Positions 1 to 64,000 of a DNA stretch of 64,000 bases are shown here, in pieces. The notes beneath the pieces are model-generated. The model had not been told where the DNA came from. It saw only the letters and a program-made list of their open reading frames with translations, and ran no database searches. The position numbers were made by a program, and so were the translations under genes. Source of the stretch: Caballeronia sp. NK8 (GTDB lineage: Bacteria > Pseudomonadota > Gammaproteobacteria > Burkholderiales > Burkholderiaceae); the NCBI RefSeq assembly GCF_018408855.1, contig NZ_AP024325.1, positions 1,364,001 through 1,428,000 on the forward strand. The letters run 5' to 3'. The first letter of the stretch is position 1; every line of letters starts with the position of its first letter.

Positions 1-500
1 AGATGCAGCGAAGCGGACGCGCGGATCATCGGCCCGGTCCACGGCAGGAAGTTGATGCCCGCCGCCATCGACACCGCCGCCGCCAGCACGCGCCTGTCCA
101 TCTTCAGGCGATCGTAGAGCGGCAGCATGGCGGGAATCGTCACGAGAAAGCAGACCGCGCCGGAGCCGTCGAGATGGATCAGCAGCGCGAGCAGCGTCGT
201 GCCCATCACGATGCGCGTGGGCTTCGTGCCGACCGCGCGCAGGATGCGGTCGATGATCGGGTCGAGCGTGCCCGCGTCGGTAATGGTGCCGAAATAGAGA
301 ATCGCGAACACGAACATGCCGACGACGGGCGCGAGACTCTTCAATCCGTCGATGACGAATTTGCTCGTCTGCAAGCCGAAGCCGCCGATCAGCGACGCGG
401 CGATCGGCACGATGATGAGCGCGACGAGCGGCGACATGCGTTTGGAAAGTATCGCCCCGAGCAGGACGACGATGGTGGCGAGGCCGAGCAACGGCAGCAT
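1..500 (-). CDS. CitMHS-family citrate/tricarboxylate transporter, N-terminal part (runs off the left edge)
   Basis: Inner-membrane secondary transporter of the CitMHS family, which imports metal-complexed citrate or related acids. Only the first ~166 residues are in the window, reading leftward from the ATG at 500-498. They form successive hydrophobic helices separated by short charged loops, with family-like stretches such as LGAILSKRMSPLVALI, LYFGTITDAGTLDPIID and INFLPWTGPMIRASAS. A Shine-Dalgarno GGAGA (508-512 on the plus strand as TCTCC) sits 7 nt before the ATG. The gene is divergent from the LysR regulator at 601, which is the natural candidate for its control. The ion preference and exact substrate cannot be read from this fragment. 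Confidence 0.82.
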   Translation of the reverse strand, partial: MLPLLGLATIVVLLGAILSKRMSPLVALIIVPIAASLIGGFGLQTSKFVIDGLKSLAPVVGMFVFAILYFGTITDAGTLDPIIDRILRAVGTKPTRIVMGTTLLALLIHLDGSGAVCFLVTIPAMLPLYDRLKMDRRVLAAAVSMAAGINFLPWTGPMIRASASLH

Positions 501-600
501 GAACGTGTCTCCGAATATTGTCTTTTGATGGAGTTCAGCGTAAGTTCGAAGCGGCGATAACACAATTGAAATGATTTGATCGCAGCTATCACAAACGATA

Positions 601-1497
601 ATGGATCTGAACCTTCGCGATATCCGCGCGCTCGTCGCCGTGGCCGAGGCGGGCAGCTTCACGCGCGCGGCGGAACGGCTGCATCTCTCGCAGCCCGCGC
701 TCACCGTGCAGATACGCCGGCTGGAAGACGCGGTCGGCGCGCGGCTTTTCGACCGCAATAGCCGCAACGTCGCGCTCACGCCGACCGGGCGCGAACTGCT
801 GCCGCTCTTGCGCAAGTCCTTGCGCGACATGGAGAACGTGCTGCGCGATGCGCGCGCGATGGGCGAGGGAGAAAGCGGCACGATCCGCATCGCGTGCCTG
901 CCGACCTTCGCGGCGAGCGCGTTGCCCGAACTGATCATCGGCATGAAGCGCGACGTGCCGCGCGTCGTATTTCAGATTCGCGATGTGGTGGCGAGCACCG
1001 TGAATGCGCTCGTGCGCAACGAGGAAGCGGATATCGGCCTGACTGGCGGCGACGTGCTCGATCCTTTGCTCGAAGTGCTGCACGCGGGCGTGGACCGGCT
1101 CGTGGCCGTCTGTCCGAAGGAACATGCGCTGGCGAGGAAGCGCCGCGTGAGCTTAGCCGATCTCGCGCGCTCGCCGCTCGTGCTCACCGCTCCGGGCACG
1201 AGCGTGCGCGCGGTCGTCGACGCGGCGCTCAGCGAAACGCGCGAAGCGCTCGATATCGCCTGCGAACCGACTTACATGATGACCGCCGTCGCGATGGTGC
1301 GCGGCGGTCTGGGCGTGACGATCCTGCCGGAAACCGCGCGCGAGGTGCGCGCGGAGCCGGGGCTCGTGGTGAAGGCGATCGACCATCCGGCGTTCGTGCG
1401 GCCGATCGCCATCGTGAAGAAGCGCGGCAGGACCTTGCCCGCCGTGACGGAGCGCTTCGTCGAACGCATGCGCGCGACGATGAACGCGCCCCGCTGA
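601..1497 (+). CDS. LysR-family transcriptional regulator
   Basis: Cytoplasmic DNA-binding regulator of 298 residues, the usual LysR length. The winged helix-turn-helix lies at about residues 4-63, with the signature stretch SFTRAAERLHLSQPALTVQI and the following LFDRNSRNVALTPTGREL. The rest is the periplasmic-binding-protein-like effector domain. The start ATG at 601 has no clear ribosome site. It is transcribed away from the CitMHS transporter with ~100 bp between the two starts, the classic arrangement in which a LysR protein controls its divergent neighbour and itself. The effector is not readable from sequence; citrate or another tricarboxylate is an inference from the neighbour. Confidence 0.9.
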   Translation: MDLNLRDIRALVAVAEAGSFTRAAERLHLSQPALTVQIRRLEDAVGARLFDRNSRNVALTPTGRELLPLLRKSLRDMENVLRDARAMGEGESGTIRIACLPTFAASALPELIIGMKRDVPRVVFQIRDVVASTVNALVRNEEADIGLTGGDVLDPLLEVLHAGVDRLVAVCPKEHALARKRRVSLADLARSPLVLTAPGTSVRAVVDAALSETREALDIACEPTYMMTAVAMVRGGLGVTILPETAREVRAEPGLVVKAIDHPAFVRPIAIVKKRGRTLPAVTERFVERMRATMNAPR

Positions 1498-1506
1498 ACC
1501 GCGCGC

Positions 1507-2565
1507 CTACTTTTCCATCGTCGCCATGTCGATCACGAAGCGATACTTCACGTCGCTCTTCAACATGCGCTCGTAAGCCTTGTTGATCTCGTCCATGCGA
1601 ATCATCTCGATGTCCGACGTGATGCCGTGCTTGCCGCAGAAATCGAGCATCTCCTGCGTTTCCGCGATTCCGCCGATGAGCGATCCGGCGAGCGAGCGGC
1701 GCTTGAAGATCATGTTCATCACCGAAGGCGACGGATGCGGATGCTCCGGCGCGCCGACGAGCGTCATCGTGCCGTCACGCTTGAGCAGCGCCATGAACTG
1801 ATCGAGATCGTGCGATGCGGCCACCGTGTTCAGGATGAAGTCGAGGCTGTTGGCGTGCGCCGCCATCTGATCCGGGTCCTTCGAGATCACGACTTCATGC
1901 GCGCCGAGACGCTTCGCGTCCTCGATCTTGCCCGGCGATGTCGTGAACAGCACGACATGCGCGCCCATCGCGGCGGCGATTTTCACGCCCATGTGACCGA
2001 GACCGCCCAGGCCCACGACGCCGACCTTGTGGCCCTTCTGCACGTTCCAGTGGCGCAGCGGCGAGTAAGTCGTGATGCCCGCGCACAGCAACGGTGCGAC
2101 CGCCGCCAGTTCCAGATTCTCCGGGATGCGCAGCGTGAACGCCTCGTCGACGACGATGGCCGTCGAATAGCCGCCGTACGTCACGCCGCCCGACTTGGCA
2201 TCCGGCGAGTTGTAGGTCTGGGTGAAACTCGCGGGACCATCGCAGAACTGCTCCAGTCCTTCCTTGCAGGAGTCACACACGCGGCATGAATCGACCATGC
2301 AGCCGACGCCCGCAAGATCGCCGACCTTGAACTTCGACACGTCCGCGCCGACCTCGACGACGCGCCCGACGATCTCGTGACCCGGCACGACCGGATAGTT
2401 CGAGCCGCCCCATTCGTTCTTCGCCATGTGCAGATCCGAGTGACACACGCCGCAGAACAGAATGTCGATTCGCACGTCGTTCGGGCCGACATCGCGGCGC
2501 TGGATTTCGAGCGGGCCGAGCGGTTTGTCGGATGCGGATGCTGCATAGGAATACGCTTTCAGCAT
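1507..2565 (-). CDS. Zinc-dependent NAD(P)-linked alcohol dehydrogenase (cinnamyl-alcohol dehydrogenase/YahK type)
   Basis: Medium-chain dehydrogenase of 352 residues that interconverts alcohols and aldehydes. Visible zinc ligands are Cys41 and His63 (FCGVCHSD and PGHEIVGR) for the catalytic site, and Cys94, Cys97, Cys100 and Cys108 for the structural zinc. The Rossmann glycine motif VGLGGLGHMG follows in the middle of the protein. The WGGSNYPVVPGHE pattern is typical of the broad-specificity aldehyde reductase/CAD branch. The ribosome site GAGGAAAG precedes the ATG by about 8 nt. It converges on the LysR gene with only 9 bp between the stops and seems to be a single-gene unit. The natural substrate is unknown. 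Confidence 0.9.
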   Translation of the reverse strand: MLKAYSYAASASDKPLGPLEIQRRDVGPNDVRIDILFCGVCHSDLHMAKNEWGGSNYPVVPGHEIVGRVVEVGADVSKFKVGDLAGVGCMVDSCRVCDSCKEGLEQFCDGPASFTQTYNSPDAKSGGVTYGGYSTAIVVDEAFTLRIPENLELAAVAPLLCAGITTYSPLRHWNVQKGHKVGVVGLGGLGHMGVKIAAAMGAHVVLFTTSPGKIEDAKRLGAHEVVISKDPDQMAAHANSLDFILNTVAASHDLDQFMALLKRDGTMTLVGAPEHPHPSPSVMNMIFKRRSLAGSLIGGIAETQEMLDFCGKHGITSDIEMIRMDEINKAYERMLKSDVKYRFVIDMATMEK

Positions 2566-3065
2566 GATTGTGCTTTCCTCTTTGATTCGAATCTCGTGAA
2601 CGGGATCGGCGCTTGCTCACCGCTTGTTCCCGTGGGGAACACGCGCGGCCGATATGAAACGCAGGATGGTTGTGTTGTGTGCGGCGGCGAACGTTCGCCG
2701 TCATGCTCCGCACGCGTTGCGAGCGACTTGCCGATGTCGCCGGTATTTCGGCGGCAACGCGCAACGTCAGTACTGTATGCCTACCAGAAGAACTCTGCCG
2801 AAACGACGGCGCGATTATGCCCTTCGAAAGGATCGCATGATCGCGTCGCTGGAGAATTTGACAATCGCGCCCCTCTGTCGGCTCCCTGCCAAAGCAGGAT
2901 TGTTCGACAGGCGTCCGGCGCATTAAGGTTGTCATGCGCGCGGAGACGACGAATCTTTTCGCGCGGCGCCGGGCGGCTCGCGCGCCCGGCGCCTTCATCC
3001 GATTCATTCGGGGACGCCGTGCGGCACGCAAGTTCCCGGCGCCGCCACTTTGAGAGAGCGAGACC
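2566..3065. other. Gene-free stretch between ADH and the small ORF
   Basis: Open frames here are short, Arg/Cys-rich and overlap on both strands, so I call no gene. It should hold the promoter of the leftward alcohol dehydrogenase near its left end and that of the rightward ORF near its right end. The only clear structure is the inverted repeat at 2965-2993. Confidence 0.5.
2965..2993. repeat. Perfect 11-bp inverted repeat (GC-rich hairpin)
   Basis: Arms GGCGCCGGGCG (2965-2975) and CGCCCGGCGCC (2983-2993) are perfect complements around a 7-nt loop. It would form a very stable hairpin in RNA or DNA. No T-run follows in either direction, so it is not a standard intrinsic terminator. It lies ~70 bp before the ORF at 3066. 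Confidence 0.6.
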
Positions 3066-3344
3066 ATGAAGGCGAAGGCGATCACGGTGAGCATCGACAT
3101 GCCGGGGGGCGCAATCAGCGCCGAGTTTCATATCGATACGGGGCGTCTCAGGATCCTCGAACGCGGCATGCTGCGCGTCGAGTTGTTTCCGCCGCATTCG
3201 TGGTTCACGGTGGCGTCGGTGGCCGGGAACAGCCGCTGGGGAACGCGGCCGCGCGAGGCGGATCTTTATCTCGTGGTCGAGAATTTCATCCAGCAGCGTT
3301 TCGGCATGATGGCGCAGCGGGGCGAGGCGTCGTGCGCGCAGTAA
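3066..3344 (+). CDS. Hypothetical protein, 92 residues
   Basis: Small soluble protein that I do not recognise. It has no signal peptide or membrane segment. The middle alternates beta-like hydrophobic residues (LRILERGMLRVEL, HSWFTVASVAG), suggesting a small beta-rich fold. A purine-rich GAGAG stretch lies just before the ATG at 3066. Base composition and codon use match the neighbouring core genes rather than the island that begins near 4237. It converges on the HNH protein, whose stop is 10 bp away. Confidence 0.6.
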   Translation: MKAKAITVSIDMPGGAISAEFHIDTGRLRILERGMLRVELFPPHSWFTVASVAGNSRWGTRPREADLYLVVENFIQQRFGMMAQRGEASCAQ

Positions 3345-3353
3345 GATGCGCGC

Positions 3354-3671
3354 TCAGCGCGAACGCGCGCGCCGTGTGCGTTGGTAGAACCCGTCCGGTT
3401 TGGTGCGTACCCAATCGACGAAACTGCGTACCGCCTCGTGCGCCAGCAGCGCCTCGACGGACGAATAGCACTGCGCCAATTCCTTCTCGGTAAAGAGCGC
3501 ATGCAATTGCCGATGACAGATGCGATGCAGCACGGCCGTCTGCCTGCCGCCCTGCGACTTCGGCACGAGATGATGCAGATCGCGCTCCGCGGACGGCACC
3601 GCGCGCCCGCACAACGCGCAGACTTCTTCCTGCGGCGGGTGATACCACGGCTCCGGTATGCGCTTCGCCAT
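3354..3671 (-). CDS. Small HNH-endonuclease-like zinc protein
   Basis: Protein of 105 residues with an HNH/beta-beta-alpha-metal layout. Cys18-x2-Cys21 (CALCGR) is followed by the paired histidines His33-His34 in DLHHLVPKSQGG, and Cys52-His53...His57 in ICHRQLH closes the metal site. This is the fold of small HNH nucleases, though many stand-alone members have no known substrate and some may only bind nucleic acid. GAGG lies before the ATG. There is no partner methyltransferase or toxin immunity gene nearby, so a restriction or toxin role is not indicated. Confidence 0.75.
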   Translation of the reverse strand: MAKRIPEPWYHPPQEEVCALCGRAVPSAERDLHHLVPKSQGGRQTAVLHRICHRQLHALFTEKELAQCYSSVEALLAHEAVRSFVDWVRTKPDGFYQRTRRARSR

Positions 3672-3759
3672 CGCGATCCTCGTTGGTTCTTTTCGAGTGT
3701 ACGCTTCGGTGTTCGGTGACGTGCCGTATCGCCGGATTGTTCAATATACCGAAGGTTTT

Positions 3760-4236
3760 TTATCGCTGACTGCGCGCAGGCGGCCGATAACCCGGCACCT
3801 GATGCAACGCGCGATGACACGCCGCCGAAAGCGCGGCCAGCCGCTCGACGCTCGCGCGCATGTCCGCTTGCGTGCGCGTGATGGTCTCGCGCAATGCTTC
3901 CAGACGCGGCATGATCTGCTCCGCAATTGCACCGCCTTCGTCCTTGCTCCCGAGTAGCATTTCCGCATCCTCGCGCGCTTCACGCAATTCCATCACCGAG
4001 ACCTTGTTCTGCGCGAGCAGACCGGCATAGCGCTCAGCCAGTTCGCCGAGACCCATCGACCGCATGCGCTCGACGAAATCGCGCGTCGACTGCAACGCGA
4101 GTTCGCCTGCGTCATAGGCCATGAATTGAACGTCGCTGATGGAGAGCGCGATGCGTCCCTCCGGGGTCGTGAATTCGAGCTTGTGATGACGCGCAAAAAA
4201 GTCGACACCAAGTTCAAAAAACTTTGGCCCATGCAA
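3760..4236 (-). CDS. Hypothetical helical protein, possibly truncated at its 5' end
   Basis: 158 residues, mostly alpha-helical with heptad-like leucines (about residues 50-150), so probably a coiled-coil or helical-bundle protein. I do not recognise the family. The start at 4236 lies exactly where composition drops and the accessory island begins. No ribosome site is convincing, and in-frame sequence upstream offers no better start. The native N-terminus may therefore have been lost when the island inserted. No catalytic motif is visible. Confidence 0.55.
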   Translation of the reverse strand: MHGPKFFELGVDFFARHHKLEFTTPEGRIALSISDVQFMAYDAGELALQSTRDFVERMRSMGLGELAERYAGLLAQNKVSVMELREAREDAEMLLGSKDEGGAIAEQIMPRLEALRETITRTQADMRASVERLAALSAACHRALHQVPGYRPPARSQR

Positions 4237-4683
4237 AGCAGTTCATACCTGTTCAAAAAAGAGCGTACCGAATCCCAATATTGCCTGTTCAGGACGCTCA
4301 CGTCGATCTGGCTCCGCGATTTCAAGGAGCTACGCGAGAAGTCAACTATGACCACATCTCTCAAATTGCACTGCTACTGCAGGGATTTTCAAGCTACGCG
4401 CATAACGATTGGTATCACATAGATCACTATCGCAGACCCGAGACACAATCATGCAGGCTCCATCGAGCTATACCTCCGCAGGCGCAAAATCGATCAATAA
4501 GTGCTATACGACACATCGCCTGCCGTCGTCTGCAACTTGGGCGTTTCAACATATATGAAAGGCTAGATATGACATGTCGGTCGACTATCACTATCAACGA
4601 TCAACAGTTAACTTTCCCTGCGCAGTGTGGTCACTGCAACCGCATGATGTTAGTTTTTCAACCTTAAACTGGATATACATAGC
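4237..4683. other. Island edge and leader of the first paralog
   Basis: AT-richer DNA than the sequence to the left. An open frame spans most of it on the plus strand (4224-4667), but its composition is unlike a protein I can place, so it is not called. The right part must carry the promoter of the gene at 4684. It resembles the 90-bp leaders of the two later paralogs only weakly. Confidence 0.4.
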
Positions 4684-5280
4684 ATGAGCAACGAAGAGCG
4701 AAATCAGCGACTCTCGTCTAACATCTACCACGGCGTCGCAGACGCCGTCGTCGCGTACATGGTCGACTGCGGGCTGAAGGATACCGATGTCATTAGCGGC
4801 GAATTCCTCGCCGCTCTCGCACACGCATACAAGCCCCTTCCGCGATTCTGGCGCGACTTCAAATTCCAACCAGTCGTCGAAGCTGTTTCTACGCAGTACC
4901 CTTCCTGGACCTCCGCGGTCCTTCGACGCGAACAAAGTGCGACAAACGTGCTGCGTAAGGTCAAGAAGATTCTGAAACGAAACGCATTTGATGAGGCGAA
5001 CGCGGAATTGCTGATGACCCTGCCGCCGACGGCTCGCCCGGAGACTGCTGAGGACGCGTTGGAGTGGATTTGCATGAAGCTCTCGAACGAGGGGCTCGGA
5101 GACCAGCTGAAATGTGCTCGACTGATAGGTCTGGATTGCGGTGAGCAAGCGCTCGAGGTTGTGCATTGTCTTGAACAGGCTGCGGCGGGCGTTGAATACT
5201 CGAGCCCTTTCACGCAGTTCGTTCGCCAAATCCGAGACCAGTGCATCGCCAAGCGCCGAGCCGTCCTTACTGAGGCGTGA
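4684..5280 (+). CDS. Uncharacterised protein, tandem paralog 1 of 3
   Basis: 198-residue soluble protein of a family I do not recognise, the first of three tandem paralogs. Motifs shared with the copies at 5846 and 6863 are a VDCGLKDTD segment near residue 22, YKPLPRFWRDFKFQPVVEA near 45-65, FDEANAELLMTLP near 100, WICMKLSNEG near 125, and a C-terminal CGEQALEVVHCLEQAA block near 155-172. Conserved Trp and Cys positions and the even spacing suggest an all-helical fold. It has no signal peptide, transmembrane segment or known catalytic motif. The ATG follows a weak purine stretch. Its composition marks it as part of the island. Confidence 0.75.
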   Translation: MSNEERNQRLSSNIYHGVADAVVAYMVDCGLKDTDVISGEFLAALAHAYKPLPRFWRDFKFQPVVEAVSTQYPSWTSAVLRREQSATNVLRKVKKILKRNAFDEANAELLMTLPPTARPETAEDALEWICMKLSNEGLGDQLKCARLIGLDCGEQALEVVHCLEQAAAGVEYSSPFTQFVRQIRDQCIAKRRAVLTEA

Positions 5281-5723
5281 ATGTCGCGCGTTCCGAGGGC
5301 CGCTTCAAGTCGCCCTAGCCGACGACCGTGCACCCATGGGTGCGCCTGTACGAGCATTCGCCTCAACTCGCGCGATCCACTATCGCGCGCGTTTAATCCT
5401 TGCACCACCGAGCCAAGTGACTCGCACGTGCCCGGAGACAGTCTTCCTTTAGATGATGTCCAGTCAGGTGGTACACCACTGCAGCATCGAAAAATAAACG
5501 CTGTTGAGGGAATCAGTCAGTTCGTCGCGATCGTTCCGCTTTCTCACGAGGTCGGACCGGCGGACGCGTCCTCACTTTGCTGCTCGAAGTTGCAGCGTCA
5601 ACTTTCTGATGACGCTGGCTTCTATCATGGCGGTAGGCTATTTTGGAGAGATCTTCCACTTCTTCTCTACATCGAGGCAGTTTAGAAAAAGACTCGTCAA
5701 GTGAACGTATTTTTGGACGTCCG
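5281..5723. other. Spacer between paralogs 1 and 2
   Basis: About 440 bp between the stop of paralog 1 and the 90-bp leader repeat. A plus-strand frame begins immediately after the stop and runs ~400 bp, but it is Ser/Pro/Arg-rich with no counterpart after paralogs 2 or 3, so I do not call it. Confidence 0.4.
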
Positions 5724-5813
5724 GCCGCAAACTCCTCGGGTCGACTAAGCCAGATGCGAATCTAGGTCGAAACATGGCCGGTCCGCATACATATACTATG
5801 TCTCCGCGTCACA
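5724..5813 (+). repeat. 90-bp leader repeat, copy 1 (upstream of paralog 2)
   Basis: Aligns without gaps to 6739-6828: 67 of 90 positions agree by hand count, and 34 of the last 40. The strongest blocks are GCCGCAAACT at the start and ATGGCCGGTCCGC followed by TACATATACT near the end. It ends 32 bp before the preferred start of paralog 2. AT-rich TACATATACT could be part of a promoter. A short frame begins at the ATG inside the repeat, but the substitutions between copies do not favour silent sites. Confidence 0.75.
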
Positions 5814-5845
5814 GTACGCATCCTTCACGACCGGATTTCCAAGAA

Positions 5846-6658
5846 ATGAGCATCATAGACAAGTCTGTTAAAGCCGCAGCAGCTTCCAAAAATTCCTACG
5901 GACTGAGAGACCAAGATTTGACTGAATGGACTTGTTCTGCTGCTGGAACTGGAACCAGGCGTAGCGACACAAGCATGGCAATGACCAACGTGGTAGACCT
6001 TCAAGAGCCGCAGCGTCATACCCGAAAAAAGCCCAACAAAGTTGCAGATAGGGTAGTTTCCTTCCTCGTAGACTGTGGGCTGAAAGGTACCGACATTCGA
6101 CTCGAACATCTGTACCTTGCGGTCGAGTATGCCTACCAACCTACGGCAATGTATTGGCGCACGATTGACCTCCGGGCTCTGATCCAGGCCATAGCGCAGC
6201 GATTCCCAAACTGTCGTGAGGCATTGTCAATTGAAGACAATATCCCTAACACGAGAGTCCTGCGGCAAGTCAGAATCGACCTGAGCGGGCGCGCGTTCGA
6301 TGAAGCCAATGCCGAAATGATCAGGAATCTTCCAACAGATGAACGTCCGATGTCCCTTCAAGACGTCTCGGACTGGATTTGCATGCAACTCGAGAAAAGC
6401 GGCAGCAAGCGGAAATTGGCTTACGCGAGGGAAGACGGGCTGCGCTGCGCTGAGCGCGCGCTGATGGAGTTGAACTGTCTCGAAAGTGCGGCTTGCGGTG
6501 ATGAATGGGTTCGAATTGGAACATGCATCGCTCGAGGTTATCGACGCAAATGTATGGCGGAGCGGAACAGAGCGAAGCGTCGTACGAAGCACGTTGCTGG
6601 CGGCATTAAGCGACCGCAACGTCAAAGTCCGACGCAACCAGAAATCGTCTTCGACTGA
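5846..6658 (+). CDS. Uncharacterised protein, tandem paralog 2 of 3
   Basis: 270 residues from the ATG at 5846. An in-frame ATG at 5774 would add 24 residues, but that segment lies in the upstream repeat, and paralogs 1 and 3 have their corresponding start (MSN../MGIKDN..) at this point. It repeats the family blocks: VDCGLKGTD, AYQPTAMYWRTIDLRALIQA, FDEANAEMIRNLP, WICMQLEKSG, and CAERALMELNCLESAACGDE. It differs from the others in a ~55-residue N-terminal extension and a basic C-terminal tail (RRKCMAERNRAKRRTKH), so nucleic-acid or acidic-partner binding is possible. The function is unknown. Confidence 0.72.
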   Translation: MSIIDKSVKAAAASKNSYGLRDQDLTEWTCSAAGTGTRRSDTSMAMTNVVDLQEPQRHTRKKPNKVADRVVSFLVDCGLKGTDIRLEHLYLAVEYAYQPTAMYWRTIDLRALIQAIAQRFPNCREALSIEDNIPNTRVLRQVRIDLSGRAFDEANAEMIRNLPTDERPMSLQDVSDWICMQLEKSGSKRKLAYAREDGLRCAERALMELNCLESAACGDEWVRIGTCIARGYRRKCMAERNRAKRRTKHVAGGIKRPQRQSPTQPEIVFD

Positions 6659-6738
6659 ATGGCGCGACAAGCCTCGTCGTTCACGGCTGGAGCGTTGGCG
6701 TAGAACCATTAGCAGGAGATCACCTCTTCAAATGCGCT

Positions 6739-6828
6739 GCCGCAAACTCACGGGGATAACCTAGCCAGACGCGAACTTGTGGGAAAGCATGGTCGGTCCG
6801 CGTACATATACTTTATCTCCGAGGCACA
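6739..6828 (+). repeat. 90-bp leader repeat, copy 2 (upstream of paralog 3)
   Basis: Second copy of the repeat at 5724-5813, the same length and the same distance (34 bp here, 32 there) from the paralog start codon. Conserved blocks are GCCGCAAACT, AGCCAGA.GCGAA, ATGGTCGGTCCGC and TACATATACTTTATCTCCG. Identity between the copies exceeds that of the proteins they precede, which points to a conserved regulatory role or recent conversion. Confidence 0.75.
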
Positions 6829-6862
6829 TGCTGCTGCCTCTCATCCACCTGGTTTGAAAGAT

Positions 6863-7468
6863 ATGGGCATCAAAGACAACACCTCCTTCCTCGAAAACTC
6901 AGCGAACGTGTGCAATGACGTTGCTAATACCGCAGTGGCCTTCTTGGTGGACTGCGGTCTGAGGGACCGAGACATGACAGCAGGGATTTGGGAAATGGCG
7001 CTGGAGTATGTGTACAAGCCAAATCCGCGCTTCTGGCGTGACGTCGACCTCGAAGCGGTGGCCGAAGCAATCTCCCTCCAGTATCCCAATTGGCGGCGTG
7101 CTATGGATACTGATGGCAACTCCGCAGAGGAAATTTCGCACGAGGTCTACCTTGTGCTTTATTGCAATCGGTTCTATGAAGCCATGGCAGAGATGCGGGT
7201 GGAGCTCCCGAAGTCCGCTCGTCCGAGAACTAGCGTCGCAGCGTTGCAGTGGATATGCGAGGAACTCGACCGAACCGGGCACATCGCTGAATTGCATTTC
7301 GCGCAGGTGCCCGATGTGCAATGCGGCAAGCATGCTCTTCTCATCATGACATGCCTCGAGCAAGCCGAGACGGGAGAGGAGATGGTGCTGCTAGGAACTC
7401 AGAATGCGCGGTGCTACCGAAGCGAACGTATGAAGGACGCTTTAGCGATGTGTGTAACAAAGCGTTAA
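6863..7468 (+). CDS. Uncharacterised protein, tandem paralog 3 of 3
   Basis: 201 residues from the ATG at 6863, chosen by alignment with paralogs 1 and 2. A GTG at 6779 is in frame but lies within the leader repeat. Family blocks: VDCGLRDRD, YKPNPRFWRDVDLEAVAEA, FYEAMAEMRVELP, WICEELDRTGH, and CGKHALLIMTCLEQAETGEE. It is closer to paralog 1 in the FWRD region and shorter than paralog 2 at both ends. It has no membrane segment or enzyme motif. The three paralogs are far more divergent than recent tandem duplicates, so the cluster is old or was acquired as a set. Confidence 0.72.
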   Translation: MGIKDNTSFLENSANVCNDVANTAVAFLVDCGLRDRDMTAGIWEMALEYVYKPNPRFWRDVDLEAVAEAISLQYPNWRRAMDTDGNSAEEISHEVYLVLYCNRFYEAMAEMRVELPKSARPRTSVAALQWICEELDRTGHIAELHFAQVPDVQCGKHALLIMTCLEQAETGEEMVLLGTQNARCYRSERMKDALAMCVTKR

Positions 7469-8157
7469 CGCAGTTTTCAGTCTGGAGGCCTGTGTCCAGG
7501 CCGCACGGCTGCGCGTCGGACGCGCAAGATGAGCGGGGAATGACTCAGTGTCCGGTTGCGGATGGTCGCCATCCTTCGCAACGTCGTCGCTGGCCCACGT
7601 TTGCTTTGGTCTGATCTCGTGGTTGGCAACGAGGGCATTTTCTCCCGATCGCCGTCTTCAACCAGACCGCACTCAAACTCAGTTCGCATCGCGACCGCGA
7701 GAAAAGTCCGCTTCAGACGATCCAATCCGTCGACGGCGTCCTCTGACGAGAATCCTTGCTTTCGTCCCATTATTTGTCAAACCGTGAAATTGGGCCTTAC
7801 TCGCAAAACAAGAATAACTTTTGCGATATAGACCGTGCGATCCCATGACGCTACTATTCGCGCATTGGAAATGGCTGCTGCAACGACTTTGACGTCCAAC
7901 TAATTGAGTCATCGACTGTCAGCGGAGCCCATTCGAAACATTTTCGACGACAAAGAAAGATTCAGCACTACAGGGTTTCGCGAATTGCTGACCATCCGGA
8001 ACTCGCCCTCCTTCTTTGCTCGTCCCTGTACCGGTCGATAGTACCCGGAGTGCGCCCTTGTTCCGGATAATCTCTGAAGCCAGCGCTCGTTGCACGAATG
8101 ACCGGTGCAACAGCCAGCGAGGTGATGCACCCAACGCTGGACATTCAGCCCCCTGAA
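7469..8157. other. Gene-poor stretch after the paralog cluster
   Basis: Frames on both strands are short and none carries a motif I recognise. The stretch is AT-richer than core DNA. It may hold debris, but I cannot name any piece. Confidence 0.4.
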
Positions 8158-8180
8158 TTGACTCAGCGTTGATGAGTCAA
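8158..8180. promoter_or_regulatory. Inverted repeat TTGACTCA-N7-TGAGTCAA, operator-like
   Basis: Perfect 8-bp arms (8158-8165 and 8173-8180) around a 7-bp spacer, 31 bp upstream of the ATG at 8212. Position and size suit a dimeric repressor or activator site, or a small hairpin in the leader. There is no T-run, so a terminator is unlikely. Confidence 0.45.
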
Positions 8181-8211
8181 GGAACGACGTCGTTGTTGAG
8201 CTGAGGAATGC

Positions 8212-8676
8212 ATGTTCAATATTCCTTATATGGAGTGGGACGAGACTCGGCTAAGTGATGACAGTCGAGCATGGTTCATCGCAACCTACCCGGGTAAGGT
8301 CGTGGGCATTCCGACCGCAAGTTGGTTGTTCGTTTGCGAAATCCCACACCCGCGATGTTTGTGCCTTCATATCTTTGACGCACCAGCGAGCGGTTGGGTG
8401 CATCGAGCCATCTGTGAAATCGCAGCAACGAACACGCCTCCGGACCTACTGGTCACTGACGAAACTCGTCTGCAACACGCACTGGTCAGTGTCGGAAGCA
8501 GCTTCACAAAGCCAGCGAAAGCATACATCGACAAGAGTTTGATGGGGATGCCTGAAATCCCCGCATTCCTTCGTTGCCTGGAAGAAGTTCTCAACGACCC
8601 ACTCTTCCAGAAACAATCGATCGGCGAAAAAAACGCAACATTCGACTCATGGCGCACCAAATACAACCTGCGCTAA
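8212..8676 (+). CDS. Hypothetical protein, 154 residues
   Basis: I do not recognise this protein. It has a good ribosome site (GAGGAATGC before the ATG) and one continuous frame, so it is likely expressed. The N-terminal half is rich in aromatic and beta-branched residues (PTASWLFVCEIPHPRCLCLHIF), followed by a segment PPDLLVTDETRLQHAL and a helical C-terminus. The order of acidic residues is faintly reminiscent of an integrase-type RNase H fold, but a catalytic triad is not convincing and I do not claim it. It sits alone between two gene-poor stretches with an operator-like dyad upstream. Confidence 0.55.
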   Translation: MFNIPYMEWDETRLSDDSRAWFIATYPGKVVGIPTASWLFVCEIPHPRCLCLHIFDAPASGWVHRAICEIAATNTPPDLLVTDETRLQHALVSVGSSFTKPAKAYIDKSLMGMPEIPAFLRCLEEVLNDPLFQKQSIGEKNATFDSWRTKYNLR

Positions 8677-9537
8677 TGCTGGCGACGGAATGGCCTTGTC
8701 GCGTAGGCACTGGAAATCGTGCTCGAGCATTGGATGTCGACCGATCGACCGAGAGCCGGTTTGCGACCTCACCAATATAAAACGAGCCAAACGAAACTGT
8801 CCACCTGCGGGGCCGGCGACGATCCACGTGCCGATCGGAGTGCGTTCTTCGCCGACAAGAGAAGCCGCAACGGCCCTTCCGGAGGCAGGTGATGCTACGA
8901 AATCTTTAACAGGCCATACATTGCGCCTTCGACGCGTCCTCTTGAGGTAACGGCGCCGGCGTAGGTGGTTGCGGATTTCCGACGATGTACTAGACTCGAT
9001 ATGTGCGAAAGCTTTCGCACTCTCAAAAGACCAATATCAAGCTGAATTCTAATCTGGTCTCGCGTTGTTCCCCGCTGTGGGTGGCTATTGCGGATCTATC
9101 GCCTACAGCACCGGGAGTCTCCAATGTCCATCATTTTCGTAGACGCCCCTGAGTAGCGGGTGCGGTCTTATCATGCGTCATGCGACGCCCAGTCATCCTG
9201 GGAAAATAGTCCGCGCAATAGCGCCAGAGACAATTCGTTCGTTAGCGCGTCGTCATGTTCGGTAATCGTGAAGGCGTTCAACGCCCTTTTGCGCACCATG
9301 CGCGCTTCGCGTGGTCGCGGTGCCTGCGCCTGCCTAACGCGTTCCCTGCGTCGGCGCCTTCCCCTCAGTTGTCGCACTAGCGAGCGCAGATGCTAAAACT
9401 GCAGCGGAGGCTCGCGGCATCCTGTCACCAGTGACGTGCACAACTAGGCGCTGGTCGCGAGTCAAATGCTCGATGCGGGCCTACTTAGGGTCTATGTACT
9501 GACTGACAGCAAATAAGCGTCTTACGAAGGAACAACG
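8677..9537. other. Gene-poor stretch with a perfect palindrome
   Basis: About 860 bp with only short conflicting frames. The 9160-9400 segment is open on both strands and Arg-rich, which looks like non-coding GC-rich sequence. The single distinct signal is the 18-bp palindrome at 9003-9020. Confidence 0.4.
9003..9020. promoter_or_regulatory. Perfect 18-bp palindrome GTGCGAAAGCTTTCGCAC
   Basis: A loop-free perfect palindrome suits a dimeric DNA-binding protein better than an RNA hairpin. It is ~520 bp upstream of the gene at 9538 and has no gene immediately next to it. Confidence 0.4.
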
Positions 9538-10155
9538 ATGCCACGGCTTAAAAGTGATTCGAACGACGATTCCCCGCTACATAACGCACAGGTGCTGCGA
9601 ACGATTCGCATGGCCGCTGTCTCGGCGGTCTTATTCGACTTCAAAGCGGCTCGCGCGCTTCTCAGGCTAACAGACGCAGAAATCGGACGGCTCTTCAAAA
9701 TCCGACTTATGAAGGTCGCTGGCCTGTCAACAGCGTTGAACCTGGACCTCCGGTCTATTCGTGACGAACGCTATGAAGAATCCGAACAGAGCAAACGACG
9801 GGCAACACCGCGTCACATCCTGGTTGCCGAGGGCAAGTTGCTTCACGCATCCCATTTCTGTTCAGCTTCGGGCATGACAGAGCACAAGCTCCGTAAAGAG
9901 GTCGCGTCCGACCGCATTTTTGGCGTGACCTTCAAGGGAGATCAATACTATCCATCGTTTTTCCTCGTAGACAAGCTTGATCGCAAGGACTTATCGAAGA
10001 TCGTGAGGCTGCTTGCAGGCCAGAGCGGCTGGCGCCGATGGGACTTCTTCACGTCACCGAACGCGTCGCTCGGCAATGTGACCCCGCTACAGGCACTCAT
10101 GAATGGCGAGTTAAAGCAAGTGTTGCGCGCCGCGGCGACTTTCATTCAGAAATGA
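9538..10155 (+). CDS. Orphan protein with an MbcA/ParS/Xre antitoxin-like C-terminal motif
   Basis: 205 residues with a strong ribosome site (AAGGAACAACG then ATG). The C-terminus, about residues 165-205, reads FFTSPNASLGNVTPLQALM followed by a helical end. This resembles the toxin-binding domain (DUF2384) of MbcA/ParS/Xre antitoxins, where the pattern is N-x-x-LGG-x-TP-hydrophobic. An N-terminal helical region (about 20-75) could hold the DNA-binding helices. No RES or other NAD-degrading toxin gene is adjacent, so this is either an orphan regulator or one half of a lost pair. The assignment rests on the C-terminal motif only. Confidence 0.6.
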   Translation: MPRLKSDSNDDSPLHNAQVLRTIRMAAVSAVLFDFKAARALLRLTDAEIGRLFKIRLMKVAGLSTALNLDLRSIRDERYEESEQSKRRATPRHILVAEGKLLHASHFCSASGMTEHKLRKEVASDRIFGVTFKGDQYYPSFFLVDKLDRKDLSKIVRLLAGQSGWRRWDFFTSPNASLGNVTPLQALMNGELKQVLRAAATFIQK

Positions 10156-10623
10156 GAGACCTTTATCGCAGGCGAGATGAAACCGCGCCGGTCGCAGAAA
10201 AGACCCGCCACTAGGACGGGTCAAGAAACTTCGAGGGCTGAGCGCCATGCAAGCGCTCAACTCGATGTTGATACCGTTGTCTCCGGTCGACAAGAGCAAT
10301 CTGCGATTTTATGCGTTTCGGCTGGCGAAACCCCAACCAAGACACGGGCCTCCCCCGGTGCCTTTACGATCGTTCGATGTCCTAGCTCATCCAGCCTTAG
10401 CAAGTTACGGCGCTAAGACATCAAGCAATAACGGCGAATCTCGTAATGCCGAGAGGCTCCCAGTTCTCGTCAACTGCTGCCGGTATTGATCGCGCCGGTC
10501 ATCCGCTCGCTGACATGCACGACGGCGCGTTTCACCAGCTGCATCGGCACGAACGTCGGTCCTCCCATTACACGGACAGAAGACCTTCCCTCCCGTAGTT
10601 ACCTTCTGACGAGTTACAGTCGA
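10156..10623. other. Gene-free stretch
   Basis: No credible gene. A small inverted repeat GACCCG(10202-10207)/CGGGTC(10217-10222) reads on the minus strand as a 6-bp stem followed by TTTTC. It could be a weak terminator for leftward transcription from the H-NS relic. Confidence 0.35.
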
Positions 10624-11557
10624 TCATGCCGATTCTGACGTACCGCTCTCCCCGGCTTCCGGCTGCGGAGCGGATGCCAGCGGTACGCTCTCTGGTGCTT
10701 CAGATACTTTCTTCGCGGCCACTTTCTTTGCACCGACCTTCTTCGCTGGCGCTTTTTTGTTCGCTGCCTTTTTCACCGGAGTCGTGGTCGACGATGCTTC
10801 GCTCGCCCCCGTTCCCGCGGTTTTTGCCGATTCCTTTTTTGCAGCGCCATTCTTGGTCACGACCCTCTTGGCCACCGCTTTCTTTTTCGCCGCTGTTTTG
10901 CTGTCTGCTTTCTTGGCTGCCGCCTTTTAAATCGATGCCGTCTTGACTACCGCTTTTTTCGCCGTCGCCTTCTTCGCCGCCGCTTTTTTCGCTGTTGCTT
11001 TTTTCGCTGTTGCTTTCTTCCCAGCAGGCTTCGTCGATGCCGAAGAGGCTGCACCACCCGACGCCTCGATCAGATACGCTGTACGGTCCGCCGCTGACGC
11101 GAGCCATGCGGGCGCCTTTCCTCGGCCGCTCCACGTCGCACCACTCTGTGGGTCGCGATATTTCGGCTCTTGTGGACCACGCGCATAGTTGCCGGCCTTC
11201 GGCTCTTTCTTCGGTGGCGATGTGGTCACGACCTTATCGCCATCGATCAGGAACTTGCTACGATCCTCGGCGGTCGCGATCCAAGCTGGCGCGCGTCCGT
11301 GGCCACTCCAGGTCGCACCAGTCTTCGGGTCCGCGTACTTTGCAGCGCCTGAATGCTTGCTCGAAGTCTTAGCGGACCCAACCCGACGCTTGCCTCGCGA
11401 TCCTCGAAAAGCGTCGACATCTGCCGTTGTGAGGCCGTGCTTTTGTAAAAAGCTCGTGAATCTTCGCCAAGACAGTTGAAGACTCCTTTTTAGCAATCGC
11501 TTCAGCTTGAGCCTGCAGCTTAGCAATTCTCATTTGTAAGTCTTGTAGCGTGGCGAT
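10624..11557 (-). pseudogene. Broken H-NS-family gene with two DNA-binding cores and a Lys/Ala tail
   Basis: A paralog of the intact gene at 34613-35419, but with three lesions. The codon where the start should be, 8 nt after GAGGAG, is ATC (11557-11555) instead of ATG. A one-base insertion in an A-run near residue 30 shifts the frame just before HGLTTADVDAF. An in-frame TAA at 10929-10927 cuts off the last ~100 residues of the Lys/Ala-rich tail. Both core motifs remain legible (YADPKTGATWSGHGRAPAW and YRDPQSGATWSGRGKAPAW). The tail continues in the same frame past the stop to 10624. It is probably non-functional unless an internal start produces a core fragment. Confidence 0.8.
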
Positions 11558-11699
11558 GCTTTCTCCTCAAAGTGAAGTATGGCCGCACTATGCCACATTC
11601 AGTCGTCAAAGTCAGTGGAGAGAACGCCGCTTCTTCCTTGAGTGATACGAACTCTTTCGAGCTGGAGTTGCCCCTATAACTCAGGACACACGGACACCG

Positions 11700-12593
11700 T
11701 TAGGTTGATGGCACCGCAGCGCGCCTGAACTCGCGAGGCGAGCGGTATTTCAGGGCTTTATGCGGGTGGCGCTCATTGTAGTGTTCAAACGCAATAGCCA
11801 GACGCGAGAGCGCCGTTGGTGCGTCGGGCTTGTCCATATAGGCGACGTAATTGTGTTTCATCGTCTTCACGAACGATTCGGCCATGCCATTACTTTGCGG
11901 CGAACGGACCGGCGTGGTCAGCGGCTCAAGCCCCAGTTCACGAGCGAAGCTGCGTGTGCGGTGGTCGATGTAGGCCGAGCCGTTGTCTGACAGCCATTCG
12001 ATGAGCTGTGTAGCCCGCGTGGTGCCGAAGCGCTGTTCAACGGCGGCCAACATCACGTCGCGCACCACGTCACCGCTATGGCCGCCGGTCGTCGCCGCCC
12101 AGCTAATCGCTTCCCGGTCGCAGCAGTCCAGCGCGAACGTGACGCGCAGCGGCGTGCCATCATCGCACCGGAACTCAAAGCCATCGGAGCACCAGCGGGT
12201 GTTGCTACGGTCAACGGCAACGCGACCGTCGTGCCGCCGACTGTCCCGCCGCACGCCGGGGCGACGCAGCAGCAACTGGTGCTCACACATAATCCGATAC
12301 ACGCGCTTGTGATTGATGCAAGGCGCGTTGGCCTGTTCCCGACTACGGCGCAGCAGTGCCCAGATGCGTCGGTAGCCGTAGGTTGGGAGGCGCGCTACGT
12401 GGGTCTGGATTTCCTCGACCAATTCAGTGTCGTCAGTCGGTTTGGCGCTACGACCATCTTGCCAATCCGGCGAGCGAGCCTGTTTCGCTGCTACACCAGA
12501 GCGCGCCACGCCGAGAACTTTGCAGACCGTCTTCAATGGTCGTCCCCTGGCAGCAAGGGCGAGCGCGCAATCAGGTTTTTTGAGCGTCTCCAT
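11700..12593 (-). CDS. IS3-family transposase ORF B (integrase core)
   Basis: 297-residue DDE transposase. It begins with an HTH_21-like region (residues ~50-110, [14 protein letters not shown]), followed by the rve catalytic core: [13 protein letters not shown] carries the first Asp, [14 protein letters not shown] the second, and [16 protein letters not shown] the catalytic Glu. The strings [25 protein letters not shown] are hallmarks of the IS2 group. It would normally be made as an ORF A-B fusion; because ORF A is truncated, the enzyme is probably inactive here. No internal stop or frameshift is seen. Confidence 0.9.
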
Positions 12594-12796
12594 TCCACGG
12601 CTTCTTTCAGGATTTCGACTTCCATTGTCTTTTTCCCGAGTAGTCGTTGCAGTTCCTTGATTTCCTTGATGGCGGCGGCCAGCTCGGATGCGGGCACAAC
12701 AGATTCACCTGCCTTCACTGCAGCCAGACTGCCTTCCTGGTATTGCTTGCGCCAGCCGAACACCTGGTTGGCGTTGACGCCGCGCCGGCGTGCGAC
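12533..12796 (-). pseudogene. IS3-family ORF A, truncated at its N-terminus
   Basis: Residual leucine-zipper and helix-turn-helix end of [23 protein letters not shown] followed by a helical region ending in [12 protein letters not shown]. The first ~40 residues are replaced by an IS30 fragment at ~12797. The frame beginning with ATG at 12763 is only an internal methionine. Confidence 0.7.
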
Positions 12797-13440
12797 GCCT
12801 GCTGTTCAGACTGTCGGCAATGGCGTCAAGTTCGTCCTGACTGTAGACCGAAAGGTCGGTGCCTTTTGGCAGATACTGGCGCAGCAGTCCGTTGGTGTTT
12901 TCACAAGTGCCGCGTTGCCATGGGCTGTGCGGGTCGCAGAAGTACACCTTCACACCGGTAGCGGCGGTGAGCTCTGCATGTCGCGACATTTCCTTGCCTT
13001 GGTCGTAGGTGAAGCTCTGCCGTAATGGCTCGGCAATCGAATTGAGTTTGGTAGAGAAGCCTGCCAGCGCGGAAGCAGCCGTGGCATCTTCCATCTTTGC
13101 CAGCAGCACCAGGCGGCTGGTCCGTTCCACCAGCACTCCGACTGAAGACGCATTGTTGGCGCCCTTGATGAAGTCGCCCTCCCAATGTCCGGGAAGCAGC
13201 CGGTCCTCGATTTCAGGCGGCCGCACATGAATGCTGACCATGTCGGGAATCTGCCCGCGTCGGTCTGCACCCCGTGTGCGCGGCATGCGCGTGCTGTGGC
13301 CGTGGCGCAGGCAGGCGATGAGCTGACGGCGCAGTTCGCCGCGCGGCTGGGCGTAGATGGCCGTATAGATAGTTTCGTGGGACACGTGCTGGGTCGGGTC
13401 GGTCGGATACCGTTCATCTGCGCCCACATGTAGCTCTTGC
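12797..13440 (-). pseudogene. IS30-family transposase fragment (C-terminal catalytic half)
   Basis: About 215 residues of an IS30 transposase. HVSHETIYTAIYAQPRGELR, LPGHWEGDFIKGANN (first catalytic Asp), FTYDQGKEMSRHAEL (second Asp) and PHSPWQRGTCENTNGLLRQY (catalytic Glu) are all present. The N-terminal HTH half is missing and replaced by an IS66 TnpB fragment. The last residues after LNSR run out of frame into IS3 ORF A. It is part of a single open frame (12705-13619) that looks like one protein but is a chimera of three IS elements. Confidence 0.8.
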
Positions 13441-13660
13441 GTTGTGCAGCACGGCCCGGCTCTTTTAGTACGGTCCCACAGCAGCATCTTGATGCGGTCG
13501 CGCCGCTGATTGCTGAACACATAAACCGCACGCGCGAATGGATCGAGCTTCATTGACTGCTCGACGATGGCTGCGAGACCGTTGATGCTCTTGCGGAAGT
13601 CGACGGCGTCACGATGCACATAGACTTTCAGTTCATCGTCCAGGCTGTTTTTTGGGAGAG
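13441..13660 (-). pseudogene. IS66-family TnpB (Orf2) fragment
   Basis: The first ~50 residues of the chimeric frame (HRDAVDFRKSINGLAAIVEQ and FARAVYVFSNQRRDRIKML) match the IS66 Orf2/TnpB family. In-frame sequence upstream (LDDELKVYV) extends it a little. The end of TnpB is replaced at about 13440-13470 by the IS30 fragment. Confidence 0.7.
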
Positions 13661-13813
13661 AAACGCGAAATAGCCCTAATTTTCAGGCGTCTTCCAATTG
13701 CGCATTGCATCGACCGTTGCTACGCTAGCCAGCAGCTTACGACGGCGCATGTGCCGAGCGCTGACGCCCGGGGTGCTTCGTCTTAAGCAGCGTTCATTTC
13801 CAGGAGAGCCTCA

Positions 13814-14242
13814 ATGGCAACGAAGAAAGCTGCTGCACCGAAGAAGACCGCTGCACCCGCCAAAAAGGCCGCGGCCTCGAACATGGCCGCTGCACCGAAG
13901 AAGGTGGCCGCCACTGCCGGCGCGCTCAAGCCGGTGAAGGATCAGTTCACTAAGTCGTCGCTCACCACCCACTTGGGCACCCAAGCGGGGGTTGAGCCGA
14001 AGCAAGTAAAGGCTGTTCTCGCTGCGTTGGAAGAAACGATTCTCGGCTCGGTCCACAAGAAAGGCCTTGGAGAGTTCACCCTCTCGGGCCTGCTGAAAAT
14101 CAACGTGCATCAAGTGCCGGCGAAGAAACGGCGGTTCGGTACGGACCCGTTCACGGGAGAGGAGCGTTGGTTTGACGCCAAGCCGGCAACGGTAAAGTTG
14201 AAGGTTCGTGCGCTCAAGAAGTTGAAAGACGCAGCCGCGTAA
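13814..14242 (+). CDS. HU-family nucleoid protein with Lys/Ala-rich N-terminal tail
   Basis: 142-residue basic DNA-binding protein. Residues 1-40 are a low-complexity tail of repeated AAPKK/AAKK units. Residues ~43-142 form an HU/IHF-like core (FTKSSLTTHLGTQAGVEPKQ for the N-terminal helices, GLGEFTLSGLLKINVHQVPA for the beta arm region). A GGAGAG ribosome site precedes the ATG, and an intrinsic terminator follows at 14264-14282, so it is a single-gene unit. Tailed HU variants of this sort occur in Burkholderiaceae. Two H-NS relatives in this window carry similar tails on the other end. Confidence 0.85.
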   Translation: MATKKAAAPKKTAAPAKKAAASNMAAAPKKVAATAGALKPVKDQFTKSSLTTHLGTQAGVEPKQVKAVLAALEETILGSVHKKGLGEFTLSGLLKINVHQVPAKKRRFGTDPFTGEERWFDAKPATVKLKVRALKKLKDAAA

Positions 14243-14263
14243 GTACAACCCTGCTGCCCAAGG

Positions 14264-14282
14264 AGCCCGCTTCGCGCGGGCT
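14264..14282 (+). terminator. Intrinsic terminator after the HU-like gene
   Basis: Stem AGCCCGC (14264-14270) / GCGGGCT (14276-14282) with the loop TTCGC, followed by TATT. The T-run is short, but the position 20 bp after the stop codon supports the call. Confidence 0.6.
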
Positions 14283-14679
14283 TATTCACACCTGTTGCAC
14301 ACGGAGAGACAAGTTCCTCGGAACAGCGTGCAAGTTCCCGCCAAGCTCTTTCAATTGGTTTTCAACGACGCGGGAGGCAGTCGAGAGGGTGGATTTTTCG
14401 GGCAGCGCAGAGGCTCCTGTCCTTTCGTCCCTGCCTTCCTGAAGTCTCCTCTCCGCTATAAGCAGGCCCTCCGCGCTGTCCAGTGATCCATCGATCTGAA
14501 AGGAGCGCGGGTTGAGACGGGCACTGGAAGCCAGTTCGGCCCCAAAAGGTCACCGGGCTCTCAGTCCGAACACGGGGTTGGCCGTCACTCAATTGCCTAA
14601 GAGCGATATCGATATGCTTAAGCGTCATCCGGGTACGGGCGAAGATTCGTAAGTGACGGTCAAGTGTGGATTCGAGTGT
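14283..14679. other. Gene-free stretch
   Basis: Only short conflicting frames. I see no repeat, hairpin or recognisable gene piece. It separates the end of the accessory island from the catabolic block. Confidence 0.4.
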
Positions 14680-15693
14680 TCAGTTGAGTGTTGCCGAGTA
14701 ACGTCGCAGAATTGACCAGACCTCCGCGCCATAGACCCCGCGCCACTTTTCATAGAAGCCCCCAAGGGCCCTCCGGAAGCTGTGCTGATCCGCGTCGTTG
14801 ACCAGCATGCCCTTGGCTGCGAGAAAGTCCGCGGCGGTGCGCTCGATCTCATAGACATCGTCGCGTTGCAATATCGCATAGTGCTTTTGATTGCGCGTGA
14901 CAATGTCTTGCATCTCTCGCGGCAGTTGTTTCCACGAGTCGGGATTCGCGACGAGCAGAAATCCCGACCACCAGTGATTCGTCAGGCTCAGATACTTTTG
15001 CACCTCATAGAGCCTAAGACTCACAACGATGCCCATGGGGTCCGTCTGTCCCTGTGCCACCCCATCCCGAAGCGACGCGTACATTTTGTTGAAGGTGATG
15101 CCCTTGGGCACCGCGCCGAAGAGTCGGAAGAAGTCTGCGGGCATCTGCTCGACGGGCGTACGGATGATCATGCCACGCAGATCCTCCGCGGTTTTGACCG
15201 GCCGCACAATATTCGTTAGTTGATGAAACCCGTTCTGCATGTAGTACCGGAAAGCATGCAGGCCATTGCGGTCCAATTGCTGACGGATGTAATCGCCCAG
15301 TTCGCCGTCGAGGGCCTCGAATACGTGCGCGTTGTCCTCGAACACATAGGGCAGTGACGGCAACTCCGAGACCTCTGCAACCGGCCCGAGGTTGTTTCCC
15401 GCGAGATACAGGTCGAGCGAGCCTGCGCGCACGGCCGTGAGCATCTCGTTATCGGAGCCGAGCGTGCTGTTGGGATAGACATCGATCCGCAAGCGGCCGT
15501 CCGACTCCTGATTTATCGCTTCTGCCATCTGCGCTATCCTGACATGTGCCGGGCTGCCCACCGGCTGATTCATTCCGAGGCGGTAGGTGAAGTCGGGGCC
15601 GATCGCGCAATACGCGGGACGCGCAGCCGCCACGCTCGCGAAGGCAAGAGCCTTGAGCACGTCGCGCCGCATCGGGTTGTGTCCAGGGTTCAT
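14680..15693 (-). CDS. TRAP transporter solute-binding protein, DctP family (orphan)
   Basis: 337-residue periplasmic binding protein. The N-terminus MRRDVLKALAFASVAAARPA is a signal peptide with twin arginines typical of many TRAP binding proteins. The mature part has DctP landmarks: VGSPAHVRIAQMAEAINQES, LRIDVYPNSTLGSDNEML, YMQNGFHQLTNIVRPVKT, LRGMIIRTPVEQMPADFF and the Arg that clamps the substrate carboxylate within it, plus DGVAQGQTDPMGIV. AGGAAACCATA precedes the ATG. The DctQ and DctM membrane subunits are absent, so it must share another permease or be residual. It lies 28 bp downstream of the porin, probably in one operon. Confidence 0.88.
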   Translation of the reverse strand: MNPGHNPMRRDVLKALAFASVAAARPAYCAIGPDFTYRLGMNQPVGSPAHVRIAQMAEAINQESDGRLRIDVYPNSTLGSDNEMLTAVRAGSLDLYLAGNNLGPVAEVSELPSLPYVFEDNAHVFEALDGELGDYIRQQLDRNGLHAFRYYMQNGFHQLTNIVRPVKTAEDLRGMIIRTPVEQMPADFFRLFGAVPKGITFNKMYASLRDGVAQGQTDPMGIVVSLRLYEVQKYLSLTNHWWSGFLLVANPDSWKQLPREMQDIVTRNQKHYAILQRDDVYEIERTAADFLAAKGMLVNDADQHSFRRALGGFYEKWRGVYGAEVWSILRRYSATLN

Positions 15694-15721
15694 TATGGTT
15701 TCCTGATTCAGCCGATCTCAT

Positions 15722-16906
15722 TCAGAACTTGTGCAACATGGCGATGCGTACGACGGCTTGCCGATTGCTCGTCGACGCAGCCGGCTGATTGTTGATGGAC
15801 GCCCGCGCGGCTTCATTGAGCGAATCGACGCCCGAAGCCACCTGATATATGCCGAGCACGTAGACGCTGGTGCGCTTCGAGAGATAGTATTGCGCGGTGA
15901 TCGCACCGCTCTTGTAACGCGCACCGCCATGAGAGCCGTTCGCCCCGGAGACGCTGCTGCCGTCCGTATAAGCCAGGGCCGCGCCCAGCAGCACCTGCGG
16001 AACGATGAGATAGCTGAGGCTTGCGTCCGCGTTGTTGAAATGCACGCTCCCCGTGTACCCCTGCGGGTTTGGACCGGCCGACAAATCGCCCAGCCCGATG
16101 AAAGAGACATACGAATAGACCGCGCTGGCCGTCGCGGGGCCGAACTTGTAAGAGAGTCCAGCGCTCGCCACCTGGAACGAATGTGCAGAAAGAAAGCCGC
16201 TATAGACCGGATACACGGAATTCGCGACCGACGCGGAAGCCGTACCCGACGTCGCATTGCCAAAATAGCTGACGTTCGGATCGCGCACGTTCAAATAGCC
16301 CGCGCCAGCGGAAAACGGCCCGTTTGCGTAGCTCACGCCGAGAGACCAAGCCTGGTTGCGTATCGGGTCGCCAGCTACACCACCGAGGCTGTACATGCCC
16401 CCCATTGTGACTCCGTCAAACGACGCGCTCACGACCTTGATCGAGTTATTTGTGCGGACCGTATTGATGAAGTTATCCATGTCTCCAGGGTGCGCGCCTA
16501 TGTTACCGGCCCATTGACGCGACGCGGCGAATGGGCCGACGAAATCAGTCTGGATGTCGTATTGCCGGCCAAGCGTCACCGTCACATACGGATTCGTCAC
16601 GCCGATATAGGCCTGGCGTCCGAACAACAAGCCGCCCTGCGCGAGCTTGCCGTTGCTCACATCGAAACCGTTCTCGAGAACGAAGACCGATTGCCATCCG
16701 GCGCCCAATCCTTCGCTTCCGCGCAATCCGAACCGGTTGCCCTGTGCGACGCCTGATTGCATCGCGTACGAAGGATGACCTCCCGAGTTGCTGTTGTAGT
16801 TGATGCCTTCATCGACCACGCCATACAGCGTCACGCTGCCCTGTGCATGGACGATACACGACAGCGTGCTCGCCGCCATGGCGACCACCGGCGCCAGCCT
16901 TTTCAT
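15722..16906 (-). CDS. Outer-membrane porin (Gram-negative porin, OmpC-like)
   Basis: General diffusion porin of 394 residues, a trimeric 16-strand beta-barrel. Start ATG at 16906 chosen because AGGAGACGCGC precedes it; an ATG 60 bp upstream lacks a site. The N-terminus MKRLAPVVAMAASTLSCIVHA is a signal peptide. The mature protein opens with QGSVTLYGVVDEGINY, typical of Burkholderiaceae porins, includes the GNRFGLRGSEGLG and LGRQYD strands, and ends in VRIAMLHKF with the C-terminal Phe needed for BAM insertion. Located just upstream of the TRAP binding protein, it likely supplies the same nutrient. Confidence 0.93.
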   Translation of the reverse strand: MKRLAPVVAMAASTLSCIVHAQGSVTLYGVVDEGINYNSNSGGHPSYAMQSGVAQGNRFGLRGSEGLGAGWQSVFVLENGFDVSNGKLAQGGLLFGRQAYIGVTNPYVTVTLGRQYDIQTDFVGPFAASRQWAGNIGAHPGDMDNFINTVRTNNSIKVVSASFDGVTMGGMYSLGGVAGDPIRNQAWSLGVSYANGPFSAGAGYLNVRDPNVSYFGNATSGTASASVANSVYPVYSGFLSAHSFQVASAGLSYKFGPATASAVYSYVSFIGLGDLSAGPNPQGYTGSVHFNNADASLSYLIVPQVLLGAALAYTDGSSVSGANGSHGGARYKSGAITAQYYLSKRTSVYVLGIYQVASGVDSLNEAARASINNQPAASTSNRQAVVRIAMLHKF

Positions 16907-17229
16907 GCGCGTCTCCTGTGCGGTGTGCGGATGCCGATTCCGCCACCTTGTTTTCGTGAAGAGCAAGTCTAGAGACGCTATGTTTTTTCGGTGGACGGTT
17001 CTTTGGCTTCTTTGGGGCGTTCTTGCGTATCTGCGAATCCTGACGGCGCGGTGCCGTCATGTCGGTCAAAATTCATCTGATGGCTCCATATGCACATCTC
17101 GCACTACGAGACTGCGTCGGGACCGTCCCTCGGTGCAGACAAGATTCCATGGATTTCAGCCCTTTTTTTAAACGTGGCGCGCTCGTATGCTGATGGAGTT
17201 TCCGACAAAGCCCGCGCGAAGGAGCTGAT
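16907..17229. promoter_or_regulatory. Divergent promoter region, porin / YncE-like gene
   Basis: 323 bp between divergent starts. AT-rich patches are at 16975-17020 and 17155-17175. I see no strong palindrome. It should hold both promoters. Confidence 0.45.
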
Positions 17230-18180
17230 GTGACCCAACTCAATTTCACGACCGGCCACGATGGCTTGATTGCCGTCGATAAGCTAGGCAATCGCGTTCT
17301 GTTCCTGGATCCCGAGTCGCTTGACGTGATCCTGACGCTGGAGGGGTTCGCACCGAGAGTTCATGAACTGTCGATCTCGCCCGACCGAAGGTTCGCGTTC
17401 GTACCCATCTACGGCGACGGACGCCACGGCGACAATCCACATCCCGGCCATCTGGTCGCGAAGTTCGATCTCGTGAGCCGCCGTCACATGGGCGATTTCA
17501 GCACGGCGCCTTATCTCGCTCCGCATAGCATTCGTTGGCGGACCGCGACGGAACTCTATTGCATCGGCGAGAACAGCGGCATCCTGCTCGGACTCGATCC
17601 TCTATCGGGAGAAACGACCCGTGCGATTCCCGTCGGCTCGAACAAGGCTCACCGGTTCGAATTCACGCCGGACGGTGCGAAAGCCTATACGGAGAACGAG
17701 GAAGATCCTTTTTGTTCGGTGATCGACATGCGGTCGGGCGAACGCCTCCCGAACATCGAAACACCCAACGGCACGGCTGGAATCGCGATCTCGCCGGATG
17801 GCTCGACCGTCGTCCTTACCGACGCCCGCGAACCCAATCTAATCGTGATAGACGCCGCCACCGATTCGGTCCGACAAACGATCCCGCTCGAGGGTCTGAC
17901 GCAGCCGGCCCAGATCGCCCGGTTCAGTCCTGATGGCCGCTATCTCGTGGTGACGAGTCATGAGGAACCGCTCGGCGTGATCTTTGATGCCTCACTCGCC
18001 CGTCAAAGGCGCGTCCATTTGGGGCGCGGCCCGATGGACCTCTGCTATGCGCCCGATGGTCGTACCGCGCTGATCGCGAACCATGACGAAGGATCCTTAT
18101 GCGTGGTCGACCTTGAGCGAGGGGAAACGGTCCGGACAGTTCAGGCTGGTGTGGGCGTAGAAGTTCTGTCCTTTTACTGA
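17230..18180 (+). CDS. YncE-like beta-propeller protein
   Basis: 316 residues of repeated blades with the pattern ISPDGSTVVLTDAREPNLIV, FTPDGAKAYTENEEDPFC, FSPDGRYLVVTSHEEP and YAPDGRTALIANHDEGS. This is the YncE/cytochrome-d1-like propeller. Such proteins act as scaffolds or, with quinone cofactors, as part of dehydrogenases; no heme or quinone site is visible. No signal peptide is seen, which is unusual because many relatives are periplasmic. The start is GTG at 17230 with AAGGAGCTGAT before it. It converges on the hydrolase gene, sharing a bidirectional terminator. Confidence 0.8.
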   Translation: MTQLNFTTGHDGLIAVDKLGNRVLFLDPESLDVILTLEGFAPRVHELSISPDRRFAFVPIYGDGRHGDNPHPGHLVAKFDLVSRRHMGDFSTAPYLAPHSIRWRTATELYCIGENSGILLGLDPLSGETTRAIPVGSNKAHRFEFTPDGAKAYTENEEDPFCSVIDMRSGERLPNIETPNGTAGIAISPDGSTVVLTDAREPNLIVIDAATDSVRQTIPLEGLTQPAQIARFSPDGRYLVVTSHEEPLGVIFDASLARQRRVHLGRGPMDLCYAPDGRTALIANHDEGSLCVVDLERGETVRTVQAGVGVEVLSFY

Positions 18181-18212
18181 ACATGAGCGGCGATAATCCG
18201 CCGCTCATGTTC
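18179..18212. terminator. Bidirectional terminator between convergent genes
   Basis: Perfect 14-bp arms GAACATGAGCGGCG (18179-18192) and CGCCGCTCATGTTC (18199-18212) around a 6-nt loop. The arms overlap the stop codons of both convergent genes, so the hairpin serves both transcripts. No long T-run follows. Confidence 0.7.
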
Positions 18213-19140
18213 ACGAGAAGAAGCGAATCAGCTCGCTCGCCAGGGCGTCCGGCTGCTCTTCGGGAATGAAATGCCCGCTATGGCGGATCGCGATGCTCGT
18301 CACGTCGTCCGAACAAGCACACAACGGGCCACCCATGTCGGGGATCGAACCTTGATCCGCGCTGACGGCCAGTATCGGCATCGCGAGTTTACCCCGCTGC
18401 GTGAGCGCGCGATTCTGCTCTGCCGAAAGCGCCGCCGCCCGATAGAATGCCAGTCCGGCACGCAGACCACCGTCCTTCATGAATACCCGCTGATACTCAT
18501 CGAGATCCCTCTCGGAGAAAGTCTGTGGATTAGCCGTCTTGCGTCGCAGGAACCAGTCGAGGTATATGCGCTCTTTTCCTTCGATCAGTGCCTCCGGCAG
18601 ATCCGCGACGGTATGAAACGCGAAGTGCCATGTGCGCCAGGCCTTGTGGGGTGCGGTCGGCAGCGCGTCGGGCAACGTTATCCCGGGGATGCCAGCGTCC
18701 AGCAGCGCAAGACGCTTGAGCACCACCTCACCGAACATCGCGGCAAAAGGATAAGCCACCCACGCTCCGACATCGTGCGCCGCCATCATGAAATGGGTGA
18801 CATTCAATTGTTTCAGAAACTCATGAAGCCGCGCGGCGATCGTCTGTGTGTCGTATCCGCTCGATGGACGGTCCGTGTCGCCTTGGCCGGGCAGGTCCGG
18901 CGCAATCACGCGAAAACGTTGCGCGAGCAAGGGCATCACCCTGCGCCAAGCGAACCAGCTTTGTGGAAAACCGGCCAGAAGCACGACAGTTTCGCCTTCC
19001 GCAACGCCACCCGCCACGTAATGAAAGCGAATGCCGTCCACCGTCTCGAAGCGATGCTCGAATCCCGGTAATTCATGGTCCTCGCGACCTACTGGCCCGA
19101 AATCCACGTTTCGGGTTGCTGCAAACGAGTCTGTGTTCAT
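18211..19140 (-). CDS. Alpha/beta hydrolase (epoxide hydrolase / dehalogenase type)
   Basis: 309-residue alpha/beta-hydrolase. Asp in the nucleophile elbow AAHDVGAWVAYPFAAMFG identifies the epoxide hydrolase/haloalkane-haloacetate dehalogenase branch rather than Ser esterases. The oxyanion-hole loop reads LLAGFPQSWFAWR, and the terminal histidine is in IRHSGHFIPEEQPDAL. GAGGGAG precedes the ATG. The GGAAATATATATTTCC palindrome lies 30 bp upstream of the start and recurs before the tetR gene, so it is almost certainly repressed by that TetR protein. The substrate is unknown. Confidence 0.88.
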   Translation of the reverse strand: MNTDSFAATRNVDFGPVGREDHELPGFEHRFETVDGIRFHYVAGGVAEGETVVLLAGFPQSWFAWRRVMPLLAQRFRVIAPDLPGQGDTDRPSSGYDTQTIAARLHEFLKQLNVTHFMMAAHDVGAWVAYPFAAMFGEVVLKRLALLDAGIPGITLPDALPTAPHKAWRTWHFAFHTVADLPEALIEGKERIYLDWFLRRKTANPQTFSERDLDEYQRVFMKDGGLRAGLAFYRAAALSAEQNRALTQRGKLAMPILAVSADQGSIPDMGGPLCACSDDVTSIAIRHSGHFIPEEQPDALASELIRFFS

Positions 19141-19169
19141 CTTGGAACTCCCTCAAAATCACCCTATTT

Positions 19170-19196
19170 GGAAATATATATTTCCTAATTAGGAAA
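19170..19196. promoter_or_regulatory. TetR-type operator upstream of the hydrolase gene
   Basis: Two overlapping perfect palindromes: GGAAATATATATTTCC (19170-19185) and TTTCCTAATTAGGAAA (19181-19196). The first matches GGAAATACGTATTTCC at 19833-19848 in 14 of 16 positions, and the flank AATTA is shared too. It is placed 30 bp before the hydrolase start and just after the tetR stop. Confidence 0.75.
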
Positions 19197-19200
19197 AAAA

Positions 19201-19803
19201 TCAATCGAGCAAGCGCATCGCCTCTTCGACCGCGCTCAGCATGCCCGCGCGCCCCGAGCCAAGTTTGCCCACGACACGCAAACCCTGAAGAAAACAGAGC
19301 AAACAGCGCGCCGTGCCGCCAACCGACAATGCGCCGGACACCGTTCCATCCGCCTGCCCCTGCTTCAGCAGCGTCCGCAGCAGCGATTCGAGACGGCGTA
19401 TCGATCCATGCACCCGCTCGGCGATCTCGTCGTCGAAAGTGGCGAGCGATACGGCGCTCCCTACCACCAGACAGCCCCGTTGCCCTTCCTGCCCATGGGA
19501 CACCGCCGCATAGAAGTCCAGCAAGGCGCGAATCTTGTCGCGCGCGCTAGTCTGTCGGGTCAGAGCAGCTTGTAAGCCGGTGCTGCGCCGCGCAATGTAG
19601 TGATCCAGCGCCGCGACGAAAATCTCACGCTTGTCGCTGAACGCCTTGTATAGGCTACCTGCGGTCAGACCGGTTTCCGCCGACAACGCTTCCACCGAGG
19701 TGGCGTGGTAGCCCTTCTCACGAAACACCCGCACGAAGCCGTCTAGGGCCTCGTCCATTTCAAATTCGCGTGGGCGCCCGGCGGCTGAATATTTTCTTGT
19801 CAT
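19201..19803 (-). CDS. TetR-family transcriptional repressor
   Basis: 200 residues from the ATG at 19803 (a GTG at 19818 would add five). The N-terminal HTH is clear: ALDGFVRVFREKGYHATSVE, then LSAETGLTAGSLYKAFSDKR. The C-terminal ligand domain contains QRGCLVVGSAV, the RGCL motif common in AcrR/TetR_C-type regulators. No ribosome site is seen, so it may be weakly or leaderlessly translated. The palindrome at 19833-19848 is 30 bp before its start, so autoregulation with co-control of the hydrolase is expected. Confidence 0.88.
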   Translation of the reverse strand: MTRKYSAAGRPREFEMDEALDGFVRVFREKGYHATSVEALSAETGLTAGSLYKAFSDKREIFVAALDHYIARRSTGLQAALTRQTSARDKIRALLDFYAAVSHGQEGQRGCLVVGSAVSLATFDDEIAERVHGSIRRLESLLRTLLKQGQADGTVSGALSVGGTARCLLCFLQGLRVVGKLGSGRAGMLSAVEEAMRLLD

Positions 19804-19832
19804 GATGTATTGAACCACATCATGAGATGATA

Positions 19833-19848
19833 GGAAATACGTATTTCC
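19833..19848. promoter_or_regulatory. TetR-type operator upstream of tetR and the MFS operon
   Basis: Perfect palindrome GGAAATACGTATTTCC, the partner of the element at 19170-19185. It lies 30 bp before the tetR start and ~165 bp before the MFS start at 20013, so it certainly fits autoregulation and may also influence the rightward catabolic operon. Confidence 0.75.
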
Positions 19849-20012
19849 AAATTAATGATCCGTCGGCAGCATCTGCGAAGCGAACCTGGCGTCGTAGTCA
19901 AGAAACAGACCAAAACTCCCGAAATTCGGACCATCCGGTGCGTCCGGCATCCCTAGAATCGAATGCATCGACGAGCCATCGGCACAGTATGGCGATCAAT
20001 AACGGAGACGAC

Positions 20013-21284
20013 ATGTCGGACACCCTCACTCAAGTGAAGCACGGCGCGGATAAACTCGACGATACAATCAGTCGTCCCGCGCTCGCCCTCATCCTTCTCA
20101 TTCTGGGCGTCTCCTATCTCTTCAACGGAATGGATCGGCAGATGCTGCCGGCCCTGCTGGGTCAGATCAACGCCGACTATCATCTGACGCTCGCCGAAGG
20201 CGGCTTCCTCAGCACGGCGTTCGCCTTCAACATCGCGTTATTCGGCGCACTGAGCGGATGGTGCATGAAGCGGTTCGGTCGCCGCGCCACGCTGGTCGGC
20301 GGTCTGCTCGCCTACTCGCTATTTACCTTCCTCACGCCCTTGGCAAGCGACTTTGCTGGCCTGGCGATCTACCGCGCGCTCACCGGCGCGGGCGAGGCGC
20401 TGCATATCTGTGCGATCTTCTCGTGCGTCGGCGCTTATTTCGGCGCACAGCGCGGCGCGGCCATGGGCGTGATCAATGCGTCCTTCGGCGTCGGCGCCTA
20501 CCTTGGACCGGTGCTCGGTACCCTGCTCTATGAGGCGACCGGCTCCTGGCATACGCCCTTCTACGCCTATGGCGTAGCCGGCGCGGTCGCGGCGCTGCTG
20601 GTGCTGCTGTTCGTGCCCAAACACTTCAGCGAGGCGCGCGATCTAGAAGGCGTGACTGTTGCGTCGAGCGCCGCTCCCGGAGGCCCCACACGGGTCTTCA
20701 ACCGCAACCTTGTGGTTGTGTCGCTGGCCTTCGCGATGATGGGGGTCTCGTTCTTCTCCTTCACCGCGCTATATGCGGTGTTCCTGCGCACTCAATTGCA
20801 TTACCCGGTTGCCGCTGCGGGGGCCACACTCGGCATGTACGGCATCGGCTCGCTGTTCGGACTCGTCGGCGGCTGGCTGGGCGACAGGCTGCGCACTCCC
20901 GGCATGCTCGTCGCGACGCTACTGCTTGCCGTAACCGGCCACCTTCTCTTTCACGGGCCCGCATCGCAGATCGTGCAGGGCGCACTCTCCTTCACCTTCG
21001 GCGTGCTGGTCTCGGGCTATCTATATCCCCGCTGCATTTCGGTGCTGCAACGGAACGTGCCGGCCAGGGACGTGAGCCTCGCCGTGTCGATCGGTCTTCC
21101 CTTCTTCTATGTTCCGGGCATGGCTGCCGGATATTTCTTCGGGCATTTGGTTGACCGTCTTGGTTGGTCCGTTGGAGCCACGCTAATGCTTACGCTGCCG
21201 CCGCTGCTCGCGTTCCTCTTGTTGCTCGCGTATCAGGCGCGTCGGTCTCGCGAAGTGTCGGGCGCGGCCGCGGTCGCTCACTGA
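20013..21284 (+). CDS. MFS transporter (probable organic-acid permease)
   Basis: 423 residues from the ATG at 20013 (ribosome site GGAGACGAC); longer in-frame starts lie in the regulatory region. Twelve membrane helices are evident. LNYFFNG-like YLFNGMDRQMLPALLGQINA opens helix 1, and the MFS signature is GWCMKRFGRRATLVGGLLAY between helices 2 and 3, with a relic of it at GGWLGDRLRTPGMLVA. It is a proton-coupled inner-membrane carrier, first in a seven-gene cluster and probably importing its substrate. The ligand is unknown. Confidence 0.88.
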   Translation: MSDTLTQVKHGADKLDDTISRPALALILLILGVSYLFNGMDRQMLPALLGQINADYHLTLAEGGFLSTAFAFNIALFGALSGWCMKRFGRRATLVGGLLAYSLFTFLTPLASDFAGLAIYRALTGAGEALHICAIFSCVGAYFGAQRGAAMGVINASFGVGAYLGPVLGTLLYEATGSWHTPFYAYGVAGAVAALLVLLFVPKHFSEARDLEGVTVASSAAPGGPTRVFNRNLVVVSLAFAMMGVSFFSFTALYAVFLRTQLHYPVAAAGATLGMYGIGSLFGLVGGWLGDRLRTPGMLVATLLLAVTGHLLFHGPASQIVQGALSFTFGVLVSGYLYPRCISVLQRNVPARDVSLAVSIGLPFFYVPGMAAGYFFGHLVDRLGWSVGATLMLTLPPLLAFLLLLAYQARRSREVSGAAAVAH

Positions 21285-21313
21285 AAACTGTGTTCAATGA
21301 AGGAGACAAGCAC

Positions 21314-21619
21314 ATGGCTGCTTACTGGGTCGCCCGCTCGAGAATCATCGATCCTGTCGAGTACAAGAAGTACACCGATCTCGTTCCCGGAATCATCGAG
21401 GTCTATCACGGGAAGGTGCTCGCGCGCGGCGGCAAGTTTCAGATCATGGAAGGGCCAGAGACCTTTCATCGTTTCATCGTGATCGAGTTTCCCAGCATGG
21501 AAGACGCGGTGCGGTGCTTTAACTCCGATGAATATCGCCATGCAGCGTCATACCGCCGCAATGGCGCGGGAGAAGTGGAGAACGTCATCGTAGAAGGCGG
21601 CGACGCGACCTTGCGCTGA
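21314..21619 (+). CDS. DUF1330 family protein
   Basis: 101 residues with the dimeric alpha-beta ferredoxin-like fold of DUF1330. Landmarks are AAYWVARSRIIDPVEYKKYT, the glycine-rich KVLARGGKFQIMEG, FIVIEFPSMEDAVRCFNS and the closing YRRNGAGEVENVIVEG. The family has no settled function; small stress-response or enzyme-accessory roles are suggested. The start has AAGGAGACAAG before it. It lies 29 bp after the MFS gene and 53 bp before the dehydrogenase, so co-transcription is likely. Confidence 0.88.
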   Translation: MAAYWVARSRIIDPVEYKKYTDLVPGIIEVYHGKVLARGGKFQIMEGPETFHRFIVIEFPSMEDAVRCFNSDEYRHAASYRRNGAGEVENVIVEGGDATLR

Positions 21620-21672
21620 AAGATCCGCCTGGTCGGTCGTTGAATGCCCACTTACTCAGTGTCAAGGATCCA

Positions 21673-22587
21673 ATGGCAAACACGGTTGCGGTTATCGGTC
21701 TCGGCATCATGGGCGGGGCAATGGCAGGGAACCTGCTCGAAAAGGGCTTCGACGTGCGGGGCTTCGATACAGGCGAGGCCGCGCGCGAGCGTTTCGCCTC
21801 GCGCGGCGGTCATGCAACGGCTTCGTTCGAATCGGCAACTCGAAATGTTGCGCTCGTGCTGACTTCCCTGCCGACGGCCGCGGCCCTGTATGAGGTCGCG
21901 GGCGAGCTTGCACGCGAAGCGGTGGCGGGCCGCGTTGTCATCGAAGTGAGCACACTGAGTCTTGCCGACAAGGAAGCAGCGCGCGCGGTCCTGGCCGACG
22001 CAGGAACGATCCTCTTGGATTGCCCGGTTAGCGGCACGGGCAGCCAGGCCGCGAGCGGCGATCTCACCATATTCGCGAGCGGCGATCCGGTGGCGTTCGA
22101 GCACGCGCGGCCGGTCTTGCATGCAGTCGCGCGCGAGGTGATCTTCGTCGGTGGATTCGGGAATGGCAGCAAGCTGAAATTCATCGCTAACCATCTCGTG
22201 ACGATTCATAACGCTGCGACCGCGGAAGCGCTAACGCTCGCGAGGCAAGCCGGACTTGACTTGCCCGTTGTGTTCGACGCGCTGAAAAACAGCGCCGCTA
22301 CTTCGCGAATGTTCCAGATTCGCGGGCCCATGGTGATCGAGCGCCAATACGCGCCGGCCATGCGCATTTCGACGTATCAGAAGGACCTCGACATCATTGG
22401 CTCGTTTGCCACGCATGTCCGCTGTCCGACGCCTTTGTTCAGCGTCTGCGCGCAGCTCTATCTCGCGGCTCAAGGAATGGGGCACGGCGCGCTGGACACC
22501 GCGGCCATCGCCATAGTATTGGAAGCGCTCGCCGGCGCAAAGCAACAGTCAAACGGTGCCGGATCGTCGCAGGATTCGCCAATATGA
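21673..22587 (+). CDS. NAD(P)-dependent beta-hydroxyacid dehydrogenase (3-hydroxyisobutyrate dehydrogenase family)
   Basis: 304 residues from the ATG at 21673 (AAGGA before it). N-terminal Rossmann motif VAVIGLGIMGGAMAGNLLEK, the substrate-binding signature DCPVSGTGSQAASGDLTIF, and the catalytic lysine region FGNGSKLKFIANHLVTIHNA, where Lys within the GxxxxxK-x-x-N pattern is the general acid. It oxidises or reduces a beta-hydroxy acid such as tartronate semialdehyde or hydroxyisobutyrate. Its 3' end overlaps the VOC open frame, consistent with an operon. Which hydroxy acid cannot be told by eye. Confidence 0.9.
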   Translation: MANTVAVIGLGIMGGAMAGNLLEKGFDVRGFDTGEAARERFASRGGHATASFESATRNVALVLTSLPTAAALYEVAGELAREAVAGRVVIEVSTLSLADKEAARAVLADAGTILLDCPVSGTGSQAASGDLTIFASGDPVAFEHARPVLHAVAREVIFVGGFGNGSKLKFIANHLVTIHNAATAEALTLARQAGLDLPVVFDALKNSAATSRMFQIRGPMVIERQYAPAMRISTYQKDLDIIGSFATHVRCPTPLFSVCAQLYLAAQGMGHGALDTAAIAIVLEALAGAKQQSNGAGSSQDSPI

Positions 22588-22694
22588 GTGCAAGAAACTA
22601 CCTACCCGGCAGCCGTGTCTGGCCGATTATGAGGCATGAGAACCGGACGGCGGAATCATCATCGTTAAGCAGCGTTGCCGGAGGGCGCATCGCC

Positions 22695-23168
22695 ATGCCT
22701 GTAGAGCATCTTGAACATTATCTGGTCCAGACCGTCGATTTTCGTGGCACGGTGCGCTGGTACCAAGACATCCTCGGCCTCGTTCCGGGGCCGACGCCGA
22801 ACTTCGGTTTTCCCGTGCAGTGGATGTATATCGGCGAGCGGGATGTCCTGCACATCACGCACGGCGGGAGCAAAGCCACGGAAAACCGCAAGGTCTATCT
22901 TGCGCAGACCTCGACTGCCACGCGAGGCTCTGGCGTAATTGACCACGTCGGTTTCCGATGCCGCGGCCTGCGAGACATGATCCGCGCGCTCACGGAGAAG
23001 GGCGTCGAGTTCCGCCAGCGGCGAGTCGACAATCAGGGGCTTTATCAGTTGTTCCTGTTCGACCCGAATGGCGTGAAAGTGGAACTCAACTTTCCCGCAG
23101 GCGAGGCAGTCGGATTGACGCCGGAAGTCGACGCGAGCCATTTTTCCTACCAACACGTCGAAGACTGA
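22695..23168 (+). CDS. VOC-superfamily protein (glyoxalase / extradiol dioxygenase fold)
   Basis: 157 residues from the ATG at 22695, chosen for the GGAGGG site before it and because the family starts at EHLEHYLVQTVDFRGTVRWY. Two beta-alpha-beta-beta-beta modules, with candidate metal ligands His at the N-terminus, His in GVIDHVGFRCRG, and Glu in GVKVELNF. It could be a lyase, epimerase or dioxygenase acting on the cluster's intermediate. It lies between the dehydrogenase and the RraA-like gene in the same direction. Confidence 0.85.
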   Translation: MPVEHLEHYLVQTVDFRGTVRWYQDILGLVPGPTPNFGFPVQWMYIGERDVLHITHGGSKATENRKVYLAQTSTATRGSGVIDHVGFRCRGLRDMIRALTEKGVEFRQRRVDNQGLYQLFLFDPNGVKVELNFPAGEAVGLTPEVDASHFSYQHVED

Positions 23169-23178
23169 CGATCACTTT

Positions 23179-23874
23179 ATGCCTACCATGACCTTGCCAT
23201 CTCAACCCGGTTGCCGAATGCACGCCAACCAAATCCTCCTTTCCGACGAGGCCCTGAAGCAGGCCGAGCCGCTTCCCACGCCGAACCTGTCCGATGCGAT
23301 GGGCAAGATCATGCCGGCCTGCGTCGCGCTCAAGCCAATGCATCGCCTGACGCGTCCGATGATCGGGCGAGCGCTGACTGTGCGGGTCCCGCCTGGCGAC
23401 AACCTGTTCGCATACAAGGCCATCGCCTCCGCAACTCGGAACGACGTCATCGTGATCGACGCGGGCGGCGTGCTCGAACAGGCAATCATCGGCGAGATCA
23501 TGACGACGCTGGCGGCCTCGCGTGGCGTCGCGGGCATCGTTGTGCACGGCGCGATTCGCGACATTGACATCGTCTCTGTGTCCGAGTTCCCGGTGTTCGC
23601 TTGTGGCTACACCTATCGCGGGCCATATCGCGACGGTCCCGGAGAAATCAACGTGCCAGTCGCGCTGGCGGGCATGCCGGTCGCTCCCGGCGATCTTGTG
23701 GTCGGCGACGCTAACGGAGTCGTCGTCGTGCCTCATGCGGATGTCGGGCAAGTGCTGGAGACCGCGCGCCGCATCAAGGAGCGCGAAATCCGAATCGTCG
23801 AGCAAATCGAGCTCGGCGATTACGACCTTGCGTGGATCGACCAGGCGCTGCGCGAGCGTGGCCATCTCGTCTGA
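23179..23874 (+). CDS. RraA-like protein, probable 4-hydroxy-4-methyl-2-oxoglutarate/4-carboxy-4-hydroxy-2-oxoadipate aldolase family
   Basis: 231 residues. RraA-fold aldolase signatures are LSDAMGKIMPACVALKPM at the N-terminus, the phosphate/carboxylate loop DAGGVLEQAIIGEIMTTLAA, and GVAGIVVHGAIRDIDIV, carrying the Arg-Asp pair of metal-dependent class II HMG/CHA aldolases. This family cleaves 4-hydroxy-2-oxo acids to pyruvate plus a second product, often the last step of gallate or protocatechuate 4,5-cleavage. An in-frame ATG at residue 14 is an alternative start. It is the strongest hint that the cluster degrades an oxidised ring or branched hydroxy-oxo acid. Confidence 0.85.
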   Translation: MPTMTLPSQPGCRMHANQILLSDEALKQAEPLPTPNLSDAMGKIMPACVALKPMHRLTRPMIGRALTVRVPPGDNLFAYKAIASATRNDVIVIDAGGVLEQAIIGEIMTTLAASRGVAGIVVHGAIRDIDIVSVSEFPVFACGYTYRGPYRDGPGEINVPVALAGMPVAPGDLVVGDANGVVVVPHADVGQVLETARRIKEREIRIVEQIELGDYDLAWIDQALRERGHLV

Positions 23875-23884
23875 GGAGCCTGAC

Positions 23885-24886
23885 TTGCGTACTCTCATCA
23901 TCGGCGCCGGCGCCATCGGTTGCTATCTCGCCTGCAAACTGAGCGACGCGGGTGCGGACGTGACCCTACATGGGCTCGGTCCAGCCTTTCAGCGAATAGC
24001 AGAAACGGGCGTCGACATCGCCGTGCGCGACGACATGCAGATCCGTCGCGTCACCGTGAATTGCACGCTCACGCCTCCAGCTCCGGCCGGTTGGGACCTA
24101 CTCGTGTTCGCGGTGAAGGCGCAGGACCTGCCGCGCGCGGCGCATCAATTTTCCGCTCATGCGCGTGAAGCCATCGTCCTGTTGCCGCAGAACGGCCTGC
24201 CCTATTGGCAATTCCTTGGCGTCGTGACGCCTGAAATGCGACTTGCGTCGGTGGACCCGGACGGCGTCGCAGAGTCCGCGTTACCGCTGGCACGAATCGC
24301 TGGTTGCGTCGTCACGAAGGGACTGACCGTGCTCTCCGATGGCGCGCTCGTCGAAACCGTGCTGCCCGCTGACAGCTTCGCGATCGGGGACGTCGTAGCG
24401 AACGCCCGGGTGGCGAAGCCCGTCGTGTCTCTGCTGCGATCCGCCGGTCTGCCTGCGAAGGAAGTGGTTGATATCCGGATCGAGAAATGGCGCAAGTTGC
24501 TCGTGAACGTCGCTTTCAATCCGCTTGGCGCGATTTCCCATCTCGGCTTCGGCGAAGTGCTCGACATTGAGGCGGGAGAACGGCTTGCGCGTGCGATCGT
24601 TTGCGAAGCGTTGGATATCGCAGCGCATTTCGGTGTGCAAGGCGTGATCGATCTGGACGCAGCGATGAATCGTGCGCGCAGCAGCCGGTTACACAAGACG
24701 TCGATGCTGCAGGATACCGAAGCTGGGCGGCGGCTCGAAGTCGAGCCGATCCTAGGCGCTCTGCTCGAACTCGCGCACGACGCTCGCCTGCGCGTGCCCA
24801 CACTTGAGGCGATCTGCGATTGCGCACGCCTCATCGATCATGCGTTGGTGAAAGGCCCTATTCGGCAGATCGCCAAAACGCCGTAA
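23885..24886 (+). CDS. Ketopantoate reductase-like dehydrogenase (PanE/ApbA family)
   Basis: 333 residues. The start is TTG at 23885, preceded by GAGGAGCCTGAC; the open frame extends ~360 bp further upstream but overlaps the RraA-like gene in another frame. N-terminal NADPH motif TLIIGAGAIGCYLACKLSDA; the conserved catalytic Lys is in RIEKWRKLLVNVAFNPLGAI, which matches the PanE family (K-W-x-K-L-x-x-N). It probably reduces a 2-oxo acid or related compound in the cluster's pathway rather than serving pantothenate synthesis, given its neighbours. Confidence 0.85.
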   Translation: MRTLIIGAGAIGCYLACKLSDAGADVTLHGLGPAFQRIAETGVDIAVRDDMQIRRVTVNCTLTPPAPAGWDLLVFAVKAQDLPRAAHQFSAHAREAIVLLPQNGLPYWQFLGVVTPEMRLASVDPDGVAESALPLARIAGCVVTKGLTVLSDGALVETVLPADSFAIGDVVANARVAKPVVSLLRSAGLPAKEVVDIRIEKWRKLLVNVAFNPLGAISHLGFGEVLDIEAGERLARAIVCEALDIAAHFGVQGVIDLDAAMNRARSSRLHKTSMLQDTEAGRRLEVEPILGALLELAHDARLRVPTLEAICDCARLIDHALVKGPIRQIAKTP

Positions 24887-24915
24887 GGTCGAAGTTATGG
24901 GTCAAGGAGCAGGCG

Positions 24916-25827
24916 ATGAGCACAAACGCGATACGCACTTTCACGCTGGCCGAAAAGCGCTTCTGCTGGAACGGCGTCGGCATTAGGACCACAGAGGCAG
25001 GCGCGGAAGGCGACATGGCACCGCATCGGCATAACTTTTTCCAGGTCTTCTTTGTCGCATCCGGGCGGGCCACGCACGAAATCGGCGGTGAGGTCACACG
25101 TGCGAGCGCGGGCCGTATCTTTTTCGTCAGGCCCTATACCGTACATCGCGTCCTCTTTCCAGCAGATGCACAGTGCTACGTGCTGTACTTCGACGCGAAC
25201 TATCTGCAGAAGTCGATTCTCCTGCCGAATTTGTCCGCAGAGGATCCGAACAGCTACTCGGTACCGGAAATGCTGCCGTTTCTGAATCACACGTCCGATG
25301 GCTACCAGCTCGACGATCACACCGCGGAGGACGTCCAAGCTCGCTGTCAGCGCATGCTCACTGCGTGCAACCGCAAGGGACTCTTTGATCAGGCCGAGAT
25401 ACGCAGCGAACTCACGCTGCTAATGACGACAGTCGCGCGCAGGCAATTCGGCGATGTAAGGCCGAATGTCGGCAATCATGTTCTGGAGTCCATCCATAGC
25501 CGCCATGTGCGCACGGCGCTGGGATTTCTTAAGGAGAACTTTCACCGTCCGCTCTCCCTTCAGGAAGTCGCAGACCAGGTGCATTTGACGGAGACCTATC
25601 TGACGCATCTGCTCAAGCATGAGACGGGGAAATCGTTCAAGCCGCTGCTGGAACAATATCGGCTGGAGAACGCGAAGAATCTGCTGCGCTATACCGACTT
25701 GCCGCTCAAGAGCATCGCCTTCGCGTCGGGCTTTCTCGATCAGGCCCATTTTGGCAAGCGCTTCAAGGCTTATACACTGGAAACGCCTTTTCAGTATCGT
25801 AAGAACGGTCCGACGATCCGCGCGTAG
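24916..25827 (+). CDS. AraC-family transcriptional regulator
   Basis: 303 residues from the ATG at 24916 (AAGGAGCAGGCG before it). The N-terminal cupin-like sensor is HRHNFFQVFFVASGRATHEI and SAGRIFFVRPYTVHRV. The C-terminal double HTH runs RPLSLQEVADQVHLTETYLT, then SIAFASGFLDQAHFGKRFKA, the signature region. It is the last gene of the cluster and the natural candidate for its pathway-specific activator, so the locus has two regulators (TetR upstream, AraC downstream). Confidence 0.92.
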   Translation: MSTNAIRTFTLAEKRFCWNGVGIRTTEAGAEGDMAPHRHNFFQVFFVASGRATHEIGGEVTRASAGRIFFVRPYTVHRVLFPADAQCYVLYFDANYLQKSILLPNLSAEDPNSYSVPEMLPFLNHTSDGYQLDDHTAEDVQARCQRMLTACNRKGLFDQAEIRSELTLLMTTVARRQFGDVRPNVGNHVLESIHSRHVRTALGFLKENFHRPLSLQEVADQVHLTETYLTHLLKHETGKSFKPLLEQYRLENAKNLLRYTDLPLKSIAFASGFLDQAHFGKRFKAYTLETPFQYRKNGPTIRA

Positions 25828-26237
25828 AGATCGTGAATGACCAATTGGCACCCAGACTCTCTTAGCAGCGCAAAGTCTCTACGCGACAACTCCCTTTGCA
25901 AATCTTCGCATCAGTCAGTCAATTCCTTGGCTGCCCGCCGCACAGCGGCCCTCAATTTATCTAAAATTCAAAAGTACTTAAGCCAAAGTCAGCTTTCGAA
26001 TGGTTTAACCGTTCGAATCCACGCGTGGCGACTTGTCTTCGTCTGCCGCACTATTGTTGTGCATCCCGCTTGTCTGGGCGCAGCCCGGCGCTCACCGGCC
26101 GCACGTTCGGTCTATTTGCATACCAAAATGTTCCGGACGTCGCGGATATGGCCACCGACAAGGGTAAACGTGACCACCAAAGCCGCCATCAAGAACTAAT
26201 CTCAGGAGGTTTCTATAAGTCGAATCGAGGCCGAGTC
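25828..26237. other. Gene-free stretch with lower GC
   Basis: AT-rich between 25890 and 26020 with no credible gene. A TTCGAATCC string at ~26013 recalls a tRNA T-loop, but the flanks do not pair. A strong AGGAGG at 26204-26209 has no start codon at the right distance. Confidence 0.4.
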
Positions 26238-27593
26238 ATGGACATCCCATTCATCACAACTCAGTCTGCCATCAACCTGAGTCGCAAAGAACTAGCTAGA
26301 AAATGGGCCAAGAGAAAGGCGTTCATACTTGCGATAGTCCTTGTCATGGTCGTCCTCGGGGCCACGCTTCTCGCAGTGGAGCATTACTTCTTCGCCCCGG
26401 ACACTCCCGTCAAGCCCGAAGCGCTCGCCAAGACGCTACTTCACGAAGGCGGCATGGCCATTATGATTGCCGCTATCGTCGGTGTAGCGCTGGACTTCAT
26501 CTCATTGGGCAGTGGCCGGTTCCGCGCGGAACTGATTCAAGAAGAGCAGCAGGATGCGCTTGGAAAGGCGCTCGCAATTCTCGAGGAGGCAAAGATTGAG
26601 GATTCGAAGAAGCCTCTCTCCGCTTTCGAAACCAAGTTGGAGAATTTGTTCCCCCGTTCCAAGTGCATCTTGTTTCACGACGCAATGGTCGAGCTTGCTG
26701 AGCAGGCCGACACCCTCCGAAAAACGCCATGTGTGGGACTCGTCGACGACACCCACATTGCTGAGCGATTGAAACTTGTGGCATGGCTTACAAAGACCTT
26801 TTCGCTGCAAGCCGCAGATACGCTCACTACGATGCTGACTGCAAACACGGGAGATAACATCGAGCCAATCTTGTTCGATGTGCCTGGCCGCTACGAGATC
26901 ATCCGTCGCTTTCTGGCCATGCAACTGGATAGCATGAAGAAAGGTGACACGCTCTGCTCCCTCGCAAATCCACTGCTCTACAAAGACATATCAACAGAAA
27001 CGGATCCTTATCTGATAGCGACCAGAAAGGCGATCGAGAGGGGTGTCAAAGTCAAGAGAATCTTCAATCTCAGCGAAATTCAAGCAAAAGACGAGGAGGC
27101 GGCCCGGAGGGTCATAAAATATCAAGAGGACACGTTCGTGGATGGAGACGATAACTTCGAATGTCGCTTCTTGAATACGACGGATATCGCACAGGTCTAC
27201 GAGGTTGCAACCGAGTTAGCGCACGTCAAGCCCAAGGTCGCGAGTATCGGTGGGCTTTTCTATGCTCTATTCATTCACCGGGAAGACCAATTTTACTTCT
27301 ATAGAACCGAGGACGCTGCGGACCAGCGCAGCCTCTTCCTCGGCGCGCTCAAAATGGAAGACGGGGGTAGGAGGCCGACCTACGCGGTGCTTTTCGATGC
27401 ACTATGGACTGCATGCGCCGGCGCTCCCAGCAGGCTTGGTCCGCCGACACTACCGGCTCTGCTTAGCCAAGCGTCAGTGCCAGTTGCCGTAACGAAAACA
27501 AACGGTGAGGCGGCTACACCCGGCACGCTGCCGACCAATGAGCGCCCGACGTCCGCAACTGGCAACGGTGCTGACACGAGAACTGAATCATGA
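26238..27593 (+). CDS. Membrane-anchored protein of unknown function with a large cytoplasmic domain
   Basis: 451 residues from the ATG at 26238 (GAGG 7 nt upstream). Two N-terminal membrane helices lie at about residues 30-50 (AFILAIVLVMVVLGATLLAV) and 75-95 (GGMAIMIAAIVGVALDFISL), leaving both termini on the same side. The remaining ~350 residues are soluble and contain RYEIIRRFLAMQLDSMKKGD, LIATRKAIERGVKVKRIFNL and VASIGGLFYALFIHREDQFY. This spacing resembles phospholipase-D-like sensor domains without the HKD motif. The C-terminal 70 residues are low complexity. I do not recognise the family; a membrane-linked sensor or defence effector is conceivable. Confidence 0.65.
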   Translation: MDIPFITTQSAINLSRKELARKWAKRKAFILAIVLVMVVLGATLLAVEHYFFAPDTPVKPEALAKTLLHEGGMAIMIAAIVGVALDFISLGSGRFRAELIQEEQQDALGKALAILEEAKIEDSKKPLSAFETKLENLFPRSKCILFHDAMVELAEQADTLRKTPCVGLVDDTHIAERLKLVAWLTKTFSLQAADTLTTMLTANTGDNIEPILFDVPGRYEIIRRFLAMQLDSMKKGDTLCSLANPLLYKDISTETDPYLIATRKAIERGVKVKRIFNLSEIQAKDEEAARRVIKYQEDTFVDGDDNFECRFLNTTDIAQVYEVATELAHVKPKVASIGGLFYALFIHREDQFYFYRTEDAADQRSLFLGALKMEDGGRRPTYAVLFDALWTACAGAPSRLGPPTLPALLSQASVPVAVTKTNGEAATPGTLPTNERPTSATGNGADTRTES

Positions 27594-27692
27594 CTGTGAC
27601 CCGACGATCGCGAGAGCATTCACAAGAACAGTGCGCAGATTTATGCACTGATGCTGTCAACCTCTTGAGACGTCCTGCTGCTCCACTCACCG

Positions 27693-28298
27693 GTGGCGGG
27701 TACAGGAGGTAAGCTGTGGGTTGAGGATGCTGGCTACGAACGCGCCCGGGTCGCCATCGATAAGTCGCTCAAGCGTCTCGGCCTGGACTACCTCGACCTG
27801 TTCCTTATGTATCAGCCATTCTCAGACTCACACGGCGCATGGAAGGCGATGGAAGAAGCCCACCGCGCGGGCAGGCTCCGTGCGATCGGACTAAGCAACT
27901 TCCAGTCCTGTCATGGATATCGCATGCTTCAACGGGGTGAAACCACCCATCAATCGGATCGAAGTCACTCACTTCCAACAGCAGGCTGAAAGCGTCAAAT
28001 TCATGAACGGGCTCGGCGTGCAACCAGAGGCGTGGGCTCCCTTCGCCGAAGGACGGAACAACCTGTCGGAAACGAGGAAGTGGTCGCGATTGCGGAGCGC
28101 AACGGCAAGACTGCGGGACAAGTCGTGTTGCGATGACTGGTTCAGCGGGGTATGGTTGCCTTGTCAAGTCGGTTCGGAAAGAGCGGATGCCGGAAGACCT
28201 CGCCGCCTTCGAACTGTACGTGGAAGACATGCAGGCCGATGCAACACTGGAGACTGGACAAGCAGCTTCTTCTCACACGGCGATCCAGAGATATTGAT
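27693..28298 (+). pseudogene. Aldo/keto reductase relic
   Basis: Pieces of one AKR are spread over three frames. [20 protein letters not shown] through LSNFQ is in the first, [20 protein letters not shown] through EAWAPFAEGRNN in the second, and a C-terminal RKERMPEDLAAFELYVED piece in the third. The first ~70 residues, with the catalytic Asp-Tyr, are missing. At least two frameshifts and an in-frame stop separate the parts. Confidence 0.8.
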
Positions 28299-28456
28299 CA
28301 CGGAACCGCCCCGCCCATTGTGACGATACGACATGCGCTTCGTCGCCTGCTATGCACAAAGGACGGGGCCAATCGAGTTGACCGTCTCTATGCGATGATG
28401 AGAGAAAGCATCTTGGCTAGACGAACGAGCAGAGAAAACGCGCGCCCCCAAGCAGC

Positions 28457-29671
28457 TCACGTTGTATGTAGATGTGGACGAAGGACCAGCGCCACTGGAA
28501 AGATGGCCGATGCCGTGAGCGCAGTCGCAATAGTGGCACCGTGTACCCCGATCTGGTCGCCCAGAAAACCGTAAACAATCGGAGAGAGTGCCCCCGAAGC
28601 GATCGTGCCGGTATAAAAGAGTGCAAACGCCCGCTCGGTACGCTCGACCGAAGTCAGTTCGGGCACCGTTCCGTAAAGGACGGACGACGTGCCGTTGAGC
28701 ATCACACCGAGCAGCGGCAACAAGATCATAGCGGGCGCCAGCGGTAGATAAATCACGGCAAGAATCAGCGCTGCCGTCCCGCTTTCGGTTGCGAGCACGG
28801 TTCCGATTACGCCCACGCGCGCGCCGATCCAGCCACAAACGAACTTGCCAGCGGCGCCTCCAATGAAGACGAGCGCGAGTGCCGTGCCCATCATCGGTTG
28901 CGAGATGCCTTTCGCTTTCAGGAGAAATGGCAGGAAAGTCAACAAGCCCATACGCACGGCTGTATCGAGCACGCCGATCGTGAACAGCAGCGAGAATCCC
29001 GACCGGGAGCCGCTCCCGCTTTGGCTAAAACGCTCTTCAATGGAAGCCACGGCGCGCGGGACCGATGGGAGAAAAAGTGCAATGACTGCCGCTACCAAAA
29101 CGCCCACGGTCGACACGGCCCAAAGCGCATGACGCCACGGCATGATAGTAATCAGAAGTGAGATCGCGGCCGGAAGTGCTGATTTTCCAAGGTCGCCTGA
29201 AAAATTGTAGACGCTTAGCGGCGCTCGAGCGTTGCGTCCATATACGCGTGAGACCGCTCCTGAAGCTAACGGATGTTGCGTGCTTGAGCCGGTTCCCGAG
29301 ATGGCCAGCGCGGCGCATAAGCCCAGCAAGGTTCCAGAAAATCCTGCGACGGCATAGCCCAGCGCAGCCAGGAACGTTCCGAAAGCAAGCGTCGCGCGCG
29401 TGCCGAATCTGCGTGCGAGGCGTCCAGCGGGCAATTGCAGCGTCGCCATCGTGCCCGCATAGATGCCGCGCAAGATAGCCAAGGCGCCGTATGTCAGCCC
29501 AAAGTCGGCCTGCCATACAGGTAGCAGGGCGTAGATCATATCGGTGTACCCGTCGTGCAGCGCGTGCGCCATGCACGAGAGCCACAACACGCGCGCGCGC
29601 GAACCGGAGTTCGGCTGAACGGACTCGTCGGGGACGCCCGTCGTTGAGGAAGAGAAAGAAAAAAAGCTCAT
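28457..29671 (-). CDS. MFS transporter, fosmidomycin-resistance (Fsr)-like
   Basis: 404 residues with 12 membrane helices. The N-terminal helix carries MAHALHDGYTDMIYALLP, the His/Asp-containing helix typical of the Fsr-like branch (HxxxHxxxD..LLP). The MFS loop appears as AGRLARRFGTRATLAFG. It is an inner-membrane efflux permease; members export fosmidomycin or other small molecules, and the true substrate here is unknown. The LysR gene at 29811 is divergent with ~140 bp between the starts and probably controls it. Confidence 0.87.
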   Translation of the reverse strand: MSFFSFSSSTTGVPDESVQPNSGSRARVLWLSCMAHALHDGYTDMIYALLPVWQADFGLTYGALAILRGIYAGTMATLQLPAGRLARRFGTRATLAFGTFLAALGYAVAGFSGTLLGLCAALAISGTGSSTQHPLASGAVSRVYGRNARAPLSVYNFSGDLGKSALPAAISLLITIMPWRHALWAVSTVGVLVAAVIALFLPSVPRAVASIEERFSQSGSGSRSGFSLLFTIGVLDTAVRMGLLTFLPFLLKAKGISQPMMGTALALVFIGGAAGKFVCGWIGARVGVIGTVLATESGTAALILAVIYLPLAPAMILLPLLGVMLNGTSSVLYGTVPELTSVERTERAFALFYTGTIASGALSPIVYGFLGDQIGVHGATIATALTASAIFPVALVLRPHLHTT

Positions 29672-29810
29672 GGTTCAACCGAATCGAATCGCGAAAGCGC
29701 AGGGCTTTGCGCCAGTTCGAGCGTTTGTTGGAGGACACGCCATAGTCTAGGTTCGTCCGGAAGGTGCCACAACTGACGTAAAATTGAGTTAGCCGGGAGA
29801 AAAAGTCACC

Positions 29811-30806
29811 ATGGGCACAGACAAACTAACAGGAAAAGACGCCGAAACGTTGCCCCCGTTGAATGCGTTGCGGCACTTCGAGGCGGTCGCCCGGCTCGGG
29901 AGTTTCGCGGCTGCCGCGACCGATTTGCACGTCACGCACTGGGCGGTCGGCAAACAGATCCGAATGCTGGAAGATTGGTTCGGCGTTCCGCTCTTTGAGC
30001 GCCGCTCACGCGGCGTCGTTCCGACCGACGAAGGCGCAGCTCTGCTCAATGATGTCAACGGGGCATTTGCGCGCCTAAGCAGTTCGGTCACGCGGCTGCG
30101 GCACGAATCCATTACGCGTCGAGTAACGGGTGTTGTGCGCGTAAATGCGCCGGCAAGCTTCGCTTTGTGCTGGCTGATACCGTGCTTGGCAGATTTTCGG
30201 GAACGCCATCCGGACATTGATGTGCGGGTCTCGACAACCTCACGTAAATTGCGCTACGTCGGTGATGCATTCGACGTCGGCGTGCGTTCGGGACCCGAGG
30301 ACGCAGCAGGCCTCGTGTCAACGATGCTAATGCCTGACTTGCGCTTGCCCGCCTGTAGTCCCGCGGTGCTCTTGAGTCACCCGATCAGGACGGTCGCCGA
30401 TTTGCGCCATCACACGCTCCTCCACTCCACGAGCACTCGCACAGCCTGGTCCGATTGGTTACGGGAGGCCGGCGCGCCAAGCCTGCAAGGCGCCCACCAC
30501 CTGGACTTCGATCATGTTTTTCTCCAATTAGGCGCAGCTGCCGAAGGCCTCGGCGTGACGTTGGCGTCGCTGCCGCTAATTGAGCGCGAGATTGCAGCAG
30601 GGCGTCTCGTGTGTCCGATATCAGAGCCGGCGTGGCGCGGTCCCGACTACACATTGGTCGTGAACACGGATCGCGCGCACGATGACGCAGTCGTCGCATT
30701 CAAAGAATGGATAGTGGCGATGGCGGCGCAAAATCCATTGCAGGAGCAGTCTCGAATGGATGAGAGACATCACCGGAACCTCGCCCGCGGCGGCGGGCAT
30801 GCGTGA
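29811..30806 (+). CDS. LysR-family transcriptional regulator (GcvA-like)
   Basis: 331 residues. HTH in the first 70 residues: LPPLNALRHFEAVARLGSFA, then AATDLHVTHWAVGKQIRMLE and LFERRSRGVVPTDEG; PLNALRxFE is the GcvA-type opening. The effector domain follows with the typical RVNAPASFALCWLIPCLADF. Here the third HTH residue stretch VTHWAVGKQI differs from the usual VTxxAVSxQI. It is divergent from the Fsr-like transporter. The 3' end overlaps antisense the relic at 30807-31469. Confidence 0.9.
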   Translation: MGTDKLTGKDAETLPPLNALRHFEAVARLGSFAAAATDLHVTHWAVGKQIRMLEDWFGVPLFERRSRGVVPTDEGAALLNDVNGAFARLSSSVTRLRHESITRRVTGVVRVNAPASFALCWLIPCLADFRERHPDIDVRVSTTSRKLRYVGDAFDVGVRSGPEDAAGLVSTMLMPDLRLPACSPAVLLSHPIRTVADLRHHTLLHSTSTRTAWSDWLREAGAPSLQGAHHLDFDHVFLQLGAAAEGLGVTLASLPLIEREIAAGRLVCPISEPAWRGPDYTLVVNTDRAHDDAVVAFKEWIVAMAAQNPLQEQSRMDERHHRNLARGGGHA

Positions 30807-31469
30807 CGGGCCATGCCCAACGGGTACCTGCGCCAACCTTGTTGCGATGAGGCTGGAACAGATGCGTTCCCTCCGTGTCGCCGAGCACACGTCCCGCAAG
30901 AAGCAGCACTGAAGTGCTGTGCATCGGAAAAACAGAGAGACGCGGTCGCGACACACCCGCGCGCGTACCGTTGAGCAGGGTCTGCAACATCGGAAGGTCC
31001 AGCTTCATCTGCTGGAACAGTGAGGTCCAGTAGGCCGCGCTGTGCACATCGTGATGTTGACCACCTGGATAAAAGTAGCGCGCCGGCTTCGCGTCATTGC
31101 TGCGCAAGCCGGCGCCCCACAGCGCCTCGTGCGCATCGTCCATGCTGAACTGCGCCGGTTGACCTGCGATATTGCCAATGATCGCAATTCCCGTCGGAGT
31201 GCTACATCCGGCACAGCAAAGACAAGGTCACGCACGCCTCGGCGATAACGTGCGAATTTGCGTTCGCGCTGGTCTTTGAGTGCTTGCCTCCACGCGTCGG
31301 TAAATTCCGGTGGCAAAAACTTATCTTCGAAAAAATCGGCTTCCAGGATGCGTTCGCATCGTTCATAAGCAGCCGTGATACCCGCTCGTTCCAGAAGTGC
31401 TCGATGTCGCAGGACTAGTGCGTCGCGTTCACGGAAGTAGTCAAATGCAGGAGCGGTATTCTTTTTCAT
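30807..31469 (-). pseudogene. Frameshifted gene of unknown family
   Basis: The N-terminal frame (from the ATG at 31469, MKKNTAPAFDYFRERDALVL) runs to ~31200. The sequence then continues coherently in the next frame: IAIIGNIAGQPAQFSMDDAH, then ARYFYPGGQHHDVHSAAYW and SLFQQMKLDLPMLQTLLNG. One indel near 31195 therefore splits a protein of about 220 residues. I do not recognise the family. Confidence 0.55.
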
Positions 31470-31581
31470 CGGTTGGCGTTCAAAGGTCCAAGCGGCGTGT
31501 TCGCATAATAGCGGAGATCGTCCGTGCTCCACGCACGTAGCTAATTGACGCTGTGGCTAATGAGCTTAAGCAGCATAGGCT

Positions 31582-31998
31582 TCATTTCTTTTCATGCGAC
31601 TGCCACAACGTCAGAATCCATATTGCCAGCAAAACCGCGCAGTCCGCACCGATATGGAAGTACTGAAGGTGTTCTGGTGTATCCGGCTTGGCGAGCTCAA
31701 GTATCCCGCTGGCGACTTGCAAATCAAGCGCCTTTGGCGCTGGATCGGTTGAAGGTCCAATCGAGCCGAGAACTTCGTATAGAAAGTTTCTTTGGGTAGA
31801 GACTGCGACCATTCCCTTGAAATTCACATAAGCGAATCCGATGAACACAAGCGACATTAGAAACGCAAGTCGTTTTTGACGTTTAGCGCTTCCAAAGAAG
31901 GCCACCAGACCTAGAGCGACAGTGATATAGAACCCCCAGAAAGTTTGCATTGCCATACCACGTTCTAGAAGCTGGGCGATCACGTCCTTCGTTGTCAT
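31582..31998 (-). CDS. Small membrane protein, 138 residues
   Basis: Three predicted membrane helices: about residues 16-36 (MQTFWGFYITVALGLVAFF), 43-63 (LAFLMSLVFIGFAYVNF) and 118-134 (GADCAVLLAIWILTLW). Between the second and third there is a ~55-residue exposed loop. A good GGAGGTAGC site precedes the ATG at 31998. I do not recognise the family. Neighbours on both sides are relics, so no pathway context is available. Confidence 0.65.
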   Translation of the reverse strand: MTTKDVIAQLLERGMAMQTFWGFYITVALGLVAFFGSAKRQKRLAFLMSLVFIGFAYVNFKGMVAVSTQRNFLYEVLGSIGPSTDPAPKALDLQVASGILELAKPDTPEHLQYFHIGADCAVLLAIWILTLWQSHEKK

Positions 31999-32072
31999 GC
32001 TACCTCCGAGGTTTGAGGCTCACGCGGGGCTTACTGGCAGCTTCTGAAGAATATGTTTTCTGCGCTATTTTG

Positions 32073-32451
32073 CTAGTTGAGTTTTCGATCCCGTTTTGCC
32101 TTGAGCATCTGTTCCGAGGTCTCGTAGTCGCCGCCATACTCGAAGCTGCGCTCCATCAGGTGATGATCCGTCGCGGCCTTGAACGTAGCGGCTGCGAGCA
32201 CCGCTTCCTGGGGCTGGCCCGACCTTCAGCGCGCCGAGCGCGAAGTCGCGCCCGCTGCCGACGGCCCAAAATCCGAGCGGCCCGAGCACGGCGCGATCCT
32301 CGGTGACGAAGAACAGACCCGCATGATTGGCGATCATCACCTGAACGTGCGTCTCGGCTGCGTGCGTGGCTTCGTAGTCACCCTGTAGTAACGCCGTCTC
32401 ACACATGACTCCGGTGCAGATGCAGCATGCCGAAGCTGGTTGAGGTCGCAT
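32073..32451 (-). pseudogene. Proteasome-like Ntn-hydrolase relic (HslV/beta-subunit fold)
   Basis: The frame from 32451 contains AGLFFVTEDRAVLGPLGFWA and VGSGRDFALGALKVG, the ..aiGSG.dyAlGal.. turn of proteasome-type beta subunits. One extra C in a CCCC run near 32210 then shifts the frame; after it the other frame reads VLAAATFKAATDHHLMERSF and YETSEQMLKAKRDRKLN and ends at 32073. The N-terminal nucleophile region is absent, so this is a dead 3' fragment. Confidence 0.6.
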
Positions 32452-34038
32452 CGTGTCCGAGAAATTCGCTCTCGCTCGTCACCTTGTCGCTCAGCGACTC
32501 GTCGACATGTCGCATTTGCTTGGCGGCCTAACGACCGTCAGCAAAAGCTTTTCCTGAGCCGACAAGGGTGAGGCTGATCGCGTGACGGCGCATGCCGCCA
32601 CCAGAGCGCGATCGGACACGAGGCTTGCTTCGGAGCGATCGGATAAAACGCTGACTTCAAAGCGAAGTTGCGCGCCGGCCCAGCAGCGCGAGGACCGAAC
32701 CGCACTCCGCACAGGAGCTCACGCGAGAGCACCGATGACAGCGTACACCGCGGCACCATCTCCCAGGACGCCTGTCGGCAACGCGAGTTGTATGCGCAAC
32801 GAAGACATCGGCTCCTTGGTGGACAGCCGCGCAGTTGCCACCAAGACGAAACATGTAGCATTCGTTCTCGAAGCAGACTAGTGACGAGGCACGCGCGCGC
32901 CGATCCCAGATGCGCGTGTTTGTCGCCAACGGGAGATGGACGCTCGCTGCAAGCATCCGCTCCTGGCTGCCAGCCGCGCAGCGGCCTTTGATGATGCACG
33001 CAACGAGGGGGAAGCATATCCTTGCGCAAGCATATGCTTTCTAAGATTGAGCACACGCTAAAAATAAACATGCTCTATTGCGAATAGGAAAACACGCTCA
33101 CGGAAGCAGATCCTAGTGAGCATATCTTTCCTTTAGGGTAGCTAGGAATAGCCGGGGCCCCTGCCAAACACCGCAGGCCCTCTTCCACCATCTCGTCTTT
33201 GAATGGCTCCGACAGACTTACAGGTCGCGGCTCTATCTTCGCCACCGCACGGACTATTTCAACCTACCCCCGTGGTAGTCCAATTTCCCCAGCGCGCCAC
33301 CGGTCGCACCCGTCCACGCTGGAGGTCACCGCCGGAACTCTTCAGTCCGAAGAAGCGGCATTAACGTCGGGCGGCTCGGTGCTCGGCCGACGCGTGACTA
33401 TCGATGTATAACACCGGAATTGCTCAATCGCCAGCAGAAAATCGGGCCAAGATTCGCTGTGGGATCTCATTCCAACAAAATCTTCTTTTATTCGATGAGT
33501 GTTTTTTCAAAACGCTTCGGGCAAGGAATTTTGTAACAATACGAATTCCCGTTAGAATCTCTTCGGAGTCGTTCGCCGCGTGCACAGACGGGACTTACGC
33601 AGTCAGCAAGACGCTCGGGAATCGCATGGATTGCTGTTCACTGCAAAGATGGGTACGTCCTAAATCCGCTGGCTCTTGGGTCGGGACCGGCCGTGATGCT
33701 GGATCGGCCAGAACCGTCGAAGGCGAACCGGGGTGACCGCTTGGAAAGCGGCGCGCTGAAGCGCGTCCCGCAAGATGCACGTTGAAGTCTTCAGAAGGAT
33801 CGCAACTCACTCGAGACTGCAGCCGCAGGCGGAGAGTCTGCTGACTGTGCTGAAAGGCCGCCACGTGCGGCTGGCGTTTCGGCGTTGCGTGCGCCACAGA
33901 CACCCTGACTCGTTGAGCCTATTCTTCGAACAGTCCCGCTCGCTGCATGTTTTCTATGTTGCTTCTTTCCTGATGACCGGACGTCGCCACACTCCGCGAA
34001 CCTCGTGATCGCTTCCGCAGAAACACTTCAACAAAGAG
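32452..34038. other. Gene-poor region of about 1.6 kb
   Basis: Frames are short, overlap on both strands and are rich in Arg, Cys and Trp, so no gene is called. AT-rich DNA at 33010-33130 contains several GCATAT repeats and small palindromes (see 33012-33039). A promoter-like stretch lies near 33520-33560. Confidence 0.4.
33012..33039. repeat. Nested palindromes CTTGCGCAAG and AAGCATATGCTT
   Basis: CTTGCGCAAG (33021-33030) and AAGCATATGCTT (33028-33039) overlap by three bases, and AAGCATAT also occurs at 33012-33019. A further GAGCATAT lies ~90 bp to the right. This resembles a cluster of binding sites, but no gene sits next to it. Confidence 0.35.
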
Positions 34039-34530
34039 ATGCTGCTGCCTCTGCCTGTAGACGCGGCACGAACGATGGCGCTTGCGAACCATTTGAGCTT
34101 CGTCGCCTGCCGAGACGGTGCCGGCACCGCGTATTTGTTGAACGAACTCATTCGCTTGGTCTACATCACCTTCTACGTGCAGGACGCGGGCTTTGGCGAC
34201 ACCGACGTGATTGTCTACGCACGCGCGGAGGCCGCCTTGGAACGCAGCGTGCAACGCGCAGAAAGCGAGCGCGTATGGAGGCTGGACCCGGGCGACCTGC
34301 CGCTATTTGAGACAGTGTTGCGCGAGGCAGATCGCCAGCTGGCGAGCGCGCCCCGTCATGCCCACTTTGGCGCACAGCAAAGGCTCGACCGCTTCGCCCT
34401 TTCCGAACGTGCATCTCCGCTCCCAGCCGCAGTCCGCGATCGAGCTACCGCGGACCTTGAAACCGGCATCAGACGAAACAAAGCAACTACCACCCCCGCA
34501 GATGCCGTTCCGCCTCCTCCGGAAAATTAA
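34039..34530 (+). CDS. Hypothetical protein, 163 residues
   Basis: Soluble helical protein beginning MLLPLPVDAARTMALANHLS, a pattern I associate with small uncharacterised Burkholderia proteins. Residues 1-110 look folded (NELIRLVYITFYVQDAGFGD, EAALERSVQRAESERVW); the last 50 are Thr/Ala/Pro-rich and probably disordered. The ribosome site is weak. It converges on the H-NS-like gene at 34613. No catalytic motif is seen. Confidence 0.6.
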   Translation: MLLPLPVDAARTMALANHLSFVACRDGAGTAYLLNELIRLVYITFYVQDAGFGDTDVIVYARAEAALERSVQRAESERVWRLDPGDLPLFETVLREADRQLASAPRHAHFGAQQRLDRFALSERASPLPAAVRDRATADLETGIRRNKATTTPADAVPPPPEN

Positions 34531-34612
34531 CACTGTGTTGATGTCGTGCAATCCATATCTATCATCAGGGCGGCCACTCCCTGTTCAACCACAGACGACT
34601 GCGAAGTGCGGC

Positions 34613-35419
34613 TCAAGCCGTCGCCGTCGAATTCGCCTCAGCGCTTCCCTGCTCAGTAGCCGACGACGTGACCTCTGCAGTCGTCGGCGCTCTCTTCGCC
34701 GGCACCTTCTTGCCAGCAACTGCACTCTTCTTCACTGCCGCCTTCTTCACGGTGGCCGTCTTCGAGGCTGCTTTCTTTGCGGCCGGCTTCTTCGTCGCTA
34801 CCTTTTTACTGGCAACCTTCTTTGTCACCGCCTTCTTCGCCCCGGCCTTGTTCAAAGCTCCTTTCTTAGCGGCGGTCTTCTTCCCCGGAGCGGCGTCGGA
34901 CACCTCAGGCGCCTCGGTAACCTTGTCGATAAGAAATTTTGTTCGGTCTTTGGCGCTGGCTAACCATGCTGGAGCTTTACCACGGCCACTCCAGGTCGCC
35001 CCACTTTCCGGGTCGCGATACTTCGGAGCCTGCGGTCCGCGCACATAGTTCCCAGCTTTCGGTTGCTTCGATGCGGCGACCGGCGGAGTGGTCGTATCAG
35101 CATCGATCAAGAAGCGATTCCGGTTCTTGGCGTTCGCAATCCACGCGGGCGCGCGGCCGTGGCCAGTCCACGTCGCCCCTGTTTTTGGATCGCGATATTT
35201 CTCAGCTCCTGCGTGATTCGCAGACGACTGCGAAGACGGCGCCTTCTGACCTCGAACCGATCTGCCAACGTAGCTTTCAATATGGGCAATCGTCACGCCA
35301 TGTTTGTCCATCAGACTTCGAATCTCTGCCAGCACCTTGGACGATTGCTTCTTGGCAATTTCCGCTGCCTGCTCCTGTAGCCTTTGTATCTTTGCCTGAA
35401 TTTCGCTCAGCGTTGCCAT
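34613..35419 (-). CDS. H-NS-family nucleoid protein with two DNA-binding cores and a long Lys/Ala tail
   Basis: 268 residues. Residues ~1-50 are the coiled-coil dimerisation region (ATLSEIQAKIQRLQEQAAEI). Two H-NS C-terminal cores follow, YRDPKTGATWTGHGRAPAW (about 75-105) and YRDPESGATWSGRGKAPAW (about 130-165), each with the R/G-rich AT-hook-like loop. Residues ~180-250 are a histone-H1-like tail of KKAAAKK units. AAGGAGGGGG precedes the ATG. Standard H-NS has a single core and no tail. It is expected to silence AT-rich foreign DNA such as the surrounding islands. A broken paralog lies at 10624-11557. Confidence 0.9.
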   Translation of the reverse strand: MATLSEIQAKIQRLQEQAAEIAKKQSSKVLAEIRSLMDKHGVTIAHIESYVGRSVRGQKAPSSQSSANHAGAEKYRDPKTGATWTGHGRAPAWIANAKNRNRFLIDADTTTPPVAASKQPKAGNYVRGPQAPKYRDPESGATWSGRGKAPAWLASAKDRTKFLIDKVTEAPEVSDAAPGKKTAAKKGALNKAGAKKAVTKKVASKKVATKKPAAKKAASKTATVKKAAVKKSAVAGKKVPAKRAPTTAEVTSSATEQGSAEANSTATA

Positions 35420-35815
35420 AACACCCCCTCCTTATGTATGCGATGGTCGCACTATGCCACACCATTCTGCGAAATGTCAGTCGTTTAGGAGGGTTTCTGG
35501 GACGGCGCTCGATTTAATCGAGGAATTCATGTGATTGCGCCAACCATTAGACTGCCCCGTCATTTGACGAGGAACTGAGAAGTCAAACCATGAACATCTT
35601 AGAGGTCACCTGGAAGCCGCAGCAAACACTTACATCGCACTTGCGAAGACGCCACAACCCTTTCTCGATCAACTGCGCCGTCGAGGAGGCTCCAACCGGC
35701 TAGACCGTGGGTCGGCGCTTCCTTATCCCATCACACCTCATGCCCGGAGGCCGCGCGCTCATTTCGATTAATCAACGGGCCGGGAAGTCGCCAACAGATC
35801 AAGTCAGGTCGACGG
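35420..35815. other. Intergenic region upstream of H-NS-like gene
   Basis: Carries the H-NS-like promoter at its left. A 37-codon frame starting at 35590 has no homologue I know and only a weak ribosome site, so it is not called. Nothing else is evident. Confidence 0.4.
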
Positions 35816-36508
35816 TCAGTTTGCGTACTTGCCGGCGACCTTGACTAATGCTTTCGCACCGCTTTGCTTCCAACCATGACGAAGGGCCCAGATGCGGAGA
35901 TCATCCAGCTCTAAGAATTCACCCTGCTTCCCGAGCGCCTTGAATTGGCTCGCAGCAAAGGCCTTGTCAGATGTGTGCGTCAAACCGCTCGACACGTTCA
36001 CGACCGTATGGATACTTTTCAGCGCAGCCTCAACTGCAGGACTGAGTCCCAGCGGAGGCACCTTCCACGTCTGGGTTCCCCAGAATGTGGGTTGCCAGGT
36101 CCTGAGCCACTGTCTCCCCGCGTCTTCGGTCCATGGGCAGTAGACAATCGCTGAAGCTCGAGAATGATCATCGACCTTCCCAATATCAGACTCGTCAAGA
36201 TGTACTGCGAGTAAGAGGGAACCAGTATCCGCGTTAGCCGCCTTGGCCGCAGGCGTGAGTGCTATCGAAACCTCCTGAGAGTCCGAAACCTTGAGCACTT
36301 TGCCTTGCGACATCGCCTTGACATTCTCGCCCCCTAAAACCTTGGCGACCGTCGAGGAGTCTACATGCTGAAGTGCCGGCACAATCACCGCGATTTTCGA
36401 TATCTTGTCTGCGATGCAGTACTCGACAGCTCGTTTGACCGCAGTCCTGACCTGCTCAACGTGGTCGTTTGCACATTCAACCAGAAACCTAGGCATCTTC
36501 TCTGACAT
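35816..36508 (-). CDS. Uncharacterised protein, third gene of a PD-(D/E)XK operon
   Basis: 230 residues, soluble, unknown family. The N-terminal half looks like an alpha/beta domain (KISKIAVIVPALQHVDSSTV, ASAIVYCPWTEDAGRQWLR). A conserved-looking Trp-rich stretch TWQPTFWGTQTWKVPPLGLS follows, then helical segments to the C-terminus (LDDLRIWALRHGWKQSGAKA). It lies 43 bp downstream of the nuclease gene in the same direction, so co-transcription is likely. There is no ribosome site by eye, and the leader is AT-rich. Role suggested only by context: a partner or regulator of the nuclease. Confidence 0.6.
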   Translation of the reverse strand: MSEKMPRFLVECANDHVEQVRTAVKRAVEYCIADKISKIAVIVPALQHVDSSTVAKVLGGENVKAMSQGKVLKVSDSQEVSIALTPAAKAANADTGSLLLAVHLDESDIGKVDDHSRASAIVYCPWTEDAGRQWLRTWQPTFWGTQTWKVPPLGLSPAVEAALKSIHTVVNVSSGLTHTSDKAFAASQFKALGKQGEFLELDDLRIWALRHGWKQSGAKALVKVAGKYAN

Positions 36509-36551
36509 AGTTTTTTCTATTTAATGATAGAACTTTTGATTTATTTTCGTT

Positions 36552-38033
36552 CTAATTCACTACCGGCGTCACCATGTTTTGCCCATACTCCGCGAAGGCG
36601 TCCGCAAACAATGAGCTGGCCGATTCTGCAACATCCCGAAAGTCGGTTTCAAGGTGCGCAGAAAGCGTCCAAGGACCTCGGTACTCTTCGAACAAGGGGT
36701 CCACGACAGCCTTGATACCGTGCTTGGCTATCGCACAGCAAAACACTTCAAATTTTTCAGCGCAGAGAATAGCAAATGGAATCTGCTGCAGAAGAGCCGC
36801 ATTGCACCCCCTGCTCGTGAGAATCGCCTGGACCTTGCTTACCAGCGTATCGTGCGCGTCAGGGCTTACCAGAAGCCAGTCTTCCAAAGTTACTACAAGA
36901 TTCGCACACGGCAAGGAATTGCGGACCCAATGCGATTTCCCATCCAACGCAAGGGCTATATTCCGATAATTTTGAGCAATCGCTTCCGCGAGAATCGTCA
37001 ACTGAGCGTCGAGATCCTCAGCCGAAGATGCGACGCGGCCTCGCAGATTCAGTCGCTTCGTCTTACACTCAACGAAAACGTTCGCATGTATGTCCGACAG
37101 CACGAAATCGACACCGTGGTGCACATTCCCTCGAACCATGAAGGGCATCTCTTCGTGCACTGTCACCCGCGACGGCATGCAAGTCCTTCGGAGAACGTCC
37201 GCTGTATATTCTTCGAACGCTTTGCCAAATGCCGCATCAAATCCCTTTTGCTGAAACAAGAGATAGAACGTCCCTTCCGTGAATCGGGTCAGCATCCTCT
37301 CGGGCATCGGGCAATAGGTCCTCTCGGGGTACAACGGGTCGAGATTGACGAGCGGCCTGTCGTCAAGCGTGTCAAACGTGTATGCCCACGTATGGTCGAA
37401 CCGTTGGCTTTTTCGAAGTTCGGCGCGTGTCGCCGAGAGAGAGCCGGTCATACGCTCGAAGAATCGATCTCTCGTCTCATGGTCAATGCCAGCCTTCTCC
37501 AGGTCGACACTCGTAACGAAGCGCGGCGATTTGGCGAAGTGCGTGTACGTCATGAAGCCAAGAAACGTATAGTCTCTCGCCGAGATGCCAATCGCGCGCT
37601 CAAGGACGGCAGCGACGTCCTTGTTCTCGTACAAGGCGACATATCGCATGAACCTTCCCAGCGAAGGTCTTCGCTGTAAGGACAACTGCTGCTGCCCGAT
37701 GCGATGCAGTTCTAGCTGGAAGTTGCCTTCCGTGGTTGCTGGCGTGTATTCCAAGTACGCCTGAACTGCCCCGAAGGCTTTCTCTAGGTCCTGCCAGTTG
37801 GACAACGTCCGTGTTCCCCGCCCGATGGTTCCGTGCAGCAGTACCTCACGACAAACAAGGCTAAGCTGATGGGGAAAAATAATCTTCCTTAGGTCCTTTC
37901 CGGGCGCCCCTTCGATCGACGGCGCCGGGCCACCGGCCACAACGTGCCGCGACAACTGCCAGATAATGACCAGCGATTCATCAATGCTGTAGCCGCGCAT
38001 CAAATTTCGGACGGGTTTATATCTTTCGAACAT
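36552..38033 (-). CDS. Protein with C-terminal PD-(D/E)XK nuclease signature (candidate defence nuclease)
   Basis: 493 residues. A restriction-endonuclease-like site is visible: Glu274/275 in KAFEEYTADVLRR, Asp309 in HHGVDFVLSD, and Glu322-x-Lys324 in NVFVECKTKRLN, in the right order and spacing for a PD-(D/E)XK nuclease. The ~260 residues before it and ~150 after are helical with no motif I can name. It is the middle gene of a three-gene minus-strand unit, 30 bp downstream of the 303-residue protein. Cytoplasmic DNA or RNA cleavage is the expected activity; the defence role is inferred from the nuclease, island setting and nearby restriction-modification remnant. Confidence 0.7.
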   Translation of the reverse strand: MFERYKPVRNLMRGYSIDESLVIIWQLSRHVVAGGPAPSIEGAPGKDLRKIIFPHQLSLVCREVLLHGTIGRGTRTLSNWQDLEKAFGAVQAYLEYTPATTEGNFQLELHRIGQQQLSLQRRPSLGRFMRYVALYENKDVAAVLERAIGISARDYTFLGFMTYTHFAKSPRFVTSVDLEKAGIDHETRDRFFERMTGSLSATRAELRKSQRFDHTWAYTFDTLDDRPLVNLDPLYPERTYCPMPERMLTRFTEGTFYLLFQQKGFDAAFGKAFEEYTADVLRRTCMPSRVTVHEEMPFMVRGNVHHGVDFVLSDIHANVFVECKTKRLNLRGRVASSAEDLDAQLTILAEAIAQNYRNIALALDGKSHWVRNSLPCANLVVTLEDWLLVSPDAHDTLVSKVQAILTSRGCNAALLQQIPFAILCAEKFEVFCCAIAKHGIKAVVDPLFEEYRGPWTLSAHLETDFRDVAESASSLFADAFAEYGQNMVTPVVN

Positions 38034-38063
38034 ATGGAGGTCTGGTCGGAGTCGGCAAACGGC

Positions 38064-38975
38064 TCACAGCGCCCAGTCAATTTCGCGGAGCACGAAGCCG
38101 GTTGCGTGGACCGCGAGGTTGGCATCATCCTCAGTGACTTCGCGGAGGTTACGCCGATGCCGCTCGTTCTCCTTGCCGCGCGGATGCAACATGTTCACAA
38201 CCTCGAGCGCGGAACGTAGCAAGACGTGACTGCCCTGGCCGAAGTGGCGCTGAATCGCGCAGATGCATCGAGCTAGATCCTCCCCGAGTAACGAAGCATC
38301 TCCCGACAGTTGATAAAGCCATCTCGAGATCAACACGACGCAGAGGTTGCGACACTGGTCTACTACTGACGTTGGCAATTCTCGATACGCCGCATTTAGC
38401 ACGCGCTGGTAGGCCCGCTTTACCGCGGGGAGGCTCTCGGTGTGAATCCGCGCCTCGTGCAGCGACGGCATTATGCCAAGTGCTGACTCTGCTCGAAGCG
38501 TGACTAGCACATCCTGGCTGACCGTGGACTCCGTTTGCAGTATCTGCCAGGTTGAAAACGACCCGGCCACACCTATCGCCAAACGCAGCCCCTCACCTCT
38601 GTCGGGACTCCCCAAAAGCTCGGAGCATTGAGCATAGACGCACAGTTCCTTATACAAACGGCCATCGTTCCGTTTGCTCGAATAGTCGGAAATAGCGAAC
38701 GTGCTGGCATCAACCAGCATTTGTTCCCAGCCGGAGTTCCCGAGCTTCTGATATAGCCGCCCCCTTCTGACACGTGACACAGGGTCGAAGGATTCCTCGC
38801 GAAACACCCAACCGAAGGGATGACTGTCGAGCCCAAGCGGTAGCTGGGGCAGATCAGAGGGGGTTTCTATGAGCTTGCATTGCGACACGACGGGCGTAGG
38901 TACGGCTAGGTAGCGCGGATGATCCTTTCCCTCGAAGATTTGCCCGGTTGCACGGTCGATTCCCAAGCGAGACAT
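38064..38975 (-). CDS. Uncharacterised protein, first gene of a PD-(D/E)XK operon
   Basis: 303 residues, soluble, unknown family. The N-terminal ~90 residues contain PVSRVRRGRLYQK and a Trp-rich turn (PFGWVFREESFD). The C-terminal two-thirds are strongly helical with repeated Leu/Cys positions (VVDQCRNLCVVLISRWLYQL, EDLARCICAIQRHFGQGSHV). No catalytic motif or membrane segment is visible. It starts the operon with the nuclease and the 230-residue protein; stable small gaps (30 and 43 bp) imply a functional unit. It could be a sensor, adaptor or DNA-recognition subunit. Confidence 0.6.
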   Translation of the reverse strand: MSRLGIDRATGQIFEGKDHPRYLAVPTPVVSQCKLIETPSDLPQLPLGLDSHPFGWVFREESFDPVSRVRRGRLYQKLGNSGWEQMLVDASTFAISDYSSKRNDGRLYKELCVYAQCSELLGSPDRGEGLRLAIGVAGSFSTWQILQTESTVSQDVLVTLRAESALGIMPSLHEARIHTESLPAVKRAYQRVLNAAYRELPTSVVDQCRNLCVVLISRWLYQLSGDASLLGEDLARCICAIQRHFGQGSHVLLRSALEVVNMLHPRGKENERHRRNLREVTEDDANLAVHATGFVLREIDWAL

Positions 38976-39130
38976 GTATGGTTAAGCGCGGAGCGATAGT
39001 AGTTAACAAAGACTCGCCGCGGCTGACGCGCGGGCAAATCGCTTTGATCGCAATGGTAGCATCCGCGCAGAACAAGAAAAGTGGGGGTAAGCTGACCCTT
39101 GTGCTGGTCATCGGCACCCTTCACTCGGTT

Positions 39131-39310
39131 TCAGAAACGAGGCTCAGCAGGCGTCAACAAGACGCGGCGGTTTGCTTCCAGCATATCTACGGCTGTAGTA
39201 CAAACTAAACTAAGATGCGGCCCGGTATACGGCGCGCCGCCGGCGGAACAGCCGGAAAGCAAAAGCGCAACGGCGGGAAGTGTCAATCCTCTTCGGGGCG
39301 ACTTCGTCAT
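39131..39310 (-). CDS. Small lipoprotein, 59 residues
   Basis: Starts at the ATG 39310-39308 after GGGAGGGCAAGTGCT. N-terminal [20 protein letters not shown] followed by Cys is a lipoprotein signal peptide with lipobox LLSG-C, so the mature ~39 residues would be anchored by the diacylated Cys. The mature part has no motif I know. Several small outer-membrane lipoproteins of Burkholderiaceae look alike. The longer frame to 39448 is not supported because the strong ribosome site is internal to it. Confidence 0.6.
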
Positions 39311-39710
39311 AGCACTTGCCCTCCCGGTCGATCGTGTCAACGAAGCATGGCCGATAGCACGTCGTCGCGCCTGGCGCCTCGTCGTCAAGTCGTTTGGCCT
39401 CACAAGTCTTCCAGCCGGGTGGCACCACCTACTTGTCGCCGCTGTCAAGTTCGCGGTGCTTCAAGCCAACGCAAGCTGCCGAAAAAGGCAGCGGAATTGT
39501 GCCGTGACTAAAGAATGGACTCAGCTTCGCCCTTTCGCAACCGGTGCACGTCGTCGAACTCCCGGTCCGCCACTGTTTGTGATCTTGACAACCCGCAATC
39601 ATGTTCTCACGAACTGTCAGGTAAGATCACGTGGCGTGCGTTCCGCAAGGAACTGTAGACGCTTTTCAATTTATCTGAGCTTTAATCACCGATTTTGGAG
39701 CAACCAACAA
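39311..39710. other. Leader of the cold-shock gene
   Basis: 400 bp between the small lipoprotein start and the cold-shock ATG. Part should be the long 5' leader usual for CspA-type mRNAs. I see promoter-like AT-rich sequence at 39660-39690 but no confident secondary structure. Confidence 0.4.
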
Positions 39711-39914
39711 ATGGCAACCGGTACTGTCAAGTGGTTCAATGACGCAAAAGGCTTCGGATTCATTTCTCCGGACGACGGTGGAGAAGACCTCTTCGCGCAT
39801 TTCTCCGAGATCCAGGCCAAAGGGTTCAAGTCGCTACAAGAAGGCCAGAAGGTGAGCTACGACGTCAAACAGGGGCCCAAGGGAAAGCAGGCGAGCAATA
39901 TTCAACCGATTTGA
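39711..39914 (+). CDS. Cold-shock-domain protein (CspA family)
   Basis: 67-residue single-domain RNA-binding protein. The RNP1 motif is [10 protein letters not shown] (residues ~13-22) and RNP2 is DLFAHFSEI (~26-34), with the opening [10 protein letters not shown]. It binds single-stranded RNA or DNA and melts RNA structure. GGAG lies 10 nt before the ATG. It is the standard betaproteobacterial length and appears intact. It is transcribed rightward alone, with the R-M remnant beginning ~300 bp downstream. Confidence 0.95.
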
Positions 39915-40232
39915 GCCGTCAAGACTGTAAGGCACCGAGTCAGATACTCTCCCTTCGGGCTTTGACGGTAGACTGGACCGCTTCACCGACTGGACCGCTA
40001 GGCGGCCGTTGGATAGGCGGTTACGGAGATGCCTCGGCATCTTCATTCCCGTATCGATGCGGCTAGGACGGCTCGACCGCGCTTAAGAACCAGGGTGTTA
40101 GATCCGGAATTTCGTGCGGAAGGTACGCGCAACAAATCGGTTGGGGCAACGCCAGCTGATCGTGCATCGGCGCACGAACACTATCGGAACCATCATCACG
40201 GGATGTTCAGCAGTGTGGCAACGAGGATTCAG

Positions 40233-40907
40233 ATGTCAGAGATGACCATACCCGAGATTGCAGAGCGTCTTAATCAGCGTGCTGCGGCGTCCAGATCGGA
40301 AAACTTCAGCAGCTTCGCAAAGACCTTAAAAGCAAAACGCTTGCCATCGCGAAAGATTTTCGAACCTGCGACGACGTTCGAAGACTGGGCGTTTCACTAC
40401 GGCGGGCGAGCAGAATTGCAATTCAATATTGGCATAGAGAAATTAGGCAGCGCCACGTTCGTCCGTCATGAAGTTGCCTTTTCGCTTGAACCCAGTCAGA
40501 CGCTTCCGAGCATTGACATTCTGGTTCCCAAGGTTGCTCTGTTCAATGATTACTTGCGAAGCGGCTTCGATGCCCCTCCCGACTTTCGCATGTGGTATTA
40601 CAAGAATGGAACACGTTCAGAGAACCGCTTACCAACAGTTATTACGCCAGATCTCATAAAACGCGGCGTTTTCATCTTTCTCGGAGCTGTCCAGCCTATT
40701 CAAGACATCGACGACGATAGGATACTGTCCGATTTCGACCTCGCTGGCGGACCGCTATGGGAGCAAAGCGCGCAGCACGCGAGAAGAACGGATTTCGCTA
40801 TGATTATGCAGAGGGGGCAGTGGCCTTCCCTGACCGCCACGATACGTCGTCGCGTACAATCATTACCTCCGAAGGCGGTGCAACCGCCACCCGAACCAAA
40901 CACGTAG
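40233..40907 (+). pseudogene. Truncated restriction-endonuclease-like gene, fused out of frame to a methyltransferase 3' end
   Basis: Residues from the ATG at 40233 (earlier starts at 40203 or 40029 possible) read TIPEIAERLNQRAA, FEDWAFHYGGRAELQFNIGI, FVRHEVAFSLEPSQTLPSID and KRGVFIFLGAVQPIQDIDD. I associate this N-terminal module loosely with modification-dependent or HNH-type endonucleases, where a nuclease domain follows. Here the family-like sequence ends near 40755, exactly where the methyltransferase fragment begins in another frame, so the nuclease domain is lost and the last ~50 residues are out-of-frame read-through. It is probably non-functional as an enzyme. Confidence 0.5.
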
Positions 40908-41110
40908 TCGCAATCTCGAGCCGTCACTTACGTCGGCTTCTTCCGGAAGAACTCGAAGAGCTCAATGGCTTTCCTCGTGGGTTCACCGAACATCTCGGTG
41001 TGTCGGACACCAAGCGCGCGTTCCTGATGGGCAATGCCCTGGTGGTGGGCCTGGTGACGCGAATCCGTGAGGCACTGTTTCGCAGGCACGCACGAACGAC
41101 AACGGCTTAA
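40757..41110 (+). pseudogene. C5 cytosine DNA methyltransferase, C-terminal remnant
   Basis: 117 residues covering only the end of a Dcm-type enzyme. DRHDTSSRTIITSEGG is the segment before motif IX, RRLLPEELEELNGFPRGF is motif IX and the following GFP turn, and KRAFLMGNALVVGLVTRI is motif X (GNA...). Motifs I-VIII, including the AdoMet site and catalytic Cys, are absent, so it cannot methylate DNA. It overlaps the truncated endonuclease-like frame, as if a deletion joined the two genes of one restriction-modification pair. Confidence 0.8.
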
Positions 41111-41608
41111 CAGTGTTTGCTTCCGTCGACGACCTCGCATTCGTATCACCTCAGTTGCGCTCGGGAGCGCTACTGACTATCGGCGAAGTCTCTCAGACTG
41201 TCTTGTTTTAACGAAAAGACAAATGCGATAGAACCAATCGGTGGGAGTCGACACGCTCATGAAACGGCGTATTGGGTGCGTAGCAGCGGCGGGACAGTTT
41301 GGTACCGCCGCACATCGCACGGCGAAACGCGCTACACCGTTCAAGCTTGTCGTTGAGGGTCTCAAATGAATGGCTTGCTTCTTCCTCGAAAACGTCTGCA
41401 CTCACGGCTAGGATACTTTTTGGCACCCTCGATGAACGATGAACCTCGAAAGCGCACGGAAACCGCCTTTCGCGCGCCTAGACCTTCATTGATGGTGCGC
41501 CTTGGGCGCTGCAGACTCCCCGCACAGGACTTGTTTTACATCTCGCGTGGTTGTCTTGCGCCTGAACCCCGAAAGGCGACGATCCTTCCACACGAGACGC
41601 AACGAGCT
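41111..41608. other. Gene-free stretch downstream of the giant lysozyme-domain gene
   Basis: About 500 bp between the methyltransferase remnant and the stop of the 1579-residue gene. Only short conflicting frames; no terminator or repeat is evident. Confidence 0.4.
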
Positions 41609-44600
41609 CTAGCCATAGTGATACTTAGACATGCCCCGATCATAGGCTACGTGAACCTTCGCGGATATTTCTCTCACAGTGATCTCACCGTTTTTGTCGA
41701 CGTCGAGGCCACTGTTCTGCGTATACTGGATCGTACCCTTCCTGAATACAACGTCGTCGGGATCCCAGCCAATTGCCTTCGGATATAGGATTGCAAGATA
41801 GACATCGTCCAGACTCGAGAGCTTGCCTCTGAACCGTTTGAAGTGAGCGCGAACATAGTCGAGTTGCTCAATATCGCTCATCTGCTTCAACGCCGCCAAC
41901 GTCGTCTTCAGATCCCTCGCATCGATTGCCGTGAATTGAATCAATCCTACTGCGTGGCTGCCTTTAGCATTCTCAACTTTTGGGCTGAACTTCTCGCCGG
42001 TTTCAAACGCCATACAGGACATCAGATAGCTCGGGTTAATGCCGATATACTCGGCGATCTCAATCGTCTTGGCTTTGAACGCGACGGACACAGAGCGGCC
42101 CCAAGCGACCTTCTGCTGCTCCGCAATCACCGCTGGACTCGGCGCTGGAGTCGCGCGCACCGGCGCGGAAGTGAATAGCCTCAGCGGCCAAGGCAAGCGG
42201 GACTCGACTGCCGAACGCACATCGAGCGGCGATTGCCCGACATCGATCTGATCGTCACCGCGTGACATCCGAACCGAGGCGCCCTGGCCAACAGCTGTAT
42301 GAATTGCTGCGGAGACGATTGGATTGTCCATGAGACCTGGCGCGACATCTTGCATGACGGCTTTGGTCAACGCGTCGTTGATGGACCCGACCGACGCCCT
42401 AGCCGTGTCGCTGTCGACTAAGCCGCTATCTACGTCGCGGCGAATACTGTCCTTCACCATCGGTGCCAGCGCTGCGGGATTGCCCGTAGCAACAGCGGCG
42501 GCCATCTGCCCTGCTTCGAGCTGCTTCATCGCCAGTTCCGCGCCGAGTTCGCCAAAGCGCTTGGTCACCGCGTAGCTCTGCGCGAGCGCGTCTGCCGAAT
42601 TGTGTTGCGTGCCGGCGATGCCGGTATTATTGGGGAAGGAGTTTGGATTGGTGATGGCCGTGATCGCGGGAGCTGTTCCACTTGCATCCGGCGCGGGCGG
42701 AAAACCCACCTGATTGATGATTGCGGCGGGCATCTGCGGCGGCGTTGCGAGGGCAGTGTCGCGCGCGCGGCTCGCGAGAGACAGCGGATCGATTGCCGTT
42801 GGCTCGTCGGGCAACGGATGCTCCCAGTACTGCCAGTTGCGGCTATTGTCGATCTTCTCGCAACTGTTACAACTGCCCATCACCGATTCCGCAAATACGC
42901 CGCGCGTCGGAACTGAGATGCGCGCCGACGGGCTTGCGATCATCGGACGGTAGTACGCGAGCAACCAGTCCTCGCCTTCGTTCTCTGCATTCTTCCCTGT
43001 ATCGGACTTCTCTTCAAAACTGTCGAGGCGGATGCCCGGCGCGACCGGCATCACTAGGCTATTTCCGATGATCCCGACCAACCGATTTTCTACCACCGAC
43101 GCCACACTGCGACCGCCGGCGTTCGGCGCGACGTAGGCATCTAGTAGCGAATATCGGCGATCCGGATCCATGGTCCAGAAGATCGCTTTGTGATAGAACT
43201 CCACGTTCTCGTTTAGATGTCGGAGCAACTGCTTTGCCGCCTCAGTGTCGTCTTCGGTGCGCGCACGCAGTTCGTGCGGCTGAGGTGGCGTGAGTAAATT
43301 AACTGAGCCAGTTTTGAGGTCGTTCGCAGCGGGTTTAACGAGCACGGTGCTCCGGATGTTCTCTGTGCAGAAGAGAACGGACGCGCCCCGCACAATCGCG
43401 CTGTCGAATGACGCGATGGTCGCGCCTGATGTTATTTTGATGCTAGCGACACGACCGCGCGGGATTGCCCTGTCAGCGATACTTCCGTATTCCTGCAACC
43501 TAACGGTGTGCGCGTCACCGGCTCGGTATGACGACGCCAGCACGGCTTTCAGGGGCAAGGGTTGAACGTCCAGATTGTCGAGCACCGCCGAGACCGTAAG
43601 TTCATCGACGAACTTTTTTGCCAGCGCTGGGCCGATCTCTCGTTCGAAGAGTTCGTAGCGCGCGGGCGAGTCGGCCTGCTTGAGCCTCTCAACCAGCCCG
43701 GGCAATGGCGACGATGTAGGAAACGAGACTGCAAGCCAAGTTTGCCACGGCGTCGTTGCTTCGAGCGTGGCAGACGGCATAGGAAAATCGAGTATGAGTT
43801 CGACTTCGGCGCTCAGGCTGGTGAGTATTTCATCAGCGTAAGTCGTGGCGGGCGCATTATTGTCCGTAAGGCGCTCGCACGCGTCCACGGCATCTATGAG
43901 CCGTGAGGGCAGGAATCCTTCGAGGGCACTGCGCCAACGCACGACCTTTTTCGCATCGAATGGCGAAATCGGAAACGGAATGTAGAGGCACTCGCGCACG
44001 GCATCGAGTTCATGATCGACCCGAAAATGCCGGAGCACCTCAAAGTATTGCACCGTGATCGCGTGGCACGCATTGCGATTAGCAACAACTTCCGTTACCG
44101 CCCGCGCGGATTCTTCCTGACTTACTTGCTGCACCATCGTCACGCGTTGCGCGCGCAGTGCATTGGCCGACTGCACTGTCTGATCGCGTAACTGATTCAT
44201 GTAGTTCGAAGCAAGCGTGCGACTCGAGTCTTGGCTTGCGTTAGTGCTGGCATTAGACGATCCGCCGGATGAGCCACCGAAGGCGACCCCAAATAAGGAG
44301 AAGCCACTTCCGCTCGTGTCCGAACCGCTGGTCGAATCGGAGTGAGCTTTAATCGACTCGTTCAACGCGGAATTCACGATCTCGGAGATATCACGCTCGC
44401 GGCCGACGAAGTTGTATAGGGACTCACCATAAGTCTGCGAAGAATCCATCTGCAGCACGTCCCGTCGGTCCCAGTCGACGATCGCGATGTTCTTCTTCTG
44501 CAACGGCGCGAGGGGAAGCGAATACCGCAGATCCCCCAGTGAATACCCGTCGGCGCGCCAGACCTGCTTGATGGTGAGGATGCGTCCATGCGAGATGGTC

Positions 44601-46348
44601 ACGGCTTGCGCAACCATCGGGTCGCCATCCCAAAGCATCTGCTCGGTCTGGGACAGCGAAGTGCGGAAGTAGCGATTGATAGGACTGCCGGCCTCAACTT
44701 GACTGCGATCGCCCGGATCCCCCCAGTCCTTATAGTCGAGCGCTTTGGCGCCCGCATCGTCGCCTCCGTGAATTGGGTCCTGCGGTACCTTGCGGCGAAT
44801 GCGGATGATCTCCGGGTCCGTGGTGCGCACAATAATTTGCGTTCTGAACTCGTCGAGCGCGCGATTGGGTTCGTCGAAATCGATGCCACGGCAGCCACAG
44901 TCTTCAGACCGGTTAGCTGCGTCGGTCGCATCATCATCGTCAAGGATCAGTGTGCTATCAATCTGCAGCAGAACCGGCGAAGGAAACTGCGCCAATTCGT
45001 CAGCCTGCGAATGCTTGTCAAGCTTTAGCGCCAACGACACGCCAACGCCACTCACCTGCAACAGTGCATGGCGCGCACGCAACTTCGTCTTTCCCGCATA
45101 GTTGAATTCGAAGTAGCCGGACTGATCCGTCTGCGTAACTGCGAGTGCCTGCGGCGTGAGCAAGGCCTCGAGCGCGCGGCCGTCGTCGCAGCAGTCCTCG
45201 ATAAGTAGGTCGGCGGGCGCGCAAGCATCGTCGACAAGATGGGCCGCGCGCGGCGGAGCGAACACCGCCACGTTGCGAATGCCGAAGGTTCTGCCGTCGG
45301 AAAACCACAGGCGTCCCTTGACGGTCGTCATCTCCTCGGGAACCACCGGCCGTGTCGCGAGTGCGCCGCGCAATTCGTCCGTCGGTGCGACGGGGATCTC
45401 TACATCTCGCGCACCGTCACCGTCCAACCACTTAGAAAGCGAGTCAAAGTCGACATAGTGTGTCAGCAGTTGCCGGCCATCCGGTCCGATGACATCAAGA
45501 CGCGCCCACGTGCCGTAGCTCACCGCGCCATCGGCGTAACGAGTCGCGCCCTCGATTAGGAAGCTGTATTCCATCACGCCGCTGGGCGGCTGCTTAGAGT
45601 AAAGCCATCCATTGAGGCGGCTGACCAGGAACGGAGCGGATGGTGCTGGCGCTGGTGATGGCGTGACTGTCGCGACTCCAGCCACGAGACCCGGCGACGG
45701 CGCTCCCGCCGTCGGGGCGGGCGTCGGAGTGGGAGCAGGTGCACCTGTCGCTGTCGGAGCCGGCGCAGGACTCGCACTTGCCAAAGGGGCAGGTGCAGGT
45801 GCAGGCGGCACAGTGGGTGTCTTAGTGCCGAGTGTCGTAAGGAAATCCAGCCATCCCGTCTTGTTTAGGGAGTTCAGTTTGAGCGCACCGAACTGCCCCC
45901 CCGTCCACTTGTTCAGCAGCCCGGAAACGATCGGCCAGGCACTATCGGCTTGCGTCCCGAGCCTCAGCCCCTCGACTGCTTGCGCTTCTTTCGAGTCGGG
46001 CGTTTTACTCAGAAATTTCGCTAGTGCGTCGACGACCCGCGCGGTGGTACCTGTCGGCCCCGGTAGGAGTTCGGCGAAGGGCAGGAGCTGCTTAAACAAG
46101 TCGGTGAGCTTACTCTCAATGTTGTCGATGACCGGCTGTTCGTTACGCTCCTGGAATGTCAGGACGACGGCAAACGGCAGACGCCTCTTCTGAGGCGCAC
46201 CGGTGCTTGGCGGCACTGACGGCGTGGGCGTACGGAACTGTTTGCACATCTGGCCGATCAGTTCGTCGAACGCCGGTCTGACGTCCACGCATTGCGTCCC
46301 ATGCTCATCGGAAAATTTGAGCGTTCCTTCGATGACCTTGTAGCTCAC
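41609..46348 (-). CDS. Giant protein (1579 residues) with C-terminal lysozyme/transglycosylase-like domain
   Basis: Starts at GTG 46348, overlapping the upstream stop by four bases, with GGGGAGAAGATACA before it. Visible organisation: an N-terminal region (1-175); a Pro/Ala/Thr-rich linker (~178-240); beta-rich segments with QSGYFEFNYAGKTKLRARHA, which resembles a carboxypeptidase-regulatory-like fold (~415-435); a Ser/Gly-rich stretch near 690-715 flanked by coiled-coil-like helices; a large unknown centre; and a C-terminal domain (~1415-1579). That domain holds YLMSCMAFETGEKFSP (candidate catalytic Glu1449), GSHAVGLIQFT and an EF-hand loop DVDKNGEITVRE (1549-1560). It lacks a signal peptide, so it is exported by another route or acts inside. 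Low-complexity linkers and the peptidoglycan-hydrolase end suggest a delivered or envelope-spanning device. Confidence 0.8.
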   Translation of the reverse strand: MSYKVIEGTLKFSDEHGTQCVDVRPAFDELIGQMCKQFRTPTPSVPPSTGAPQKRRLPFAVVLTFQERNEQPVIDNIESKLTDLFKQLLPFAELLPGPTGTTARVVDALAKFLSKTPDSKEAQAVEGLRLGTQADSAWPIVSGLLNKWTGGQFGALKLNSLNKTGWLDFLTTLGTKTPTVPPAPAPAPLASASPAPAPTATGAPAPTPTPAPTAGAPSPGLVAGVATVTPSPAPAPSAPFLVSRLNGWLYSKQPPSGVMEYSFLIEGATRYADGAVSYGTWARLDVIGPDGRQLLTHYVDFDSLSKWLDGDGARDVEIPVAPTDELRGALATRPVVPEEMTTVKGRLWFSDGRTFGIRNVAVFAPPRAAHLVDDACAPADLLIEDCCDDGRALEALLTPQALAVTQTDQSGYFEFNYAGKTKLRARHALLQVSGVGVSLALKLDKHSQADELAQFPSPVLLQIDSTLILDDDDATDAANRSEDCGCRGIDFDEPNRALDEFRTQIIVRTTDPEIIRIRRKVPQDPIHGGDDAGAKALDYKDWGDPGDRSQVEAGSPINRYFRTSLSQTEQMLWDGDPMVAQAVTISHGRILTIKQVWRADGYSLGDLRYSLPLAPLQKKNIAIVDWDRRDVLQMDSSQTYGESLYNFVGRERDISEIVNSALNESIKAHSDSTSGSDTSGSGFSLFGVAFGGSSGGSSNASTNASQDSSRTLASNYMNQLRDQTVQSANALRAQRVTMVQQVSQEESARAVTEVVANRNACHAITVQYFEVLRHFRVDHELDAVRECLYIPFPISPFDAKKVVRWRSALEGFLPSRLIDAVDACERLTDNNAPATTYADEILTSLSAEVELILDFPMPSATLEATTPWQTWLAVSFPTSSPLPGLVERLKQADSPARYELFEREIGPALAKKFVDELTVSAVLDNLDVQPLPLKAVLASSYRAGDAHTVRLQEYGSIADRAIPRGRVASIKITSGATIASFDSAIVRGASVLFCTENIRSTVLVKPAANDLKTGSVNLLTPPQPHELRARTEDDTEAAKQLLRHLNENVEFYHKAIFWTMDPDRRYSLLDAYVAPNAGGRSVASVVENRLVGIIGNSLVMPVAPGIRLDSFEEKSDTGKNAENEGEDWLLAYYRPMIASPSARISVPTRGVFAESVMGSCNSCEKIDNSRNWQYWEHPLPDEPTAIDPLSLASRARDTALATPPQMPAAIINQVGFPPAPDASGTAPAITAITNPNSFPNNTGIAGTQHNSADALAQSYAVTKRFGELGAELAMKQLEAGQMAAAVATGNPAALAPMVKDSIRRDVDSGLVDSDTARASVGSINDALTKAVMQDVAPGLMDNPIVSAAIHTAVGQGASVRMSRGDDQIDVGQSPLDVRSAVESRLPWPLRLFTSAPVRATPAPSPAVIAEQQKVAWGRSVSVAFKAKTIEIAEYIGINPSYLMSCMAFETGEKFSPKVENAKGSHAVGLIQFTAIDARDLKTTLAALKQMSDIEQLDYVRAHFKRFRGKLSSLDDVYLAILYPKAIGWDPDDVVFRKGTIQYTQNSGLDVDKNGEITVREISAKVHVAYDRGMSKYHYG

Positions 46349-47490
46349 TGTATCTTCTCCCCGGATAGAACCTGAACCGGCGCCGGTAGCTCATCTTTTC
46401 TTTGCAGAGCCCCGACGTTTCCCGTCTGCGCGAGTGGCTTCACACGGATTTCCACCCTGCGAAGCGGCCCGAAGCAGCGGACGATGTTATTAAAGTTCGG
46501 ACTCAAACGGTGTTCGGCGTTAGGGTAAAGGCTTCGACAAATCGACTGAACTTCCGTAAGCGGTTGGCTATCCGCTAGGCCGTAAACCTTTGTGTGTGGC
46601 ATCTGTTTTTTCTCCTCCAGCTTGCTTCTCAGAGCGGCTTCTATTGCTTTCGCCCGCTTCTCACTCAAGGGCTGGTTATGTTCTTTTTTGCCTATTGGAT
46701 CGGTGTAGCCGATGATCTCCGTGATCTCAAGCTTCTTCGGATCGACACCGCCTAGCTTCTGCTTAATCATCGAAAGGACAATTGCGCCAGTTTCCGGGTG
46801 GGTCCCGGACTTATCGAATTCGAACATGTCCGTGTAGATCAGAATTCTGTCCGGCTCGATGACCGTCTTGCACCTTTCGGGGCATTCCTGGCTCACGGGC
46901 GGCGGGGGAGGAGGAGGCACGCATTTCTCGCACACGGGCGGCCGCGGTGGCGGAGGCGGAGGCACACATTCCTGGCAGCCCATGCGAGCCCGAATCAGAT
47001 AAAGAAGAATCGTCAATAGACTCAAGACGAGCGCTACAAGAAAGACCTTTTGTCCGAAGCGCCCTAGCCAGTGGTGAGCCGGCACATGCCGCGTCAAGTC
47101 TTCACCTCGCACACCTGAGGTAAGCGGATTCGCCTGTTCCCGGTTGCGGCGAAAGTCCCTCCACTCGCCGATTCGATTGTGCAGAAGCAGATCGGCCTGA
47201 TACGGCCACGAATCAACCAGTTCACGACTCACGCCTGCCCCAGCGCCCTCAATGATGGCGCGAAGCCTTGCCCGCTTTGCCTTGGCGATATCATCAATCG
47301 TATTGATGCCGCAGTTGTGCAACGCGACGATCGCCTCGCTGTTCATGCCTACGAGCCGATGTATTTCAATTCGGTCTTCGCGCCCATCCTCGGGCGGCGG
47401 CGGGTGTCCGCGCCATCTAATGCTCTCGAGAAGCAAGTAGATGGGCAGCAGGATCAGGGGTATCAGCCAGAGCCAACAAACGAAATTCAT
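46345..47490 (-). CDS. Membrane-anchored OmpA-domain protein
   Basis: 381 residues from the ATG at 47490 (GGTGGGATCC before it; a TTG 15 bp upstream is less likely). A membrane helix lies near residues 1-22 (FVCWLWLIPLILLPIYLLLE). A small helical domain of helix-hairpin-helix style follows (IVALHNCGINTIDDIAKAKR), then a second membrane helix near 150-168 (KVFLVALVLSLLTILLYLI). Next come Cys/Pro-rich repeats (CVPPPPPPRPPVCEKCVPPP) and an OmpA-type peptidoglycan-binding domain (ITEIIGYTDPIGKKEHNQPL then SEKRAKAIEAALRSK). It anchors something to the inner membrane and cell wall. Its stop overlaps the giant gene's start, so the two are translationally coupled. Confidence 0.8.
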   Translation of the reverse strand: MNFVCWLWLIPLILLPIYLLLESIRWRGHPPPPEDGREDRIEIHRLVGMNSEAIVALHNCGINTIDDIAKAKRARLRAIIEGAGAGVSRELVDSWPYQADLLLHNRIGEWRDFRRNREQANPLTSGVRGEDLTRHVPAHHWLGRFGQKVFLVALVLSLLTILLYLIRARMGCQECVPPPPPPRPPVCEKCVPPPPPPPVSQECPERCKTVIEPDRILIYTDMFEFDKSGTHPETGAIVLSMIKQKLGGVDPKKLEITEIIGYTDPIGKKEHNQPLSEKRAKAIEAALRSKLEEKKQMPHTKVYGLADSQPLTEVQSICRSLYPNAEHRLSPNFNNIVRCFGPLRRVEIRVKPLAQTGNVGALQRKDELPAPVQVLSGEKIQ

Positions 47491-48106
47491 GGATCCCACC
47501 TGCAAATGACGGTGTTTTTAAAACCATAGATTCTCCAAAGCGAACGCTTGTGTTCGCTCCGGAAACCCGATGTTCACTTGCACTAGCGGATAGCTCTCAA
47601 CAAATCTAATTCATCTTACTTAAAAATGATTCCAGGAATTTTCTTACTCTGCAAATCACGATTTAACCTAGTTTGCAATCCTTTAAAAGTCAACGAAGGG
47701 TTTTTGCTAATCGCGCGTACCTATTTCCCAACCATTACATAGAGAATTCTTATCTGGATATCTACACAAGCAGGTTGCTTCGGTCTCTTGACGCCCCCTA
47801 CGTGAGAGTCGATACTTGCAAGCTCGAGTTGACAAACTACTATCTTTATTAGGATTCCATATGTATAGTGTTAAGCGCGTCCCAATTCCGCGACGAGCCG
47901 GGTAACTCAGTGCTCTAGCGGTGACTCGATAGCGGAGGTGCTGCCAGTTCCGGGTTTACAGGTCGGGGTGTCGAAATCGTGCGCTCGTATCGCATCAGAC
48001 GTCGCACTCACAAGGCAGCCAATTAACGAGCCGAAGTGCATTTGAGAGCTCGAATACTCGTGTTTCGCGCTATATCTGTAGCCTCTTTTGAAATCAGAGT
48101 GGGGGG
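47491..48106. promoter_or_regulatory. AT-rich leader region of the OmpA/giant-protein operon
   Basis: About 600 bp of clearly AT-rich sequence (47590-47880) without a gene, suited to H-NS-type silencing and to holding the operon's promoter. A hairpin AGCGAAC(47539-47545)/GTTCGCT(47552-47558) with a 6-nt loop lies ~50 bp upstream of the OmpA-domain start. Confidence 0.5.
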
Positions 48107-48469
48107 TTGTGCGGGTCAAGGGCGGGCGTGAGCCAGGGAAAAACTGTGCGCGTATATCCGCTCGAGACGGGCGGCGCACTAACAGAATACATCGCGGAAA
48201 ACGGTGAGCCAGTCGTGCAACATATTGTCGGACCCAGGCCGAGCGCTCAGCATAAGCGTCATCGATTCCGACCGGACCATGACTGGCAGCGTCGCCGGCT
48301 CGACGAAATCTTCGAGACATCGTCGGGGCGTGCTGTCTACCTTGGCGATTGGCATACGCATCCGGACGGCAGCCCGCGCATGAGTTGGCTCGACAGGCGA
48401 ACCCTACGTGGAATCCCCTTCTCGCCCGGATTCCGACGTTCAGCCTGTCTGCTGGCATATCCGCTGTAA
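48107..48469 (+). pseudogene. JAMM/MPN (Mov34-PAD1) metallopeptidase domain, truncated
   Basis: 120 residues. The JAMM zinc motif is complete: Glu20 in LETGGAL, then His83-x-His85-x7-Ser93-x2-Asp96 in GDWHTHPDGSPRMSWLD. Preceding sequence (HRFRPDHDWQ, SSGRAVYLG) fits bacterial JAB proteins. After RRTLRGI the sequence degenerates and stops early (about 40-50 residues short), and the N-terminus before residue ~17 does not match the usual beta-strand opening. Bacterial JAB proteins work in ubiquitin-like deconjugation, in type II CBASS (Cap3) or in sulfur carriers. No E1/E2-like gene is near, so this is likely a relic. Confidence 0.7.
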
Positions 48470-48489
48470 AGGAGCGCCGTATGTCACTC

Positions 48490-48600
48490 GGCGGGAGTTC
48501 TGACTAATGTTGATGAATCCGCCTGAACCTGCAAGACGCGAGCCGAACCGACTGACGTTGACGTTGCCGGCACGATCGATCTCCGCCATTGGTGGAGTGG
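48490..48600 (-). pseudogene. CoA-transferase fragment
   Basis: On the minus strand a ~30-residue piece reads [20 protein letters not shown] and then [10 protein letters not shown], which matches the conserved region of acyl-CoA:acetate/3-ketoacid CoA-transferases (DxxGNVNVSxFGxR...GGFINIS). Nothing before or after it continues the family, so it is debris. Confidence 0.65.
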
Positions 48601-48639
48601 GGCCGATGACGATCCTCACACTCGTGCGCTGTCGCGAGC

Positions 48640-48845
48640 GAAAGTATCGCCCATGTCACCATGATCCGTGCAATCCAGCGCCGTGCGCCCACCTTGTGCA
48701 ACAACAAGTTGCTGGGAATCTCGAAGAAAAAATAGCCGACAAAGAAGAGTCCGGCGCCCAGCCCATACACAGCTTCGCTAAAGTGCAGATCATTAAGCAT
48801 CTGCAGTTTTGCGAATCCAACATTTACTCGATCGAGATATTTTTT
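48640..48845 (-). pseudogene. MFS transporter fragment (anion:cation symporter type)
   Basis: About 65 residues: YLDRVNVGFAKLQMLNDLHF, then GLFFVGYFFFEIPSNLLLHK and [17 protein letters not shown]. This is helix 1 to helix 4 of an ACS-family tartrate/phthalate-type permease, broken at both ends. Confidence 0.75.
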
Positions 48846-49454
48846 GTTCTGAGGGAAAGGGTGCTCGTTCAAACGGGGACATATCGAAAGGCTACTCCGC
48901 GCTTCACGCCGAATCCCGCTACGGGTAACGCGAGCACCTGCGACCGTGAAGCGCCGTCACAACTCATGATGAATTACGAACCCCCTCGGCGAACTCGAGC
49001 AGTTGGGAGTGAAGATGGCACACGGCGATGCCTGCCATCGGTCCGCTAACCCGCGGGTGCAGGGCCCTTAGAACCCGTTCGACGACCAGCGTGGTCGGGG
49101 TCATCGAGTTTTTCCCGTCGTCGAGGGCCCGCCGACTCGTGGCGTCGAGCTTCGCGTAGTGTCGAACAGCTCGGCGGATTAGGGGTGCGGGCCGATCAGC
49201 AAGTGCGCGTGGGATAGCGGTACGCGAGGTGCGGCGCTCGATCAGTCCGCGTAAGTGCCTGCTAGCGCAGCCGGTCAACAGGGATTCGCACCTGCCGGTA
49301 GGGGTAGAAAGGCGACGACGCGACGCGCCGTCGTGGCATCGCTCGGCGAGAAAGGCGCGATTCCTGCGTTAGAAGGGAACCAAGATCCAAGCCGGGGCCG
49401 GCCCCACAAGGATCGAACCCACACTGCCTCCGGACTGCGACTACTCAGCAGCCT
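48846..49454. other. Gene-poor stretch after the relic cluster
   Basis: A minus-strand frame at 48964-49278 reads like a possible protein end (RRAVRHYAKLDATSRRALDD) but cannot be placed. A GGATCGAACCC string near 49410 suggests a tRNA T-arm on the minus strand, but the stem does not pair. Confidence 0.35.
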
Positions 49455-50252
49455 TCAGTGTCCCTGTGCCGCAGCAAGTTGCCGATCAAGTGCTTCGCGT
49501 GCCCGTTGTGCGGCGTTTCCGTCCACGCGGTCGGCTAATACTTGTCCCACCTGACGCAGCTGGTCCGCAGAGAGGCCTACATTCATGCTGATGCGCATAT
49601 GCGCCTGGAGTTGAGACTCGACGCCTGTAAAAACGGAAAGCATACTCACGGTAGCTAGCTCGCGACTCTGCCAGTCCAAGTTGTCTCGTTCGAAGATATC
49701 GCCAAAAAGATGAGTTTTTAGATATTCACCAATCGCAGGCGCGAAATCAAAAAGCGGCCCCTTCACGGGGGCGCCAGACAACTTAGTCTGATTCGCAGTG
49801 CCAGCAGCGAGCAAGGCGTCTCCAGTGGGAATCGGAGCGCTGGGAAGCTTGCCGGGTGCGTCTTGGACGCCACGCTGCTTGCGCGACTCAACAACCTTCA
49901 TGAGTTCTCCAAGCGCGTTGAGACTGCGCGGAAAACCGGCGTAAGCATACACTTGTACTAGAATCTCTCTTGCTTCGCTGACCGTGAGTCCGGCGTCCAT
50001 GCCATGGTTCAGAGCAGCATTCAAATTGGCAATATCGCCTGCGGCGGCGAACGCTGCGATAGGCACAATCGCTCGTTGGCGAGCGGTCAAGGTCTCAGAG
50101 GCACTCGGCGAGTTAATTCCCGTGTTCGTCATGTTTGATGCTCCTTCGTTTGTAGATGGTAGGCTTGGTGTCGAAACCAGGCTCACGACCAAGGCCAACG
50201 CCGAGGTCTGAACGCGCCTTCTTAGGCGCTTAACGGCCGTTGTATTGCTCAT
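49455..50252 (-). CDS. Carboxymuconolactone decarboxylase-family protein, exported
   Basis: 265 residues from the ATG at 50252 (GAGAAGGTCACCG before it). A basic N-terminus then a hydrophobic stretch (TSALALVVSLVSTPSLPS) is a signal peptide. Two CMD/AhpD-like helical units follow, around LTARQRAIVPIAAFAAAGDI...GMDAGLTVSEAREILVQVYA and WQSRELATVSMLSVFTGVES...GLSADQLRQVG. No CxxC is seen, so it is not an AhpD peroxidase. It is the last gene of the molybdenum-oxidoreductase operon and overlaps the cupin gene by 23 bp, so both may process the same exported substrate. Confidence 0.85.
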   Translation of the reverse strand: MSNTTAVKRLRRRVQTSALALVVSLVSTPSLPSTNEGASNMTNTGINSPSASETLTARQRAIVPIAAFAAAGDIANLNAALNHGMDAGLTVSEAREILVQVYAYAGFPRSLNALGELMKVVESRKQRGVQDAPGKLPSAPIPTGDALLAAGTANQTKLSGAPVKGPLFDFAPAIGEYLKTHLFGDIFERDNLDWQSRELATVSMLSVFTGVESQLQAHMRISMNVGLSADQLRQVGQVLADRVDGNAAQRAREALDRQLAAAQGH

Positions 50253-50736
50253 CGGTGACCTTCTCCATCCAGGAAACGTTCTTTCCATTCACTGTGCCGG
50301 TTACAGCCAGATGAGTCATCGCAGAGTTGGGCGCGGCCCCATGCCAGTGCTTCACACCGGGCGGACACCAAACCACGTCACCGGCCCCGATTCGTTTGAC
50401 TTCCTTGCCCCATTCTTGCGTCAACCCCGAGCCTGATGTCACAACAAGTCGTTGGCCGGCCGGATGGGTATGCCACGCCGAACGCGCGCCCGCTTCTAAT
50501 GTCACCAGTCCGCCTGAGGCGTTGATGCTCGCGTCTGCCGGCCATACGGGTTGCACACGTACTTGGCCGACGAAGTACTCATCCGAACCAGCCACGGACG
50601 GCTGAGAGCCGGCACGCACGATCTCCTGCTGCGCGACATTTGTCATCGATTCGCTGGCCTGCGTCTCGGTGGAAATAGCCAACGACGTGTGCACGACGGC
50701 GACAGCAAGCATGATGCGAAACAAGCATGTGATCAT
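50230..50736 (-). CDS. Exported cupin-domain protein
   Basis: 168 residues from the ATG at 50736. The N-terminus MITCLFRIMLAVAVVHTSLA is a signal peptide. The single cupin has metal-binding residues in AWHTHPAGQRLVVTSGSG (His-x-His...) and VVWCPPGVKHWHGAAPNSAM (final His). Such cupins occur next to CMD-family proteins, and some act as lyases or isomerases. It lies in the same direction as the aldehyde oxidoreductase genes. Confidence 0.85.
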   Translation of the reverse strand: MITCLFRIMLAVAVVHTSLAISTETQASESMTNVAQQEIVRAGSQPSVAGSDEYFVGQVRVQPVWPADASINASGGLVTLEAGARSAWHTHPAGQRLVVTSGSGLTQEWGKEVKRIGAGDVVWCPPGVKHWHGAAPNSAMTHLAVTGTVNGKNVSWMEKVTDEQYNGR

Positions 50737-50886
50737 GGAATGCACCGGTCTCAAGGAGGGAATGTTGTTGCAACAATCGTGGTCTGGGTTTTGGCTCCAG
50801 ACGTCTGTGACAAGCATTTGCCCGAAGACAGTCCAACATTCAACGCCGTCACAACGGACCTGCGTAATTTCGATTGAACGATGCCA

Positions 50887-51654
50887 TTAGTGCGCCGTGA
50901 ACCCACCGTCAATGGCGAGTGCGTGACCAATAACGAAGGTGGAACCGGAACTGCAAAGCCAAAGAACGGCATCCGCGATCTCTTCGGCGCGTCCCAGGCG
51001 TCCTATCGGTTGTTCACGCAGAATCTCCTTCATCGCGTCAGCCTGCTTTTGGAGCATCTCTGCGACCATTGGCGTATCAAACGTACCAGGGCAAATGGCG
51101 TTGATGCGGATCCCGCGCGGCGCATATTCGAGAGCAGCACTTCGCGTCAGCCCGATCACCCCATGTTTGGAAGCATGGTAGGCCGCCCGGCCGGGAAGCC
51201 CCACAAGTCCTCCGAGCGAGGAGCAGTTGACGATTGCGCCGCTGCCTTGCTTTCTCATGTGATTCAACTCGTGCTTCATACACGCCCAGACGCCGCGCAG
51301 GTTGACCGCCGTCACCTTCTCGAAATTCTCAGCAGGTTCGTCAGCAGCGTCACTTGGCGGCACCTGAATCCCTGCGTTGTTAAAGGCAGCGTCTAGCCGG
51401 CCAAAGGTCGTCACCGTTTGATTTACCATCTGAGCAACCTGGGCCTCATCGGTGACATCGCAGGGCACCGCCAACACTTGATGCGCCGGAACTCTCAATG
51501 AATCGACCGCGTGGCTCAGAGCGTCGGCATTCACGTCTGCGAGCGTCACGGCGGCCCCTGCCTGTGCAAACGCTTTGGCCGTCGCGAGACCCATGCCTGA
51601 CGCCGCGCCGGTTACCAGCGCAACCCGTCCAGAAAAATCGAACGTGACCTCCAA
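50887..51654 (-). CDS. Short-chain dehydrogenase/reductase
   Basis: 255 residues of classical SDR type. Cofactor motif ALVTGAASGMGLATAKAFAQ; NAG motif FNNAGIQVPPS; catalytic Ser in VNCSSLGGLVGL and Tyr-x3-Lys in AAYHASKHGVIGL; PG turn INAICPGTFDTPMV. The start is TTG at 51654, preceded by GGAGGAAGTATC. It is an NAD(P)-dependent oxidoreductase of alcohols or ketones. The gene belongs to the minus-strand operon following the molybdenum enzyme. Confidence 0.9.
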   Translation of the reverse strand: MEVTFDFSGRVALVTGAASGMGLATAKAFAQAGAAVTLADVNADALSHAVDSLRVPAHQVLAVPCDVTDEAQVAQMVNQTVTTFGRLDAAFNNAGIQVPPSDAADEPAENFEKVTAVNLRGVWACMKHELNHMRKQGSGAIVNCSSLGGLVGLPGRAAYHASKHGVIGLTRSAALEYAPRGIRINAICPGTFDTPMVAEMLQKQADAMKEILREQPIGRLGRAEEIADAVLWLCSSGSTFVIGHALAIDGGFTAH

Positions 51655-51768
51655 GATACTTCCTCCGTATTTGTTGAGTTGAAAGTGCTACCAGTCAGCG
51701 AAAGACTTGCAGTGTCTGACCGCTCTACGGGCCGGCAGCACTTCCGTCCGCCACCTGACATCACAATC

Positions 51769-53979
51769 TCAGGCGATGACCGGCAGCCGATCGAGAAACT
51801 TGTCCAGCGTGATCGGGTACTGCCGCACACGTATGCCGGTCGCGTTGTAGACTGCATTCGCGACCGCAGGTGCAACTCCCGTGAGGCCCAATTCGCCGAC
51901 ACCCTTCGCCTTCAAGGGCGAAATCGTCGGATCGACCTCTTCGACAAAGAAGGCATCGAGATGGGGTATATCCGCATGAACCGGTACTTCATATCCGGCT
52001 AAATCATGGTTGATAAACAAGCCAAGCCGTTTATCAACTGCCATCTCTTCCATCAACGCCGCGCCAATGCCCATCGTCATCCCACCGATCACCTGACTGC
52101 GTGCCGTCTTGGGGTTCAGAATGCGCCCGGCAGCACATACCGCGAGCATCCGGCGAACACGGATCTCGCCAGTAAAGGCATTAACAGCAACTTCAGCGAA
52201 ATGCGCTCCAAAAGTCTGAATCGCGAACTGCTTGGATAAATCACCGAATTCGATGCTGTCTTCGACGACGATGTCGCCATCTGCAGCCGCCTGAGTAAGC
52301 GGCACACTTCGCCCGCCAGAACGAACTTTGCCAGCCGTGAACTCGGTCTCAGCGGCTTTGAATCCCAATCGCTCGGCAACAATCTCCCGCAGCTTCATGC
52401 AAGCGGCATATACGCCCGCAGTGACAGACGCGGCACCTTGTTGCCCTCCTGAACCAGGAGTCTCTGGAAAGCTCGAGTCGCCGAGTCTCGCCACGACCTT
52501 CTCGATCGGGACGCCCATTAACTCGGCTGCCGTCTGCTGCACGATGGTGTAGCTGCCCGTGCCGATGTCGGTCATATCGGTCTCGACGGTGATAGATCCT
52601 CGGCGGTCAAGGCGTATCCGTGCTCCCGCCTTGCCGATGGGTGCCCCTCGAATCGCACCGGCCATCCCTGTCCCGACGAGCCAATGGCCATCGCGGAGCT
52701 GACCTGGCCGTGCCTTTCGTGTCTTCCATCCGAAGCGTTCGGAGCCAGTTCGCAGACACTCGACGAAGGGACGGGATGAGAAGGGTCGATTGGGATTTTC
52801 TGGGTCGACCTGCGTGTCGTTCAGAATTCGGAACTCGACCGGATCCATTCCGAGCTTCTCTGCCATTTCGTCCATCGCGATCTCAAGCGCCATCAGACCA
52901 GGCGCTTCCCCCGGCGCTCGCATGGCGTTTCCCTCTGCGAGATCTAGCGTTGCCAATCGGACGCGGGTCATGCGGTTTGGCCCCGCATACAGGGTTCGCG
53001 TGGACAGGGTTGTCGGCTCCGTGCGTCCGCCCGCAAGGTTGCCAGACCAGCTTTCGTGGCCGATCGCCGTGAGTTTCCCGTCGCGCCCGGCACCAAGTCT
53101 GACGCGCTGGATCGTCTTCGGCCGATGGATCGTGTTATTAAACATGATTGGACGCTGAAGCGCGATTTTGACTGGCCGACGCACTAACCGCGCGGCGAGG
53201 GCCGCCAGCACAAGATCAGACTGGACCGTGCCTTTGCCTCCAAAGCCGCCGCCGATAAAAGACGAAATGAGTCGAACGTTGTCACGCGGAATACCGAGAA
53301 TGAGTCCGAGATCGCGGGTACCCCAGTTCATCTGCTGGATCGAGGTCCAGCAAGTGACCCGGTCACCCTCCCAAACCGCGATCGTGGCATGGGGTTCCAT
53401 CATGGCGTGCGCTTGGTCGGGAACGGTATAGGTCTCGTCTACCTTCATCTCGGCGTCTGAAAAAGCTCGTTCGAAGTCTCCTACGTGGGTCTCGGTTGGG
53501 CCGCCAAACGCCATCTGTGGTGCGACTGGAGCGCTGAAGAGTTGGGCCGCGAGATCAAATCTGCCTGCGCTGCGCGTGTAATCGACGCGAATGAGTGACG
53601 AAGCCGCGCGCGCTTGCTCGAAAGTCTCTGCCACCACCACCGCAATCGGCTGGTGATAGTGATCGATTTCTGGCGAAGCGAGCATCCGTTGGACGTAGAA
53701 CTTGCCGACCCCCAAAGGACCAGCGTTGCGATACGTCACAACACCCAGCACACCAGGGGAAGACTCGGCCTGCCTCGTGTCGATTGACTTGATTCGCCCT
53801 TTGGAAATCGCAGCGCCCAGGATGTAGCCGTACGCGATGTTCGGGGCGACGTTGTGATACTCGTAAGAATAGGTCGCAGTACCAGTTGTCTTCAGCTTCG
53901 CCTCGAAGCGATCAAGTGGTTGACCGACGACGGTCATCTGGTCGATTGGATTCTGTCCTGCTGGCGTCTCGAACTTCAT
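51769..53979 (-). CDS. Molybdenum-cofactor subunit of periplasmic aldehyde oxidoreductase (PaoC/XDH family)
   Basis: 736-residue large subunit, the PaoC length. Molybdopterin-binding landmarks are FIGGGFGGKGTVQSDLVLAA (the dinucleotide loop), RAPGEAPGLMALEIAMDEMA and SGGQQGAASVTAGVYAACMK. The catalytic Glu696 is in GVGELGLTGVAPA, required for hydroxylation of the aldehyde. It likely carries MCD cofactor. GAGGGGATGATCC precedes the ATG. It is one of three subunits A-B-C in order, encoded head to tail. No PaoD/XdhC insertion chaperone gene is in the window, which such enzymes normally need. Confidence 0.93.
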   Translation of the reverse strand: MKFETPAGQNPIDQMTVVGQPLDRFEAKLKTTGTATYSYEYHNVAPNIAYGYILGAAISKGRIKSIDTRQAESSPGVLGVVTYRNAGPLGVGKFYVQRMLASPEIDHYHQPIAVVVAETFEQARAASSLIRVDYTRSAGRFDLAAQLFSAPVAPQMAFGGPTETHVGDFERAFSDAEMKVDETYTVPDQAHAMMEPHATIAVWEGDRVTCWTSIQQMNWGTRDLGLILGIPRDNVRLISSFIGGGFGGKGTVQSDLVLAALAARLVRRPVKIALQRPIMFNNTIHRPKTIQRVRLGAGRDGKLTAIGHESWSGNLAGGRTEPTTLSTRTLYAGPNRMTRVRLATLDLAEGNAMRAPGEAPGLMALEIAMDEMAEKLGMDPVEFRILNDTQVDPENPNRPFSSRPFVECLRTGSERFGWKTRKARPGQLRDGHWLVGTGMAGAIRGAPIGKAGARIRLDRRGSITVETDMTDIGTGSYTIVQQTAAELMGVPIEKVVARLGDSSFPETPGSGGQQGAASVTAGVYAACMKLREIVAERLGFKAAETEFTAGKVRSGGRSVPLTQAAADGDIVVEDSIEFGDLSKQFAIQTFGAHFAEVAVNAFTGEIRVRRMLAVCAAGRILNPKTARSQVIGGMTMGIGAALMEEMAVDKRLGLFINHDLAGYEVPVHADIPHLDAFFVEEVDPTISPLKAKGVGELGLTGVAPAVANAVYNATGIRVRQYPITLDKFLDRLPVIA

Positions 53980-53982
53980 GGA

Positions 53983-54933
53983 TCATCCCCTCGCTTGCGC
54001 CATTACGTAGGCTATCGTCCGCTCGACCAAGGCCATTTTGAACGCGTTATCGTGCGTCGGACGCGCTCCGTTCATAAGCTCCTGTGCAACTGTCTTGGCA
54101 CCCTCGGACATCGCCGCATCCGCAGCTGCAACACGCCACGGCCTCGGCGCTACACCACCCAATGCAATCCGCCCACGACCGTCCTCGTGCACGACGGCTG
54201 CGACCGAGACCAGGGCAAACGCATACGATGCGCGATCTCGGACCTTCTGATAAATGTGCCGCCCACCGATCGGCGGAGGCAATGTCACCTCGGTAATGAG
54301 TTCGCCGGGCATAAGTTCGCTCTCGACATCTGGCGTGGTGCCTGGCAGCCGATGGAAGTCGGCGATCGGTATCACCCTGGTTTGGCCATTGGCTCGAACG
54401 GTTCCGATGGATGCGTCCAAAGCGCGCAATGCCACAGCCATATCGCCTGGGTTCGTTGCGATGCAGTCAGAACTCCCGCCGATCACGGCCAACTGGCGAC
54501 TGAACCCGCTGATTGCCGCACAACCTGAGCCTGGTTGCCGCTTATTGCAGGCTTGATTCGGATCGTAGAAATATGGACAGCGCGTGCGCTGAAGCAAGTT
54601 GCCGCCCATTGTCGCTTTGTTCCGCAATTGACCCGACGCACCGGCAACGATCGCGCGCGCAAGTACCCCATAGTCCCGTCGCACCCTCGGATCGGCAGCA
54701 AGCTGGGTATTTGTGACCAGTGCGCCGACACGAAGACCTCCGTCAGCGGTTTCCTCGATGCGGTCGAGACCAATATGCCGAAGGTCGACCAGATGAGCCG
54801 GCGTTTCTATCTCGAGCTTCATAAGATCGATCAGATTGGTGCCTCCGGCAATGAATTTCGCGCCCTGTCGCTGCGAAGCGATCGCAGCAGCCTCGGCGGG
54901 ACTCTTCGCTCGCTCGTAGGTGAACTCTTTCAT
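53983..54933 (-). CDS. FAD-binding subunit of aldehyde oxidoreductase (PaoB-like)
   Basis: 316 residues. FAD motif [20 protein letters not shown], and the [4Fe-4S]-binding insertion [20 protein letters not shown] with GCAAISG, which distinguishes PaoB from plain xanthine-dehydrogenase FAD subunits. Four bases of overlap (54930-54933) with the upstream iron-sulfur gene and a 3-bp gap to the large subunit show translational coupling. It transfers electrons between the molybdenum and iron-sulfur centres and its acceptor. Confidence 0.93.
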
Positions 54934-55595
54934 GCCCGGCTCCCCGCCACTTCGGCCATCGCATCGGCGATATTCGAGTAGGCGCCACAGCGACAGATAT
55001 TGCCGCTCATTCGTTCGCGCATTTCCACGTTGGTGGCCTCAACGGAGGCTGTCAGGTCGCCGGTCGCGTGGCTGGGCACCCCAGCCTTGATCTCGCTGAG
55101 GACGGCAACCGCCGAACAGATTTGGCCCGGCGTACAGTATCCACATTGATAGCCATCGTGCTTGATAAAGGCCGCTTGCATTGGATGAAGGTGGTCCGGC
55201 GTGCCAAGCCCTTCGATAGTTGTTATCGCGTCACCCTCGTGCATTACGGCAAGGCTCAGGCAAGCGTTGATGCGGACTCCATTCACGAGGACGGTACACG
55301 CGCCGCATTGCCCGTGGTCGCACCCCTTCTTGGTACCGGTAAGAAGGAGGTGCTCCCGCAAGGCGTCAAGCAAAGTAGTTCGCGGGTCGAGCTCAAGTGC
55401 TTGAACGACGCCATTCACATTTAAATTGACGCGCATATGCTTTGTCGTCAGCGCCGGAGAATCTCCGTTTAATGGACCGCCGATTTGTTTTTGCGCGTTT
55501 GCTGTCCCAACAGGCAGCATCGGGGCTACAGCTGAGACTGCCCCCACGATAAGCAGATTTCGTCGCGTCGGATTCGGTTGGCCGGATTCGTCCAT
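54930..55595 (-). CDS. [2Fe-2S] subunit of aldehyde oxidoreductase (PaoA-like), Tat-exported
   Basis: 221 residues. The N-terminus [20 protein letters not shown] is a twin-arginine signal, so the assembled complex is exported to the periplasm. Two [2Fe-2S] sites: [20 protein letters not shown] with a Cys in INACL, and [10 protein letters not shown] with [14 protein letters not shown] precedes the ATG at 55595. It is the first gene of the A-B-C triplet. Confidence 0.93.
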
Positions 55596-55667
55596 AGGTC
55601 GTTACTCCTTTTGCTCTTTAGACAGTCCGTCTTGAGCGGGATTGTCGAGAAGATGATGCGCCGCGCG

Positions 55668-56654
55668 TTACCATGCATAAGCTTCTGGCGCTTCCCCTCC
55701 GGGACCTGGCCAGATCTCGTCCAGGCAACGAAGGGTGTCCTCAGACAGGGAAATGTCAACGGCTCGAAGTGCGAGCGACAGCTGGTCTGGCGTACGTGGA
55801 CCGACAATTGGGGCGGTGACTACAGGATTGTGGAGCAGCCAGGCTAGGGCAATGTCGGCTGGACGCTCTTCAAGGTCGGCGCACAGCGCCTCATACGCCT
55901 GCAACTGGTCGTGATATTGGCCAATTCTCCGAGCCATTTCGGGCTTTGCGCGGCGACCATCGAGCGCCCTCCGGAGCACACCTCCCAACAGTCCGCCACC
56001 CAAGGGGCTCCATGGAAGTAGTCCTACGCCATGGTGACGACAAGCTGGGATCAGCTCAAGTTCGATGGTTCGCGCAGACAGGTTATATAGACTCTGTTCC
56101 GCGACGAGTCCCATGAAGTGGCGCGACTGCGCCGCCGCTTGGGCAGTAGCAACATCCCAGCCGGCAAAATTGCAGCTTCCGACGTAGAGCACCTTTCCCT
56201 GTTGGATCAAGACGTCCATGGCTTGCCAAACCTCCTCCCATGGCGTGCGTCTGTCGATGTGGTGCATCTGGTAGAGGTCGATGTGATCAGTCTTCAGCCG
56301 GCGCAAGCTGTCCTCGCATGCCTTTCTGATATGAAATGCCGACAGTCCGCGGTCATTCGGTCCCAGTCCCATCGGCTGGTAGACCTTTGACGCGAGTACG
56401 ATTTGATCGCGTCTGCCACCTTGGGCGATCCACCGACCAATGATCTCTTCCGAAAGGCCAAAGCCCTGTTTCATCTGCGGAGACTGCGGTCCACCGTACA
56501 CATCGGCGGTATCGATAAAATTGACGCCGAATCCCATCGCATCGTCCATGATCCTGAAGCTGGTCGACTCATCCGTCAAGTCGCCCAAGTTCATGGTTCC
56601 GAGGCACAGACGGCTAACCTTTAGGCCGGACCGTCCGAGATGAACATATTGCAT
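55668..56654 (-). CDS. Aldo/keto reductase
   Basis: 328 residues from the ATG at 56654 (GGGGCGGAA before it). Catalytic tetrad: Asp-Tyr in FIDTADVYGG, Lys in LASKVY, His in QMHHIDRRTPWEEVW. The opening MQYVHLGRSGLKVSRLCLGT is typical of the AKR11/YajO-like branch. NADPH-dependent reduction of aldehydes is expected. It lies 72 bp upstream of the PaoA-like gene in the same direction and may be the operon's first gene. Confidence 0.92.
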   Translation of the reverse strand: MQYVHLGRSGLKVSRLCLGTMNLGDLTDESTSFRIMDDAMGFGVNFIDTADVYGGPQSPQMKQGFGLSEEIIGRWIAQGGRRDQIVLASKVYQPMGLGPNDRGLSAFHIRKACEDSLRRLKTDHIDLYQMHHIDRRTPWEEVWQAMDVLIQQGKVLYVGSCNFAGWDVATAQAAAQSRHFMGLVAEQSLYNLSARTIELELIPACRHHGVGLLPWSPLGGGLLGGVLRRALDGRRAKPEMARRIGQYHDQLQAYEALCADLEERPADIALAWLLHNPVVTAPIVGPRTPDQLSLALRAVDISLSEDTLRCLDEIWPGPGGEAPEAYAW

Positions 56655-57068
56655 TTCAGTTCCGCCCCTTTCTTCCTGCACGCCTCTATCAGCGACGTGT
56701 TGATCCGAATCGATTTACTGGCCGATTCCTCGGCGCGGTCGACCTACACGGCTTGCTGAATCCCACCGCACTTTCGACTAACTTTAACGGGAATATCTCA
56801 ATCTGAAAGCCGGCCTATGTAGCATGCACTTGTGAGAATTCGCCAACAAACGGGGACGGCACGGAGACTGACCGGTATTAATTTGGCTCGCCAGGGCCGT
56901 CTGTGTGGCCGTCGCAGGCTTTTGTGAATCTTGCTCACAACAACATTGGCACGAGGGCGGCTAACCCAGTTGCAGCAATTCGGCTACAGTTCCCACGTGC
57001 CCGCTGCCGGACAGTCTTGCAACACGGCAACATGGGTCGGCCAGTCAAATCGCGAGCAAGGGATAGTC
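56655..57068. promoter_or_regulatory. Divergent region, AKR operon / cyclophilin-like gene
   Basis: Should contain the operon promoter for the molybdenum-enzyme cluster. AT-rich sequence lies at 56770-56830. No clear palindrome is seen. Confidence 0.4.
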
Positions 57069-57422
57069 GTGAAGATCAGATTTGTATTGAATGGCACGCT
57101 TGTGACCGGGCGCTTGGACGACAACGCTACATCGCGCGACTTTGTAGCCATGTTGCCGCTGCCTCTCCGGCTGGTCGACTTCGCGGCGACGGAGAAGATT
57201 GCTTACCTCCCAAGAAGGCTGAACACGGACGGAACACCATCAGGAATTGTCCCTTACGCGGGCGACGTTACATATTACGAACCGTGGGGAAACATTGCAG
57301 TTTTTCACAAGGACTTTCGGCATTCGCCGGGCCTTGTGAAGCTTGGGCGTCTCGATTGTGGCTTGGAAGAACTGCGTACGACCGGGGCATCGGACATACT
57401 CATCGAACGGACAGACGACTAA
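57069..57422 (+). CDS. Cyclophilin-like fold protein
   Basis: 117 residues from GTG 57069 (AAGGGA before it): VKIRFVLNGTLVTGRLDDNA, then SRDFVAMLPLPLRLVDFAAT, EKIAYLPRRLNTDGTPSGIV and GDVTYYEPWGNIAVFHKDF. This is the compact cyclophilin-like (DUF4088-type) domain without the prolyl-isomerase active residues. Relatives often have a signal peptide; an in-frame start further left (56931) gives only a non-hydrophobic extension, so the protein is either cytoplasmic or has lost its signal. Function unknown. Confidence 0.8.
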   Translation: MKIRFVLNGTLVTGRLDDNATSRDFVAMLPLPLRLVDFAATEKIAYLPRRLNTDGTPSGIVPYAGDVTYYEPWGNIAVFHKDFRHSPGLVKLGRLDCGLEELRTTGASDILIERTDD

Positions 57423-57785
57423 CCCGTAGCCAGCAGCATTTGACTCGACTGACAATGTCCGATGAGTCCTCGTCCAATCGTGCGGTCCGCTCTTTTCTTG
57501 CAAGCTGTTCTTGGCCGGTCAAGATGGAGCACTCCGACCTTAAGAGCGATGCCACAAGGGCGAAACAGACGAACCGCCTCGGCGTTATGCGCGTTGGACA
57601 GCGTTGATGTGTTCTTCGCGGGCGCCCGGGGCGCAATCAACGACCAGGTCGATGAAACCTATCGCCTGACTTAGAGCAGGAGTCCTTATCTCGCAGCCAA
57701 GCTTGATGAGCGGGTTCGCGTAACGACCATCAACATTTTGCCTGCCCACTGAGGTGGAAACAGGCGAAGGCGCCAGCTTGGCCAA
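57423..57785. other. Gene-free stretch
   Basis: Overlapping short frames on both strands, none convincing. It may carry decayed sequence in front of the AKR relic. Confidence 0.4.
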
Positions 57786-58040
57786 GGATTTGAGATTTCG
57801 GCACCGTCCCTATCGCGTGAGGCTAACCAAGCCTTTGTTGATCTGCTTCGGAGCGTCGTGGCCCGCGATGGCGCAACGGCCGCCGACGTAGAAATCGCAT
57901 GGTTGCTGTCCCGTAAGCCTTGGATCGTTCGATTGTTCCGCACACGCAACGTGGAACGCTTTAAGGAGAACCTGGGCGCACTATCGGTTGTGCTCGCAAA
58001 CGACCAACTCAGTGAAATCCAAGGGGCACTGCGGCGATAG
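57786..58040 (+). pseudogene. Aldo/keto reductase C-terminal relic
   Basis: About 85 residues matching only the end of an AKR: REANQAFVDLLRSVVARDGA, VEIAWLLSRKPWIVRLFRT and ENLGALSVVLANDQLSEIQG. The catalytic N-terminal three-quarters is missing and an in-frame stop lies just upstream (57750). Confidence 0.8.
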
Positions 58041-58117
58041 CAGTCGAGGGAGCGCGTCACCCGGAAGCGATGTCGAGGCGCTCGGGCTTCTAATGGTCCG
58101 CAGTCTGAGGAGAATAC

Positions 58118-59302
58118 ATGTTCGTGATACCCCACCGATCCACATCATCCACCAATCGATCGCTGCTGTCGCTGATGGCATGCGTATTCACCGTGTTCTT
58201 AGTTACAGGAGCCGCTCTACCGGCTCTTCCACTACATATTCATGACGGCCTTGGATTTGGAACGTTCACTGTTGGCCTCGTCTCCGGTGCTCAATTCGCG
58301 GCATCGTTACTTTCGCGTCTGTGGTCGGGCAGAATCTCTGATCAGAGAGGTCCGAAGTACGCCGTGACGGCAGGACTTGTCATGGCAGCGCTCGCCGGTC
58401 TGCTCTATCTTGTCTCATTGAAGGCCATCAGTAACGCGCTAATTTCCATCGCGATATTGATAGTGGGTCGTGCTTTGCTCGGCGGCGCCGAGAGTTTCAT
58501 CATGACCGGCGCTCAAAGCTGGTGTCTAGCCCTTGCCGGCCCGGGCAACGTCGGGAAAATGATTGCATGGATCGGCACGTCAATGTTTGTGGCGTTGGCG
58601 TTCGGTTCGCCACTTGGAAGTTTTCTTTTCAAGAGCTATGGGTTTGCCTCGATTGGTTTAGCGACCTCCGTCGGTGCAGTCTTTACGCTCGTTTTGATCA
58701 CTCCTATTCCCGCCGTCAAAGTCAATCCACAGAGCAATAGGGTCGTAGCTACGGTGTTGAAAGCCGTTTGGCTGCCTGGCATGGGAATGGCCTTTTCTAG
58801 CCTCGGTTACGGCATAGTGACTGCGTTCGCCGTTCTTCTTTTCGTCCAACGAGGTTGGCAGCCAGCTTGGCTATCATTTACTGCATTCGCCGCAGGTCTG
58901 ATCGTCGCCCGTGCTTTCCTCAGCCCGTTGCCCGACCGCCTCGGTGGCGCAAGAACTGCGATGGTCTTTATCGTCATCCACAGTGCCGGTATGGCCCTCA
59001 TTTACCTCTCGCCCGTCGCGTGGCTTGCGTTCTCAGGCGCTGCTTTGGCCGGATTCGGCTACGCGCTGGTCTATCCGGGGTTCGGAATGGAGGCGGTCGC
59101 GCGCGCCCCCACGGATGCACGAGGCCTCGCTATGGGTATCTACACCGCCTTCATCGATGTGGCGCTCGGCATATTCGCACCTGTTCTTGGTTTGCTCGCC
59201 AATCTGACCGGACTTGGCCCGATCTTTCTTATTGCGGCGACTCTTGCTCTTTGCGCTATTCCAATTGCGATCCGACTTCACGCGTCCCATAAATCGCGGT
59301 GA
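58118..59302 (+). CDS. MFS transporter
   Basis: 394 residues, 12 membrane helices, GAGGAG before the ATG. The MFS loop is SRLWSGRISDQRGPKYAVTA and its C-terminal echo ARAFLSPLPDRLGGARTAMV. It belongs to the YfcJ/YhhS-like (arabinose-efflux-type) branch by overall pattern, usually efflux of sugars or drugs. It stands alone between the AKR relic and the LysR gene on the other strand. Confidence 0.88.
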   Translation: MFVIPHRSTSSTNRSLLSLMACVFTVFLVTGAALPALPLHIHDGLGFGTFTVGLVSGAQFAASLLSRLWSGRISDQRGPKYAVTAGLVMAALAGLLYLVSLKAISNALISIAILIVGRALLGGAESFIMTGAQSWCLALAGPGNVGKMIAWIGTSMFVALAFGSPLGSFLFKSYGFASIGLATSVGAVFTLVLITPIPAVKVNPQSNRVVATVLKAVWLPGMGMAFSSLGYGIVTAFAVLLFVQRGWQPAWLSFTAFAAGLIVARAFLSPLPDRLGGARTAMVFIVIHSAGMALIYLSPVAWLAFSGAALAGFGYALVYPGFGMEAVARAPTDARGLAMGIYTAFIDVALGIFAPVLGLLANLTGLGPIFLIAATLALCAIPIAIRLHASHKSR

Positions 59303-59657
59303 TCTCGCCGATATGGGTTGGAGAGGACATATCCCGAAAGCCGGTCGCAAAGCATGTTGAAAAACCGCAAAACTGCCGAGCCTGAGGATGCCGGTTCTTT
59401 GACACCTCACCCGCGATAGGACTTTCCGACAGTGAACTCGACTCTAGTGGCGAGCAACGAACCACAATCACCATCTAATTGCACAGAGCGACGTCCTAAC
59501 GACTGTCCACCTTGCGCTGGTAGACACCTGCGAAAATGCGCCGGAGATTTCCGGCATCCAACTGTCGGCGCAACGCACGCGTTTCCGCCCGTTACCGCTA
59601 CGGTCCTACGGCCTCTCTGATTGCGCGACCGTCTTGACTGTCGACGTTGCGTTGCTG
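59303..59657. other. Convergent intergenic region
   Basis: Lies between the stops of the MFS and LysR genes. The overlapping frames are Arg-rich and not credible. No clear terminator stem was found. Confidence 0.4.
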
Positions 59658-60566
59658 TCATAGTCCCAACGGCTTAATCTCTCGCACCAGATCAATCAGA
59701 AGGCGCAACCCCGTCGGCATTTGACGCCGGCTGGAATAGTAGATATGAAAACCGGGCTCTGAGGGTGCCCAGTCGGTGAGCACGAGCCGTAGCCGCCCAT
59801 CGCTGACGTACGGCGAGACTAAGGGTTCAGGAAAGTACATGAGACCCACGCCACCTAGTACGGCAACTAGTCCTGTTTCAGCTTGGTCAACCGTAACCGA
59901 GGATGGAACCAATAAGGCGATCTTCTCGTCTCCTTGCTCAAATTCCCAACGATAGACGCGGTCATCTCCCAGACGGTTGCTAACGCAGCGATGATGAAGA
60001 AGGTCATTTGGATGAACCGGAGTGCCAAATCGATCGAGATATGTAGGCGATCCTGCAACGACCCATCGAATGTTCGCGGAAAGACGCTGGGCAATCATAT
60101 CCTCGGGGACGGTGCCCCCATAACGAATTCCTGCGTCAAAGCCGCCCTCGGTCACATTCACCATGCGGTTGCTTGCAACGATGTCGAGTTCCACATCCGG
60201 GTACCGCTCAACGAACTCGGGAACTATCGGTGCGAGCAGTAAGGTCGAGGCTTCGACGGCGACATTGAGCCGGATACGACCAGCGGGCGCATCACGAAAC
60301 CGATTCAGGGTCTCCAGCGCGACGTCGATCGCCTCGAAGGGCGTCTCTACCGTAGCCGCCAATGCGTCGCCCGCGCCCGTCAGGGTAACGCTCTTCGTTG
60401 TGCGATTCAGGAGTCGAACTCCAAGGCGATTCTCAAGGCCCTTCAGAGCATGGCTCAGGGTTGAAGTAGTCACCCCAAGCTCAATCGCAGCGCGACTGAA
60501 GCTTTTATGACGTGCAATAGCGAGAAAGTAGATGAGATCTGCTACATCGGCGCGATTGATCTGCAT
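59658..60566 (-). CDS. LysR-family transcriptional regulator
   Basis: 302 residues. HTH: DLIYFLAIARHKSFSRAAIE then LGVTTSTLSHALKGLENRLG and LLNRTTKSVTLTGAG; this is the large LysR subgroup with TPSALSxxI-like recognition helices. Effector domain FRDAPAGRIRLNVAVEASTL. AGGAA overlaps closely with the ATG. It is divergent from the epimerase gene at 60924 (~360 bp apart), the natural target. Confidence 0.9.
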   Translation of the reverse strand: MQINRADVADLIYFLAIARHKSFSRAAIELGVTTSTLSHALKGLENRLGVRLLNRTTKSVTLTGAGDALAATVETPFEAIDVALETLNRFRDAPAGRIRLNVAVEASTLLLAPIVPEFVERYPDVELDIVASNRMVNVTEGGFDAGIRYGGTVPEDMIAQRLSANIRWVVAGSPTYLDRFGTPVHPNDLLHHRCVSNRLGDDRVYRWEFEQGDEKIALLVPSSVTVDQAETGLVAVLGGVGLMYFPEPLVSPYVSDGRLRLVLTDWAPSEPGFHIYYSSRRQMPTGLRLLIDLVREIKPLGL

Positions 60567-60923
60567 TTCCTGAACATTCCTTCAGTCGATTATCTGATAT
60601 TTGCCCTCTGGTGGCGCAGCCTAACGGACGCTTGCAAGCGCCGCACGATTCCCCGAGTGATTTTCCAAACGCGCCAACGGCCCCCTCCATAAAAAAGATT
60701 CGGTCTGCTCCTCAAACTGCGCGTGCTACCGCTCTCCAGGCGGGCCTACGTCTCAGCGCCCGAAACCGGCCATGTGGGCTGCACTCGACAAATAGTGCGA
60801 TTCCTCCCCTTAACGAACCAACAACCAGCAATGTTGAAACTTGTCTCACATTATCGTACATTGTTATTCGAATTTAACCAGTCCAGCACATCGGGAAGGT
60901 CATCTCAAAGAGAGCGCTAAAAC
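60567..60923. promoter_or_regulatory. Divergent region, LysR / epimerase
   Basis: AT-rich part 60830-60880 (ATGTTGAAACTTG... TTATTCGAATT) is a likely promoter and LysR site, but I can define no exact T-N11-A box. Confidence 0.45.
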
Positions 60924-61907
60924 ATGAACATCCTCGTGACCGGAGGCTCGGGCTTCCTCGGATCGTACGTTATGGCCGCCCTTGAATCGAGGGGGCATAA
61001 GGCGCTCAACTTCGACTTGGCGCCACCTCAGCCGGACCTCCTTAGTTTGTCACGCACCGGATCAGAGACTTTCAGATCTGGCCAAATCGGTGACTATGAT
61101 CGTCTGTTGGAGATCTGCCGGAACGAGGGAATCGAGTCTATCGTCCACGGCGCCGCGTTGCTGGGTCTCGAGCCTTCGCTGCACAGGCAAAAGGAATTCT
61201 ATGCAACCAACGTGATGGGCTTCGTGAACGTCTGCGAGATAGCCAGAGCGCTGGGGTTGAGAAAACTCATACTGGTGTCGAGCAACGCCGTCTATCACGC
61301 TAGCTCCAACGCGAAGCTTTTGGAGACGGACGAACCGTTCTCCATCGTTCGCGGCAACCCGGCCGCGCACTACGGCACGTCGAAGATGGCTGCAGAAGCA
61401 ATCGGGATGGCGTACGCACAGTTTCACAACGTCGATTTTCTCGCTATTCGCGTGACAGCAGTTTACGGCTTCGGGATGCGCAGTCCGATCCACATTAAGC
61501 CGATGGTCGAGAATTCCTTGCTCGGCAAACCTACCCGATTCGAGACGGGTGGAAAGATGAAGAGAGACTATACATACGTATTGGACTGTGCGGACGCCAT
61601 AGCCACGGCAGTCGACGCTCCCGCGCTCCCTTTTGGCTCCCAGCGTGTTTTCAACGTCTCCGCAGGTAAGGTCTGTACGGTTTCGCAGGTCGCACAGATC
61701 GTGCGGAGTGTGATCCCTGGTGCGCAAATCGAAGTCGGTTCCGAACTGACCGCATTGGAAGAGGCCAACCTAAAGATGCGCGCTCCGCTTGACAACGGAT
61801 GCGCCGAAAGGCATCTAAATTGGAGCTCGAAATGGACGATTGAGGAAGGGGTCAGAGATTATGCCAACCGCTTCTCGCACTTCGCTCAGCATGGCCATTC
61901 AGTGTGA
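60924..61907 (+). CDS. NAD-dependent epimerase/dehydratase (extended SDR)
   Basis: 327 residues. Cofactor loop NILVTGGSGFLGSYVMAALE; catalytic Ser in LILVSSNAVYHASS and Tyr-x3-Lys in AAHYGTSKMAAEAIG. It acts on a nucleotide-sugar or aldehyde-bearing compound; alone, without a sugar-biosynthetic cluster, it may serve catabolism. Its partner gene on the other side is the MmgE/PrpD protein, converging with ~130 bp between the stops. Confidence 0.92.
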   Translation: MNILVTGGSGFLGSYVMAALESRGHKALNFDLAPPQPDLLSLSRTGSETFRSGQIGDYDRLLEICRNEGIESIVHGAALLGLEPSLHRQKEFYATNVMGFVNVCEIARALGLRKLILVSSNAVYHASSNAKLLETDEPFSIVRGNPAAHYGTSKMAAEAIGMAYAQFHNVDFLAIRVTAVYGFGMRSPIHIKPMVENSLLGKPTRFETGGKMKRDYTYVLDCADAIATAVDAPALPFGSQRVFNVSAGKVCTVSQVAQIVRSVIPGAQIEVGSELTALEEANLKMRAPLDNGCAERHLNWSSKWTIEEGVRDYANRFSHFAQHGHSV

Positions 61908-62041
61908 TTGCCTAGATCACAAATCTTGAGATTGGCGGCCCGCGTTTGCATTCACGAGAGACCGCCTATGTGTTCACCATTTTACGGCAAGACGACGTAT
62001 CTGCCAGCGCCCTCCTCTTTCAGTCTAATAGCCGTCAAGTG

Positions 62042-63391
62042 CTAACGCAGGAGATTCAGTAGAGCCGATGCGCTCTCCACCTGACGAAAGGTCCGAACTA
62101 CACCAAGGCTTGCCTGGATATTGTCTGCGGAGATATTTGCTCTCCCTACAAGCGTGCGATATTTGGCCTCAACGTCGATCCAGTCGATCCCCAAGATCGC
62201 GGCACCCTTCGGGGCATAGACGGTTGCTGACGTCCTTTTTCCGTCTTTCGTCACAATAGTCACGCGCGCCCCGCCTTTGTATCGATCGAGATCACTTGTC
62301 GGCGGAGCAACCATACGCACCCTATCCAAAAGCATGCGAATCCGGGGGTCGGTAATTTTATCTGCGGAAGCATGGATCCAGGAGAAGTCGCGGTCTGCCA
62401 CTCCAGCAGCGGCGAAGAATATGGCGCTGTGGGCCATTCCGATGAGATCCGTTGGATTGTGTGGATTGGCAAAGCCAGCGTAGCCCGGCCTTGAGATCTC
62501 AATAAGCTCGACTTCCTCGGGTTCAACTCCAGCGTCTCGCGCAGCTTTCGCTGCCGCTTCGGCAACTCCGTGGTGGGGATGCCCCCCCGGCACAAGCTTG
62601 ATGCCCATCTCTGTGAGAATATTCCACCTGGATCCGAAGTCGTTCGTGATAAGAGATGCGTCCGCGTCTCTACCGAAGCAGTCGAAGAATCCGAGTTTCA
62701 TCTCGAACAGTTCACGCTCAACTGTAAAGCCTCGTGCGGCCGCCAAAGCAGCTTGAACACCCGATGTGGCCGCCTGTCCCGCGTGATACTCTCGGGCCAC
62801 ACTCGTATCGGCGGCTGCGTTCAGTCCGCCAACTGAAGTCGCGGTAATTAAAAGTGCCTGGGCCGTCTTGTCTACCGAGAGTCTCATGAGTCGGGCTGCC
62901 GCAGCAGCGCCAGCGAAAGCGGCGATGATACTTCCATGGAAGCCTTTGTCCTTGAAAGTGCACTGCATCACAGTGCTAATGCGACCCGCCGTCTCGTATC
63001 CAAGAACGATCGCCGCCACAATCTCTTCGCCGCTTGAACAAAGGCGCTCGCCGACGGCCAATGCACTGGCGCAAGCGGTTGTCCCTTGGTGGACAATGTT
63101 TCGCAAATCGCTGTCGTCCGACGCGGCGGCATCGCTCGCGACGGCGTTCACGCGCGCGGCGGCCGCTGCCGGAAGCCGCACGGAGCCGTCGAACCATATC
63201 GTCGACTCTGGCTTACCCCCACGGTCAATCTCCAGTTGTCTGATGATGCTTGATGACGATAGATTGAATCCGACCGCGGCGCTCGCAATCGTGCTGGCGA
63301 TTAACATTTCGCCGTAGTCCTTGGCTAACGAAGGCAGATCTTCAAACTTGGATTCTGTTATGAACTCGCCCAATCTCAACGCTACAGTCAT
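62042..63391 (-). CDS. MmgE/PrpD-family protein (2-methylcitrate dehydratase superfamily)
   Basis: 449 residues. N-terminal YGEMLIASTIASAAVGFN and the long helical substrate domain NIVHQGTTACASALAVGERL, with ...AIVLGYETAGRI, are MmgE/PrpD hallmarks; GGHPHHGVAEAAAKAARD follows near the middle. Family members dehydrate or isomerise tricarboxylates such as 2-methylcitrate; the exact substrate is not readable. GGAG precedes the ATG. It lies just downstream of the ABC binding-protein gene, in the same direction. Confidence 0.87.
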   Translation of the reverse strand: MTVALRLGEFITESKFEDLPSLAKDYGEMLIASTIASAAVGFNLSSSSIIRQLEIDRGGKPESTIWFDGSVRLPAAAAARVNAVASDAAASDDSDLRNIVHQGTTACASALAVGERLCSSGEEIVAAIVLGYETAGRISTVMQCTFKDKGFHGSIIAAFAGAAAAARLMRLSVDKTAQALLITATSVGGLNAAADTSVAREYHAGQAATSGVQAALAAARGFTVERELFEMKLGFFDCFGRDADASLITNDFGSRWNILTEMGIKLVPGGHPHHGVAEAAAKAARDAGVEPEEVELIEISRPGYAGFANPHNPTDLIGMAHSAIFFAAAGVADRDFSWIHASADKITDPRIRMLLDRVRMVAPPTSDLDRYKGGARVTIVTKDGKRTSATVYAPKGAAILGIDWIDVEAKYRTLVGRANISADNIQASLGVVRTFRQVESASALLNLLR

Positions 63392-63596
63392 ATTTCATTA
63401 CTCCGGTCGGAAATCAACTACATCCTTAGTTTCATACTTGAGTATCAAACAGCCGCCTACTGAGCGAGAGCGAAAGACTCATGACGTCTGCAAGCAGACC
63501 ATAGCCACTCTCATTAGCGTCGGAGCCCTTTTCCGTTGACTGTTTATGACTCGATGCCGGCTTTGGAAGAATCGCCGGCGACTCGACGCGACCAGT

Positions 63597-64000
63597 TCAA
63601 GCAGACGCCTTCCAACCGATCTTCTTTACTGCCTGGTCAACAAAGCGCATATCCAATACCTCATCGAGATGCAACGCTTTTGGATCGGACACTCCCGGCA
63701 CCAGCTTCATGGTTACCCAAGCTTCGAGGCTCTGCCTTGTAACGTAAGGGGACTTAAATTGAGACCAATTTTGCTCCCATACAGATGCCCATACCGTCGG
63801 CTCGACGGTTGACGAAAACTGCGCCTTATACAAGGCCTCGCCTGCTTCTTTCTTGTTCTCAATGACGTAGCGTAGGCCTCGCGTATCTGCCCGTACGATG
63901 GCAGCGTACAAGTCTGGATTCTGCTCAACGTCCGCGACCCGCGCTTCAATCAGGTGGCCAGCAAGTGATTTGAATCCTGAGATTTCATCCTTGGAAACTG
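63597..64000 (-). CDS. ABC transporter substrate-binding protein, NitT/TauT type (C-terminal part; runs off the right edge)
   Basis: About 133 C-terminal residues: KSLAGHLIEARVADVEQNPD, NKKEAGEALYKAQFSSTVEP and LVPGVSDPKALHLDEVLDMR then FVDQAVKKIGWKA. This is the end of a periplasmic SsuA/THI5-like binding protein (NitT/TauT family), which delivers sulfonates, nitrate, pyrimidines or similar to an ABC importer. The rest lies beyond the window. It is the upstream partner of the MmgE/PrpD gene with ~200 bp between them. Confidence 0.8.
   Translation of the reverse strand, partial: VSKDEISGFKSLAGHLIEARVADVEQNPDLYAAIVRADTRGLRYVIENKKEAGEALYKAQFSSTVEPTVWASVWEQNWSQFKSPYVTRQSLEAWVTMKLVPGVSDPKALHLDEVLDMRFVDQAVKKIGWKASA

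Follow-up and report, generated by a model that had tools for sequence, protein, structure and literature searches.

We identified a giant protein of 1579 amino acids, encoded at 41609..46348 of the window (the whole 64-kb stretch of DNA analyzed here; all features described below lie on its minus strand), as a member, on the basis of homology, of a family without a Pfam or NCBIfam name. On balance, we favor the reading that the giant is a polymorphic-toxin-like carrier with an exchangeable C-terminal enzyme, working outside the cytoplasm on cell envelopes and docked by a wall-anchored membrane protein. The cell-wall cutter carried by the window giant probably serves attack on other cells. A tail-exchanging carrier found from Pseudomonadota to Methanosarcinales, with a common part that lacks any annotated domain, would bring a further, new kind of chassis into the world of polymorphic toxins, and the family points to an export route not yet known. 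New envelope-acting enzymes can be looked for among the unassigned tails and the genes that immediately follow short-tailed carriers, all of which are candidates, and docking and payload release can be put to the test through the wall-anchored partner and the junction motif. In the open-access literature, where an unnamed family is hard to find by words, no paper was recognized as describing these proteins.

Family spread and exchange of C-terminal domains

Scoring of 7990 candidates gave 616 relatives of giant residues 240-1400. From 119 genome matches 80 were kept. They represent 75 distinct loci, of which 71 are bacterial and 3 archaeal, with 1 left unassigned, and the family ranges over Pseudomonadota, Bacteroidota, actinomycetes and Methanosarcinales archaea. 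The common N-terminal part, core and linker are conserved, and the C-terminal domains are exchanged at the junction. Pfam searches of 66 C-termini returned C70 papain (12), PETase-like (5), M23 (2) and Tae4 (2) domains, and one each of GH25, M15, OmpA, DUF5675, Muramidase, Amidase_6, DUF2272, Amidase_2, C39 and PG_binding_1. Across the family the kinds of tail include papain-like peptidases, esterases, Tae4, YkuD, GH25, M15, M23 and OmpA, and 83 C-termini form 27 sequence groups. Unrelated tails occur on cores that are up to 85% identical: identity per 100 residues drops across the junction from 87 to 39, 22 and 15% for the pair L009/L027, and from 87 to 69 to 23% for L020/L030 (archaeal and bacterial MAG). 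Classical polymorphic toxins have many nuclease or other cytoplasm-directed tails; none of the 66 scanned C-termini, many of which stayed unnamed, was recognized as a nuclease or as otherwise clearly directed at the cytoplasm, and this counts against the favored reading.

In six loci the enzyme appears to be split off from the carrier. A tyrosinase-type gene lies 11-12 bp behind a short-tailed giant in L033, L040 and L045, and a caspase-like gene 2-34 bp behind one in L063, L069 and L070, the assignment being by Pfam name in L033, L045 and L063 and by similarity or sight in L040, L069 and L070. In 12 loci two giants stand in tandem, their tails being different, and a small gene between tandem giants is among the recurrent neighbors. 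The initial annotation of the locus had foreseen neither the breadth of the family nor the enzyme swaps and the split-payload loci. A conserved wider operon was considered and rejected: beyond the partner, the gene between giants and the split enzymes, recurrent neighbor clusters are few and, by sight, of general kinds.

In the tree, the window giant falls into a clade of 40 rows (support 100), hereafter called window-type, in which 8 payload kinds and 9 payload changes are found. Its traits are an insert in the N-terminal domain and, in most of the proteins examined, a Trp-Pro motif just ahead of the tail.

The two-gene locus and the membrane partner

In the window, the gene of a 381-residue membrane partner (46345..47490) precedes that of the giant in a minus-strand unit, the stop and start of the two genes sharing a GTGA overlap at 46345..46348. 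Both reading frames are open over these coordinates, and the four-base overlap first noted on this DNA is confirmed. Purine-rich sequences precede both starts, AGGTGG ahead of the partner ATG at 47490 and GGGGAG ahead of the GTG of the giant at 46348. The DNA had also been described as AT-rich, and the G + C contents of the window (0.578), the giant gene (0.592) and the partner gene (0.562) are indeed low in comparison with 0.617-0.661 in seven of eight 20-kb stretches sampled from the same genome; the eighth, immediately past the window, has 0.561. The giant is present in a single copy in this genome, which is the only one of the 37 genomes of its genus searched to contain the full-length protein.

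When open reading frames and sequence were read by eye, no immunity-like gene was evident downstream of the giant gene, either in the window or in L005. Candidate exported neighbors are a convergent gene in L003, whose product appears to have a signal peptide, and a lipoprotein-like open reading frame in L004, both without a Pfam name above the cut-off. Because no cognate immunity gene is evident in the first two loci and there are only candidates in the other two, we file the giant as polymorphic-toxin-like and not as a classical member. The same observation would suit a surface or extracellular enzyme platform that is no weapon, where the carrier displays or releases hydrolases for feeding or for building a matrix or coat. 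The tails that were recognized belong to kinds that act on envelopes or outside the cell, the enzymes of the family include tyrosinase, esterase-like and papain-like ones, and the 12 tandem loci suggest an assembled complex. However, tails exchanged between close relatives, and the sparse presence within the genus, look more like conflict than housekeeping, and we regard the platform as a possible, clearly secondary explanation.

The partner consists of a first transmembrane segment (TM1, residues 3-25, 47416..47484), a loop, a second segment (TM2, residues 145-170, 46981..47058), a Pro-rich linker and an OmpA peptidoglycan-binding domain (residues 222-304, 46579..46827). The latter matches PF00691 with an E-value of 7.4e-07 and 29.9 bits (cut-off 27.2), the segments were located by hydropathy, and the loop gives a weak helix-hairpin-helix match. 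Two hydrophobic segments are found in each partner of all five window-type loci, and for the window the annotation as a membrane-anchored OmpA protein is upheld. Against a library of defense proteins, the partner matched ZorB/MotB at an E-value of 0.011, within its OmpA part, and the giant had no match.

The initial annotation had called for a search of the pair in other Burkholderiaceae. The partner gene lies directly upstream of the giant in 5/5 window-type loci, in differing surroundings. When a profile of the five partners was run against neighboring open reading frames of 76 loci, an adjoining partner was found in these five only (0/71 others); the remaining two matches, in L063 (7e-07) and L068 (0.0022), were weak, lay more than 3 kb away and were on the opposite strand. 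The partner is a marker of one clade within the giant family. A search with the N-terminal half of the partner returned one relative (68%) and missed the partners of L002-L005; since these exist yet went unmatched, that search was too strict for them.

Payload domain and junction

The payload of the window giant is a lytic transglycosylase domain (residues 1409-1575, 41624..42124). Among phage families it matches phrog_4928 (4e-50) and the baseplate hub phrog_196 (2e-37), and it aligns with PDB entry 9udh_A, named a lytic transglycosidase (3.5e-41), with Glu1449 (42002-42004) placed in the FETGE motif. We take the Glu of FETGE..GLIQF to be catalytic in lytic transglycosylases of the phage baseplate type. 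Judged from homology across the domain and the retained Glu, the payload belongs to the phage-type lytic transglycosylases, and these matches bear out the C-terminal lysozyme- or transglycosylase-like domain with Glu1449 that had been proposed.

Immediately ahead of the payload lies the junction motif SRLPWPLRLFTSA (residues 1383-1395, 42164..42202), and similar motifs are found in window-type proteins whose payloads differ. The pattern WP[FLIW] occurs in 27 of the 44 tails compared from the window-type clade, which come from 43 distinct proteins, vs. 1 of 78 others, the region in the latter having been cut by another rule. Shuffling, which ignores relatedness, gave a mean of 0.92 and at most 4 occurrences in 500 shuffles.

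The window-type tails of known activity (Tae4, YkuD and transglycosylase) are all wall enzymes. Together with the wall-anchored membrane partner that shares the operon, this would be in line with remodeling of the cell's own wall, in which the OmpA partner holds the giant there and the transglycosylase opens the wall, for example for an assembly; immunity would not be needed for this. Nonetheless, enzymes that do not act on the wall occur in relatives whose core is of the same kind, the giant has no signal peptide to bring its enzyme to the wall, and Tae4 is described by Pfam as a type VI secretion effector, which makes self-directed remodeling unlikely. The earlier suggestion that the giant is no ordinary housekeeping autolysin is supported: many exchangeable tails occur on the common carrier, the transglycosylase being just one of them, and the pair is found again in 5/5 window-type loci.

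Architecture of the carrier and proposed mechanism

No recognized trafficking domain or signal was found in the giant, with no Pfam domain over the cut-off, no NCBIfam match and no N-terminal hydrophobic stretch. In the hydropathy profile no 19-residue window exceeds 1.6 and the six highest all lie away from the N-terminus, confirming the reported absence of a signal peptide. The window-type insert occupies about residues 75-240 of the N-terminal domain (45629..46126, alignment A1), and combines a helical stretch predicted by sight with a Pro/Ala linker; the window-type rows of a 23-row alignment have it, and the 13 other rows lack it. Between the N-terminus and the transthyretin-like beta-sandwich (residues 341-468, 44945..45328) lie 235-301 residues in the five window-type loci vs. 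mostly less than 200 in others.

The conserved family core (residues 562-1198, 42755..44665) contains a Gly-rich region (residues 640-745, 44114..44431, from column statistics over 204 sequences), a putative PLAT/C2-like beta-sandwich (residues 842-1020, 43289..43825) and a highly conserved block, GRSVASVVEN ... CNSCE (residues 1079-1164, 42857..43114). Beyond the core, helices at about residues 1243-1307 agree in part with an announced coiled region, the confidence of the model being low there. In the Gly-rich region, a hydrophobic tip (about 676-702) is flanked by two amphipathic stretches, with low confidence in both structure models, and this region is possibly a membrane-inserting hairpin, as read from its sequence. 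Of the two flanks of this Gly-rich insert, the first has a helix-like hydropathy period (100 degrees), and the period of the second (130 degrees) is ambiguous. The first model placed strands of 20-33 residues in 586-791, with a confidence of about 40-60 in the middle of the region, and Foldseek searches with this partly low-confidence region listed the pores lysenin, aerolysin and perforin. A second model, confined to this domain, has a mean pLDDT of 64.6, the insert is partly helical and poorly modeled in it, and structure searches were weak. A beta-barrel pore-forming fold of the aerolysin kind is thus no more than a candidate for this long-stranded domain. A profile search of the PDB that started from the family alignment gave two matches only, to ribosomal protein L19 and at chance level. 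We infer a membrane action of the giant from model-based fold matches below the noise limit.

In the mechanism that we propose, the loop of the partner would lie in the cytoplasm and dock the clade-specific N-terminal insert of the giant, so that the carrier may wait at a wall-anchored site. The C2/PLAT-like domain and the Gly-rich hairpin could then touch or enter a membrane, the Trp-Pro motif may mark the site of payload release or of contact between payload and membrane, and the transglycosylase would cut the peptidoglycan of another cell. A giant that itself spans the envelope, as had been suggested, is not supported, and the OmpA partner is limited to one clade of the family. Going further, the family might be a self-contained device traded between bacteria and archaea, in which a single polypeptide has modules both for binding membranes (C2/PLAT-like) and for inserting into them (Gly-rich hairpin) and, needing no dedicated secretion machine, takes interchangeable hydrolases out of cells or into them, the OmpA partner being a clade-specific wall-anchored launch dock; we consider this larger proposal rather doubtful.

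Phages, type VI secretion and other known systems

Among the best 20 of 273 phage matches to the giant, 19 cover its last 160-190 residues only, and one, an unannotated metagenomic scaffold, reaches the core. In viral contigs 19 stretches matched a search pattern, and none was confirmed as a relative. With that one scaffold excepted, the main body thus has no homology among these 20 phage matches and no confirmed relative in the viral contigs, and we rejected a phage tail hub or tape measure, one of two outcomes that the initial annotation had named as refuting its reading; the phage likeness is mostly confined to the tail. Descent of the giant from a phage or tailocin baseplate would account for a payload whose nearest relatives among the same matches are baseplate-hub lysozyme domains. 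Elsewhere in the family, though, the tails are of other kinds, and no phage-like gene was recognized among the scanned neighbors, so that such a remnant is hardly credible.

The genome of the window has three VipB sheath genes and that of P. mandelii has VipB as well, which, with the Tae4 tails in the family, would fit a link to type VI secretion. Yet VipB was matched in only 9/29 family genomes tested and not in 20/29, nor in 3/5 window-type genomes (L002, L004, L005), these being drafts of unstated completeness that may miss genes. The family also has members in actinomycetes and archaea, and none of the recurrent neighbor clusters, read by sight, resembled VgrG, PAAR or Hcp. Because three of the five window-type genomes give no sheath-gene match, we do not tie the carrier to type VI secretion, a link that appears very improbable. 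The sheath model PF04984, which divergent eCIS sheaths may escape, likewise matched in 9/29 family genomes, 8 of them over the cut-off. Pfam searches of the giant for a metallopeptidase domain at E up to 1 gave two sub-threshold matches, neither a peptidase.

Several known systems share features with the giant family. In the available sections of their description (PMC12135965), WHIX effectors likewise join a common domain to exchangeable, mainly peptidoglycan-targeting domains, and the enzyme may sit in the next gene; WHIX proteins, which come with cognate immunity proteins, occur almost exclusively where the genome also encodes type VI secretion. By description, the giant family is set apart through the 20/29 genomes without a sheath match and its peptidase and esterase tails. 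The WHIX domain is bipartite, with a WHxxxH motif. TANFOR toxins, in the portion of PMC7073777 considered, are also large, with a common N-terminus, a variable C-terminus and a toxin sometimes in the next gene. They differ in being nearly confined to Bacteroidetes, in a predicted Sec signal (about 87%) and in the many tails that are nucleases with immunity genes.

Closest in repertoire are the PVC/eCIS metallopeptidase toxins, which, according to the parts of PMC3482391 covered, occur in both bacteria and archaea and have variable tails including papain-like peptidases, alpha/beta hydrolases, lysozyme-like and OmpA domains; its PVC-only table rows, among those covered, list no immunity. In contrast to the giant, which has no Pfam metallopeptidase and 20/29 of whose family genomes lack a sheath-model match, these toxins have a metallopeptidase domain and a contractile apparatus. 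The phage baseplate-hub lytic transglycosylase domain (phrog_196, PDB 9udh) is of the family of the window payload, a likeness limited to about 170 of the 1579 residues. Finally, the glycine-zipper toxin Tde1 is, in the excerpted account of PMC10240207, a type VI DNase effector and in this unlike the giant, but its membrane-permeabilizing Gly-rich segment may be comparable, by analogy, with the tip at residues 676-702.

The Operon in the Window

The giant, a carrier protein of 1579 residues with an exchangeable C-terminal tail, is encoded on the minus strand of the window (41609-46348), and its partner, a 381-residue OmpA-domain membrane protein, on the same strand (46345-47490), the two genes overlapping by GTGA. 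The partner has two hydrophobic helices (at about residues 3-25 and 145-170), followed by a Pro-rich linker and the OmpA domain. The loop between the helices, which gives a weak helix-hairpin-helix match, would be cytoplasmic and the OmpA domain periplasmic. Sequence and hydropathy revealed no export signal in the giant, and neither a Pfam match above the cut-off nor a match in an NCBIfam scan was obtained; its C-terminus is a lytic transglycosylase domain of the type known from phage baseplates, in which the FETGE motif aligns and contains Glu1449. The G+C content of the operon region is below that of seven of eight sampled stretches of the same genome. Among 37 genomes of the genus, its own included, the full-length giant occurs in its own genome only; a second genome gave a short 55% match, confined to the Pro/Ala region.

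Family Spread and Architecture

Of 7990 candidates scored with residues 240-1400 as query, 616 were relatives (120 listed). Scanning species genomes gave 119 hits, and the best 80 of these represent 75 distinct loci: 71 bacterial, three archaeal and one unassigned, mainly from Pseudomonadota (24), Bacteroidota (22) and Actinomycetota (9). An alignment of 23 diverse members shows a common order of N-terminal beta domain, transthyretin-like domain, core, linker and C-terminus. The core, of about 640 residues, is strongly conserved around YSLPLAP, CHAxTxQYFEVLRH, GRSVASVVEN and PTxGVFAExVMGxCNxCE, and the C-terminal part is unalignable across these members. A search of the PDB with the family profile yielded no relative. 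The core is also encoded in MT835996.1 (locus L079), a faecal record deposited as 'Bacteriophage sp.' that is perhaps bacterial DNA; the match has 28% identity and spans 54% of the query. The annotation of the family member on a Psychrobacter plasmid (L077; NZ_MK422609.1, 13498-18768) as 'OmpA family protein' suggests that this carrier has a fused OmpA domain.

Tail Kinds and Their Exchange

From the loci 86 C-termini were cut, of which 65 were scanned against Pfam together with that of the window; the 21 omitted were near-copies or similar by eye, chosen without a fixed rule. Among these 66, Pfam names C70 papain (12), PETase-like (5), M23 (2) and Tae4 (2) tails, and single cases of GH25, M15, OmpA, DUF5675, Muramidase, Amidase_6, DUF2272, Amidase_2, C39 and PG_binding_1, besides further, weaker matches. 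The 83 tails longer than 40 residues fall into 27 sequence groups. One group of 19 carries, in the one member inspected (L007), an AHEIGH-like motif that we take to be that of a zincin; similar motifs occur in P0060 and P0086.

The core tree holds 114 cores, 109 of its rows being labelled by tail; left out were near-copies (L014, L016, L021, L024 and L052) and four proteins, namely P0019, P0036 and P0040, which are those of L003, L005 and L004, and P0001, which is 94% like the giant of the window. To explain the labelled rows, 41 changes are needed among 31 tail states, the minimum possible being 30. In the 20 best pairs, unrelated tails sit on cores that are 76-85% identical, and identity per 100 residues drops along L009/L027 (91, 87, 39, 22, 15) and L020/L030 (90, 87, 69, 23); module exchange at the junction is thereby shown. 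L020 belongs to a Methanosarcinales MAG and L030 to a Tharpella MAG. The giant is likely to have moved between domains of life, misbinning of MAGs being possible. L051 and L052 have giants of equal lengths in identical order although their MAGs, named Nitrospira and Mesorhizobium, are assigned to different phyla, a likeness probably due to a binning error or very recent transfer.

The Window-Type Clade

Giants grouping with that of the window make up 40 rows, set off from the rest of the tree by a branch of support 100, and have an additional insert at about residues 75-240 in the 23-member alignment. In all five window-type loci with DNA (the window, Sphingomonas L002, P. mandelii L003, Solimonas L004 and Acidovorax L005), a two-helix OmpA-type protein is encoded directly upstream of the giant, overlapping it or at most 4 bases away, and the surroundings beyond the partner differ. 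A profile built from the five partners detected no such protein next to the giant in any of the 71 remaining loci.

Window-type tails were counted in 44 rows (43 proteins, L004 and P0040 being identical), two truncated rows being excluded. They comprise 16 DUF3238-like tails, so labelled from one sub-threshold match, 13 Tae4, seven YkuD-type and two lytic transglycosylase tails (Tae4 and transglycosylase, merged by clustering through their common linker, were split by hand), one DUF5675 tail (present in two rows), two sharing one unnamed kind, and one tail each that by sight looks NlpC-like or CHAP-like. Immediately before the tail many of these giants carry a Trp-Pro-Arg motif (e.g., SRLPWPLRLF, SRWPWPFRLL), often followed by Ala-x-Ala, with differing tails behind it. 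Uncorrected for relatedness, WP[FLIW] occurs in 27 of 44 window-type rows (shuffle mean 0.92) and 1 of 78 others, and a looser second pattern in 28 of 44 (4.5 by shuffle) and 13 of 78. The motif presumably resembles Trp/Pro-rich membrane-active peptides and signal-peptidase sites.

Split Payloads and Tandem Giants

Behind some short-tailed giants, a tyrosinase-type gene follows after 11, 12 and 12 bp in L033 (10385-11353), L040 (4849-5367) and L045 (3540-4499), and a caspase-like gene after 20, 2 and 34 bp in L063 (13600-14649), L069 (12955-14052) and L070 (12963-14153). Pfam assigns the L033 and L045 genes to tyrosinase and the L063 gene to caspase; by sequence clustering the L040 and L045 genes join L033, and those of L069 and L070 join L063. 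We read these separate genes as putative split payloads. In L072 a gene without a family name lies 12 bp behind the giant, and no enzyme was recognized behind the short-tailed giants of L057 and L067.

Tandem giants occur in 12 loci, 11 of which combine one esterase-like with one papain-like tail. In six, with the esterase-like giant first and the papain-like second, a gene of 94-107 residues is called between them (L016, 14762-15046; L044, 5885-6202; L047, 14307-14591; L051, 7541-7831; L052, 8411-8701; L060, 6833-7156), perhaps encoding an adaptor or part of a complex.

Delivery and Relation to Polymorphic Toxins

VipB, the type VI sheath marker, is encoded three times in this genome (G000), always outside the window (G000:C4:845074, C3:270798 and C4:1628494). 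Since VipB and the contractile sheath family were each matched in 9 of 29 family genomes, and VipB had no match in the genomes of L002, L004 and L005, neither machine seems to be the route used in general. Downstream of the giant, the window and L005 show no evident immunity gene.

Polymorphic toxins are described as a common carrier with exchanged tails in the accounts cited here (PMC3482391, PMC12135965, PMC7073777). The giants similarly swap, on a common carrier, tails of enzyme kinds that cut wall, lipid or protein; they are set apart by the lack of evident immunity genes, as seen in the window and L005, and of recognized cytoplasm-directed tails among the 66 scanned. The main rival reading is that the giant serves as an enzyme-display platform. 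We regard the giants as a new family of carriers akin to polymorphic toxins, whose most likely role is attack on the envelopes of other cells. As far as our searches reach, the carrier, its spread and its split form are new, as are the wall-anchored partner and the junction motif in one clade.

Elsewhere in the window, three adjoining minus-strand genes (35816-38975; 230, 493 and 303 residues) are Pfam-negative at E 0.01. An H-NS type protein (PF00816) with a histone-H1-like stretch (PF07382, under the cut-off) is encoded at 34613-35419, and an ORF of 122 residues at 48504-48872, perhaps a gene remnant, has a short MFS transporter match.
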